Source of the DNA: Prosthecobacter fusiformis
Lineage (GTDB): Bacteria > Verrucomicrobiota > Verrucomicrobiia > Verrucomicrobiales > Verrucomicrobiaceae
Length of the DNA: 64,000 nt
Assembly (NCBI RefSeq): GCF_004364345.1
Contig: NZ_SOCA01000002.1
Location: 261,711-325,710 of the forward strand
Direction of reading: 5' to 3'
Part shown: piece by piece, positions 1 to 64,000 of the stretch
How the letters are laid out: every line of letters starts with the position of its first letter
How positions within the stretch are numbered: position 1 is the stretch's first letter
Notes under the pieces: generated by a model
The model's input: only the letters and a program-made list of their open reading frames with translations
Databases searched by the model: none
Told to the model about the DNA's origin: nothing
Translations under genes and position numbers: made by a program

Positions 1-588
1 TTCTGCGGTCATTTCGTAATTCACATCCAACGGCATCCGCTCAGGGATGCAGCGGACCATTTCAGGCATCGGCAGGAGCCCGGGGGCGTGGTGGGGAAAG
101 TTCACGTTCCAATACTCGCCATCATGCAAAAGCTCTCCGGATAACCGCGCCATGATCTCCGTGACCCAACTGGCGATGCGCGGCCAGTCCATCGCCACTC
201 CTTTGACCAAATAATGGGAAAAAGCCATCGCCGGGATTCCGTGATAGGCGGCCTCCCGTGCCGCTGCGACAGTGCCAGAAATAACGATGTCCTGCCCCAG
301 ATTTCCCCCGGCATTCACTCCTGAAAGTACCCAGTCTGGCTTCAAATCCAGCCCGAATAGGGCGATGCGTACGCTGTCTGCCGAAGGGCCGCGCACAGCC
401 CAGCGCCCTTCTCCCCGTGGCTCCACCACCAGGGGCTTTCGCGTGGTCACACAATGCCCGCACATGGACTGCTCATCAGCCGGGGCGACGATGGAAACAC
501 GCGCGCCGGGCACTGCGGCGACCGCTTCAGCCAGTGCCTTAAGGCCGGGTGCGTCGATGCCGTCATCATTGGTCAGGAGGAAATGCAT
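1..588 (-). CDS. surE: 5'/3'-nucleotidase SurE (3' end beyond window)
   Basis: The first 196 codons of a SurE-family metal-dependent nucleoside monophosphate phosphatase are present; the C-terminus lies beyond the left edge. The protein opens with MHFLLTNDDGIDAPG, the family's N-terminal metal-binding strand with the paired aspartates. Further in come SGVNAGGNLGQD, which carries the conserved Asn and Gly of the active site, and GTVAAAREAAYHGIPAMAFS, both typical of SurE. The ATG at 588 sits directly before this conserved strand. The gene lies 61 bp downstream of the OlsF-like acyltransferase and on the same strand as pyrF, so a pyrF-acyltransferase-surE transcription unit is plausible. The family removes phosphate from nucleoside 5'- and 3'-monophosphates and is linked to stress survival. 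Confidence 0.93.
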   Translation of the reverse strand, partial: MHFLLTNDDGIDAPGLKALAEAVAAVPGARVSIVAPADEQSMCGHCVTTRKPLVVEPRGEGRWAVRGPSADSVRIALFGLDLKPDWVLSGVNAGGNLGQDIVISGTVAAAREAAYHGIPAMAFSHYLVKGVAMDWPRIASWVTEIMARLSGELLHDGEYWNVNFPHHAPGLLPMPEMVRCIPERMPLDVNYEMTAE

Positions 589-649
589 GCCCAGAGTATG
601 GGCAGTTTATCCGGCCGTGCATCTCTATTCCGCCGGGTGAGGTCACGGC

Positions 650-2455
650 TCAAGCCGCCGCATGCCGGGCCAGATAAGTCCGGCAGTTTTCCTCACCCAT
701 GTACTTCGCCAGCAGCTTGGGGTCCGTTTCGGTCAGATCCACCAGGATCAGCCCATCAATGACGGAGGAGAAATCCTTGTCCACATTGAAGCTCAAAATG
801 GTTCCGCTGAGGCGCAGGTAGTGCTTTAGCAAAATAGGGATGCCTTTGCCATCCGTCTCCACGCTGGAGATCAGGGCGGAGCAGTCATCCACATCCTGGA
901 GATTCGCGCTGATGAATTCCCGCATCAGTCGTCGTGTGCGCAGGTAGCGGAAGGGATTGCGCGGTTTCACAAAACTGGCCAGGTCCTCATGCAGGCAGTT
1001 TCCCTGGAGAAACTCCACCATCATTTTTTGGCTCAGGCTATCGTAATCCCGGCTGATGCTCACCGGCCCGAAGAGCTTTTTATACCCCGGATTTCTCACC
1101 ATCCAGTGAGCGATGCCCTTCCACAGCAGAGGCAGGGAGGAGAGGTTACGCTGGTATTCCTTAATGATGAAACTGCGGCCCATCTCCACGGCGCTTTCCA
1201 GATGAGCCAGGAAGGGTTTTTCAAATTTGAACAGGGTGCTCGTATAAAGCCCCTTGGGGCCATACTCACGCAGGATGATGTCTGCCCGGCCTAACCGATA
1301 CGCCCCGGCGATCTGCTGCTTGTCCTCATCCCAGAGGAACAGGTGCTGATAGTAGCGGTCGTATTTATCCAGGTCCACCTCGTTACCGGTGCCCTCGCCC
1401 ACCGCACGGAAGGTCAGCTCACGCAGTCTGCCGATCTCCTGCAACGTGTCTGGGATCTCATGGGAATGGGCGGCATAGACGCTCAGATTTCCCTGGCCTG
1501 TCAGGCGGCCACCACGCTCATGCAGGGACATTACCTCATTCAGGATGCGCTCCCGGTGCTCGGCTGCCAGCACGCTTTCACGGGTGGAATCCAGGCTTTC
1601 TATAGCCGGTGCAGTCTCTGCCGTTTTGCGGCGGTTGGCCAGGATGAAGGTATGAATGCGCAGGTATTTAGTCAGCGCCTCATCGTCCTCAAACTTGCGC
1701 AGCTTGGAAAACGCGATGGGACTGCCCACCCGCATCTCCACACGGGTGTTGCGTTTGTTGCAGAATTCTCTCAGCAGCAGGCCAGTGCGCAGACGTGGAT
1801 GCAGCAGGCCTGCCGCATGGAAAAGGGAGCTGTTGCTGCCAGGAAAATAGACCGGCAGCACGGTGGCCTTGCTGCGTCGTACGAGGGAGCCCACATGGGT
1901 GCTCCACACAGGCTCCTGCAGGCCGGTGCCAGGTTTGTAACCAGCCACTTCACCGGCCGGGAAAATCACTAGCGCGCCCCCTGCCTTCAGGTGCTTGATC
2001 GCCTCTTTCATCGCACCCAGGTTGCTGCGCGCAGCCTCTTCGCCGCCAAAGGGATTCACCGGGATGATGTGCGGGCGCAGGGCAGGGAAGGCAGCCAGCA
2101 TGGAGTTCGTCATCACCTTCACTTCCGGGCGGTGCTGAGCGGCATAATGGGCCACCAGCACCGGGTCCAGAATACCATAGGGATGATTGGCGATGATGAT
2201 CAGCGGCCCGCTCTGGGGAAACTCAAAGTCTGCAGCCGTCTCCACATCGCCCGCCGCATTCATCGTCTTCAGTACCGATTCAAACCACGAGTGGCAGGTC
2301 TGGCCTTCAGGATGTGTCTTTTGTAGATCACAGGCACCGTTATAAATTTCATCCAGCCCTCGCAACCCCAGTCCCCGGTCCAGAAGGGGACCCAGCACAC
2401 GGTAGGCGCTCCGCTGCAGCGGTGTGCGCAAATAGTCACGAAGATCGAGAATCAT
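650..2455 (-). CDS. OlsF-like bifunctional acyltransferase (PlsC domain plus GNAT-like domain)
   Basis: The product is about 601 aa with two acyltransferase halves. The N-terminal half (residues about 75-260) is PlsC-like: ANHPYGILD (His91 to Asp97, an HX5D variant of the HX4D motif) and IFPAGEVAGY around residue 165. The C-terminal half (about 330-480) resembles the GNAT/hemolysin-type N-acyltransferase of ornithine-lipid synthesis, with RELTFRAVGEGTGNEVDLDK and AGAYRLGRADII. OlsF enzymes fuse the lyso-ornithine O-acyltransferase (N-terminal) and ornithine N-acyltransferase (C-terminal) steps, so synthesis of ornithine or another aminolipid is the best guess; the substrate is not visible. 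A GTG at 2539, 10 bp after pyrF and behind AAAGG, would add 28 residues. I prefer the ATG at 2455 because the added residues look unlike coding sequence. Confidence 0.75.
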   Translation of the reverse strand: MILDLRDYLRTPLQRSAYRVLGPLLDRGLGLRGLDEIYNGACDLQKTHPEGQTCHSWFESVLKTMNAAGDVETAADFEFPQSGPLIIIANHPYGILDPVLVAHYAAQHRPEVKVMTNSMLAAFPALRPHIIPVNPFGGEEAARSNLGAMKEAIKHLKAGGALVIFPAGEVAGYKPGTGLQEPVWSTHVGSLVRRSKATVLPVYFPGSNSSLFHAAGLLHPRLRTGLLLREFCNKRNTRVEMRVGSPIAFSKLRKFEDDEALTKYLRIHTFILANRRKTAETAPAIESLDSTRESVLAAEHRERILNEVMSLHERGGRLTGQGNLSVYAAHSHEIPDTLQEIGRLRELTFRAVGEGTGNEVDLDKYDRYYQHLFLWDEDKQQIAGAYRLGRADIILREYGPKGLYTSTLFKFEKPFLAHLESAVEMGRSFIIKEYQRNLSSLPLLWKGIAHWMVRNPGYKKLFGPVSISRDYDSLSQKMMVEFLQGNCLHEDLASFVKPRNPFRYLRTRRLMREFISANLQDVDDCSALISSVETDGKGIPILLKHYLRLSGTILSFNVDKDFSSVIDGLILVDLTETDPKLLAKYMGEENCRTYLARHAAA

Positions 2456-2548
2456 TAAAGATGGGATACCTGCCAAACTTGCGGTGCCATCAGGCTGCGC
2501 AAGGAGAGAATTCGTGCCCTTCTTGTCACAAAAGAGCACCGAATACCT

Positions 2549-3301
2549 TTAACCCAGAGCTTCCTGGATCCGCAATTTCCAATCCGCTGCGATGGTCCCA
2601 AAGCTACAGGATTCCTGGTGATACATAATCCCCCGTGAAACATTGACCAGAAGGGGTGCCTTGCGCCCACTGCCTTTGAGGGCTGAAAGGTCCCCTCCTT
2701 GGGCACCGAGACCGGGGATAAGCAGCGGCACATCCGGCGTCTTGGACAGCACGTTTTCCGCCGCATTCGTGAGACCGATCACCAAGCCTACCTGGGGGCT
2801 CGCCTGGGTCATATCCGCCACCAGTTCGAAGACCTTGCGGTCACCCGTCGGCTGCAGTTCGATGTCCACCGCACCGGGGTTGGAGGTCACCCCCAGGAGG
2901 TAGATACCCTTATCCGGATACTTCAAAAACGGTTCCAGCGTGTCCTTGCCCATGTAGGCATTCAAAGTCACGGCATCCACGCCATAGGCGTCATACGCGG
3001 ACTTGGCATAATAGCCCTGGGTCTCCCCAATATCCCCACGCTTCACATCGAAAATCACGGGGATGTCATTCGGAATCTCTTTGAGCACCTGGGATAAAAT
3101 TCGCATACCCTTCCAGCCCATCGCTTCGTAGTAAGCGGAGTTCGGTTTAAAGGCGGCTGCATGGGCTGCTGTTTCTTCGATCACCTTGATAATGAACCGC
3201 TTGGTGCTCTCATCCGCCTGATCCATGCGCACATCTAGGCCCACGCACAGGTTCGATCCCGTAGTGGCGATTCTTTTTTCCAGTTTCTCGCGAAAAGTCA
3301 T
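2549..3301 (-). CDS. pyrF: Orotidine 5'-phosphate decarboxylase
   Basis: The 250-aa product catalyses the last step of UMP synthesis, OMP to UMP plus CO2. Residues 85-91 read DVKRGDI, the active-site Asp-x-Lys-x-x-Asp element. This is followed by GETQGYYAKSAYD, typical of the group 2 (longer) PyrF form. GLDVRMD near residue 21 is the first phosphate/ribose strand, and LIPGLGAQGGD near the C-terminus is the phosphate-gripping loop. The gene is divergent from purE with a 74-bp gap, so pyrimidine and purine genes share a control region here. It is followed almost immediately by the OlsF-like gene. Start, length and motifs all agree. Confidence 0.96.
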   Translation of the reverse strand: MTFREKLEKRIATTGSNLCVGLDVRMDQADESTKRFIIKVIEETAAHAAAFKPNSAYYEAMGWKGMRILSQVLKEIPNDIPVIFDVKRGDIGETQGYYAKSAYDAYGVDAVTLNAYMGKDTLEPFLKYPDKGIYLLGVTSNPGAVDIELQPTGDRKVFELVADMTQASPQVGLVIGLTNAAENVLSKTPDVPLLIPGLGAQGGDLSALKGSGRKAPLLVNVSRGIMYHQESCSFGTIAADWKLRIQEALG

Positions 3302-3375
3302 GACCCCTTATCATGGAAAGAAGACACGATTTTGGCAAATGGTTGCAGCCTTGTTTTCTCCGCGCTAGTTGCGTG

Positions 3376-3876
3376 ATGAGTTCACCCCTTGTCGGCATCA
3401 TCATGGGATCCAGTTCAGACTGGCCCACCCTGGAAAACGCAGCCCGCGTGCTGAAAGACTTTGGCGTCCCTTTCGAAAAGAAGGTCGTCAGCGCCCATCG
3501 CACCCCTCAGTTGCTGTATGATTATGCCACCACCGCCCAGGAGCGCGGGTTGAAATGCATCATCGCCGGTGCCGGCGGTGCCGCCCATCTGCCCGGCATG
3601 ACCGCCAGCATGACCACCCTGCCCGTGCTCGGCGTGCCTGTGCAGAGCAAGGCCCTCAGTGGGGTGGACAGCCTTTATTCCATCGTCCAAATGCCCGGCG
3701 GCATTCCCGTGGCCACCTTTGCCATCGGCAACGCTGGAGCCCTCAATGCCGGCCTCTTCGCCATCTCCATGCTCGCTAACGAACAGCCCGAACTGGCCGA
3801 AAAATTAAAAGCCTTCCGGGAGAAGCAAACCGCGAAAGTCCTGGAGAGCCAAGCGGAGATCGAAAAGGAGGCGTGA
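3376..3876 (+). CDS. purE: N5-carboxyaminoimidazole ribonucleotide mutase
   Basis: The 166-aa class I PurE converts N5-CAIR to CAIR in purine synthesis. GSSSDW (residues 11-16), SAHRTP (39-44) and [11 protein letters not shown] (65-75) are the substrate-binding and catalytic loops; His41 and His71 are the usual active-site histidines. The frame is open upstream to 3313, but the ATG at 3376 precedes the first family strand SSPLVGIIM. Its substrate is made by PurK, whose gene usually lies next to purE but here is 5.9 kb downstream, beyond a LysR-DabB-DabA insertion. Confidence 0.96.
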
Positions 3877-4080
3877 ATGAAAGTGCTCAGTTTGATGAAA
3901 TGACTAAGTCGTTAAAAATGGTTATGGTAGCGCTGCCAGGATGCAAAGCCACCTGACACGAAAGGGTGCCACTGACAAACCTACATACATCGTTATAGCC
4001 TCCAAGAAAATTCACAGCTCCGCTGATGTCGTTCCAGTTGTTCCACAGCAGTAACGAAATCGATTGTAGCAAACACAACA
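3877..4080. other. Gap between purE and lysR
   Basis: About 200 bp that begins the block separating purE from purK. It contains only a weak minus-strand frame of 72 codons (3887-4105) with no recognisable domain and overlapping the lysR 3' end. No RNA gene was seen. It is the candidate left junction of the dab insertion. Confidence 0.4.
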
Positions 4081-4104
4081 TGACGATCTTTATGCAGATC
4101 GTCA
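4081..4104 (-). terminator. Hairpin at the 3' end of the lysR gene
   Basis: TGACGATCT (4081-4089) and AGATCGTCA (4096-4104) form a perfect 9-bp stem with a 6-nt loop. The stem contains the lysR stop codon. Read on the minus strand it is followed by a T/G-rich stretch (TGTTGTGTTTGC). It looks like an intrinsic terminator for the regulator gene, though the U-tract is imperfect. Confidence 0.5.
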
Positions 4105-4983
4105 TCGCTTCTTCTTAACCATCAGCTCCCGCAAAATCGCATTAGGGAAGCGGCGACTTGGGGTGATCGCGTAGAAGGTCTCTTTGATTTCAGGGAACTT
4201 ATGCCTTTCCACCAGAGAACCGCTTTCCAATTCGTCTTTGACGACCACGGGCGGCACGAGAGTTACTCCTTTCGATTCACGGGCCATTAGGCGCAGCATC
4301 GCCATGTCATCCACTTCGGCGGCGATGATAGGGTGGATGCCGGTTTGATCCATGAGCACGTCAAAAGCCGCGCGAATACTACTTTCGAGGCTTGGGAGCA
4401 CGATGGGGACGGTACGCAGATCATCGGGAAAGCGGAAGGGCTTCATCCCTCGTGTTTTGTGGCCAACGAGGCTAACTGCTTGCTCGTCCAGCAGATGACT
4501 ATGCCAGCCTGTTTCCTTATCGCGTCGTACAGGCGTATTTGACAGCACGACATCAAGCGTGTGGGTCTGGAGTTGCGCTAGAAGCTCTCGCAGAGTCCCT
4601 GAGTGGATGATCAGTTCTAAATCATCACGCTTGATGAGCGGACGCAGAAAGTTCAATTGGAAATTCCGCGAGAGATTGGATGCTGCGCCCACTCGCAGAA
4701 AGTCACGGCTGTGTCCTGCGCGGTTTTGCATTAAATCAATGAGCTCCTCACCGCTGCGGAAGATGGAATCTGCATACTCCAAAGCTATGCGGCCAGCCTC
4801 AGACAGAACGAGCGCTTTGTGCTTTCGTTCGAAGAGCTGCTGACCAAGATTTTTCTCCAAACTACGGAGCTGCACACTGAGCGCCGACTGCGAGATTTTT
4901 AAATGCCGCGCTGCCTTTGTGAGACTTCCCTCATGCGCGATAGCGCGAAAGTAGCGGAGGTGGTGGTAGTTCAAAAATGCCAT
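4102..4983 (-). CDS. LysR-family transcriptional regulator divergent from dabBA
   Basis: The 293-aa LysR regulator has an N-terminal winged helix-turn-helix at residues 5-64 (YFRAIAHEGSLTKAARHLKI followed by SQSALSVQLRSLE) and a periplasmic-binding-fold effector domain at about 90-290. The N-terminal sequence resembles the NhaR/CynR-like branch. It is transcribed away from dabB with a 100-bp gap, the classic LysR arrangement in which the regulator controls its divergent neighbour. Because the neighbours form an inorganic-carbon pump, the regulator may respond to CO2/bicarbonate status or pH; that is inference from context. Two short inverted repeats lie in the gap. Confidence 0.88.
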   Translation of the reverse strand: MAFLNYHHLRYFRAIAHEGSLTKAARHLKISQSALSVQLRSLEKNLGQQLFERKHKALVLSEAGRIALEYADSIFRSGEELIDLMQNRAGHSRDFLRVGAASNLSRNFQLNFLRPLIKRDDLELIIHSGTLRELLAQLQTHTLDVVLSNTPVRRDKETGWHSHLLDEQAVSLVGHKTRGMKPFRFPDDLRTVPIVLPSLESSIRAAFDVLMDQTGIHPIIAAEVDDMAMLRLMARESKGVTLVPPVVVKDELESGSLVERHKFPEIKETFYAITPSRRFPNAILRELMVKKKR

Positions 4984-4990
4984 GAATTCT

Positions 4991-5030
4991 CGCTTTTACC
5001 AAAGCGAACGATTCTTGGCAAAACATGAAT
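4991..5030. promoter_or_regulatory. Candidate LysR operator in the lysR-dabB gap
   Basis: CGCTTT-TACC-AAAGCG (4991-5006) is a perfect 6-bp inverted repeat. It is followed by ATTC-N12-GAAT (5011-5030), which contains a T-N11-A arrangement as in LysR boxes. Both lie between the divergent lysR and dabB starts. Binding is inferred from position and symmetry only. Confidence 0.4.
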
Positions 5031-5083
5031 TGGAGGGAAGTGAGAAAACAGCCAGAGCTTTGAGTGTCAAATCCACTCTCCCT

Positions 5084-6646
5084 ATGAATCACCTTCCGCT
5101 GACGACTCCCGCTCTCCTCGAAGCCTATGAATGGATCACACCGCTGCTACTTCTTGCTGTGCTCGCAGTCTCCATGCTCCTGCGAGATGGAAGACAGGCA
5201 GCGGAGGGCGCAGCCGGGGTGGCTAGGCTGTTTTTTGCCGTTGGATTGATGTTCTCTTTCGGCGTCATGCTCGCGGGGCCGATGCGCATCGAATTGGCAG
5301 CTTGGGGACCAGCGAGACTGGCGCTACTAGTCGATCCGCTATCCGCGCTAATGCTCGTGCTGGTGAGCTTCCTCGGCGTTGTGGTAACGCGTTACGCGAT
5401 TAACTACCTCGACGGCGATCCTGGGCAGGCGCGGTTCTCACGCTGGTTGGTGCTGGCACTCACGAGCGTGCTGGCACTGGTGCTGTCCAGCAATCTGCTA
5501 ATGTTTGCCGCCGCATGGATAGCAACGAGTCTAAGCCTTCATCAACTGCTCACCTTTTACCGCGAGCGTCCTGCGGCAGTGATGGCGGCACGGAAAAAAT
5601 TCGTCATCAGCAGACTTGCGGATGCGTCCATGATCACCGCGCTGGTGCTGGTGTGGCACGGGCATGGCACTTGGGAGTTTCATGAGTTGTTTGCTAATCC
5701 AGCGGGACCATATGCAGGTTTGCTAGCTGGTTTCCTCGTCTTCGCGGCGATGCTGAAATCCGCGCAATTCCCCTTCCATTCATGGCTGCCGGACACACTT
5801 GAGACACCCACGCCGGTCTCCGCTCTGATGCACGCAGGCATCATCAATGCAGGAGGCTTCCTCATAGTGCGGCTGAGCCCGCTCGTCACGCAGTCACCAA
5901 CGGCTCTGAACACGCTGGCGTTGTTCGGGGCCTTCACGGCTCTCTTTGCCAGTGTGATCATGATGACGCAGACGAGTATCAAGAAGTCGCTCGCATGGTC
6001 CACTGTGGCGCAAATGGGCTTCATGATGCTGCAATGCGGCCTCGGTGCCTTCGCACTGGCAATGATGCATATCGTGGCGCACTCGCTCTACAAAGCACAT
6101 GCCTTCCTGAGCAGTGGCAGTGTGGTGAATCTTGCTAAGTCCGCTTGGACACCGGTTGGGCGACCGTCAGCGCACCCGCTGGTGGTGCTCGGCTCACTCG
6201 CAGTTTCCACCCTGATGGGTTTTTGTTTCGCAGCAGCACTTGGTGTCACTTTGCAAAATGATCCGGGCACCATGCTGCTCATCGCAGTTTTCATCATGGC
6301 GATGGCGCATCTGCTCTGGACACTGTGGAGTAGCAGCATGAGGCAAAGGCTTATCCTGCGCGGGCTTGGCATCGTCGTGGCGGCCACGACAGCTTGCTTC
6401 GCGGTGCATGCCGGGTTTGAGCACCTGCTGGCCGCCAGTCTGCCTGCTTATGCGCCGATACGCAGCGGTGTAGAGCATGCCGTGATGATACTCGTGGCAC
6501 TGCTCTTCCTCGCTGTGCTCATCTTCCAGTCCCAACTGCCAGCCTGGGCCGCACGCCCGGCCTTTGCGCGGCTCTACGTGCATGCCAGTAACGGCTTTTA
6601 TATCGGCACGCTTTTCAACCGGATCACAGGCAAATTTCTCTTCTGA
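5084..6646 (+). CDS. dabB: DabB, NuoL/Mrp-antiporter-like membrane subunit of a DIC pump
   Basis: The product is about 520 aa and almost entirely hydrophobic with many membrane spans. It belongs to the proton-conducting-transporter family (NuoL/MrpA/NDH-F). PFHSWLPDTLETPTPVSALM, followed by HAGIINAGGFL, is the family's conserved helix-loop, and KKSLAWSTVAQMGFMML and AHSLYKAHAFLSSGSV are further hallmarks. It directly precedes dabA (19-bp gap), which marks it as the cation-translocating partner of a DAB dissolved-inorganic-carbon accumulation complex rather than a complex I subunit. The frame is open upstream to 4982; the ATG at 5084 starts next to the first membrane segment. In the known DAB systems this subunit is thought to couple a cation gradient to CO2 hydration by DabA. 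Confidence 0.9.
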   Translation: MNHLPLTTPALLEAYEWITPLLLLAVLAVSMLLRDGRQAAEGAAGVARLFFAVGLMFSFGVMLAGPMRIELAAWGPARLALLVDPLSALMLVLVSFLGVVVTRYAINYLDGDPGQARFSRWLVLALTSVLALVLSSNLLMFAAAWIATSLSLHQLLTFYRERPAAVMAARKKFVISRLADASMITALVLVWHGHGTWEFHELFANPAGPYAGLLAGFLVFAAMLKSAQFPFHSWLPDTLETPTPVSALMHAGIINAGGFLIVRLSPLVTQSPTALNTLALFGAFTALFASVIMMTQTSIKKSLAWSTVAQMGFMMLQCGLGAFALAMMHIVAHSLYKAHAFLSSGSVVNLAKSAWTPVGRPSAHPLVVLGSLAVSTLMGFCFAAALGVTLQNDPGTMLLIAVFIMAMAHLLWTLWSSSMRQRLILRGLGIVVAATTACFAVHAGFEHLLAASLPAYAPIRSGVEHAVMILVALLFLAVLIFQSQLPAWAARPAFARLYVHASNGFYIGTLFNRITGKFLF

Positions 6647-6665
6647 TCACACGCATTCCCATCTC

Positions 6666-9167
6666 ATGACCACTCCCCTCACCGAGTTACCTGAAAGAAT
6701 CGTCCAGAAACCCGTCGTCGCAGCGCTGGAAACACCGAATTTTCTCAAGCTCGCCCGTCAAGCCTGCCTCCGCATCTCGCCGCTGTGGCCGCTGCAAAGC
6801 TTTGTGGCCGTCAATCCCTTTGTCGGCCTCGTCGGCAAGCCGTTCACCGATGTCTGCAATCTCATGCAGAGAGTCACTGGTGAGAGCATGCTCATGAGCG
6901 TTGAATACTTCCGCCAGCAGTTTGCCAGCGGGCGCCTTACCTCGCAAGACCTCGCCGAGGCGGTCACGCGCTCAAAGTCTGACCTCACGACCACGCAGTT
7001 ACTTGCCTGGCTGAAGAATCCCGAGCCACAGCCGCACATTCGCCTGCAAAGCATCGCCGACATCGCCACCACAAAGTTTCAGCGAGACTGGAGCGGTCTC
7101 GTCACTGAGGAGATCTCCAAGTGGTGCGCCGCTTATTTCGACGAAGGCCAGTCTGTCTGGCGCATTCCTTGGAAGAAGCTGCCGCTCTTCACCGCATGGA
7201 AACAGGCCGCCGAAATCGACGCCACACCTGAAATGCTTGGTTTCAATGGATTTCGCAGTCTCGCTGCCGGGCTTCCGAAAAACGCAGCTGAAGCCATCCC
7301 CGCGCAGCTAGATATACTTGGCATCTCCCCCCTCTGTGCGGAGGAATATCTTCACCGTCTGCTCATGACGCTGCCCGGCTGGAGCAGCTATGTGCAGCAT
7401 CATGTGCGGGACAAAGCCATGCGCGGCACACATGACGAATCACTGCTGGACCTCCTCGCTGTGAGGCTGGTTTTTGAAGTCGCTCTTTTGAAGCAGTTCG
7501 AATCCGTTGGCATCCGCGAACATTGGCTCAACGGTCTCAATGGCCAAAAGCCCGGCTTTAGCCCGACCACGCAAAAACAGCTTCTCTGGCACTGCGCTCT
7601 CGAAATCAGCTTCCAGCGCGAGCTTTGCAACAAGCTAACGCGAGCCGCACAAAACCAAACGAAGACCAATCACGAACGCCCAATCGTGCAGGCCGTATTC
7701 TGCATTGACGTGCGCTCAGAGGTCATGCGTCGCTCCCTGGAGTCCGCTTCCCCAGGCATTGAGACACTCGGCTTCGCGGGCTTCTTTGGTATGCCGATCG
7801 AATATGTGCCATTCGGACAAAGGCACGGTACCTTACAGCTTCCGGTGCTCTTCTCGCCGAAGTATCGCGTGCGCGAGCATCTTCCACATGCCACTCCAGA
7901 GGAGGAGAAGCATGCCCGCAGTCAGCTTCAGCTAGGACGCCGCGTCTTACACTCCTGGAATGCCTTCAAAACTTCCGCAGTGAGTTGCTTCAGCTTCGTC
8001 GAAGCTGCTGGCATCGGCTTCGCCTGGAACCTTGTCAAAGACAGCTTTCAACTTGGTAGCAGAAAGGATGCTCACTTCTGTCATTCCTGCGCCGCCCCGA
8101 ATCTGCATCAACATAAACGCCTCGCGCATGATCCAATGGACACACACACCGAGGCGGGCATTCCGCCTGAAGATCAAATACAGCTGGCTCTCGGTGCGCT
8201 GAAAAACATGGAACTTACTTCAAACTTCGCACGGCTTGTCATGTTCTGTGGTCATGGCAGCAACACGACCAACAATCCGTATGCTGCTGGACTCGATTGC
8301 GGTGCTTGTGGGGGGCACGCAGGCGACTCTAATGCCCGCGTCGCGGCCGCCATCCTCAATCAAAACGCTGTCCGCACCGCCTTGCAGCGACACGGAATCT
8401 TCATCCCAGAGGACACCTGTTTTATCGCGGGGTTACACGATACCACGACGGATGATATTCGCATCTTTGATACCGATTGCATGCCGTCCTCTCATGAAAC
8501 TGATCTGCATCAGCTTCAACTCTGGCTAGATCAAGCTACGCATTACAATCGGCAACAACGCGCAGCCAGTCTCGGCCTCGCCAGCGCCGAGGAGGTAGAT
8601 CTCAAAAAGCTCATCATCAAGCGCAGTCGCGACTGGTCGCAGGTACGGCCCGAGTGGGGTCTCGCTGGCAACGCCGCCTTTATTGCCGCGCCCCGCGAGC
8701 GCACGCGGAGCCTCAACCTCCACGGCCGCGTCTTTCTTCACAACTACAGCCATACCGATGACAGCACGAAGAGTACGCTCGAACTCATCATGACCGCGCC
8801 AATGGTCGTTACGAACTGGATCAACTTGCAATACTACGCCAGCACAGTGAACAACCGCCTCTGGGGCAGCGGTAACAAAGTTATTCATAATGTCGTCGGC
8901 ACCTTCGGCATCCAGCAAGGCAATGGCGGCGACCTTCAGACCGGCCTGCCGCTGCAAAGCGTTCACAATGGCGAAAATTGGATGCACGAACCCCTGCGCC
9001 TGAGCGTCTTCATCGAAGCTCCTCGAGGCGACATCGACATGGTGATAGCGAAGCACGAAGGCGTAAGCCAGCTTGTGGACAATGGCTGGCTGCATCTATT
9101 TTGTATTGAAGATCAAGGACGCTTGATTTTGAAAAGGCAGGCTTGTGGCAGTTGGATAACCGCCTGA
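6666..9167 (+). CDS. dabA: DabA (DUF2309), carbonic-anhydrase-like subunit of a DIC pump
   Basis: The 833-aa product is a DUF2309/UPF0753 protein. The beta-carbonic-anhydrase-like zinc site is visible: Cys346 and Asp348 in FCIDVRSE, His530 in CGHGSNTTNNP and Cys545 in GLDCGACGGHAGD. The 15-residue His-to-Cys spacing matches characterised DabA. The family, with DabB, drives vectorial CO2 hydration so that bicarbonate accumulates in the cytoplasm. It follows dabB with a short gap and is surely co-transcribed. The frame reads through from upstream, but the ATG at 6666 starts the conserved protein. In a presumed heterotroph such pumps supply bicarbonate to carboxylating enzymes at low CO2; PurK next door is one such enzyme. 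Confidence 0.93.
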   Translation: MTTPLTELPERIVQKPVVAALETPNFLKLARQACLRISPLWPLQSFVAVNPFVGLVGKPFTDVCNLMQRVTGESMLMSVEYFRQQFASGRLTSQDLAEAVTRSKSDLTTTQLLAWLKNPEPQPHIRLQSIADIATTKFQRDWSGLVTEEISKWCAAYFDEGQSVWRIPWKKLPLFTAWKQAAEIDATPEMLGFNGFRSLAAGLPKNAAEAIPAQLDILGISPLCAEEYLHRLLMTLPGWSSYVQHHVRDKAMRGTHDESLLDLLAVRLVFEVALLKQFESVGIREHWLNGLNGQKPGFSPTTQKQLLWHCALEISFQRELCNKLTRAAQNQTKTNHERPIVQAVFCIDVRSEVMRRSLESASPGIETLGFAGFFGMPIEYVPFGQRHGTLQLPVLFSPKYRVREHLPHATPEEEKHARSQLQLGRRVLHSWNAFKTSAVSCFSFVEAAGIGFAWNLVKDSFQLGSRKDAHFCHSCAAPNLHQHKRLAHDPMDTHTEAGIPPEDQIQLALGALKNMELTSNFARLVMFCGHGSNTTNNPYAAGLDCGACGGHAGDSNARVAAAILNQNAVRTALQRHGIFIPEDTCFIAGLHDTTTDDIRIFDTDCMPSSHETDLHQLQLWLDQATHYNRQQRAASLGLASAEEVDLKKLIIKRSRDWSQVRPEWGLAGNAAFIAAPRERTRSLNLHGRVFLHNYSHTDDSTKSTLELIMTAPMVVTNWINLQYYASTVNNRLWGSGNKVIHNVVGTFGIQQGNGGDLQTGLPLQSVHNGENWMHEPLRLSVFIEAPRGDIDMVIAKHEGVSQLVDNGWLHLFCIEDQGRLILKRQACGSWITA

Positions 9168-9200
9168 GCATTGATTGTTAGACCTGTGGCTTCTCTAAAT

Positions 9201-9582
9201 TTCGGCGATTGATTTTACCCAATGGCACAAATGGAAACAGGGCAGCGGCCTCTACATGCTCTCGCGCTGCAAACTGCGCCGCTTGGGCCTTGACACCCTC
9301 GCCCAGGAAAAACTCGAAGCCATCCGCAAACGCTGCTGCGACCTGTCCATCTACGTCAAAGAAGTCAAACAACGCTTCAGTCGCTGGTTCAATAAACGCC
9401 GTGGAAGGCGCGGCACCTTGTGGATGGACCGCTTCAAAAGCGTGATGGTCGAATGCGGCGGCGAAGCCTTGCGGACGATGGCCGCCTACATTGATCTGAA
9501 TCCCGTCCTCGCCAAGCTAATCGATGATCCCAAAGACTACCGCTGGTGCGGCTATGGCGAAGGCAGCCGGCGCGCAAAATGA
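9201..9582 (+). pseudogene. Decayed REP-associated (RAYT/Y1-type) transposase
   Basis: An open frame without a proper start encodes the C-terminal part of a RAYT transposase: KQGSGLYMLSRCKL, VKQRFSRWFNKRRGRRGTLW (with MDRFKS after it), ALRTMAAYIDLNPVLAKLID and PKDYRWCGYG. The N-terminal HUH nuclease region is missing. The extreme C-terminus ends abruptly after CGYGEGSRRAK, where family members continue. A stop codon lies just upstream in frame, so this is a relic. It marks the right flank of the block that separates purE from purK and suggests that mobile DNA passed through here. Confidence 0.8.
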
Positions 9583-9625
9583 TGCCGCCATTACAATGAC
9601 TCTCTTCGATCCTGCAAAATGATGC
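9574..9625. repeat. 12-bp direct repeat at the end of the RAYT relic
   Basis: GCAAAATGATGC occurs at 9574-9585, overlapping the last codons of the transposase relic, and again at 9614-9625. It may be a duplication or deletion scar at the relic's truncated end. Confidence 0.5.
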
Positions 9626-9821
9626 AATTTTGTGCTATACACAGCACCCGTCTGACTATGGTAATCGCTTGATTCCCACGGATTTCGCTCGTGTGGAAAG
9701 CCAAGTCATTCATTCTGAACGAATTAAAATCCTCCCAATCACCCGTCATAATCTTCTATCCCCGAGCCTCTTGTCCCGAGACTGCTGGATGAGCACCACC
9801 TCCGGCTTCGCCCCACTTTCC

Positions 9822-10964
9822 ATGTCCTTTTCTCCCTTTCTTCCTCCTTCCACGATTGGCATCCTCGGCGGTGGTCAATTGGGCCGTATGCTGGCTTTAG
9901 AGGCGCGGCGCAGCGGCTATCGAGTGGCTGTTTTTACGGATGAACCGCCGGGCTGCCCGGCGGGTCAGTTTGCGGATGTGGAAATCAATGCGGCTTATGA
10001 CGACACTGCGGCGCTGGAGCGTTTCCTTGCTCAGGTGGATGTGGTCACGGCGGAGTTTGAAAACATTCCCGATGCCTGCCTCCAGGCGGTTGAGGCGGTG
10101 AAGCCGTTGCGCCCAGGTCGCAAGGCGATTTATACCACCCAGCATCGCGAGCGTGAAAAGCTCTTCCTTCGGGAGAACGGAATCGCCTGCGCCGGGTTCC
10201 GCATTGTCGAAACCCTGGAGCAGCTTGAAACAGCCGTGGCTGAGCTGGGCCGTCCCTGCGTCATCAAAACCGCCGCTTTTGGTTACGATGGTAAGGGGCA
10301 GGCGAAGGTGAATACAGATACGGATCTGGCCACTGCTTGGCAGCCCTTTGAAGGTCATCATGCTGTGGTGGAACAGTGGATCCCCTTTGTCTGTGAAGTT
10401 TCCGTGGTCGGTGCACGCAGTGTGGATGGCCGTATGGCGGTGCATGGGGTGGTGGAAAACCAGCATGCGCATCACATCCTGGACGTCTCTCTGGCACCTG
10501 CACGCGTCAGCCCTGAGATCGCTGAGCAGGCGCTGGAACTCTGGGAAGCTGTGGCTACAGGATTGGAATACGTCGGCACCATGGCGGTGGAGCTTTTTGT
10601 GACGGCGGAAGGTCGTGTGCTGGTAAACGAGGTGGCCCCGCGTCCTCATAACAGCGGGCATTACACGATTGATGCCTGCGTGACTAACCAGTTCCAGCAG
10701 CAGATGCGCGCCATTTGCGGCCTTTCATTGGGAGACCCCACCCAGCATACCCCTGCCGTGATGGTGAACCTGCTCGGTGACGTCTGGCCGTCTGAGCATG
10801 TCCATCCCGACTGGTCTCCGATCCTGGGGCATCCTCGTGCCAAGCTGCACCTATACGGTAAGGCCAGCGCTAGGGCTAAGCGCAAGATGGGACACTATAC
10901 GGTGCTGGGGGATAGCCTGGACGAGGCCCTGGATAGTGTTACGCAGCTCCGGACACGGTATTGA
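9822..10964 (+). CDS. purK: N5-carboxyaminoimidazole ribonucleotide synthase
   Basis: The ATP-grasp enzyme of about 380 aa makes N5-CAIR from AIR, ATP and bicarbonate. GILGGGQLGRML near the N-terminus is the pre-ATP-grasp nucleotide loop; TAAFGYDGKGQ is the ATP-binding glycine loop; VNEVAPRPHNSGHYTIDA carries the metal/ATP ligands. ATGs at 9789 and 9822 are both possible; neither has a strong Shine-Dalgarno, and 9822 fits the family's short N-terminus better. The roughly 240 bp between the transposase relic and this gene must hold its own promoter, since the gene no longer sits behind purE. Confidence 0.94.
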   Translation: MSFSPFLPPSTIGILGGGQLGRMLALEARRSGYRVAVFTDEPPGCPAGQFADVEINAAYDDTAALERFLAQVDVVTAEFENIPDACLQAVEAVKPLRPGRKAIYTTQHREREKLFLRENGIACAGFRIVETLEQLETAVAELGRPCVIKTAAFGYDGKGQAKVNTDTDLATAWQPFEGHHAVVEQWIPFVCEVSVVGARSVDGRMAVHGVVENQHAHHILDVSLAPARVSPEIAEQALELWEAVATGLEYVGTMAVELFVTAEGRVLVNEVAPRPHNSGHYTIDACVTNQFQQQMRAICGLSLGDPTQHTPAVMVNLLGDVWPSEHVHPDWSPILGHPRAKLHLYGKASARAKRKMGHYTVLGDSLDEALDSVTQLRTRY

Positions 10965-10992
10965 TCAACTCCCTGTCCCGCGACTGCGGGAT

Positions 10993-11063
10993 CCGAGTGA
11001 TGCGATCCAGGGATGGATGTCTATGGATAGTTAAGTTTGCCTTTCACCATTCGCATCACTCGG
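10993..11063. repeat. 13-bp inverted repeat, possible REP-like element
   Basis: CCGAGTGATGCGA (10993-11005) and its exact complement TCGCATCACTCGG (11051-11063) flank 45 bp in the purK to RRM-gene gap. There is no T-run, so a simple terminator is unlikely. A RAYT relic lies 1.4 kb away, which makes a REP-type element conceivable. Confidence 0.5.
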
Positions 11064-11089
11064 AGAGTGATGGGTACTGTACTGGCCGC

Positions 11090-11135
11090 AAAAAACCCGT
11101 ATTCCTCAAGCGGTGACGCTCAAGCAATACGGGTT
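11090..11135 (-). terminator. Rho-independent terminator of the RRM protein gene
   Basis: AACCCGTATT (11094-11103) pairs with AATACGGGTT (11126-11135), with a small inner AGCG/CGCT stem. On the minus strand the stem runs into six T residues (11095-11090). It lies 30 bp past the RRM gene stop. Confidence 0.85.
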
Positions 11136-11165
11136 CGAAAACAGTTTTTAGGCTGTCAGCAGAGA

Positions 11166-11528
11166 TTAGTAGCGACCGCCGCCGCCACCACCACCGCCGC
11201 CGTAGCCGCCACGGCCACCGCCGCCGCCGCCACCACCACGATTGCCACCACCACCACCGCCGGAATAGGCAGGACGGTCTTCTTTCGGGCGGGCTTCGTT
11301 GATGGTCAGAGCGCGACCACCGAAGTCTTTGCCATTGAGAGCTGTGATCGCTTCATTCATGGCCATTGCGGAATCCATGGTCACGAAAGCGAAACCACGC
11401 GGGCGACCGGTGGCATGATCCATCGGCAGGTGCATATCGGTCACAGTGCCGTAGTCATTGAAGAGTGCACGGAGTTCGGACTCCATAGCAGTGAAGGGCA
11501 GGTTGCCCACATACATTTTGGTATTCAT
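11166..11528 (-). CDS. RRM RNA-binding protein with glycine-rich tail
   Basis: The 120-aa protein has one RNA recognition motif at residues 4-80, with RNP2 as MYVGNL and RNP1 as RGFAFVTM. About 30 residues of almost pure glycine with Arg and Tyr follow (residues 89-120). This architecture resembles the cold-induced Rbp proteins of cyanobacteria and plant glycine-rich RNA-binding proteins. It probably binds single-stranded RNA and may act as an RNA chaperone under cold or stress. It is monocistronic with its own terminator and about 110 bp of untranslated sequence upstream. The GGN-repeat tail is prone to length variation. Confidence 0.93.
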
Positions 11529-11758
11529 AACGTTAACTTGATTACCGTTCCCCCTGACGGGACACCGACCAAGCTCCGTTATCGGATTTCAGAACATCAC
11601 TGAATCCAAAGAATCACCTGATGAACAACTTAGCATAGCCTTCACCAGGGTAACTTGCGATGTGAGGTTCGTCCGCTTCCTGGCAATAGCAAACGATAGT
11701 TGTCTTTGTTTCGCGGCTCCGGCTTGACGGGCAGGCTCTCTGCACGCAGGCGTGGCAG

Positions 11759-12787
11759 GTGCGCAGTCTTCTTCCCAGTCATCGTCCGGCCCTCGTCCTC
11801 GCTCCTATGCAGGACGTGACGGATCTGCCGTTCATGCGGCTCATCGCCCGCTACGGTGGGCCGGATCTTTTCGTCACTGAATACTTCCGTGTTACACCCG
11901 ATTCGAAGTTGGACGCCACCATTCTGAAATCCATCACCGAAAACGAAACGGGTATCCCCGTCATCGCGCAGATGATCGGCCAGGACATCCCGGCTTTGAT
12001 CCGCACGGCTAGGCAGTTGGAAAAGTATCCTGTGGCAGGCATTGATCTCAATCTGGGTTGCCCGGCCCCAGTGGTCTGCCGAAAGGATGCGGGTGGTGGC
12101 CTGTTGCGCCAGCCTGCCCGTGTGGATGAGATTGTGGGAGTGCTGCGGGATACCATCCAGGGGCGGTTTACGGTGAAATGCCGCGTGGGCTTTGCCGAAA
12201 AGACGGAGTTTCCACGGCTTTTGGAGGTCTTCCGAAAACATGCCATCAATGGCCTGACCGTCCATGGGCGTACTGTCCGGGATGCTTATAAAACGGCCGT
12301 GCATCCAGAGTGCGTGGCCATGGCGGTGCAGGCGATGGCTTGCCCGGTGATCGCGAATGGCAATGTGGTGGATGTGCCCACGGGGCTCGCCTACCTGCGC
12401 CAGACGGAAGCGGCGGGTCTGATGCTGGGGCGTGGGGCTATCCGTCATCCGTGGTTGTTCGATGACCTGCGCGCGCATTGGGAAGGGCGGAGCGTGCGGA
12501 GGCGGACAGGCCGTGACATGCTGGAATACATCCAGGCTCTGTATGACATGACGGCCGCCTTTCATCCGCACTTTGAGACGAACCTGCATGTGCAGAAGAT
12601 GAAGCGCTACATGGTGTATATCACCACCGGCATTGCTGAAGGTCAGCTAGAATACCGCATCCGCCGGGTGACCAGTGAGCCGGAGTTCTTCGCCGCCTGT
12701 CACGAATACCTGGATAACGATGAGCCGCTGCCTTTACGCCCCCCGGAAGCCTCCAGTGTCTTTTGCGGCTTTGCGGAACTGAAGTGA
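11759..12787 (+). CDS. tRNA-dihydrouridine synthase family protein
   Basis: The FMN-dependent reductase of about 342 aa reduces uridine in the tRNA D-loop. APMQDVTDLPF is the N-terminal FMN loop; NLGCPAPVV holds the catalytic Cys101; KCRVGF and TVHGRTVRDAY are TIM-barrel substrate and FMN contacts; VIANGNVVD and LMLGRGAIRHPW bind the FMN phosphate. The start taken is a GTG just before the first strand, and no ATG fits. The subfamily (DusA, B or C) cannot be set by eye. It runs convergent to the ferritin gene with a shared hairpin between them. Confidence 0.9.
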   Translation: MRSLLPSHRPALVLAPMQDVTDLPFMRLIARYGGPDLFVTEYFRVTPDSKLDATILKSITENETGIPVIAQMIGQDIPALIRTARQLEKYPVAGIDLNLGCPAPVVCRKDAGGGLLRQPARVDEIVGVLRDTIQGRFTVKCRVGFAEKTEFPRLLEVFRKHAINGLTVHGRTVRDAYKTAVHPECVAMAVQAMACPVIANGNVVDVPTGLAYLRQTEAAGLMLGRGAIRHPWLFDDLRAHWEGRSVRRRTGRDMLEYIQALYDMTAAFHPHFETNLHVQKMKRYMVYITTGIAEGQLEYRIRRVTSEPEFFAACHEYLDNDEPLPLRPPEASSVFCGFAELK

Positions 12788-12831
12788 TGCTTTGCATCTG
12801 AGTCTGTTCACGCGCGAGTTCATCATGATAA

Positions 12832-12862
12832 GACCGGTCCTGGCGCAAGGCCGGGACCGGTC
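12832..12862. terminator. Hairpin between convergent dus and ferritin genes
   Basis: GACCGGTCC (12832-12840) and GGACCGGTC (12854-12862) form a strong 9-bp stem in the 95-bp convergent gap. Flanking T-runs are weak, so it may act as a stem-loop in either transcript rather than a canonical terminator. Confidence 0.55.
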
Positions 12863-12882
12863 TGGTCTAACTTTAAGTGTGA

Positions 12883-13419
12883 TTACTTGCCGTGGCCGTG
12901 GCCGCCGTGACCGCCAGATCCTGTCGGGCTCTGGCGTTGGGCTGCTTCGCGGTCCAGGACCAGCAGGCTGGCTGGGTCTGTGCCGGCCAGCTTCAGGCGG
13001 TCCAGCATGTCACGTACAGTCTTCTCTTCTTCGATCTGCTCATTGAGGAACCAAAGCAGGAGGTTCTTGGAGGAGTGGTCCTTCACCTGTTCAGCCACAT
13101 CATAGAGGTCATTGATCTGCTGGGTGACGAGCTGCTCCTGCTTGAGGCTGTGCTCAAAGACATCAATTGGGGATTCGAAGACGGCCTTTGGCTGGGCGAT
13201 GGGCTGGAGCACCACGACGGCATCACGGTCCACCACGTATTGGTAGAACTTCAGCGCGTGCATGGTTTCTTCACGGCTCTGGTTAAACATCCAGCTCGCA
13301 AAACCCATGTAAGGGGTCTGCTCGAACCAGGCTGCCATGGCCAGGTAAACATAGCTGGAGGACATTTCGTTGTTGATCTGCTCATTGAGCAGTTGGGTCA
13401 GTTTTGGATTCAGGATCAT
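12883..13419 (-). CDS. Non-haem ferritin
   Basis: The 178-aa FtnA-type four-helix ferritin stores iron in a 24-mer shell. The ferroxidase ligands line up with E. coli FtnA at an offset of one: Glu18, Glu51, His54, Glu95, Gln128 and Glu131. The C-terminus carries a short Gly/His-rich tail (GGHGGHGHGK) that is not part of the usual fold and could bind metal. The frame is open upstream to 13548, but the ATG at 13419 begins the ferritin N-terminus MILNPKLTQLLNEQI. Confidence 0.93.
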   Translation of the reverse strand: MILNPKLTQLLNEQINNEMSSSYVYLAMAAWFEQTPYMGFASWMFNQSREETMHALKFYQYVVDRDAVVVLQPIAQPKAVFESPIDVFEHSLKQEQLVTQQINDLYDVAEQVKDHSSKNLLLWFLNEQIEEEKTVRDMLDRLKLAGTDPASLLVLDREAAQRQSPTGSGGHGGHGHGK

Positions 13420-13540
13420 AATTGTATTTCTGGTAAGGGTGGTTCGGTGAATACAAAAGGCATAACGAACGCAACGCAAGGAATGGATGGTAGGTACCCT
13501 CTGATGTTGATGCGAATCAGTAGCATGAAAGCGCTCCAGT

Positions 13541-14197
13541 TCATGCATTCAGGCGGCTTTGGGGCATCCAGACCCCGCATTCCCAGTCGAGGTATTCGAG
13601 GCCGTGGAGTTGCTTTTTATAATCGTATGGACTGGGCTCTGCGGTGGCATAACCCGGGTAATAATATCGGCATCCGATAGAATGGCTGTACTCTATTTCC
13701 TTGAGCATGGTGTAAGTGCCAAGGCTGCGGTCCGAATGATCCGGCTCAAAGAGTCCATAGACCCCGGAAGTGGAGTTGAGCCCCACATCCAGATAACTGA
13801 TGGCGATGAGATCCTCTCCCAAATGCACGCGACATTCCACACAAGGGCAGGGGATGGTGGCGGGAGATTCCGAAAGGAAGGTATCCAGATCATCGGGCAC
13901 CTGGCTGGTGAACCGGGCCTTGTGACGCTGGAACATGAGGCTTGCCTGTGGGGAGTGGCTGGCGGGTACAAACTCGCAATGGACGTCCTCATTCTTCCGC
14001 AAGACGCGGCGCTGGCTTTTGCTGAGTTTAAACTTTTCCAGGTCCAGCCGCAGGGGGGTGATGGTGCGCGGGGCATCCTCATCCATGGAGATGCTGTACC
14101 GGAAGAAAGTGATACCAAAGTGACGCCAGCCGGACTCCCATAAACGGTCCATCATCTCCGGCGGTACGAAAGCGCATTGGAAGGCCTGATCAAGCAT
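13541..14197 (-). CDS. Arginyl/leucyl-tRNA--protein transferase-like protein (ATE C-terminal domain)
   Basis: The product of about 218 aa matches the C-terminal GNAT-like domain of ATE/Bpt aminoacyl-tRNA-protein transferases: LEKFKLSKSQRRVLRKNEDV, GVYGLFEPDHSDRSLGTY, then LKEIEYSH and YYYPGYA. Such enzymes attach an amino acid to the N-terminus of target proteins for degradation by the N-end rule. The N-terminal Cys-rich ATE_N part seems absent or very short here, although a CPCVEC motif lies mid-protein. The frame extends upstream into pstB, but the upstream translation is not protein-like, so the ATG at 14197 is used. The gene follows pstB by 65 bp on the same strand. Confidence 0.78.
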   Translation of the reverse strand: MLDQAFQCAFVPPEMMDRLWESGWRHFGITFFRYSISMDEDAPRTITPLRLDLEKFKLSKSQRRVLRKNEDVHCEFVPASHSPQASLMFQRHKARFTSQVPDDLDTFLSESPATIPCPCVECRVHLGEDLIAISYLDVGLNSTSGVYGLFEPDHSDRSLGTYTMLKEIEYSHSIGCRYYYPGYATAEPSPYDYKKQLHGLEYLDWECGVWMPQSRLNA

Positions 14198-14262
14198 CTG
14201 TGACACCTGGGAACATAACCCAAGAGTGCGGTGCTGGAAACGGGTTGTTGAAGGGGTCGCCG

Positions 14263-15036
14263 TCAGCTGAATTTGCCACGGACGTAGGCTTCCGTCTGGG
14301 GATCTTTGGGGGTGATGAAGAGCTCCAGGGTGGGGCGGAATTCGATGAGCTGGCCGAGGTAAAAGAAGGCAGTCTGGTCGGCGCAGCGTTTGGCCTGCTC
14401 CATGTTGTGGGTGACGATGACGATGGTAAACTCCTGTTTGAGCCCATGCATGAGTTCTTCGATCTTCAGTGTGGCCACGGGATCCAGAGCGGCACAGGGC
14501 TCGTCCATGAGGAGGATCTGTGGGCGGTTGGCGATGGCACGGGCGATGCAAAGACGCTGCTGCTGGCCACCGGAAAGGCCAAAGGCACTTTCATGCAGCT
14601 TGTCTTTGACCTCATCCCAAAGAGCGGCACCGCGAAGGCTTGTCTCCACCACTTCATCCAGCTCGCTTTTGCCGTTCCGCCCTGCGACACGGAGGGAGAA
14701 GATGACGTTCTCGTAGATGCTCTTGGGGAAGGGGTTGTACTTTTGGAAGACCATGCCCACACGCTTGCGCAGGGAGATGACTTCCACATCGGGATCGTAG
14801 AGGCTCTGGCCGTCAATGAAGATATCGCCTTCGTGTTTGATGCCGTCCACGAGGTCATTCATCCGGTTGATGTTGCGGAGGAGTGTGGTCTTGCCACAAC
14901 CGGAAGGGCCGATGAAAGCGGTGATTTCTTTTTCCGGGATGTCCAGACTGATGTTGTGCAGGACCTGCTTGGGGCCATACCAGAAGGAAAAGTCGTCCAC
15001 CTTGATGAAAGCAGGGCTGGGAGGGGGCGGGGACAT
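14263..15036 (-). CDS. pstB: Phosphate ABC transporter ATP-binding protein
   Basis: The 257-aa ATPase energises high-affinity phosphate import. Walker A is [16 protein letters not shown], the signature is LSGGQQQR, Walker B is [13 protein letters not shown] and the switch His lies in [10 protein letters not shown]. The family usually has PCSALDP; Ser to Ala there is a mild change. It lies downstream of pstA on the same strand, separated by 139 bp that contain an inverted repeat. Confidence 0.95.
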
Positions 15037-15064
15037 GAGGGAGGAGAATAGGTGCTTGAGTGCT

Positions 15065-15142
15065 CAGTTCTCAGTGCGCAGCGCACAAGCAAAGAGAAGC
15101 ATAGCTTAACGTTTTAAACTGAGGACTGCGCACTGAGAACTG
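15065..15142. repeat. 17-bp inverted repeat between pstA and pstB
   Basis: CAGTTCTCAGTGCGCAG (15065-15081) and its exact complement CTGCGCACTGAGAACTG (15126-15142) flank 44 bp. The CTGAGAACTG core (15133-15142) recurs at 32494-32503, which suggests a dispersed intergenic repeat family. Within the pst operon it could also be an mRNA-processing stem. Confidence 0.7.
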
Positions 15143-15175
15143 AACACTGAAAGGTCTAATAAATCTGACGGGCGG

Positions 15176-16996
15176 CTAAAATGCGCTGGCCTGATACTTC
15201 TTCCGCAGGCGGGCGCGAATCTGGATGGCGGCGAGGTTGAGAGCGACGACGAGGAGGATCAAAAGCAGGGTGGTGGCAAAGACCATGGGCTTGGCACCTT
15301 CAGAGTCTGGAGACTGGAAACCAAGGTCGAAGATGTGGAAGCCGAGGTGCATGAATTTGCGCTCGGCATGGATGAATGGCCAGGAGAGATCCAAGGGGAG
15401 AGAAGGGGCCAATTTGACCACACCGGTGATCATCAGCGGGGCGACTTCGCCTGCGCCACGGGCCATGGCCAGGATGACGCCGGTCATGACGCCGGGGAGT
15501 GCGCTGGGCAGGACGATGCGCTGGATGGTCTGCCACTTGGAGGCTCCACAAGCCAGGGCGGCTTCACGCACGCCACGTGGAACGGCCACGAGGGCTTCCT
15601 CGGTGGCGACAATGACCACGGGCAGAGTCATGAGGGCCAGGGTGAGCGATGCCCAGAGGATGCCGCCTGTGCCGAAGGTGGGGGAGGGCAGGCTGTCGCT
15701 AAAGAAGCCATGAAAATACGGGCAACGGGCGACGGTGACGATGACCAGGAAGACACTGGTGATCCAGAGCAAGCCTTCCACCTTGTGCAGCAAGCGCTGG
15801 CGTTTCTGCTGGGTGGGGATGGCGGTGCGGTTATGAGTGGAAAGGTAAACGGCGATACCGATGCAAGCGATGGCACCGAATCCAGCGGCGAACCACCAAG
15901 AGGGTGCCATGGGATATTGGACGCCGCCGTCGATAAACCCGCCAACCCCATAGACAAAGAAACCCAGGCCGAATACGCCGAATACGATAGAGGGCACGCC
16001 AGCGAGGTTATTGACGCAGATACGGACGATCTGGACCATCAATCCCTGGCGGGCGTATTCCCGCAGATAGATGGCGGCGATGATGCCAAAAGGGGTGACC
16101 ATCACTGCCATGAGCAAGGTCATGACAAAGGTGCCAAAGATGGCGGGAAAGATACCGCCTTCGGTATTCGCCTCACGGGGTTCAGCCAGGAGGAATTCTC
16201 TGATGGCATGGAGGAATACTCCGGTGCGGCCAAAGATGCCAATGTCATTCGGCAGGTAAAAATGCAGGATGTCGCCGACGTTTTGTGTGCGCTCCTCCCC
16301 GGAGGCCAGTTGGTAAACCAGCTTATCCGCCGTCTGGGCGGTGCGGAGCTTTTGAGCTTTGTCGGCCAGGGTTTGATAAAGGGCCTGCTCCTCAGCAATT
16401 TCAGCCTTCACATCTTCCGTGCGGGAGCGGATTTCCAGCCGCTTCATTCGCGCGTTGATGTCACCGATCTGGTGTTTCTCGATCTTCAGGATCTCCGCCC
16501 GGCGGTCATTGCCATCCTGGATGAGGCGGCTGAATTCAGACGCGAAGTTTGCCGCACTGCCTGCTACCTTGGTGCCATCGGCCAGTTGCAGCTCGACGGG
16601 GGTGAAAACGGCATCGCCGTATTCCATGCGCTCAGCCACATAGATGCCTTTGGCATCGCTTTGAGAAAGAATGTCCTCGGCATTGATGAAGCGGAAGGCT
16701 AGGTTGTAGGCGTCTTTGTTGCCGGTGAAGATCTGGTGCTCGGTGGCGAAGCTGCCATCCGGTTTGCGCCGCTGCTGGGTCTTCACCAGACTGCCGGCGA
16801 TGCGGGTTTCTTTATCGCCTTCACGGATGGTGAAAACGGCCACGCGGTCCGGCCAGAAGACGGACAGGCCGTTCATGGCGATGAGCAGCAGGAGGCCGCT
16901 GATCATGATCAGGCCAATGGTGAGTCCGGCGGCGGTGAGCCACACTTTGACCTCGCCTTTGGTGCGGGCAGGCAGTTTGGGAGTCGCTTCGGGCAT
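15176..16996 (-). CDS. pstA: Phosphate ABC transporter permease PstA with large N-terminal extracytoplasmic domain
   Basis: The 606-aa product is about twice the size of E. coli PstA. A membrane segment near residues 18-40 precedes a long extracytoplasmic region (about 45-275) resembling the DUF3333 extension of Pseudomonas-type PstA. The permease domain follows (FVMTLLMAVMVTPFGIIAAI, then YLREYA; VNNLAGVPSIVFGVFGLGFF), with the EAA-like loop EALVAVPRGVREAALACGAS. Its ATG overlaps the pstC TGA by one base (TGATG), so the two are translationally coupled. It forms the channel with PstC. Confidence 0.93.
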   Translation of the reverse strand: MPEATPKLPARTKGEVKVWLTAAGLTIGLIMISGLLLLIAMNGLSVFWPDRVAVFTIREGDKETRIAGSLVKTQQRRKPDGSFATEHQIFTGNKDAYNLAFRFINAEDILSQSDAKGIYVAERMEYGDAVFTPVELQLADGTKVAGSAANFASEFSRLIQDGNDRRAEILKIEKHQIGDINARMKRLEIRSRTEDVKAEIAEEQALYQTLADKAQKLRTAQTADKLVYQLASGEERTQNVGDILHFYLPNDIGIFGRTGVFLHAIREFLLAEPREANTEGGIFPAIFGTFVMTLLMAVMVTPFGIIAAIYLREYARQGLMVQIVRICVNNLAGVPSIVFGVFGLGFFVYGVGGFIDGGVQYPMAPSWWFAAGFGAIACIGIAVYLSTHNRTAIPTQQKRQRLLHKVEGLLWITSVFLVIVTVARCPYFHGFFSDSLPSPTFGTGGILWASLTLALMTLPVVIVATEEALVAVPRGVREAALACGASKWQTIQRIVLPSALPGVMTGVILAMARGAGEVAPLMITGVVKLAPSLPLDLSWPFIHAERKFMHLGFHIFDLGFQSPDSEGAKPMVFATTLLLILLVVALNLAAIQIRARLRKKYQASAF

Positions 16997-19377
16997 CAGA
17001 CGATTTTGAATTTTTCGCGCAATTTCTGGCGCATGACCTCAGCCACAGTGTTGAGGACGAAGGTCATGGCAAAGAGGACGAGGGCACCGAGGAAGAGGGT
17101 ACGGTAATGAGTGGAACCTTGGGCGGCCTCGGGCAGTTCGACTGCGATATTGGCAGAAAGGGTTCTCATGCCGTTGAAGGGATTCCAATGATCGGCCAGG
17201 GGAAACTGGCCGGAGCCGATGCCGAAGTCGCCAAAAAAGAAGTTTCCTGATTCATCAAAGAATGGAGTGTTACCGGTGGCCATAACCACAACCATGGTTT
17301 CTCCGACAGCGCGACCGAGACCGATCATGATGGCGGAAAGGATGCCCGCCGAGGCGATGGGCAGGACAACCGTGCGGACGACCTGCCAGCGTGAAGCGCC
17401 CAATGCCTCTGACGCGGAGGTGAGGGAGGGGGGAACGTTGGAAAGGGCATCTTCAGCGATGGTGAAGATCACCGGGATGACGGCAAAGCCCATCATGAAG
17501 CCGATGACGAGGCAGTTCCGCTGGTCATAGGACATGCCCGTGAAACGGGGCCACCACATGCGGAAGTCGGCAATCTGTGAGCCGTCAGGCATGGTGGCGA
17601 CAAAGACGGCTTTTTCAAGGGCAGGCCCCAACTGCCAGCCGACCCAGGCGAAGAAGATCATGACAGGGGCAATAAGCAGGTATTCGGTGCCTTTAGGAAG
17701 ACGGTTGCGGTGGGCGATGGGCAGGCGGCCCCAGAGGATGCCCAGCAGGCTGGCGGAAATGGGGATGGAGATGACCAGCAGCAGGATGGACGGGACGCGG
17801 TTCTCGATGAGCGGGGCCAGCCAAAGAGCGGCAAGGAAACCGAGGACAACGGAGGGCAGGGATGCCATGATTTCCATGGCCGGTTTCACCACTCGCTTCA
17901 TACCGGGGGCCAGGAACTGGGAAGTATAGATGGCTGCCAGAAGTGCGATGGGCACGGCGAAAAGCATGGCATAGAAAGTGCCTTTCAGGGAACCGATGAT
18001 GAGGGGAACCAGGGAGAGCTTCGGCTCAAAATCATCCGTACCACTGGTGCTCTGCCATTCATACTTAGGCTTGGCAAAACCTTCATACCACACCTCTCCA
18101 AAGAAGGCGCTGATGCCAGCCTCTGGATGCGGGTCGCTGATTTCATACAGGTGCATGGTGCCCTTAGTATCCAGGAAGCCGAGGTGCTCAGCCTTGGCAT
18201 CCATGGCGACGGAGACGGATTCAAAAGGCAGGTCCACCTGACGGCGTACGCTGGCGGTAGTGGCATAGCAGAGGGCGCATTCCCGGGCATTGCCGACGAG
18301 GAACGATTTATTCCGCTGGCTGGCCCGGTAATAGGTGATAGGGCCGTAGATCGGCTGGAACTCCTTGGTCAGGCCGAAGAGGCGGGTAGTGCCGCCTTCA
18401 GGAACAAAAAGGCTGAAGATGCGTACCTGCCCCTGCTCATTGTAGCAAACCACACTGACCTGCCCAAAGAGGTAATCCACACCCGTGACCTGCCCGCCAT
18501 CGAAGGGCTTGAATCGCTGGCGTAGCTCCCAGCCGCTGCTGAGGCGGTAAAAGTAGAGCACTTCCCCAGCATCCGTGAGGGTGAGGAGGCTGTCGGCAGT
18601 GCCAGCAACAAGCACGTGACGGGGAATGGCGCCCGCGAGCAGGGCGGTGAGGTCATCACGGGCATCGATCTCCGTTTTGCCTTTGCCCATGAGGCTCTTT
18701 TTCTGCTTCAGGCTGAGGGTGGTGATGACGCGGCTGCCCCCCACCTCCTGGATGGCGGCAAAGAGTTTTTTATCCCCTGAGTCCGCATAGTCCATGTCCA
18801 GGACTGGGGCGGATACTCCTTCGCGCAGGGGCAGCAGCGGCTCAGCACTGACGGAAGGTTTGACGATTGAGGAACCTTTAGCCTGGTATTCAGAAAGGTA
18901 GCTAACGTTGACAAAACCGACCTCACCGCTGGACGTGCCGATGACCACCCGGCCTTTGAGCGGATCATGACGTTTGGCAGTGACCAGTGTGCCTGCGGGC
19001 AGACCGGTGGGGAGGCGCTGGGCATTTCCACCTTTGGCAGGCTGGAAAACGACATCACTGCCACCATCATAATAAAAGGGAAGCTCTGACCATTCGTCCA
19101 TGCCGACGACGGCTCCTGCGGGAGCGGCGAGGGCGACCTTGGTCTTTTCTTCGATCCTGGCTCCCTGGAACAAAGGCGCGATCTCCAAGGCGATGAAGGC
19201 GAAGATGCCAAACACGGCAACGATGATGCCTATGCCGCCAAAGACAATGGCGGAACTCATGAAGCGGTCCCAGCGGAGGGTGCCTTTAGAGACGATGAAA
19301 CGCTCTGGGACGGGACGTGGGGACCCCTGGGCGCTGCTGGTCGTGGGGGAATGAGCGTCTGAGGGACTGGGTGACAT
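16996..19377 (-). CDS. pstC: Phosphate ABC transporter permease PstC with large extracytoplasmic domain
   Basis: The 793-aa permease has a first membrane helix at about residues 41-68, then about 390 residues outside the membrane that look beta-rich and propeller-like, then the permease core from about residue 465 (LIIGSLKGTFYAMLFAVPIA, MEIMASLPSVVLGFLAALWL). The EAA-like loop is SLTSASEALGASRWQ. Similar extended PstC proteins occur in pseudomonads. It is the first gene of a pstC-pstA-pstB unit. No phosphate-binding PstS and no PhoU are found in the window, so the binding protein must be encoded elsewhere. Confidence 0.93.
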   Translation of the reverse strand: MSPSPSDAHSPTTSSAQGSPRPVPERFIVSKGTLRWDRFMSSAIVFGGIGIIVAVFGIFAFIALEIAPLFQGARIEEKTKVALAAPAGAVVGMDEWSELPFYYDGGSDVVFQPAKGGNAQRLPTGLPAGTLVTAKRHDPLKGRVVIGTSSGEVGFVNVSYLSEYQAKGSSIVKPSVSAEPLLPLREGVSAPVLDMDYADSGDKKLFAAIQEVGGSRVITTLSLKQKKSLMGKGKTEIDARDDLTALLAGAIPRHVLVAGTADSLLTLTDAGEVLYFYRLSSGWELRQRFKPFDGGQVTGVDYLFGQVSVVCYNEQGQVRIFSLFVPEGGTTRLFGLTKEFQPIYGPITYYRASQRNKSFLVGNARECALCYATTASVRRQVDLPFESVSVAMDAKAEHLGFLDTKGTMHLYEISDPHPEAGISAFFGEVWYEGFAKPKYEWQSTSGTDDFEPKLSLVPLIIGSLKGTFYAMLFAVPIALLAAIYTSQFLAPGMKRVVKPAMEIMASLPSVVLGFLAALWLAPLIENRVPSILLLVISIPISASLLGILWGRLPIAHRNRLPKGTEYLLIAPVMIFFAWVGWQLGPALEKAVFVATMPDGSQIADFRMWWPRFTGMSYDQRNCLVIGFMMGFAVIPVIFTIAEDALSNVPPSLTSASEALGASRWQVVRTVVLPIASAGILSAIMIGLGRAVGETMVVVMATGNTPFFDESGNFFFGDFGIGSGQFPLADHWNPFNGMRTLSANIAVELPEAAQGSTHYRTLFLGALVLFAMTFVLNTVAEVMRQKLREKFKIV

Positions 19378-19449
19378 GTCTTGGGGAAAATCAGGTCCTC
19401 ACCAGACCTGAACTGCTAGAAAGGCGGAGCCAGGTTCTTTTGCAAATGA

Positions 19450-19471
19450 CAAAAATGACGCAAAGGTGACG
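19450..19471 (-). promoter_or_regulatory. Pho-box-like tandem 11-bp repeat upstream of pstC
   Basis: On the minus strand two adjacent 11-mers read CGTCACCTTTG and CGTCATTTTTG, with a further GTCAT just after. PhoB sites are tandem 11-bp units with a GTCA core and a T/A-rich spacer. The repeat lies about 70-95 bp upstream of the pstC start, so phosphate-starvation control is likely. Confidence 0.55.
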
Positions 19472-19562
19472 GAAGTGTCACATTCACTAGCTTTGTATTT
19501 AAGAGAAAGATACAGGTTTATCCAGTGATCACAGTTCTGTTGCCAGCGGAACAAACTTGGGG

Positions 19563-19680
19563 ATGGGGAAAGGGTTGTATTTTTCCCCATTTGGGGATTT
19601 TTGGCCATTCGGTGTTGATAACCAATGATAGACGATGGGGATTTGCTTCCCCATAAAATCCCCACGTTTCCCCATGGGGA
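19563..19680. promoter_or_regulatory. Cluster of eight CCCCA/TGGGG boxes
   Basis: ATGGGGA or TCCCCAT type boxes start at 19563, 19584, 19591 (TTGGGGA), 19635, 19648, 19659 (TCCCCAC), 19669 and 19674. The last two merge into the 16-bp palindrome TTTCCCCATGGGGAAA (19667-19682). Such density in 118 bp is not expected by chance and suggests cooperative binding of a regulator of pstC, sodA or both. Confidence 0.5.
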
Positions 19681-19999
19681 AATCCAACCCCGGTTATTTT
19701 GGAGGCGAAACTGGAGGGGGCCGACCATGGAATGCAAACACAGAAGCAATGACAATATCCGATATGGGCGACTGAGACGCAAGGGGCTGGATTGGCACTT
19801 TGGCGATGAATGCGAATTGCAGAGGCGCAAAAGCGGGGTGGTTTTCGAAGTGTGAATGAGAGGCGCTGCTGACGTGAGGGCGAGTTTGTCCGCGCCTCTT
19901 TGGATGTGTCCTGTTTTTTCAAGAACAGCTTTGGCACCTTCCTCTTGCTCTGTGCCGTATCGCCCTTTACCTACCTGACTCTAACCCAAACCAAACATT

Positions 20000-20611
20000 A
20001 TGGCTTATACACTGCCCGCACTCCCTTACGAAAAGACGGCGCTCGAACCGCACATTGACGCCGCCACGATGGAGATCCATCACGGAAAGCATCACAACGC
20101 CTATGTGACCAACCTGAACGCCGCCATCGCTGGCAAGGCGGACATTGAATCCCTTTCCATCGAAGACCTCTGCAAAAACATCAGCTCCGTGCCTGCCGAC
20201 ATCCAGGCTGCGGTGCGTAACAATGGTGGTGGTCATTTCAACCACAGCCTGTTTTGGAGCATCATGGGCCCTGGCGCCGGTGGTGAGCCAACCGGTGAAC
20301 TGGCTGAGGCCATCAACGCGGCCTTCGGCAGCTTTGCGGCCTTCAAAGAAGCCTTTGCCAAGGCTGGTGCGACCCGCTTCGGCTCCGGCTGGGCATGGCT
20401 GGTGTTGAAGGACGGCAAAGTGGCCGTGACATCTACACCGAACCAGGACAACCCGCTCATGGACGGTAGCGGAACGCCAATCCTGGGCTGCGATGTCTGG
20501 GAACACGCCTACTACCTGAAGTATCAGAACAAGCGTCCTGACTACATCACCGCCTGGTGGAATGTGGTGAACTGGACGGCTGTGGCAGACCTCTTCGCCA
20601 AGGCTAAGTAA
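20000..20611 (+). CDS. sodA: Superoxide dismutase, Mn/Fe family
   Basis: The 203-aa enzyme dismutates superoxide. The metal ligands are His27 (MEIHHGKHH), His82 ([11 protein letters not shown]), Asp165 and His169 ([18 protein letters not shown]). The glycine preceding the HFNH element and the NQD near residue 149 favour the Mn-type arrangement of the active-site Gln, but metal use can be cambialistic. There is no signal peptide, so it is cytoplasmic. It is monocistronic, followed by a terminator, and divergent from pstC. Confidence 0.95.
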
Positions 20612-20624
20612 GTTGTCTCTTTTG

Positions 20625-20659
20625 AAAGCGGGGCTGTCGCGAGGCAGTTCCGCTTTTTT
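20625..20659 (+). terminator. Rho-independent terminator after sodA
   Basis: AAAGCGGGGCTG (20625-20636) pairs with CAGTTCCGCTTT (20645-20656), with two G-U pairs, and runs into six Ts. It lies 13 bp after the stop codon. Confidence 0.85.
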
Positions 20660-20775
20660 GTGGTTATTTGGGGCGGTGTTTGAGAATCGTACCAAGCTGG
20701 CGAATTTGGAGCAGAGGCTTGGCGAGCTGAAGCACTGGAGTCATTGGGCTCCGCCTGTTTCAGGTAACCGTTTCC

Positions 20776-20810
20776 AAAAAAAAGCCCCACCTCCTCGGGG
20801 GAGATGGGGC
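20776..20810 (-). terminator. Rho-independent terminator of the PaaK-like gene
   Basis: GCCCCACCTCC (20784-20794) pairs with GGAGATGGGGC (20800-20810). On the minus strand an eight-T run (20783-20776) follows. Confidence 0.88.
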
Positions 20811-20825
20811 GGGAGGCAGCGGGGA

Positions 20826-21887
20826 TTAATAGACGCCTTCGACGATGGTCTTTTCCATGGCACCGAAGGGGCGGACATCGGCGACTCCATCCCAGGAGTA
20901 AGGTGCACGCGGGCGGCGGCGCATGGCTTCATCACGCTCAAGGAAACGAGGCATGAAGAATTCCTTGGTCAGGGTGGTCAGTTCTACACGGCCCCAGGTA
21001 TCGTAATCGACGACGGTGGAGGTGTTTTTAGGATCCACCACACGCAGGACGGCGCGGGGCTGCGGGGCGTAATAGGTGACGGAGAACTGGTCTTCCGGCG
21101 TGATCGGCACGCTGGCGGCGAGGCCCATGAGGGTGTTGCCATAGGTGGGGTAAAAGCCGATCTGGCCTTCCAGCACTTCTTCCACCATGAAGCGGACATA
21201 TTGTGGAGTCATGGTGGTGCCGCCGACGAAGGCACCGCGAATGCCTGCGGCATACAGGTCCACTTTTTCAGCCAGGGCTTCGAGCAATTTGGGTGTCGTG
21301 AAGAGGCCGGTGACTTTACGGTTCTTCAGGATGAGGGTGGCCTGGTCCACGACGTGGTCCATGTATTGGCGGGCGACATCGAACTGCTTATTGGAGATGA
21401 GCTTCTTCACGAAGCGGGGATCCAGGTCGATGAAGTAGCAGGAACTGCCACGGAAATTGGCCAGATGCTCAATCGCCAGGCGGAGGCGGCGGGGGCCGGT
21501 GGGGCCGACCATGAGCCAGGCACCGCCAGGGGGAAAGTGATCGTCACTGATTTTACCGCTGAACTCTTCGTAATCGGTTTTGTAGTCGTTCCAGCCGATG
21601 CGCTGCTTTGGCATGCCGGTGGTGCCGCCTGTTTCAAAGATGTTGAAGGGCTTGCCCTTGAAGGCGGCGGGGACCCAGACTTCGGGCTGGAGGTCACGCA
21701 GATTTTCGTCCTGAAAGTGGTCGAACTTGGCGATGAGATCGGCGTAGCTATTGACGACGCCACGAGGGTCAAAGTTCTTTTTTGCCCAGTCGAGCCAGAA
21801 AGGGCAGCCTGTTTCTGGGCTGAAATGCCACTGGATGGTTTCGCGGACTTGCTGGTCGAGTTGGGCTTGGGCTTCTTCAGGGGTCAT
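20826..21887 (-). CDS. PaaK-like adenylate-forming enzyme (AMP-binding core only)
   Basis: The 353-aa product resembles the phenylacetate-CoA ligase/F390 synthetase branch of AMP-forming ligases. FETGGTTGMPKQ is the phosphate-binding loop and FYPTYGNTLMGLAA is the adenine-pocket motif; VDYDTWGRVELTTLT corresponds to the core-domain Asp region. At 353 aa it lacks most of the mobile C-terminal domain of full-length PaaK (about 430 aa). The substrate is unknown, and no acyl carrier or partner gene is adjacent. It is monocistronic with its own terminator. Confidence 0.75.
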   Translation of the reverse strand: MTPEEAQAQLDQQVRETIQWHFSPETGCPFWLDWAKKNFDPRGVVNSYADLIAKFDHFQDENLRDLQPEVWVPAAFKGKPFNIFETGGTTGMPKQRIGWNDYKTDYEEFSGKISDDHFPPGGAWLMVGPTGPRRLRLAIEHLANFRGSSCYFIDLDPRFVKKLISNKQFDVARQYMDHVVDQATLILKNRKVTGLFTTPKLLEALAEKVDLYAAGIRGAFVGGTTMTPQYVRFMVEEVLEGQIGFYPTYGNTLMGLAASVPITPEDQFSVTYYAPQPRAVLRVVDPKNTSTVVDYDTWGRVELTTLTKEFFMPRFLERDEAMRRRPRAPYSWDGVADVRPFGAMEKTIVEGVY

Positions 21888-22047
21888 GATGAGGGAGAGA
21901 AAAGAGGGCAGTGGTGGGAGCAGTCAAACGAAAGCTGCGGCCCGTCCCTTTCTACGTCTGGCGAGAGAAGTTTGAATACAATGCATTGCAATAAGTCCAA
22001 AAAGGGCCTGTCATGCGATTAACTGACAGGATTCAGTCCCTTTAACC

Positions 22048-22473
22048 ATGAAAACTCCCTCTCTCCTCCTGGCCTTGGTGCCAGCCCTGCTTCTGACTTC
22101 GTGCTATGTCACGCCAGTGGGCGGACCTTACAGCACGACTTCCGGAAGCTACCGCACGCCGCCGCGTCCGGGCAGCAGCTATGACAATCACCGTGGGCAT
22201 GATCATGACAATGATCGCGATCGCCGTGACAATGACCGCTATGATCGCGACAACGATCGCTATGATCGTGACGGAAGAGACCGGGATGGTCGTGATCGTG
22301 ATGGCCGTGGCCCCTCCAGCAGCTACCGTGGCCCTGGCGGCCCAAGTGGTGCGATGGCCCTGCCAAGTGGCACACGGCGTGTGAGCCATGGCGGCAATAC
22401 GTACTATACCAATGGCAGTTCGTGGTACCGCGCTTCGGGCTCCGGGTATATCCGTGTTTCCCGCCCGTATTGA
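22048..22473 (+). CDS. Small Asp/Arg/Asn-rich lipoprotein
   Basis: The 141-aa product has a lipoprotein signal ending in LLLTSC (lipobox Cys19). The middle (about 47-90) is a low-complexity charged region of DNDRD/DRYDRD/GRDRDGRD units. A short C-terminal region (HGGNTYYTNGSSWYRASGSG) resembles the SH3-like end found in YXWXR-type small envelope proteins. Cell-envelope location is supported by the signal; the function is unknown. A strong terminator follows. Confidence 0.8.
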   Translation: MKTPSLLLALVPALLLTSCYVTPVGGPYSTTSGSYRTPPRPGSSYDNHRGHDHDNDRDRRDNDRYDRDNDRYDRDGRDRDGRDRDGRGPSSSYRGPGGPSGAMALPSGTRRVSHGGNTYYTNGSSWYRASGSGYIRVSRPY

Positions 22474-22495
22474 GTTGTCTTTTGTCTGAGCTTTT

Positions 22496-22530
22496 GGGGC
22501 GCGCGGCCATGGGCTGCGCGCCCCTTTTTT
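22496..22530 (+). terminator. Rho-independent terminator after the lipoprotein gene
   Basis: GGGGCGCGCGGCC (22496-22508) pairs with GGCTGCGCGCCCC (22512-22524) and is followed by six Ts. The stem may also shield the convergent glutathione peroxidase gene. Confidence 0.88.
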
Positions 22531-22538
22531 ATTAAGCG

Positions 22539-23081
22539 TTACTTCTTAGCAAGGGCGTCTTTGATGGCCGTGGTCACGGCGATATCATCTGGCTTGGTTT
22601 TTGGCTCGAAACGGGCAAGGATTTTGCCATCGCGGCCGACGAGGAATTTGCCGAAATTCCATTTCACATCGCCAGGGAAGGGGGAATCTTTGCCGCTGAG
22701 CTCCTGATAAAGGGGATGCTTGTCCGCACCTTTGACGACGACTTTGTCATACATGGGGAAGGTGACGTTGTATTTGGTGGAGCAGAATTCTTTGATCTGC
22801 TCATTGGTGCCGGGCTCCTGGCCACCGAAGTCATTGCTGGGGAAAGCGAGAACGGCGAGGCCTTCTTTTTCGAACTCCTGATGGAGGGCCTGGAGCTCGG
22901 TGTATTGCTTGGTGTTGCCACATTTGGAGGCGACATTGACGATGAGCATGACCTTGCCCTCATAAGGTTTCAGGGTGGTGTCTTTGCCATCAATGTCCTT
23001 GAGGGGGACATCATACAAGGAGCCTGCGGAGGCTGAGGTGATGAAGGCGGCGAGCGCGAGGAGTGAGTGAAGTACTTTCAT
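22539..23081 (-). CDS. Exported glutathione peroxidase-like thiol peroxidase
   Basis: The 180-aa product has a Sec signal peptide (cleavage likely after SASA, residue 19). The catalytic tetrad is present: Cys54 (ASKCGNT), Gln88 (SNDFGGQEP), Trp141 and Asn142 (KWNFGKFLV). It is the cysteine form, not selenocysteine. Bacterial members usually use thioredoxin-like donors and reduce hydroperoxides; here it would act outside the cytoplasm. Confidence 0.9.
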   Translation of the reverse strand: MKVLHSLLALAAFITSASAGSLYDVPLKDIDGKDTTLKPYEGKVMLIVNVASKCGNTKQYTELQALHQEFEKEGLAVLAFPSNDFGGQEPGTNEQIKEFCSTKYNVTFPMYDKVVVKGADKHPLYQELSGKDSPFPGDVKWNFGKFLVGRDGKILARFEPKTKPDDIAVTTAIKDALAKK

Positions 23082-23211
23082 GGGCAGACAGAACGCCTGG
23101 AGGAGGGGCAGGGTTTCACGGATTCATCGCTGGGCAGTGGCTAAAGAGGGATTTGGGAAGGAAAGAGATTGCCAGATGGACGGGTTTCGTTTGAACTGAC
23201 TTTCTAAAATC

Positions 23212-24177
23212 ATGACCACGCGCACCCCCTCACGCCGCCAGTTTCTCCAGATCGCCGCCAGTGCCCTGGCTGCCTCCGCCACAGGCCTGCGGGCAGCCGA
23301 CAAAGAGCCGCTTTTCAAAATCTCGCTGGCTGAATGGTCGCTGAACAAGGGGATGTTCAAGCGGGAAGGGGCGGAGCCTTTGGAGCACCTGGATTTCTGC
23401 AAAATCGCCCGCAGCCTGGGCATTGAGGGTGTGGAGTATGTGAACCAAATGTTCGCCGATAAAGCCGGGGACAAGGCGTATCTGGAAGACATGAAAAAGC
23501 GCCAGGACGGTGAAGGCGTGAAGGGTCTGCTGATCATGGTGGACCGCGAAGGCAACCTGGGCGATCCCGATGATGCCAAGCGGGCGACGACGGTGGAAAA
23601 TCACCTGAAGTGGCTGGATGCGGCAGCTCTGCTGGGCTGTCACAGCATCCGTGTGAATGCGGCCAGCGACCCTAAACTGAGCTACGATGAGCAGGCCAAG
23701 CACGCGGCAGCGGGACTGCACGCGCTGTGTGTGGAGGCGGACAAACGCGGTCTGTATGTGGTGGTGGAAAATCACGGTGGCCTGTCCAGCAACGGCCTGT
23801 GGCTGACCGGGGTCATGAAATTGGCAGACCATGCACGAGTGGGCATCCTGCCGGACTTTGGCAATTTTTATACGGACCGGAACAAAGGGGAACTGTATAA
23901 CCCCTACAAAGGACTTCGCGAATTCATGCCGTGGGTGAAGCAGGGGATGAGCGCCAAGGCCTATGACTGGGATACGGGTGCGGGGAAATTTTATACTGAA
24001 GACCGTCGTGAAGGACGTGAGATGACCCTGGACTTCCAGCGCCTGATCGAAATCGTGGTAAAAGCAGGGTATAAGGGCTACATCGGCATTGAATACGAAG
24101 GTGCGAAGCACACGGAGATCGAGGGTATCAAGCGGACCAAGCAGGCCCTGGAAGAGTTGCGCGCGGCGATGAGCTGA
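23212..24177 (+). CDS. Tat-exported xylose-isomerase-like TIM barrel protein
   Basis: The 321-aa product starts with a Tat-type signal (SRRQFLQIAASALAASATGL). The mature part belongs to the AP endonuclease 2/xylose isomerase-like TIM barrel family: WSLNKGMF, IEGVEYVNQMF, VENHGGLSSNG, ILPDFGNF and YKGYIGIEYEG carry the usual metal-binding Glu/Asp/His positions. Such exported sugar-phosphate-isomerase-like proteins are frequent in Planctomycetes and Verrucomicrobia. The substrate is unknown. Confidence 0.85.
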   Translation: MTTRTPSRRQFLQIAASALAASATGLRAADKEPLFKISLAEWSLNKGMFKREGAEPLEHLDFCKIARSLGIEGVEYVNQMFADKAGDKAYLEDMKKRQDGEGVKGLLIMVDREGNLGDPDDAKRATTVENHLKWLDAAALLGCHSIRVNAASDPKLSYDEQAKHAAAGLHALCVEADKRGLYVVVENHGGLSSNGLWLTGVMKLADHARVGILPDFGNFYTDRNKGELYNPYKGLREFMPWVKQGMSAKAYDWDTGAGKFYTEDRREGREMTLDFQRLIEIVVKAGYKGYIGIEYEGAKHTEIEGIKRTKQALEELRAAMS

Positions 24178-24276
24178 TTCTTGAGTGACGAAATTCCCGC
24201 TTGCCAGGCTCTAAACACCCCCTACAGTGGGTTTCCCCCTGTGCTCAGTGGAGCGGGGGCAACCCTGCAAACTCTG

Positions 24277-24486
24277 ATGAAAGCTGAACTCGTTGAACAA
24301 GCCCTCGCCGTCGTCAAAGATCCGCCGATCCTGATCAACATGGTCTCGAAACGCGTGAAACAGCTCACTTCTGGCCGTGCTCCTCTCGTCGAGCGCCGTC
24401 CTGGTCAGCGTGAAGCCGATACTGCCCTGCTGGAAATCATCCAGGGCAAGATCAAGGCTGAGTATCATGTGGTGGCTGAGGCCTAA
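24277..24486 (+). CDS. rpoZ: DNA-directed RNA polymerase omega subunit
   Basis: The 69-aa product has the omega core PPILINMVSKRVKQLTSGRA (then PLVE), where the family consensus has a V..R..QL..G..P pattern. The frame is open upstream to 24181, but the ATG at 24277 starts the conserved protein. It assists assembly of RNA polymerase. It lies 39 bp upstream of smpB on the same strand. Confidence 0.85.
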   Translation: MKAELVEQALAVVKDPPILINMVSKRVKQLTSGRAPLVERRPGQREADTALLEIIQGKIKAEYHVVAEA

Positions 24487-24525
24487 CGTTTTTTCGTCGG
24501 CAGGTTCGCCTAGCCGCTCCGGCTT

Positions 24526-24990
24526 ATGACCACCGACGAAATCGCGACGAATCGCAAGGCGCTCCGGGATTTTCATATCCTTGAGCGTTATGAAGCGGGT
24601 GTGGAACTCCGGGGAACGGAGGTGAAATCCATCCGCCTGGGCAAGCTGAATATCAGCGATGCCTTCGCCCGTGTGGAACGCGGGCAGGTCTGGCTCTACA
24701 ACATGGATGTGCAAATCTATGAAAAGGCCAGCTTTAGCCAGCATGAACCGCGTCGTACCCGGCGGCTGCTGTTGCATAAAAGGGAGATCCTGAAGCTTTT
24801 CGCCCATACCCAGCAGAAGGGGCTGGCCCTTCCAGTGCTGCGTGCTTACTGGAAAGATTCACGCGTGAAGATCGAGATCGGCGTCGGCAAAGGCAAGACG
24901 AAGGGTGACCAGCGTGAGGATCTGAAGGAGAAGGCTGTGAAGAAGGAAACGCTGCGGGTGGTTTCCAGCTTTAACCGCAAACATGGTTAG
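24526..24990 (+). CDS. smpB: SsrA-binding protein SmpB
   Basis: The 154-aa product is the tmRNA partner in ribosome rescue. GVELRGTEVKSIR, NISDAFARV and EPRRTRRLLLHKREI are family signatures, and the basic C-terminal tail that enters the mRNA channel is present. No tmRNA gene was recognised nearby. Confidence 0.95.
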   Translation: MTTDEIATNRKALRDFHILERYEAGVELRGTEVKSIRLGKLNISDAFARVERGQVWLYNMDVQIYEKASFSQHEPRRTRRLLLHKREILKLFAHTQQKGLALPVLRAYWKDSRVKIEIGVGKGKTKGDQREDLKEKAVKKETLRVVSSFNRKHG

Positions 24991-25029
24991 GCTGGTGGGG
25001 GGAATGGGGGTTTCGAGACTTCGGGGAAC

Positions 25030-25118
25030 CACGCCCTGGCGGGCGCAGCCACACGAGCATCACGCCCTGGCGGGCGCGGCCACAACACAAGCCACCACGC
25101 CCTGGCGGGCGCGGCCAC
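25030..25118. repeat. Three near-identical 23-bp palindromic units
   Basis: Units at 25030-25052, 25061-25083 and 25096-25118 differ only at one A/G position. Each contains the hairpin core GCCCTGGCGGGC. They lie in the convergent smpB-yjbQ gap and look like REP-type intergenic repeats. Confidence 0.8.
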
Positions 25119-25138
25119 GTGAGAGTGCTGCCTTGGGG

Positions 25139-25561
25139 CTATGGGTCGCCGACGATGCTGATGACGATGCTGCGGGTGTGGGGGGCGCGGCGGTGCTCGA
25201 AGAGGAAAATGCCCTGCCAGGTCCCGAGGGCGAGGCGGCTGTTCATGACGGGAATCACTTCGCTGGTGCGGGTGAGGACCATGCGCAGGTGGCTGGGCAT
25301 ATCGTCTGGCCCCTCATGGGTGTGGACGAAGTAAGGGGTGTCTTCGGGGACGAGGTGATCGAAGAAGCTGTGAAGATCCGTCCGGGCGGAGGGATCGGCA
25401 TTTTCATAGATGACCAGGGAGCAACTGGTGTGCTGAACGAAGATCGTGGCCGTGCCGGTGCGGATGCCGCTGCTGGCGATGATGCGCTGGCATTCAGCGG
25501 TGATCTCATAGGTGCCTTTGCCACGGGTGCTGAGGCGGAAACTTTCGGCGTGGGCGGACAT
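25139..25561 (-). CDS. YjbQ family protein (UPF0047)
   Basis: The 140-aa product matches the YjbQ/UPF0047 family: FVQHTSCSLVIYENADPS, HTHEGPDDMPSHLRMVLT and LALGTWQGIFLFEHR. Members show weak thiamine-phosphate synthase activity in vitro and their real role is unsettled. It ends a minus-strand run with the hscB-like gene 49 bp upstream. Confidence 0.88.
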   Translation of the reverse strand: MSAHAESFRLSTRGKGTYEITAECQRIIASSGIRTGTATIFVQHTSCSLVIYENADPSARTDLHSFFDHLVPEDTPYFVHTHEGPDDMPSHLRMVLTRTSEVIPVMNSRLALGTWQGIFLFEHRRAPHTRSIVISIVGDP

Positions 25562-25610
25562 GGAAAGGGTGCGTTGAAGTGGGGACGCGGAATCTGCAGC
25601 AGTCAGTGAA

Positions 25611-26180
25611 TCAGAGCATCAAACCGAGCAAGACTTCGCGTACTTGAGCCCGCCATTTGGAGAGATAGGCGAGGCGGGCCTGGATGCCCTGGAGGTCGGC
25701 CCAGACGGTAGAGTCTGCTTCGGTGACACGCGTATCGTAGATGCCAAGTTTGGATTCGATCTGCTGCCAGAGTTCATCAATGCGGAAACCGAGTTCTTCG
25801 AGGGATTCGCGCAGTCGCATTTCCTCGCTGGCAAGGAGCGCGCGGGCGAGTGCGGTGGAAGCAGACTGTTTCTTTTTGATGCAGGCGGCACCGGCTTGCA
25901 AAAGGGGGCCGAGCTTTTCAAAGATACCCATCAAGGCGGCATCCAGGGGGACGGCACGCCAGGGGGTATCCGAGTGTTTTTCGATGAGATGCTTGAGCCG
26001 GGTGACGGGTGACTTGAGAGTCTCCAGAGCGGCATTTAATTCAGCGCTTAAGTGGGTATCACCGCCAGCCTGGTCCGGATGGGCACTGCGCGTGGCGGTA
26101 AGGTAGGCGGACTGTAAGGTTTCCTCATCCAGAGCGGCACGAGGGGGAAGGCCGAGGAGGGCAAAGGCATCGGCAGACAT
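25611..26180 (-). CDS. HscB-like J-domain co-chaperone
   Basis: The 189-aa product has an N-terminal J domain with the HPD motif at 34-36 (SAHPDQAGGD) and a C-terminal helical region with an LLASEEMRLRESLEELG-like helix, as in HscB. HscB brings an IscU scaffold to the Hsp70 HscA. It lies 9 bp downstream of an A-type Fe-S carrier gene, which supports an Fe-S role. No hscA or iscU lies in the window. Confidence 0.82.
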   Translation of the reverse strand: MSADAFALLGLPPRAALDEETLQSAYLTATRSAHPDQAGGDTHLSAELNAALETLKSPVTRLKHLIEKHSDTPWRAVPLDAALMGIFEKLGPLLQAGAACIKKKQSASTALARALLASEEMRLRESLEELGFRIDELWQQIESKLGIYDTRVTEADSTVWADLQGIQARLAYLSKWRAQVREVLLGLML

Positions 26181-26189
26181 GAGGCGGAA

Positions 26190-26573
26190 TCAGGCTGCGA
26201 AACTTTCGCCGCAGGAGCAGGTAACGATGGCGTTGGGATTGGTGACCTTAAATCCGCCCTGCTGGAGGTCGTCGCTGAAATCGAGTTCGGAGCCGCTGAC
26301 GAAGAGGGCGCTTTTGGGATCAATGACGACGCGCACGTCTCCGGAAATGACCATGATGTCACGATTGGCGGGGCCGTCCACGAGGTCCATTTTGTATTGA
26401 AGACCCGAGCAGCCGCCACCGACGACGGCCACGCGCAGGGCACCGTTTTCTGCGCGGCCCTGTTTGGTGAGCAGGCCGGTCAGCTTGCGTGCGGCGTTGG
26501 GCAGCACCTTGATGAGCTTTTCGTTGCCGAGCTTGTAGTTAGGGGCGGCTTGGGGGGCGGCGGTCGCGGTCAT
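26190..26573 (-). CDS. A-type iron-sulfur carrier (IscA/ErpA family)
   Basis: The 127-aa product has the three conserved cysteines: Cys55 (GGGCSGLQY), Cys119 and Cys121 (TCSCGES). The long frame begins at 26615, within the end of hslO; the ATG at 26573 gives a clean 17-bp gap. It delivers Fe-S clusters to apo-proteins. IscA versus ErpA cannot be decided by eye. Confidence 0.9.
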   Translation of the reverse strand: MTATAAPQAAPNYKLGNEKLIKVLPNAARKLTGLLTKQGRAENGALRVAVVGGGCSGLQYKMDLVDGPANRDIMVISGDVRVVIDPKSALFVSGSELDFSDDLQQGGFKVTNPNAIVTCSCGESFAA

Positions 26574-26590
26574 GGTGAAAGGGGGCTGGC

Positions 26591-27388
26591 TCAGGCGGGC
26601 TGGCGTGCTTTCCATTCGACGAAATCAGACTTCGGCGCATGGAAAATAGCTGCGCAGCGAGGGCAGGTGATGGTGGCGGAACCGTCTTCGAAAATGAAGT
26701 CCAGATCCTCCTCACTGAGGCGGGAGAGCATGGGGAACATGCGGTCGGCTGTGCAGCCGCAGTCAAAGACGTAGGTGCGGGTCTCCAGGAGCGTGAGGTG
26801 CTCCGCCTGGTCCAGGGTGAGGATGTCGGCATCGGTGAGGCCAGCCAGCCATTCTTCATCGGCATCAGGCTCGGCGGAAATTTGGACGAAGTCCTCATCA
26901 TCCAGGCGGAAGATGCGGGTCAGGCGTTGCTCGCTCTGGGTATAAAATTGCTCGACGGCGGAGAGGACATCGGTGCCTTGAAATTCGATCATGCTCTGAC
27001 GTGGCTGCTGCTGGCCGCGGGTGGTTTGAGCGATGAAGAGGGATTTGCCTGTGTCTTTGACATCCTCTGTGAAAAGGCGGCCGGTGACGCGTCCGGGAAC
27101 GGTGGCACCGGTGACGAAGATGTTTAGCAGAGGGTCGCTGAGGTTGATGGTCCAGGCGCAGACTTCGTCATGCGGGCGCGAAGCCAGATGGAGCGCGATG
27201 CCCGTGAGGCTATCCTTGAGCATGCCGTCCAGGCGGTCCGTATGCTTGATGCCGTGCTGCATGAGATGCAGGTAATAATCCATGTAAATGGGGCTGAAGC
27301 GGCCACGTACGAGAAGGCAGTTCCGCTTCCGCACAAAGTAGCAGCGGATTTCGGTGGAGGAAAGATCTGGGCTGAGCATCTGGCTCAT
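26591..27388 (-). CDS. hslO: Redox-regulated chaperone Hsp33 family protein
   Basis: The 265-aa product resembles Hsp33: the central fold is followed by a C-terminal zinc switch with CGC (DCGCTADRM) and CPRC (TCPRCAAIF), matching CxC...CxxC. Oxidation of these cysteines activates holdase activity. It heads a group with an A-type Fe-S carrier and an HscB-like protein, a coherent oxidative-damage set. Confidence 0.85.
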   Translation of the reverse strand: MSQMLSPDLSSTEIRCYFVRKRNCLLVRGRFSPIYMDYYLHLMQHGIKHTDRLDGMLKDSLTGIALHLASRPHDEVCAWTINLSDPLLNIFVTGATVPGRVTGRLFTEDVKDTGKSLFIAQTTRGQQQPRQSMIEFQGTDVLSAVEQFYTQSEQRLTRIFRLDDEDFVQISAEPDADEEWLAGLTDADILTLDQAEHLTLLETRTYVFDCGCTADRMFPMLSRLSEEDLDFIFEDGSATITCPRCAAIFHAPKSDFVEWKARQPA

Positions 27389-27404
27389 AGGATGATGGAG
27401 GGGT

Positions 27405-27432
27405 AAAAGCGGGGGCGGGTGAGGCCCCCGCT
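27405..27432 (-). terminator. Hairpin after the DUF1080 gene
   Basis: AGCGGGGGC (27408-27416) pairs with GCCCCCGCT (27424-27432). On the minus strand four Ts follow. It lies 32 bp past the DUF1080 stop and before hslO. Confidence 0.65.
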
Positions 27433-27463
27433 AGAAGATTGCGGCAGAGATGCCGCCGCTTGC

Positions 27464-28165
27464 TTAGAGGGCCTTGATGTAAAGGTCCTTATAATATACG
27501 ACGCTCTTCGGGTCATGGGCTTGAATTGCCATGGTGCCGGAGGTGAGTTTACGGCCAGCCATGTTTTTCAGGGCGGTGGCGGGATCCCAGCCTTCTGGCT
27601 CGGTCCAGTCGGTGGTGACTTTGCCGTTGATGCTGATGGTGATGTGCTTGCCATCGACTTTGATGCTGTAGTCGAACCATTCGTCATCGGCCACGGGGGC
27701 AGTATCGAGGACGTCCTTGACGGCATAAAGGCCGCCGGTCTTTTTCGGATCCTTGTGGGAGGTGCTGTTGACCTGGCATTCAAAGCCTTTTTCAGGCCAG
27801 CCTTTTTCCTGGTATTCAGTATGGATGTAGAGGCCGGAATTGGAGCCGGGCATGTGCTTCACTTTGCCTTTGAATTCGAAGCTGGTGAATTTGGCGTCGC
27901 CATTTGGGCCGACATAAAAGAGATGGGAGCGGCCATTGCTGACCTTGATGGTGCCGTCTTCTACAGAAAAGCTGTTCGGCGTTTCTTCATTGGATTTCCA
28001 GCCGGTGAAGTCCTTGCCATTGAACATGGAGACCCAGCCATCGGCTTCCGAAGGAGCGGTGGCGGTCGGAGTGGAGGCGGGGGCGGCGGCGGATTTTTCA
28101 TCGGCCGGTTTGCAAGCGGCCAGACTGAGAAGGATGGCCAGGGAGGTGAAGTGGTTGAGTTTCAT
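27464..28165 (-). CDS. DUF1080 (3-keto-disaccharide hydrolase domain) lipoprotein
   Basis: The 233-aa product has a lipoprotein signal (LLSLAAC) and an Ala/Pro/Thr-rich linker, then a DUF1080 beta-sandwich: MFNGKDFTGWKS, NSGLYIHTEYQEKGWPEKGF (CQVNS shortly after) and YKDLYIKAL at the end. Known members hydrolyse 3-keto-glycosides; the family is greatly expanded in Planctomycetes and Verrucomicrobia. The frame is open to 28204 but the ATG at 28165 starts the signal peptide. Confidence 0.9.
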   Translation of the reverse strand: MKLNHFTSLAILLSLAACKPADEKSAAAPASTPTATAPSEADGWVSMFNGKDFTGWKSNEETPNSFSVEDGTIKVSNGRSHLFYVGPNGDAKFTSFEFKGKVKHMPGSNSGLYIHTEYQEKGWPEKGFECQVNSTSHKDPKKTGGLYAVKDVLDTAPVADDEWFDYSIKVDGKHITISINGKVTTDWTEPEGWDPATALKNMAGRKLTSGTMAIQAHDPKSVVYYKDLYIKAL

Positions 28166-28209
28166 CGAGAATGGGGACTTACACGGGAGCGGGCAGGGAG
28201 GCAAGGGGG

Positions 28210-29226
28210 CTATTCCGTCTCCGAGCGGGGATCGCGGGAGAGTAAGGCGCGCATCGCTTCTTTGGCGGGCTTGGCCTGGTAGAGCATGGCGTAGATTTCA
28301 TCCAGCAGGGGAGTGCGCACGCCTTTGGCCTTGGCGGCTTCATGCAGGCTGGCGGTATTCGGCACACCTTCCGCCACCATGCGGGTGCTGGACATGATCT
28401 CCTGAAGTGGCATTCCCTCCCCGAGGAGGCGGCCGACACGGTGATTGCGACTGTGCTCGGAATAGCAAGTGGCCATGAGGTCGCCCACGCCGCCGAGGCC
28501 CATGAAGGACTCCGCCCGGCCGCCCATGGCGATGCCCATGCGGACCATTTCAGCCAGGGCGCGGGTGACGAGGGCGGCGATGGCGTTGTCTCCGAGTTTC
28601 AAACCCAGGGCGATGCCTGCGGCGATGGCATAGGGGTTTTTCATGGCGCCTGCCCACTCGACACCGGTGACGTCGTCGCTGGTATAGGTGCGGAACCAGG
28701 GGAGGGTAAAGCAGCACTGGACATCCCGGGCGATGTCGTCGTTTTCACAGGCGACAACGGCAGCGGTGGCCATGCGCTGGGAGACTTCCTCGGCGTGATT
28801 AGGACCTGTGAGGACGGCGAGGGGTGTGGTGGGAAAGGATTCGTGAAGGATCTGGGTGAGACGCCTGCCGGTATTCATTTCGATGCCTTTAGCGCAGGAG
28901 ATAAGCACCCTTGCTGACTGGAGCGCGGGCAATGAGGCCATGGTGCTGGCGGTTTCACGCACGGCTTTGGAAGGAACGACGAAGACGACTAAGTTGGCTG
29001 GCTGGAGGTCATTCAGACTGGCGGTGGCCTGGATGCTGGAAGGGAGCACGAGGCCGGGGAGGTAACGGGAGTTCCGCCGGGTGCTCTGGATTTCATCCAT
29101 GAGTTCATGGTCACGGCCCCAGAACTGGACTTGCAGCCCCCGGTCAGCCAAGACGGCGGTGAGGGCGGTGCCCCAGCTTCCGGCTCCGATGACGAGTGCG
29201 TTGGTGTAGGGCAGGGGGGATGGCAT
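28210..29226 (-). CDS. gpsA: NAD(P)H-dependent glycerol-3-phosphate dehydrogenase
   Basis: The 338-aa enzyme makes sn-glycerol 3-phosphate for phospholipids. GAGSWGTAL is the Rossmann dinucleotide loop; LTGPNHAEEV and AGAMKNPYAIAAGI hold the catalytic lysine; FMGLGGVGDLMATCYS and SRNHRVG complete the signature. NPYAI replaces the common NVIAI or NVYAI pattern, a small deviation. No signal, cytoplasmic. Confidence 0.95.
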   Translation of the reverse strand: MPSPLPYTNALVIGAGSWGTALTAVLADRGLQVQFWGRDHELMDEIQSTRRNSRYLPGLVLPSSIQATASLNDLQPANLVVFVVPSKAVRETASTMASLPALQSARVLISCAKGIEMNTGRRLTQILHESFPTTPLAVLTGPNHAEEVSQRMATAAVVACENDDIARDVQCCFTLPWFRTYTSDDVTGVEWAGAMKNPYAIAAGIALGLKLGDNAIAALVTRALAEMVRMGIAMGGRAESFMGLGGVGDLMATCYSEHSRNHRVGRLLGEGMPLQEIMSSTRMVAEGVPNTASLHEAAKAKGVRTPLLDEIYAMLYQAKPAKEAMRALLSRDPRSETE

Positions 29227-29387
29227 GGTGATTTATTAAACGCTATCAAAGAGCAGCCGAGGCAGTCCTGCCAGTGTCTTCTGTGCATGGATGCAACATC
29301 GGCGTGATGTGGCGCAAGATGAAGCCGCTGGAAGTAGTGGGCACGAATACCAAGGGTAGCGTATCGCCCTCTCTATTATCTCCACGT

Positions 29388-30599
29388 ATGAATCCCCTCA
29401 CCCATCTGGCAGGCCGCCGTGAACTGGCTGCTTTTTACCAAAAGACCCTGCTGGAAGATGTGATGCCCTTTTGGCTCAAACATGGGATGGATGCTGAGCT
29501 GGATGGAATCTTCACGGCGCTGGACCGAGATGGCAGTCTTTTGGATACGGATAAAAGCATCTGGTTCCAGGGGCGTGCGGGCTGGATGTTTTCCACAGTG
29601 TATAACACGGTGGCACAAGATCGGGCCTGGTTTGATGCAGCGGGTTCATGCTTGGCCTTTTTGGAAAAGCACGGTTATGCGACGGATGGAAAACTTTTCT
29701 TCACGGTGACACGCGAGGGCAAACCCTTGCGCATGCGCAGGTATGCTTACAGCGAGGCCTTTGCTGCGATGGGCCATGCGGCCTATGCCAAGGCATCCGG
29801 GGATCATCATTATGTGGAGGCAGCGGTGCGGGATTTTTCTTTTTACCTGCGGCACTCCTTTGAGCCGGGGTACATGATGCCAAAGGTGGACTCGAATACG
29901 CGGCCGATGGTGAGCATCGGAGCGCTGATGATCGGCATCGTGACGGCGCAGGAACTGCGCGCGAACTTGGGGCATGTGGATGTGGCGGGGCGCAGTGCGA
30001 CGGAATGGATCGATCTTTTCATCCTGGATATTCAGCGGCTGTTTTTCAAACCGGAGCTGGAGGTGCTGCTGGAAACGGTGGCCCCGGATGGCAGCATTTT
30101 AGATCATTTAGAGGGACGAATTTTGAATCCGGGGCATGCCATTGAGTGTGCTTGGTTCATTCTTCATGAAGGGCGGATGCGGGGTGAAAAGAGCTACATT
30201 GATCTGGGGCTGCGCATCCTGGACTGCATGTGGAAGTGGGGCTGGGATGAGGAAATGGGCGGGCTGTTTTACTACCGCGATGTGTATGGAAAACCGGTGC
30301 AGGAATACTGGCAGGATATGAAATTTTGGTGGCCGCATAATGAGGCGATCATTGCCACACTGCTGGCCTATGAAGTGAGCGGGGATGCCAAATATGCCGC
30401 GATGCATCAGCAGGTGCATGATTGGAGCTTTGCCCATTTTCCAGACGCTGAGCATGGCGAATGGTATGGGTATCTGCATCGAGATGGCAGTGTGGCGCAG
30501 AAGGCCAAAGGCAATATGTTCAAAGGCCCCTTTCATCTACCGAGGATGCTCTTGTATTGCGGTGAGCTTTTGAAGGAATCAACCATCGCCCGCGCCTAA
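29388..30599 (+). CDS. AGE-family epimerase, probably N-acylglucosamine 2-epimerase
   Basis: The product of about 403 aa is an alpha/alpha-barrel epimerase. The catalytic histidines are visible in NPGHAIECAWFI and WWPHNEAIIATL; GRAGWMFSTVYN and MLLYCGELLK also fit the family. Members interconvert ManNAc and GlcNAc or act on mannose or cellobiose. A sialate-lyase-like aldolase gene lies 0.9 kb downstream, so the ManNAc-to-GlcNAc reaction is preferred. The frame is open to 29274; the ATG at 29388 fits homologous N-termini. Confidence 0.87.
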   Translation: MNPLTHLAGRRELAAFYQKTLLEDVMPFWLKHGMDAELDGIFTALDRDGSLLDTDKSIWFQGRAGWMFSTVYNTVAQDRAWFDAAGSCLAFLEKHGYATDGKLFFTVTREGKPLRMRRYAYSEAFAAMGHAAYAKASGDHHYVEAAVRDFSFYLRHSFEPGYMMPKVDSNTRPMVSIGALMIGIVTAQELRANLGHVDVAGRSATEWIDLFILDIQRLFFKPELEVLLETVAPDGSILDHLEGRILNPGHAIECAWFILHEGRMRGEKSYIDLGLRILDCMWKWGWDEEMGGLFYYRDVYGKPVQEYWQDMKFWWPHNEAIIATLLAYEVSGDAKYAAMHQQVHDWSFAHFPDAEHGEWYGYLHRDGSVAQKAKGNMFKGPFHLPRMLLYCGELLKESTIARA

Positions 30600-30646
30600 C
30601 AGGCAGAAGTCCGCTCCGATAACTAACTTTTTAGACGCATAATGAT

Positions 30647-30692
30647 ACAGACCTGTCTCATCACTGGATTGTAAATAGATAGACAGGTCTGT
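30647..30692. promoter_or_regulatory. Inverted-repeat operator upstream of the tetR gene
   Basis: ACAGACCTGTCT (30647-30658) and its exact complement AGACAGGTCTGT (30681-30692) flank 22 bp, 37 bp before the TetR-family start. Symmetry and place suggest the autoregulatory operator of the repressor. Confidence 0.7.
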
Positions 30693-30728
30693 CCAAATCG
30701 AGCATCCTTGAAATAGTCGCCTGAAGCC

Positions 30729-31367
30729 ATGGATGAGTCCTTGAAGAAACAGCCCCGGCTTGGTGCACGTGAGCGCATCGTCGAGACGGCTTTAAAATTG
30801 TTTTATCGCGATGGATTGAGGGCGACAGGGATTGATAAAGTGATCGCCGAATCCGGGGTGGCAAAGATGTCTTTGTACCGGCATTTTCCGTCAAAGAGTT
30901 TGCTTGTCGCAGAGTGTCTGAGGCTGCGGAGCCAAAGCTGGATTTCGTGGTTCCAACCTGCGGTCGAAAAGAAGCTGCGAATGCCTGGCGCTGGGCTGGA
31001 AGTGATCGCTGATGTACTGCGCACCTGGTTTGCGAAAGCTGATTTTCGAGGGTGTCCTTTTATCAATGCACAGGCTGAGACGCCTGCTTCTGATGAAGAC
31101 GTCCTCGAAGTGATTCGCGAGCACAAGAGGGTGTTGGAATCCTGGCTGGTGGAGCTGGCGATACGACTGGAATATGCGACCCCCAAACAAACGGCGGCGG
31201 CGGTGATGATCGTGATGGATGGGATGATGGTGCGCGCGCAAATGACGCGAGATGCGACGGTCAACGACGCAGGCCACGTTTTGCTGAAGAAATTCAGCCG
31301 TCATGTGCATAGGGATGAACTGCAGGAAGAGGGGGAGGCAGCGCAATTATATTTGCCTGGTTTATAA
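30729..31367 (+). CDS. TetR-family transcriptional regulator
   Basis: The 212-aa product has an N-terminal TetR helix-turn-helix (residues about 13-60: RERIVETALKLFYRDGLRAT, GVAKMSLYRHFPSK) and a ligand-binding C-terminal half with FRGCPFINAQAE, as in the YxaF/LmrA-like subgroup. It sits between an AGE epimerase gene and a sialate-lyase-like gene on the same strand. Its own operator candidate lies just upstream. Control of the neighbouring catabolic genes is possible but not shown. Confidence 0.9.
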   Translation: MDESLKKQPRLGARERIVETALKLFYRDGLRATGIDKVIAESGVAKMSLYRHFPSKSLLVAECLRLRSQSWISWFQPAVEKKLRMPGAGLEVIADVLRTWFAKADFRGCPFINAQAETPASDEDVLEVIREHKRVLESWLVELAIRLEYATPKQTAAAVMIVMDGMMVRAQMTRDATVNDAGHVLLKKFSRHVHRDELQEEGEAAQLYLPGL

Positions 31368-31454
31368 GGATGAAGAGACGAACATGTTCCAGAAAAGAAC
31401 AGGTGATCAGTTGACGTATAGACAGGGACTGCTGCGTTATACTGTTTCACTTCC

Positions 31455-32375
31455 ATGATCTCCCATCCCATTACCGGTCTCGTTGCCGCCACACACACGC
31501 CTTTTCATGCTGACGGCTCCTTGAATCTGGGGATGGTGGAAAAGCAGGCGGCGCATCTTCAGCACACGGGTATTGCGGCGGCCTTCATCGGTGGCACCAC
31601 AGGTGAAAGCCATTCGCTGAGCCTGGATGAACGCAAGGCGCTGACGAAAAGGTGGATGGAGGTGACTGCTGGCAGCAGCCTAAAGGTGGTGGTGCATGTG
31701 GGGGCAAACTGCCTGGGGGATGTGGCGGCATTAGCTGCCCAGGCCCAGGAGGTGGGGGCGGATGCGATCAGTGCGCTGGCACCGAGCTACTTCAAACCGC
31801 GTAGTGTGGCGTCTCTGGTGGACTGCTGTGTGCAGATCACGGCGGCGGCTCCAGAGCTGCCGTTCTTTCTGTATGACATTCCTTCCTTCACGGGGATCTC
31901 TCTTTCGATGCCGGAGTTTTTGACGATGGGTGCTGAGCGTCTTCCGACACTCGCGGGAATCAAGTTTACTAACCCCGATGGGATGATGTTTCAGCAGTGC
32001 CTCTATCACAGTGATAGCGCTTTTTCCATCCTGTGGGGGACGGATGAATGCTTGATCGCAGGTCTGGCGCTGGGCGCGACGGGTGCGGTGGGCAGCACGT
32101 ATAATTTTGCGGCACCGATTTATCAGCGGATCATCCGGGCCTTTGGCGAAAACGATTTTGTGACGGCACGGGCGGAGCAGAAACGCTCGGTCGAACTGGT
32201 GGCTCGCCTGGCCTCCGTCGGCTACATGGGCGCGGCGAAGAGTGTTATGAAGATCCTGGGTGTGGACGTGGGTCCGGCGCGGCTGCCACATACCAATCTG
32301 GATGCGGCTCAGGAGAAGGCATTGCAGGCGGATCTGGAGGAGATGGGGCTGCTGAGCGCGGAGTTTAGGGTTTGA
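31455..32375 (+). CDS. Dihydrodipicolinate synthase/N-acetylneuraminate lyase family aldolase, probably sialate lyase
   Basis: The 306-aa class I aldolase has the Schiff-base Lys170 (AGIKFTNPD), the catalytic Tyr140 (FFLYDIPSFTGI) and the GGTTGESHSLSLDER loop. The loop and FTNPD resemble N-acetylneuraminate lyases, including the vertebrate-type enzyme, more than DapA. Reaction: Neu5Ac to ManNAc plus pyruvate. With the AGE epimerase upstream this would feed GlcNAc metabolism. No transporter or sialidase gene is present in the window. Confidence 0.82.
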   Translation: MISHPITGLVAATHTPFHADGSLNLGMVEKQAAHLQHTGIAAAFIGGTTGESHSLSLDERKALTKRWMEVTAGSSLKVVVHVGANCLGDVAALAAQAQEVGADAISALAPSYFKPRSVASLVDCCVQITAAAPELPFFLYDIPSFTGISLSMPEFLTMGAERLPTLAGIKFTNPDGMMFQQCLYHSDSAFSILWGTDECLIAGLALGATGAVGSTYNFAAPIYQRIIRAFGENDFVTARAEQKRSVELVARLASVGYMGAAKSVMKILGVDVGPARLPHTNLDAAQEKALQADLEEMGLLSAEFRV

Positions 32376-32393
32376 GGCAGGGGTTGGAGGGAG

Positions 32394-32545
<152 letters not shown>

Positions 32546-32577
32546 GAATGCCGACGGATCGTCGGCGCTCCATGGCC

Positions 32578-33375
32578 TTAGACCGCGATGGCGGCTTTAA
32601 TCGCCGGGTGGGGATCGTAGCCTTCGAGGGTGAAGTCCTCGTAGCGAAAGGCGAAGAGGTCTTTGACCTCTGGATTCAGCTTCATCACGGGCAGGGGACG
32701 AGGCTCGCGGGTGAGCTGGAGGCGGGCCTGTTCCAGGTGATTGGCGTAGAGGTGGAGGTCACCAAAGGTGTGGACGAATTCGCCGGGCTGGAGGTCGCAT
32801 ACTTGGGCGACCATGAGAGTGAGCAGGGCGTAACTGGCGATGTTGAAGGGGACGCCAAGGAAGAGATCGGCGCTGCGTTGGTAGAGCTGGCAGCTCAGTT
32901 TGCCCTTATCTACGAAGAATTGAAACAGGCAATGGCAGGGCGGGAGGGCCATCTGATCCACCACGGCGACGTTCCAGGCGCTGACGATGTGACGGCGGCT
33001 GTAAGGGTTTTTGCGGATGCCTTCGACGAGCTTAATGATCTGATCCAGGGGCTCAGCACCGGGGGCACCCTGCCAGCGCCGCCATTGGGCTCCATAGACG
33101 GGACCGAGGTCGCCGTTTTCATCGGCCCATTCGTCCCAGATGCTGACTTTGTTTTCCTGAAGGTAACGGATGTTGGTATCCCCCTGGAGGAACCAAAGGA
33201 GCTCGTGAATGATGCTGCGGAGGTGCAGTTTTTTAGTGGTGACGAGGGGGAAACCGACGCTGAGGTCGTAACGGCTCTGCTCGCCAAAAACGGAATACGC
33301 GCCTGTGCCAGTGCGGTCTTCACGGTAGCTACCGTGGGTGAGCACTTTCTGGAGCAGGCGATGGTATTCGATCAT
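32578..33375 (-). CDS. thyA: Thymidylate synthase
   Basis: The 265-aa enzyme methylates dUMP with methylene-tetrahydrofolate. Catalytic Cys147 lies in [15 protein letters not shown] near 21-25 and [20 protein letters not shown] bind the nucleotide and folate. Length and motifs match the E. coli type. It is the first recognised gene after the convergent repeat region. Confidence 0.96.
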
Positions 33376-33397
33376 TGCGGCTTATTCTTCAAAAGCC

Positions 33398-34294
33398 TTA
33401 GTCACGAGTGCTGTAAACTTCCGTGCCCGAGGAATTCGCCAGTTCTTTGAACTTGGTGATGATCTGGGCGGTGAGTTTGCCAGGCTTGCCATCGCCGATA
33501 GGGCGGCGGTCATACTGGACAGCGGGGATGACCTCGGCGGCGGTGCCGGTGAGGAAACATTCATCGGCGGTATAGACTTCATGCCGGGTCATGGTGACTT
33601 CATGGACCTGAAGGCCCATTTCACGCATGACATCCATCACCGCCTGACGGGTGATGCCGTTGAGTGCACCGCTGGCGATGGTGGGGGTATAGACCTGCCC
33701 GCCTTTAATGACGAAGATGTTGTCTCCCGTACATTCGGCCACGTAACCCTGCTCATTGAGCATGATCCCTTCTTCACATCCGGCCTGGATGCATTCGATC
33801 TTGGCCATGATGTTGTTGAGGTAATTCAGGCTTTTCACCTGCGGGCTGAGGGCGGCCGGAGGTGGGCGGCGGGTGGCGCAGGTGATGAGGTTCAGGCCGG
33901 TTTCATACTTCTCCTTCGGATAAAGCGTGATGCCGCTGGCGATGATGATGATGCCTGCTTTCGGGCACTGGTAAGGATTGAGACCCAGGGAACCGACACC
34001 GCGGGTGATGACGAGGCGGATGTAACCGTCGCGCAGGTTATTCGCGGCGACTGTTTCCACGGTGGCCTTTTCCATTTCCTCGATGGAGATGGGGATGGTC
34101 AGGCAGATGGAGCGGGCGCTTTCATAAAGCCGCACCAGATGCTCCGTCAGACGGAAGACGCGGCCATTGTAAATGCGGATACCTTCAAAACAGCCATCAC
34201 CATAAAGCAGACCATGGTCGAAGACGGACACCTTGGCCTCGGATTCAGGAACAAGCTTGTCGTCGAGATAAATGAGCAGAGGGGATGATGCCAT
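33398..34294 (-). CDS. ilvE: Branched-chain amino acid aminotransferase (class IV)
   Basis: The 298-aa PLP enzyme has the Schiff-base Lys154 (QVKSLNYLNNIMAK), the phosphate-binding region ECTGDNIFVI and the N-terminal FDHGLLYGDGCFEGIR. It transfers the amino group in the last step of Ile, Leu and Val synthesis; a D-amino acid transaminase is less likely. The frame is open to 34495; the ATG at 34294 fits the family. An ACT-domain protein gene lies just upstream on the same strand. Confidence 0.92.
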   Translation of the reverse strand: MASSPLLIYLDDKLVPESEAKVSVFDHGLLYGDGCFEGIRIYNGRVFRLTEHLVRLYESARSICLTIPISIEEMEKATVETVAANNLRDGYIRLVITRGVGSLGLNPYQCPKAGIIIIASGITLYPKEKYETGLNLITCATRRPPPAALSPQVKSLNYLNNIMAKIECIQAGCEEGIMLNEQGYVAECTGDNIFVIKGGQVYTPTIASGALNGITRQAVMDVMREMGLQVHEVTMTRHEVYTADECFLTGTAAEVIPAVQYDRRPIGDGKPGKLTAQIITKFKELANSSGTEVYSTRD

Positions 34295-34403
34295 GATGGG
34301 TGAATGGAGGGGCAATGAGAATGGCAGGGACCCGCTCATTTGCAAGTCTCTGCTTGCAGATGGCTGCGGGCGGGTGCTCTCGATAGAAGAATGGGCGGGC
34401 AGC

Positions 34404-34880
34404 TTAACGGCTGAGATCACCCTGGCAGAGGACTTTGAATCCGGCCTGACTGAGCACATCTGCCCCCATGTCCACATCGTCGCAATGCAGGGCAAAGAGA
34501 GGGAAAAGGCCTGGGCGGACCAGCAGCGGGTAGCAAAATTCGATGTTCAGCTCGGCAGCAAGCAGGGCTGAAAGGCATTCGGTGAGGCGGCGGTCGGATT
34601 CGCTCAGCTCGACGACGATGATGAAACAATCGGCATGCGGGATGCCTTTTTCGATGAAAAGCATCGCCGCGCTGTCGGGATCGCTCAGGATGAGACGGAC
34701 CAGGGTCATCTCCGTGGTGTCCTGCATGGAGATGCCGAGGACCTCGATGGAGTGCTCCTGAATGAGCTTGATAAGCGCCATGAGGGAGCCGACGCGGTTT
34801 TGCAGGAAGACCGAAAGCTGGCGAATGGGGGCGCTCTTGGCCGTGGCGGGAGGCATTTCTTTAAGAATGTTAGACTCCAT
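34404..34880 (-). CDS. ACT-domain protein
   Basis: The 158-aa product has an ACT fold at about residues 18-85 (IRQLSVFLQNRVGSLMALIK, then LIQEH) and a second, weaker ACT-like half (PHADCFIIVVELSES onward). ACT domains bind amino acids allosterically. It resembles acetolactate-synthase regulatory-type proteins and lies 109 bp upstream of ilvE, so a role in sensing branched-chain amino acids is plausible. An ATG at residue 9 is an alternative start. Confidence 0.8.
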   Translation of the reverse strand: MESNILKEMPPATAKSAPIRQLSVFLQNRVGSLMALIKLIQEHSIEVLGISMQDTTEMTLVRLILSDPDSAAMLFIEKGIPHADCFIIVVELSESDRRLTECLSALLAAELNIEFCYPLLVRPGLFPLFALHCDDVDMGADVLSQAGFKVLCQGDLSR

Positions 34881-34908
34881 AGGGGTGGCTTAGTGGGGGT
34901 GGTATTAG

Positions 34909-35334
34909 CTAACCCGCTGGTCCGATGGCGGAGCGGGATTCATCAAAAAGGGTCACGCGCAGAGGGATCGTGAAGAGGACATTGCCAGCGAGTTCTAGGA
35001 CCCAGCGATAAACGCCCTGACGCTCGATACGCAAGCGTTGGAGATTCAGGACGATATTGCGCGTGACAAAAGGAACAAAATTGGAAGGGAAGCTGACGTC
35101 CACGACAGGATCAAAAGGCGGCAGGCATTCCTGACCGCCTGGATCCATGCAGCGGATGATGAACTGATGCCGACCTGTGTCCAACGGCTCAAACATGAGC
35201 CGGATGACGAGGGAACAGTGGGGGTGGACGACAGGAAACTCGCGTGCACAAAGGGTATCGAAGGCACCCAGGAGGCAGAGTTTACCTGAATAATCAGAGG
35301 CGGAATCGCAGAGGGTGGCGAGTTGGACCGTCAT
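34909..35334 (-). CDS. DUF6941-type protein of unknown function
   Basis: The 141-aa product lacks signal or membrane segments and looks like a compact beta fold. CDSASDYSGKLCLLGAFDTL and the later VTRNIVLNLQRLRIERQG resemble DUF6941 proteins. The function is unknown. It lies between the ACT protein and a PBP2-type gene on the same strand with short gaps. Confidence 0.7.
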   Translation of the reverse strand: MTVQLATLCDSASDYSGKLCLLGAFDTLCAREFPVVHPHCSLVIRLMFEPLDTGRHQFIIRCMDPGGQECLPPFDPVVDVSFPSNFVPFVTRNIVLNLQRLRIERQGVYRWVLELAGNVLFTIPLRVTLFDESRSAIGPAG

Positions 35335-35355
35335 CGGGTGGGAAAGAGAAATGAA

Positions 35356-37395
35356 TCAAGGCGTACGCTTGAAAAGGCGACGGAAGAAGCCACCCAGAGT
35401 TTTTTGTTCTGGCGGTGGGGGCGGCTCCATCGGCTGGGCAGGACGGGATTCAATTTCAGGGACGCCTTCCATTTCGCCTTCGTCCACCGCGAGGGCCTGT
35501 GGGACGTCTTTCATGGCAGCGACGAGAGGATCATCGGTGGGGGCACCCTCGAAGTATTTGGTGAAGACTTCATTGACGATCGGGGCGGCAACGGCACCAC
35601 CGCTAACGGTTTCACCGGGGCGGCCTTCATAAACGACGGCAAAGGCCAGGACGGGTTGACTGGCGGGCAGGAAGCCAGTGAACCAGGCGAGGTTTTGGTC
35701 TTTGGCTACGCGCCACTGAGCTGTACCTGTCTTGCCGGCGATCTGGGCTTTTTTGATGCCTGCCGCACGGCCAGTACCGCCGCTGCCGGAAACCACGGCA
35801 ACCATGCCTTTAATCACAGCATCCCGGTGGGCGGGATCCAGATTGACAGGGCGGCGGGTGGTGGGCTCCGCTGCATCCACGACCATTTCACCGATGGTCT
35901 GCACCTGTTTGACGAGACGGGGCTGCGGCATGTTGACGCCATCTCCCAGGGCGGCCATGGCCTGGCAGGCCTGCAACGGGGTGACGAGAACGGCCCCCTG
36001 GCCGATGGCAATGTTGGCAAGTTCACCGCCGAGAATGCGGTGGTCTGCATTGGTGGGGACATTGCCTTTGGATTCCGCCTTGATAGGAATGCCGGTGCGC
36101 TCGCCAAAGCCCAAACGAAGGGCCATGTTGGTAACGGGATCTGAACCTGCGGCGAGGGCGGCCTGATAAAACCAGGTATTGCAGGAACGCTTGATGGCCG
36201 TGATGACGTTCATGGCACCTTCATCAGATTTGAGGTTCCAGTTATGGAAATAGCGGTCGCCGACGAGGTAGGAGATGCCGCAATTGAAGGCGGTGCTGGC
36301 CGTGACTTTGCCACTCTCCAGTGCGCCGAGGGCAGTGACGATCTTAAAGGTGGAGGCCGGTGGATATTCGCCACGGAAGGCGCGGGCGAGGGTGGGCTGC
36401 TTGGGATCGCTGGTCAGTTCCTCCCAACGGGCGGAACGTATGCCAGGGACAAAATCGTTAAGGTTGTAACCTGGGTTGGAAGCCATGGCCAGGATGTCGC
36501 CGTTGCGGATGTCCATGATGACCATGGCACCGCCGTTGCGTGCTGCTTTTTTGAGGGCGTTTTCGGCGTATTTTTGGAGGTTGTAATCCAGGGTGGTGAC
36601 GACGGTGCGACCAGGGGAAGGGCGGCGCAGGACTTCATCGGCCAGGAGTTTTCCATCCGGATCGAAGAGCAGGTTTATCTCACCTGGAATGCCTTTGAGC
36701 CAGCTATCGAAGGTGACTTCCAGGCCTTCGCGGCCTTCGAGTTCTTCAAAGAGCTGGTCGCCGTCAGCAATAGGGCCGAGGGGCAGGGGGCGTGTTTTAC
36801 CGGTATAACCAACGATGTGACAAGCGCTGTCAGCCTTCGGGTAATAGCGGATGTAGGCAGGCTGAAGCAGCAGGCCGTCTTCGAGGAGGGGCCGCAGGGC
36901 TTTCTGTTGGTCGGCAGTGATCTCCACATTCAGTCCTTCCTCAATGGAAAAGACGAGGGGCAGCCAGCGGCGGTGCTCGTAGTGGCTGAGCAGGCGGTCA
37001 TCGGGAAGGGACCAGGTTTTACCCAGGACGCGGTTGGCGGCATCAATCTTGCCTTTGGCGAAGGCGAGGATTTTCTCCGGCGTGGCCTTGTCCATGAATG
37101 GAAAGTTCAGAGCCAGATAGTTGACGACGCGATTTTGGGCTAGGGCGATGCCATTGCGGTCCACAATCTGGCCGCGAGGAGCCGGAATGCTGAGGCGCAT
37201 GGTGCGGGCCTCTTTCTGGGTGAGCAGGGTGGCTGAAAGGTCGCCTTTTTTCTTGTCATCGCCAGTATTGCCCACGGTGACGTTTTCCACGGGAAGCGCC
37301 TTGGGTGCATCCTGTGCCGACAGGGATGGGGCGGTGCTGAGAAGGCCAAAGCTGAGGGCCAGCAATGGCCAGGGGTGGTGAAACACAGTCTGCAT
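35356..37395 (-). CDS. PBP2-type penicillin-binding protein (transpeptidase)
   Basis: The product of about 679 aa has the three penicillin-binding motifs: STFK (PPASTFKIV), SCN (RSCNTWFY) and KTG (AGKTGTAQW). The N-terminal dimerisation domain (APRGQIVDRNG) is present. It resembles MrdA-like class B PBPs that crosslink peptidoglycan during elongation. The N-terminus (residues 1-27, ending near SAQ) looks like a cleavable signal rather than a plain anchor. The C-terminal tail is Pro/Gln-rich. No rodA or mreBCD lies adjacent. Confidence 0.88.
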   Translation of the reverse strand: MQTVFHHPWPLLALSFGLLSTAPSLSAQDAPKALPVENVTVGNTGDDKKKGDLSATLLTQKEARTMRLSIPAPRGQIVDRNGIALAQNRVVNYLALNFPFMDKATPEKILAFAKGKIDAANRVLGKTWSLPDDRLLSHYEHRRWLPLVFSIEEGLNVEITADQQKALRPLLEDGLLLQPAYIRYYPKADSACHIVGYTGKTRPLPLGPIADGDQLFEELEGREGLEVTFDSWLKGIPGEINLLFDPDGKLLADEVLRRPSPGRTVVTTLDYNLQKYAENALKKAARNGGAMVIMDIRNGDILAMASNPGYNLNDFVPGIRSARWEELTSDPKQPTLARAFRGEYPPASTFKIVTALGALESGKVTASTAFNCGISYLVGDRYFHNWNLKSDEGAMNVITAIKRSCNTWFYQAALAAGSDPVTNMALRLGFGERTGIPIKAESKGNVPTNADHRILGGELANIAIGQGAVLVTPLQACQAMAALGDGVNMPQPRLVKQVQTIGEMVVDAAEPTTRRPVNLDPAHRDAVIKGMVAVVSGSGGTGRAAGIKKAQIAGKTGTAQWRVAKDQNLAWFTGFLPASQPVLAFAVVYEGRPGETVSGGAVAAPIVNEVFTKYFEGAPTDDPLVAAMKDVPQALAVDEGEMEGVPEIESRPAQPMEPPPPPEQKTLGGFFRRLFKRTP

Positions 37396-37472
37396 GGATA
37401 AGGGGCTTACGTCTGGCGGCCTGGGGACGCCACGCAAGATGCCGGGTGAGTCCCTCCCCGTCAAGGTACACG

Positions 37473-38078
37473 TCAGTTTCCAGTGTGCGCCTGCATAAGG
37501 TTGCGTACGTATTTGCCCAGGAGGTCAAACTCGACATTCAGGCGCATACCTGCTGATTTGGTATGCAGGCTGGTCACTTGATGGGTGTGAGGAATGATCC
37601 AGCAGACGACGCTGTTTGGAGTCACTTCGGCCGCCGTGAGAGAAATGCCGTCCAGGCAAATGGAGCCTTTGGGAATCACCAGGCCGGCGTGCTCGGGCGC
37701 CAGTTCCACCTCAAGACGGTGATCCTGGCCGTGGGTGCTCCAGTCCAGGATACGCACGGTGGCATCCACATGGCCTTGGACAAAGTGGCCGCCAAAGCGG
37801 GCGTTCATGCTCATGGCGCGCTCCAGATTGACGAGGCTGCCGGGCTGCAGATCCCCCAGGCTGGTGACTTTCAGAGTCTGCATGAGCAGGTCAAAGGAGG
37901 CGGTTTGTGCTGAGACGTCCCACTCTGTGACGGTGAGGCAGCAGCCATTGACGGAGACGCTTTCACCCTGGGTCAGCTCAGATGCGAGGGGGCCGACACT
38001 GAGAACAAGATGTGCGCTTTCGCCGCGAGATTCCAGGGCAAGGACGCTGCCAGTGCATTCGATGAGGCCGGTGAACAT
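37473..38078 (-). CDS. ribE: Riboflavin synthase alpha chain
   Basis: The 201-aa product has two lumazine-binding repeats: the first begins MFTGLIECTGSV and the second GGHFVQGHVDATV. VNGCCLTV and LDGISLTAAEV are the paired ligand sites. It dismutates two 6,7-dimethyl-8-ribityllumazine to riboflavin. The gene is alone here; no other rib gene and no FMN riboswitch was recognised. Confidence 0.95.
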   Translation of the reverse strand: MFTGLIECTGSVLALESRGESAHLVLSVGPLASELTQGESVSVNGCCLTVTEWDVSAQTASFDLLMQTLKVTSLGDLQPGSLVNLERAMSMNARFGGHFVQGHVDATVRILDWSTHGQDHRLEVELAPEHAGLVIPKGSICLDGISLTAAEVTPNSVVCWIIPHTHQVTSLHTKSAGMRLNVEFDLLGKYVRNLMQAHTGN

Positions 38079-38252
38079 GAGGCTTGCTACGCAGAAAACG
38101 AGGTGTTTTCAAATTTCAAACTTCGCGTCGTGACTTTATTTTAATGCGCAAGGGTGCTTTCCTGGGCGTTGTTTTATTGCTGAGAGGTATTTTTTGCCTT
38201 GTCGCACGGACTTCAGAAACTCAAACTCTTAACAGTCCTTTCTATCAGACCC

Positions 38253-40520
38253 ATGAACGCTGCCGTACATCGTCCTTTTGCCACGTTATTGCTCACCCTG
38301 AGTCTTCCCTGGCTGGCCAGTGCAGAGATGCGAGCCTGGAAAAATAAAGCCGGGGCATCCATTGATGCGGAAATGGTGGCGGTGGATGTGACTGCGCGGA
38401 CGATCACCATCAAGCGTGCAGACGGACAGACATTCACGATCCCCATTGATTCCCTGAGTGACGAGGACAAGGCCTTCGCCGCTGAGCAATGGAAGAAGAT
38501 GCAGGGGGCACCGGCCGCGCCTGCTACGGCGGACGCCCCGGCTGCTAAAACGCCTCCTGCGGCAGGCAAAGCGACTGCACGTCCGGCACCACCCCGGCCT
38601 GCATTGACCATCACTCCGGTGAATAAATTCAAGGTGCCTAACAATGCCGAGTATATGCGCGTGGTGCTGAAAACACGCCCGCGTCTCATTCATGCAGCAC
38701 CGGGTTGGACCTATCTGAAGGGACTGCCAGCGGCGGATCCGGTTGCAGCTAAGATGATCGAGAACTTAAAAGCGGGGGGTGAAAAGCTGCTGGAAGCACC
38801 TGAGCTGACACGCATCTTTGGTGAGCAAAAAAGCACGGTGACGCCGGGATCCAAGGCGATGTTTCGCATGGCTGCGCTGGGGGTATTGAATTTTGTGGAT
38901 GGCGACCCGCGCTGGAAGGAGCGTGGTGTGCGTGAGATGATCGCAATCACAGACCCGGCGACATTTCAAAACTGGTATGTGGATGAGCCGGCAGTGACAG
39001 CTGATTTCCTGATCGCCGCGTCACTGGGCTATGATTACTTCCGGGATGGAATGAATGCAAAGCAGGCGACGGATGCACGGACTTACATGATTGAGAAAGG
39101 CATCGGTGCGCTGGTGGCGCTCCTCAAAGGCGAGCCTGTACCGGAATCAGCACGGGGAAAAGCGGCTGGGGTGACGAATGCACCCAAACCCAAGGGAACT
39201 CCTAAAGGTGGAGCCAAAGATAAAGAGGAAGTGGAACCGGATGCAGAACATATGGCGGCAGCATCGGCACTGATCCTGGCGGGGATCTGTCTGCAGGATG
39301 AAGATCCCAGCGCAGCCAAGCAGGCCATCGATGCGGGTGGAAAGGTCTTTGGTAAAGGCATGCTGCGTTTCGCCCCAGACGGAATCTGGCCTGAAGGAAT
39401 GGAAGCAGGTGAGCAGGTGCTGGATTATGCCATCATGGTGATGCAGACGCTGAAGGCGAATGCGGGCACTGACCTTGGTTTCAGCCTCCTGGAAGGCATT
39501 CCCCAGGCAGGGCTGGCGCGGTTACATCTGGTAGGGCCGAGCAATCAACTCTTCAATTATGGGGATGCGCAGGGGACAACGTTATCGCGCCCATGGGTAT
39601 CCACCTGGCTGGCAGGGGCCCACGGAAATATGGGGACCAAAGCCCTGGCCGCTGGTGCAGCCCCGAGTGCGGATACGGCCTTTTTGAATTTGGCTGGCCA
39701 TTTCATGTATTACAATCCGCATGCGGCTGGCGATGGGACGCCCGATAGCCCTGACTATGTCTTTCCAGGTGGGGCGGTGGCTGCACTGCGGAGTTCCTGG
39801 GACAAGGACGCTTATTACGTGGCTGTCAAAGGGGGCGATAACAGCATCCCGACGGCGCAGTTGGATATCGGCAGTTTTGTTTTAGAAGCAGGGGGTGTGC
39901 GCTGGGGAATCGAACTGGGTGCGGAAAGCGACCGGGCTCCTGGTTTCAGCCCTGCTGCGGACCGGACGAAACGGTATGCGCTTTATGTGGAAGGCACTCC
40001 CGGACAGAATACAGTGATGATGGGGGGGAACCAGGAACTGGATGCCCAGTCGGCCGTACTGTCAGGACACAGTACTCCAGAATTAGGTATCCTGGCAGTG
40101 GATCTGACCAAGGCATATTCCAAACTGGCCAAGGATGTCTATCGAGGTGCGATGATGGTGCGCGGAGCGAAGCCCTATCTGGTGCTGCAAGATGACATGG
40201 CTGTGAAGAATACGACGCCCGTGACTTGGTCCATGCATACACGCGCAGAAGTCACTGTGGATGGCAGCAAGGCGACACTGACGGAGAAAGATAAAACCCT
40301 GCATGCGGTGATTCTGTCTCCCGCAGGTGCCACCTTTACAACGGAAGATCCGCCAGAGCCTGCCAGTGAGCAGATGAAGAAGCTGACGGGAATCAAGGTG
40401 CTGAAGGTCAGCCTAGGGGCCGTGAAAGGTCCACAGACCATCAGCATCGCCTTCTCCCTGGATGGGGCGCCTGCCAGCGTGCCTGTGAAGCCGATCACGG
40501 AATGGGTGCCGAAGAAGTGA
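38253..40520 (+). CDS. Exported SHD1-domain protein with heparinase II/III-like region
   Basis: The 755-aa product has a Sec signal (ending LPWLASAE). Residues about 25-85 form an SHD1 domain (MRAWKNKAGASIDAEMV, IPIDSLSDEDKAF). An Ala/Pro linker follows. From about 130 onward a helical alpha/alpha-toroid region, and then a beta-rich part (FPGGAVAALRSSWDKDAYYV, HSTPELGILAVDLTK), resembles heparinase II/III-type polysaccharide lyases. Catalytic residues are not clear by eye. It probably acts on a polysaccharide outside the cell. Confidence 0.75.
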   Translation: MNAAVHRPFATLLLTLSLPWLASAEMRAWKNKAGASIDAEMVAVDVTARTITIKRADGQTFTIPIDSLSDEDKAFAAEQWKKMQGAPAAPATADAPAAKTPPAAGKATARPAPPRPALTITPVNKFKVPNNAEYMRVVLKTRPRLIHAAPGWTYLKGLPAADPVAAKMIENLKAGGEKLLEAPELTRIFGEQKSTVTPGSKAMFRMAALGVLNFVDGDPRWKERGVREMIAITDPATFQNWYVDEPAVTADFLIAASLGYDYFRDGMNAKQATDARTYMIEKGIGALVALLKGEPVPESARGKAAGVTNAPKPKGTPKGGAKDKEEVEPDAEHMAAASALILAGICLQDEDPSAAKQAIDAGGKVFGKGMLRFAPDGIWPEGMEAGEQVLDYAIMVMQTLKANAGTDLGFSLLEGIPQAGLARLHLVGPSNQLFNYGDAQGTTLSRPWVSTWLAGAHGNMGTKALAAGAAPSADTAFLNLAGHFMYYNPHAAGDGTPDSPDYVFPGGAVAALRSSWDKDAYYVAVKGGDNSIPTAQLDIGSFVLEAGGVRWGIELGAESDRAPGFSPAADRTKRYALYVEGTPGQNTVMMGGNQELDAQSAVLSGHSTPELGILAVDLTKAYSKLAKDVYRGAMMVRGAKPYLVLQDDMAVKNTTPVTWSMHTRAEVTVDGSKATLTEKDKTLHAVILSPAGATFTTEDPPEPASEQMKKLTGIKVLKVSLGAVKGPQTISIAFSLDGAPASVPVKPITEWVPKK

Positions 40521-40575
40521 GCGGTGCAGGCACTCTGGGGGTTCCTTGCTGAGTCTTGCCGACATGACCGAATGT

Positions 40576-41013
40576 ATGAAAACGAGCTACATGACACTGA
40601 AGTGCGTTTGCTTATTGGCGGTCGCCTTCTCAGGAGCGCTTCGTCCAATAAGCGCACAGACTCTGCCGAAGCCAGCCACCCCCGCCAGTGAGGTGCAACC
40701 TCCAAAGGAACCTTTGGCCGAGGCGGAAAAATTGGAATGGAAGGACATTTACATCGTGGATGTCAAGGATATGCAGCTTGATGCAATGGCCGGTGTTTTA
40801 ATCTTCAGCGTCTCTGGAACCGAATATCTTTATCAACCCAAGCAAGGGGAGAATTCCAATGCGGCGACGAACGTTTCAGCTTGTGCTGACGTGGTTGAGC
40901 GATTGAAGCACTGCGGGAGCTTTAAAATACGGGTGGCTAAAAAAACGGAAGGATCTGGGCGAAAGGACCCTGTCTGGATTTCCGAGCTGCGCATCCCTCT
41001 GGACCTGAGGTAA
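40576..41013 (+). CDS. Exported hypothetical protein
   Basis: The product of about 145 aa has a signal peptide (CVCLLAVAFSGALRPISAQ) and a Pro-rich start, then a small domain with a pair of cysteines (VSACADVVERLKHCGSF). No family was recognised. ATGs at 40546, 40564 and 40591 are alternatives. It follows the SHD1 protein on the same strand by about 55 bp. Confidence 0.6.
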   Translation: MKTSYMTLKCVCLLAVAFSGALRPISAQTLPKPATPASEVQPPKEPLAEAEKLEWKDIYIVDVKDMQLDAMAGVLIFSVSGTEYLYQPKQGENSNAATNVSACADVVERLKHCGSFKIRVAKKTEGSGRKDPVWISELRIPLDLR

Positions 41014-41099
41014 GGCGTGAGCGTTTACTTCAAGCTAACACAAGGTAGCCATCAAAAGCAGGCACAGTGAACTGCGCCCGAGATGAATCCTCATCCTGA

Positions 41100-42833
41100 T
41101 TATCCGACGATGATGCCCTTGGCTTTGCGCTCTTTTTCACGCTCAAGCAGAGGGATTTTTTCGTCAGTTTCAATGAGCGGGATGCCCTGATCGCCAATTT
41201 TGGCAAAGGTCAAACCATTGAAAGCAGGGATGTCATTGGCCAGGCATTTGAAGACGTCTTCAGCGCTGTAAAGACCGTTGGACCCACCGCAGGCGACGAC
41301 GAGGTCGCGCAGGATTTCCCAGGTGTCGCGAGCGTTGCCTGGAGGATTGACGGCTTTGTTCAGGCGCTGGAGGCGGCCAGTGACGTTGATCATGCTGCCG
41401 CGTGTTTCGGCATAGGATGTGCCAGGGAGAACGGCGTGAGAGAGCTCGGCGGTGGCATTGGCCAACACGTGCAGAGTGGTCAGGAAGCCGATTTTTTCCA
41501 GATCCCGACGCTCGAAACCTACCTTCAGCAGATTTTCACCGAGAGCCAGAACGGCACGCAGGCGACCACGGCTCATGAGTTCTGTAATGCCAGCGATGCG
41601 GCTGCCGGGTTCAATTTCGAGAATCTGCCGGACACCCAGGGTGTTGGCATTTTTATCAGCAGCGGAGAGATAGTTGTCGCCCTCACCGATGCGTGGAATG
41701 ACATCGACATTTTCGGTGCCGAGAACGCGGGCGAGCTGCCGGACGAAGAAGAGTTCTTCATTGGTCATGCGCGCGCTGGCGATGATGGCAATCTCATCAC
41801 CTTTGATTCCCGAGAGACCTGCGGCGACGGCCTGGATGGTTTTCTTCCAGGTGGAGATCTCGTGCTTGCCGCCTGATTTGAGAAGAGGATCGGTGAGGCG
41901 GTACTCGCTGTTCACAAAGTGAAAGTCGAGACGGCCACGGTCACACATCCAGGAGGAATTGACGTCGTTGTTGTCACGAGGTGTCTGGCGGTAGATGGTA
42001 TCACCACGGGCACCGATTTCCATGTTGCAACCGCGACCGCAACCGGTGCAAATGCTGTTGGTCTCGCTGAGGAACCAGACGCGCTGCTGGAAGCGGAAGT
42101 CATTGGAGGTGAGGGCACCCACGGGACAGATGTCCACCGTGTTGAGCGAGTAATTGTTCTCTAAACGCTTGCCTGGATGCACGGCCAGGGTGGTATGGCT
42201 GCCGCGCTCGGTGAAGCCAAGGACTGGATCGTCAGCGATCTCGGCAGTAAAGCGAATACAGCGGCTGCACATGATGCAGCGTTCATCATCCAGACGGACG
42301 CGAGGCCCAATGTCCACATTCTTTGGCTTCTTGACCTTGTTTTCGCGGAAGCGGCTTTCGCCTTTGCCGTGCTCGACGCTGAATTCCTGGAGTCGGCATT
42401 CGCCTGCCTGATCACAGATGGGGCAGTCGAGGGGATGGTTGATGAGGAGAAACTCCATCACCCCTTTGCGGCATTCCTGGGTGAGGACGGATTCGGTGCG
42501 AATGCCCATGCCCTCAGCCACGGTGTTAGCACAAGCGATGACCGGACGGGGCATCCAGCCAATCTTGGGCATGCCGTGTTCGTCTTTCTCAGCTTCCTGG
42601 CCAGGTGCGGGGCGTGGAGGCATACCCATTTCCACCAGACACATGCGGCAGTTGCCGGGGCTGGAAAGCTTGGGGTGGTAGCAGTAGTGAGGCACTTCTT
42701 TCTTGGCCTGCTTGCAGGCTTCGATCATGCGGGTGCCCTTGGGAAATTTAAGCCAGACACCGTCGATTTGCACATTCACCAAATCAACTGGTGGAGGCGC
42801 GGTGGGGGAGGCGGCGGCGGCTGGAGCAGACAT
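41100..42833 (-). CDS. nuoG: NADH-quinone oxidoreductase subunit G-like protein
   Basis: The 577-aa product is the iron-sulfur subunit of complex I. The N-terminal [2Fe-2S] ferredoxin domain has CYHPKLSSPGNCRMC; CPICDQAGEC and CIMCSRC lie on the next cluster domain, and CTGCGRGC on the molybdopterin-oxidoreductase-like domain. The C-terminal part is shorter than in E. coli (about 900 aa) but usual for many bacteria. No other nuo gene flanks it; upstream is a 600-bp AT-rich region before the giant gene. Confidence 0.92.
   Translation of the reverse strand: MSAPAAAASPTAPPPVDLVNVQIDGVWLKFPKGTRMIEACKQAKKEVPHYCYHPKLSSPGNCRMCLVEMGMPPRPAPGQEAEKDEHGMPKIGWMPRPVIACANTVAEGMGIRTESVLTQECRKGVMEFLLINHPLDCPICDQAGECRLQEFSVEHGKGESRFRENKVKKPKNVDIGPRVRLDDERCIMCSRCIRFTAEIADDPVLGFTERGSHTTLAVHPGKRLENNYSLNTVDICPVGALTSNDFRFQQRVWFLSETNSICTGCGRGCNMEIGARGDTIYRQTPRDNNDVNSSWMCDRGRLDFHFVNSEYRLTDPLLKSGGKHEISTWKKTIQAVAAGLSGIKGDEIAIIASARMTNEELFFVRQLARVLGTENVDVIPRIGEGDNYLSAADKNANTLGVRQILEIEPGSRIAGITELMSRGRLRAVLALGENLLKVGFERRDLEKIGFLTTLHVLANATAELSHAVLPGTSYAETRGSMINVTGRLQRLNKAVNPPGNARDTWEILRDLVVACGGSNGLYSAEDVFKCLANDIPAFNGLTFAKIGDQGIPLIETDEKIPLLEREKERKAKGIIVG

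Positions 42834-64000
<21,167 letters not shown>

Follow-up and report, generated by a model that had tools for sequence, protein, structure and literature searches.

Does a TetR-family gene that lies between two putative enzymes of sialate catabolism control them? This is the question raised by the stretch of Prosthecobacter fusiformis DNA analysed here (64,000 nucleotides; hereafter, the window), which carries an AGE epimerase gene (29388–30599; + strand; 403 aa, with its frame open from a GTG at 29274), a TetR-family gene (30729–31367; + strand; 212 aa) and an aldolase gene (31455–32375; + strand; 306 aa). The three share a strand and are separated by 129 nt (AGE-TetR) and 87 nt (TetR-aldolase). 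All are intact and stand in the order given by the preliminary description, which had taken them for a compact sialate catabolic set with its own regulator. In AGE-type sialate catabolism, exemplified by Bacteroides and Pedobacter, a NanA lyase is paired with an AGE epimerase. The window shares a lyase and an AGE of the matching families, but differs in having a TetR gene between the enzymes and no sialidase or transporter gene adjoining them; between 28000 and 33000, no Rfam family reaches its gathering score. The row is real, yet it is no conserved unit.

Sequence comparison gives good support for the aldolase as an N-acetylneuraminate lyase, predicted to cleave Neu5Ac into ManNAc and pyruvate. 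The protein belongs to the DHDPS/NAL family (PF00701; 180.4 bits, above the cut-off of 22.1), and its closest solved relatives are both N-acetylneuraminate lyases (6h4e, 209.5 bits; 5afd, 208.7 bits). The previously claimed GGTTGES, Tyr140 and Lys170 motifs are all found, and Lys170, Thr172 and Tyr140, the last of which we take to be catalytic, are invariant across 10 aligned homologs. The catalytic lysine of the Aliivibrio salmonicida lyase (AsNAL; 5afd) aligns with that of the window lyase, and the two enzymes have the same Thr where EcNAL has Ser47, whereas AsNAL bears Asn168 in place of Thr172. The roles of the Schiff-base Lys and of the Thr/Asn two residues later are those given in PMC6559660.

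The product of the first gene is likewise well supported as an N-acyl-D-glucosamine 2-epimerase, which would interconvert ManNAc and GlcNAc. It exceeds the Pfam cut-off for GlcNAc_2-epim (PF07221; 152.9 bits against 23.4), its top solved match is the N-acylglucosamine 2-epimerase 8bry (482 bits), and the NCBIfam models for AGE, cellobiose epimerase and mannose isomerase score 345, 69.1 and 28.7 bits, respectively. Residues Arg63, His250, Glu253, Glu319 and His383 are each retained by 54 or all 55 of the aligned rows; in the alignment with 6f04, Arg63, His383, Glu319 and Glu253 correspond to Arg58, His373, Glu309 and Glu243 of nAGE10, and the catalytic and pocket roles follow PMC6333288. According to the same source, the N-acetyl pocket is formed by Phe/Ala/Ile in AGE and by Tyr/Asn/His in cellobiose epimerase, and the equivalent residues here are Tyr121/Gly178/Ile182.

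That the enzymes use other substrates, the aldolase another 2-keto acid and the epimerase another sugar, is quite improbable. Both proteins do miss their NCBIfam equivalog cut-offs, the aldolase scoring 150.5 bits on NF003164 (cut-off 281) and 132.5 bits on TIGR00683 (cut-off 382) and the epimerase 345 bits on NF052547 (cut-off 600); these are nevertheless the two best NCBIfam models for the aldolase and by far the best for the epimerase, and the best solved relatives are, by a wide margin, N-acetylneuraminate lyases and AGEs. Tyr121 is the residue found in cellobiose epimerase, where the Nostoc AGE has Phe116, but this position is variable among AGE homologs (25 Tyr and 30 Phe among the 55 rows) and the other two pocket positions, Gly178 and Ile182, are AGE-like. 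The genes for lyase, AGE and BNR-repeat proteins are, moreover, grouped together in relatives, which also argues against such alternative substrates.

Because of these family and residue matches, a route from Neu5Ac through ManNAc to GlcNAc, which would then enter amino-sugar metabolism, is well supported; the claimed conversion of Neu5Ac to GlcNAc and pyruvate agrees with profile ranks, solved relatives and kept residues, from which the activities are inferred. The genome further contains a GlcN6P-deaminase-like gene (TIGR00502; 241.7 bits, cut-off 236.9), 18 BNR_2 matches and a gene for an MFS transporter that shares 87% identity with a lyase-near gene of a congeneric genome (G023). The enzyme pair is ordinary for Verrucomicrobiaceae and adds little, as NanA of Verrucomicrobia has already been reported, grouping with Bacteroidetes beside the eukaryotes (PMC2693436). 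More useful is what changes for the regulation: annotation would make the neighbouring TetR a sialate regulator, whereas comparison points to another operator, which is conserved, and to a GntR/LacI hybrid as its partner.

The TetR protein carries the TetR_N domain (PF00440; 46.3 bits, above the cut-off of 24), with the C-terminal models TetR_C_13 and TetR_C_13_2 remaining under their cut-offs. A pair of predicted operators (30645–30694; no strand), ATACAGACCTGTCT (30645–30658) and AGACAGGTCTGTCC (30681–30694), containing a perfect 12-nt inverted repeat, is located at the gene's own promoter, 3' of AGE, and a similar pair is found upstream of all six TetR orthologs. Exact AGACAGGTCTGT is present in three copies in the 5.83 Mb genome; two are the operator pair, no other exact copy falling outside ORFs, and the third (C14) lies inside a mechanically called ORF of 606 aa. 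With up to 2 mismatches allowed, neither the five lyase leaders scanned nor the AGE leaders of four of the same genomes (all but G018) contain a TetR operator. Judged from these sites, TetR is probably autoregulated via a double operator. A genome-wide TetR regulon was rejected: AGACAGGTCTGT with at most 1 mismatch gives 13 sites against 35 for a reversed control pattern, and sites are therefore not enriched. One of the ten 1-mismatch sites, at about 63483 of the window, falls inside an ORF.

Clear orthologs of TetR occur in six of the 68 genomes searched, the window's included, with dN/dS values of 0.05–0.30 where an estimate was possible. The order AGE-TetR-lyase is seen in two of the six (the window and G076); in G018, TetR and lyase are adjacent and AGE is on another contig; and in G034, G019 and G070 the TetR ortholog lies away from the lyase, divergent to a DUF1348 gene. 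Two of the latter, the close relatives G034 and G019, have AGE and lyase adjacent to one another with no TetR between. TetR regulators with a divergent partner less than 200 nt away are described in PMC3511530, and this type is matched by G034, G019 and G070, where the operator pair lies between TetR and DUF1348; the window TetR differs, being co-directional with both neighbours. A literature search for DUF1348 with TetR found no papers, and passages on LmrA/YxaF provided no operator sequence.

By these gene orders, TetR is not consistently linked to the enzymes and looks like a recent neighbour. The original view of it as a dedicated sialate-responsive repressor of AGE and lyase draws on the three genes being neighbours both in the window genome and in G076, but is not supported and must be considered very unlikely. 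Its predicted operators are seen only at the TetR promoter, 5' of TetR and 3' of AGE, and the lyase leader has another palindrome; the AGE-lyase pairs of the two close relatives do without it, and none of 80 named lyase loci (the top 80 of 575) has a TetR match in the flanks examined. TetR as regulator of both enzymes was rejected because of where the operators lie and how the genes are ordered, though it could retain a minor role through read-through into the lyase. Among the matches listed in a literature search on TetR, sialic acid and lyase regulators, no title concerned TetR control of sialate.

The lyase instead appears to have a promoter of its own, which would be under a palindromic operator with the consensus CCTGTTCT-N5-AGAACAGG. 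The window copy, CATGTTCC-AGAAA-AGAACAGG (31383–31403; no strand), has 2 mismatches and is the proposed operator of a GntR/LacI hybrid. The palindrome is present in the leaders of all five clade members (0, 2, 2, 2 and 4 mismatches), with or without TetR upstream, always with an N5 spacer and 68–75 nt 5' of the lyase start; the AGE leaders of the window and G076 lack it (7 mismatches each). GTTATA (31436–31441; + strand), identical in the five aligned clade leaders, may represent the core of the lyase promoter; a scan for the sigma-70 consensus gave no promoter at the lyase leader. The LexA box of Verrucomicrobia is TGTTC-N4-GAACA, and LexA was considered as owner of the palindrome and judged unlikely on account of spacing, which is N7 here rather than N4. 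TGTTC-N7-GAACA has six copies in the 1.45 Mb examined, all in lyase leaders, while the N4 form occurs once, in a planctomycete locus; a literature search for the Verrucomicrobia LexA box found none.

A candidate for the protein that binds this palindrome comes from relatives, whose lyase-linked regulator genes combine a GntR HTH with a Peripla_BP_3 sensor, the architecture of GntR/LacI hybrids such as AraR of Bacillus. Allowing 4 mismatches, the palindrome is found in 8 of the 80 named lyase loci (again the best 80 of 575), and the hybrid gene is in the flanks examined of 7 of these 8, compared with 6 of the remaining 72 loci (p 4e-6 by Fisher's test, which takes the loci as independent). In random 200-nt windows of the same loci, the same threshold gives 38 hits in 8000 for N5 and 272 in 8000 for spacers 3–8. 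Six of the 13 loci bearing the hybrid gene are without the palindrome, and one locus (L171) has it, with 4 mismatches and at -199, with the hybrid gene absent; in L159, L177 and L036/L086, the palindrome overlaps the end of the frame that encodes the hybrid. When 33 distinct lyase leaders from the genus and order are compared, the palindrome is found in 8, those of the five clade members and of the three loci flanked by the hybrid gene, and in none of the other 25. In the cultured Verrucomicrobium sp. BvORR106 (L174), the hybrid gene adjoins the lyase and the palindrome is poor (6 mismatches).

We propose from this comparison that the hybrid is the ancestral sialate regulator and most likely the cognate of the palindrome; its gene lies close to the lyase in relatives and would be in trans, or lost, in the window genome. 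Unlike the AraR-like examples, its sialate role and operator are put forward on comparative grounds, and a search of 982 kb, mostly of the window's clade, did not detect the gene, the only match being one of 16 bits in L299; a hybrid of this type for sialate was not found in print by literature search. We lean towards an ordinary AGE-type pathway in which the lyase is under this separate operator with the hybrid as cognate, and in which TetR, whose place next to the lyase is limited to part of a single small clade, would act mainly on its own promoter.

A tentative possibility is that TetR has been recruited, the lyase being co-transcribed with it from the TetR promoter and tuned by a TetR ligand, perhaps a compound of the sialate pathway. 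In three of the six genomes, TetR precedes the co-directional lyase by 82–88 nt, with differing genes on the outer sides of the pair; since no terminator-like site was found between the two, read-through is possible, and the lyase leader is without a consensus promoter. The only non-ORF exact operators in the genome, moreover, are those of the TetR-lyase pair, and its DUF1348 gene has neither a TetR within 1.5 kb nor an operator with up to 1 mismatch. Against recruitment, the 87-nt gap exceeds the 35 nt limit for co-transcription used in PMC3511530, the lyase leader stays conserved and has a palindrome of its own, and G034, G019 and G070 pair the same TetR with DUF1348.

A rather doubtful further reading is that sialate control is being handed over, from the ancestral hybrid at CCTGTTCT-N5-AGAACAGG to a TetR freed from DUF1348 and taking the lyase by read-through. 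In the lyase tree, G018 falls outside the other four clade members (91/96, under the tool's mark for firm support), and the TetR-lyase linkage would therefore be either ancestral and then lost or gained twice; either history would be surprising if the linkage were mere chance, which counts against the reading that we favour. Resolution is poor in the TetR tree, with one of six inner branches starred, and is lacking for the clade in the AGE tree; an unrooted tree built jointly from AGE, lyase and gpsA separates G034 and G019 from the other genomes.

The three genes described as a row do stand together on the forward strand of the window: an AGE epimerase (29388-30599, +), a TetR regulator (30729-31367, +) and an aldolase (31455-32375, +), separated by 129 nt (AGE-TetR) and 87 nt (TetR-aldolase). 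gpsA lies 5′ of the set and thymidylate synthase 3′ of it, each on the opposite strand, in a source genome of 5.83 Mb in 32 contigs. A CAGTGCT tandem repeat of about 6-7 units (32394-32442) is found directly past the aldolase stop codon.

The epimerase matches PF07221 at 152.9 bits (Pfam), and its NCBIfam scores are 345 bits for AGE, below the equivalog cut-off of 600, 69.1 bits for cellobiose epimerase and 28.7 bits for mannose isomerase. Its top solved relative is 8bry (482 bits), followed by 6f04 and 2gz6. Key residues of the Nostoc enzyme nAGE10 are discussed in PMC6333288, and when mapped through the 6f04 alignment, in which the numbering agrees, R63, E253, E319 and H383 are retained in the window enzyme; these and H250 are retained in 54 or 55 of 55 aligned rows (matches longer than 330 aa, among them the query itself, the locus of the window and a locus that is counted twice). 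The same paper proposes three positions as making space for the N-acetyl group (PMC6333288), two of which are AGE-like here (Gly178, Ile182), while the third is Tyr121 as opposed to Phe in Nostoc AGE, a position held by Tyr in 25 and by Phe in 30 of the 55 rows. Specificity of the epimerase for mannose or cellobiose, the alternative raised in the preliminary description, is unlikely, because the AGE model and AGE structures score best, the catalytic residues are retained, and Tyr and Phe alternate among homologs. An apparently broken AGE gene, matched as two pieces with stops, occurs at G010:C5:138327-139021.

The aldolase belongs to the DHDPS/NAL family (180.4 bits, Pfam). Its top two NCBIfam models are N-acetylneuraminate lyases, both under their cut-offs (150.5 against 281 and 132.5 against 382 bits), with the dapA model close behind at 129.1 bits. 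The best solved relatives are the N-acetylneuraminate lyases 6h4e (209.5 bits), 5afd (208.7 bits) and 6arh (185.5 bits); the next lyase structures, those of E. coli, score about 116 bits or less, and the first DHDPS 111.8 bits. The previously noted Tyr140 and Lys170 are invariant among 10 homologs, as are T172, D197 and E198, the last two presumably contacting the sialate tail. T172 aligns with Thr167 of EcNAL and Asn168 of AsNAL, a position shown to be important for turnover (PMC6559660). Judging from profile scores, solved relatives and retained residues, the two enzymes would most likely act as first described, taking Neu5Ac to GlcNAc plus pyruvate.

Candidate sialidases and transporters, suggested earlier as a check, occur in the genome, namely 18 BNR_2 matches, which need not all be sialidases, as well as an MFS gene that shares 87% identity with one near the lyase of a relative (G023). 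The MFS protein resembles several NCBIfam subfamilies, including sialate:H+ symport, all far under cut-off. GlcN6P-deaminase-like genes are also present (TIGR00502, cut-off 236.9 bits, against which the matched pieces score 241.7 and 239.2), and none of these genes adjoins the window set. At locus L280 (3727-7043, G000:C1), a second DHDPS-family aldolase, for which the dapA and HpaI models outscore nanA, is directly followed by two BNR_2 proteins of about 282 bits each.

Among 56 related genomes, the window's included, AGE is matched in 44 and lyase in 37 (E ≤ 1e-40), and TetR in 9 (E ≤ 1e-12). G076 shares the AGE-TetR-lyase order, its enzymes being 88 and 91% identical and its TetR just 58%, and G018 has TetR-lyase-BNR-deacetylase-dynamin with AGE on a separate contig. 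The other two clade members, G034 and G019, show gpsA, AGE, lyase, BNR-repeat protein, polysaccharide deacetylase and dynamin-like protein in that order, AGE and lyase having no TetR between them; their TetR orthologs (58 and 54% identical) lie elsewhere, divergent to a DUF1348 gene that adjoins a class I tRNA synthetase (E and Q) gene. A further relative, G070, has TetR-DUF1348, and no lyase was found in this 87% complete genome. The window genome has its DUF1348 gene at a different place, where no TetR lies within 1.5 kb, and searches of G076 and G018 found no DUF1348. Family-wide, TetR is matched in 13 of 68 genomes (E ≤ 1e-15), with 6 clear orthologs (E ≤ 1.5e-89). In G040 (L078, 4800-6500) a more distant TetR also adjoins DUF1348, and CGACCGGTCGGT palindromes occur close by; this hints at a broader pairing that would use another operator. 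The deacetylase, dynamin-like and third genes found 3′ of lyase-BNR in G034 and G019 lie together in the window genome (L089, 9793-14308, G000:C2), about 0.35 Mb from its lyase and with neither BNR nor lyase adjoining.

A perfect 12-nt inverted repeat, ACAGACCTGTCT / AGACAGGTCTGT, spaced by 22 nt, lies 5′ of TetR, and a similar pair (best form AGACAG-N2-CTGTCT, twice) precedes the gene in 6/6 orthologs. Exact AGACAGGTCTGT occurs three times in the window genome, as the pair at TetR and once within an ORF. No TetR site with two or fewer mismatches was found at the lyase leaders of the five clade members, nor at the four AGE leaders scanned, those of the window, G076, G034 and G019. This pattern is that of a putatively autoregulated repressor, and since AGE sits 5′ of the operators, TetR is without evident means to control it. 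Purifying selection acts on TetR (dN/dS 0.05-0.30 in the comparisons that gave an estimate, dS often being saturated), whose dN is about 4-5 times that of the enzymes. The proposal that TetR is the set's own regulator is therefore not upheld, given operators seen only at the TetR promoter, the absence of TetR between AGE and lyase in G034 and G019, and the lack of any TetR hit (E ≤ 1e-4) in the flanks, of up to 10 kb, of the best 80 of at least 575 confirmed lyase stretches from named genomes. Most likely, part of one clade gained or retained TetR as a neighbour; the regulator would control its own promoter and perhaps act on the lyase through read-through.

With or without TetR upstream, the five clade lyase leaders share GTTATA just 5′ of the gene and a block around AAAAGAACAGGT (one base differs in G034). 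No sigma-70 consensus promoter was found at this leader, so the lyase promoter is a putative one. The block forms one half of the palindrome CCTGTTCT-N5-AGAACAGG, which lies 68-75 nt 5′ of the start codon with no mismatch in G018, two in the window, G076 and G019, and four in G034. Among AGE leaders (31 rows, 30 distinct) it recurs with four mismatches in G034 and G018 and five in G019, and is absent from those of the window and G076 (seven mismatches each).

With up to four mismatches, the palindrome occurs in 8 of the best 80 named lyase loci (of at least 575), always with N5, and seven of these, at 59-71 nt 5′ of the start, hold a match to a hybrid regulator gene; the eighth, L171 (at -199), has none. 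In all seven of the hybrid proteins run against Pfam, five from named loci and two from the genus, both a GntR DNA-binding and a LacI-type sensor domain were confirmed. The hybrid gene is present in 13 of the same best 80 loci, one (L158) a short partial hit, and thus 6/13 are without the palindrome; the association has a Fisher p of 4e-6, a guide only, as related loci are counted as independent. Of 33 distinct genus and order lyase leaders, 25 are without the palindrome at this threshold and eight bear it: the five clade members, L035 and L036 (two mismatches, -71) and L050 (four mismatches, -131), the latter three being the genus and order loci with a hybrid gene in their 1.5-kb flanks. Random 200-nt windows from named loci, true sites left in, reach four or fewer mismatches in 38/8000 cases with N5 only and in 272/8000 with spacers of 3-8. 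The 1.45 Mb of sequence analysed contain six copies of TGTTC-N7-GAACA, each in a lyase leader. At three or fewer mismatches, a scan of the named and genus loci (1.33 Mb) gives 14 hits, 10 rows (8 distinct places) of which are at lyase leaders; three lie elsewhere (L154, L174, L195) and one just 5′ of RraA-BNR genes in L148, as a regulon would show. The palindrome overlaps the 3′ end of the hybrid gene's frame in L159, L177, L036/L086 and, as a second copy, L148, and is clear of it in L156, L164, L167, L035 and at the L148 lyase.

By co-occurrence, this conserved putative operator points to ancestral control of sialate genes by the GntR/LacI hybrid, with the lyase palindrome as its candidate operator. 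The hybrid gene was not found in 982 kb, mostly of the window's clade and partly overlapping, beyond one 16-bit match in L299. Titles and abstract openings yielded no GntR/LacI-hybrid sialate regulator, and no literature was found on lyase, Verrucomicrobia and GntR together. The lyase leaders of L174 and L196 (about 9900-10000), from two Verrucomicrobium genomes, bear GACCTGTCTGGGGAAAAGACAAGT, a variant palindrome outside the consensus, and the hybrid regulator of these loci may use a shifted site.
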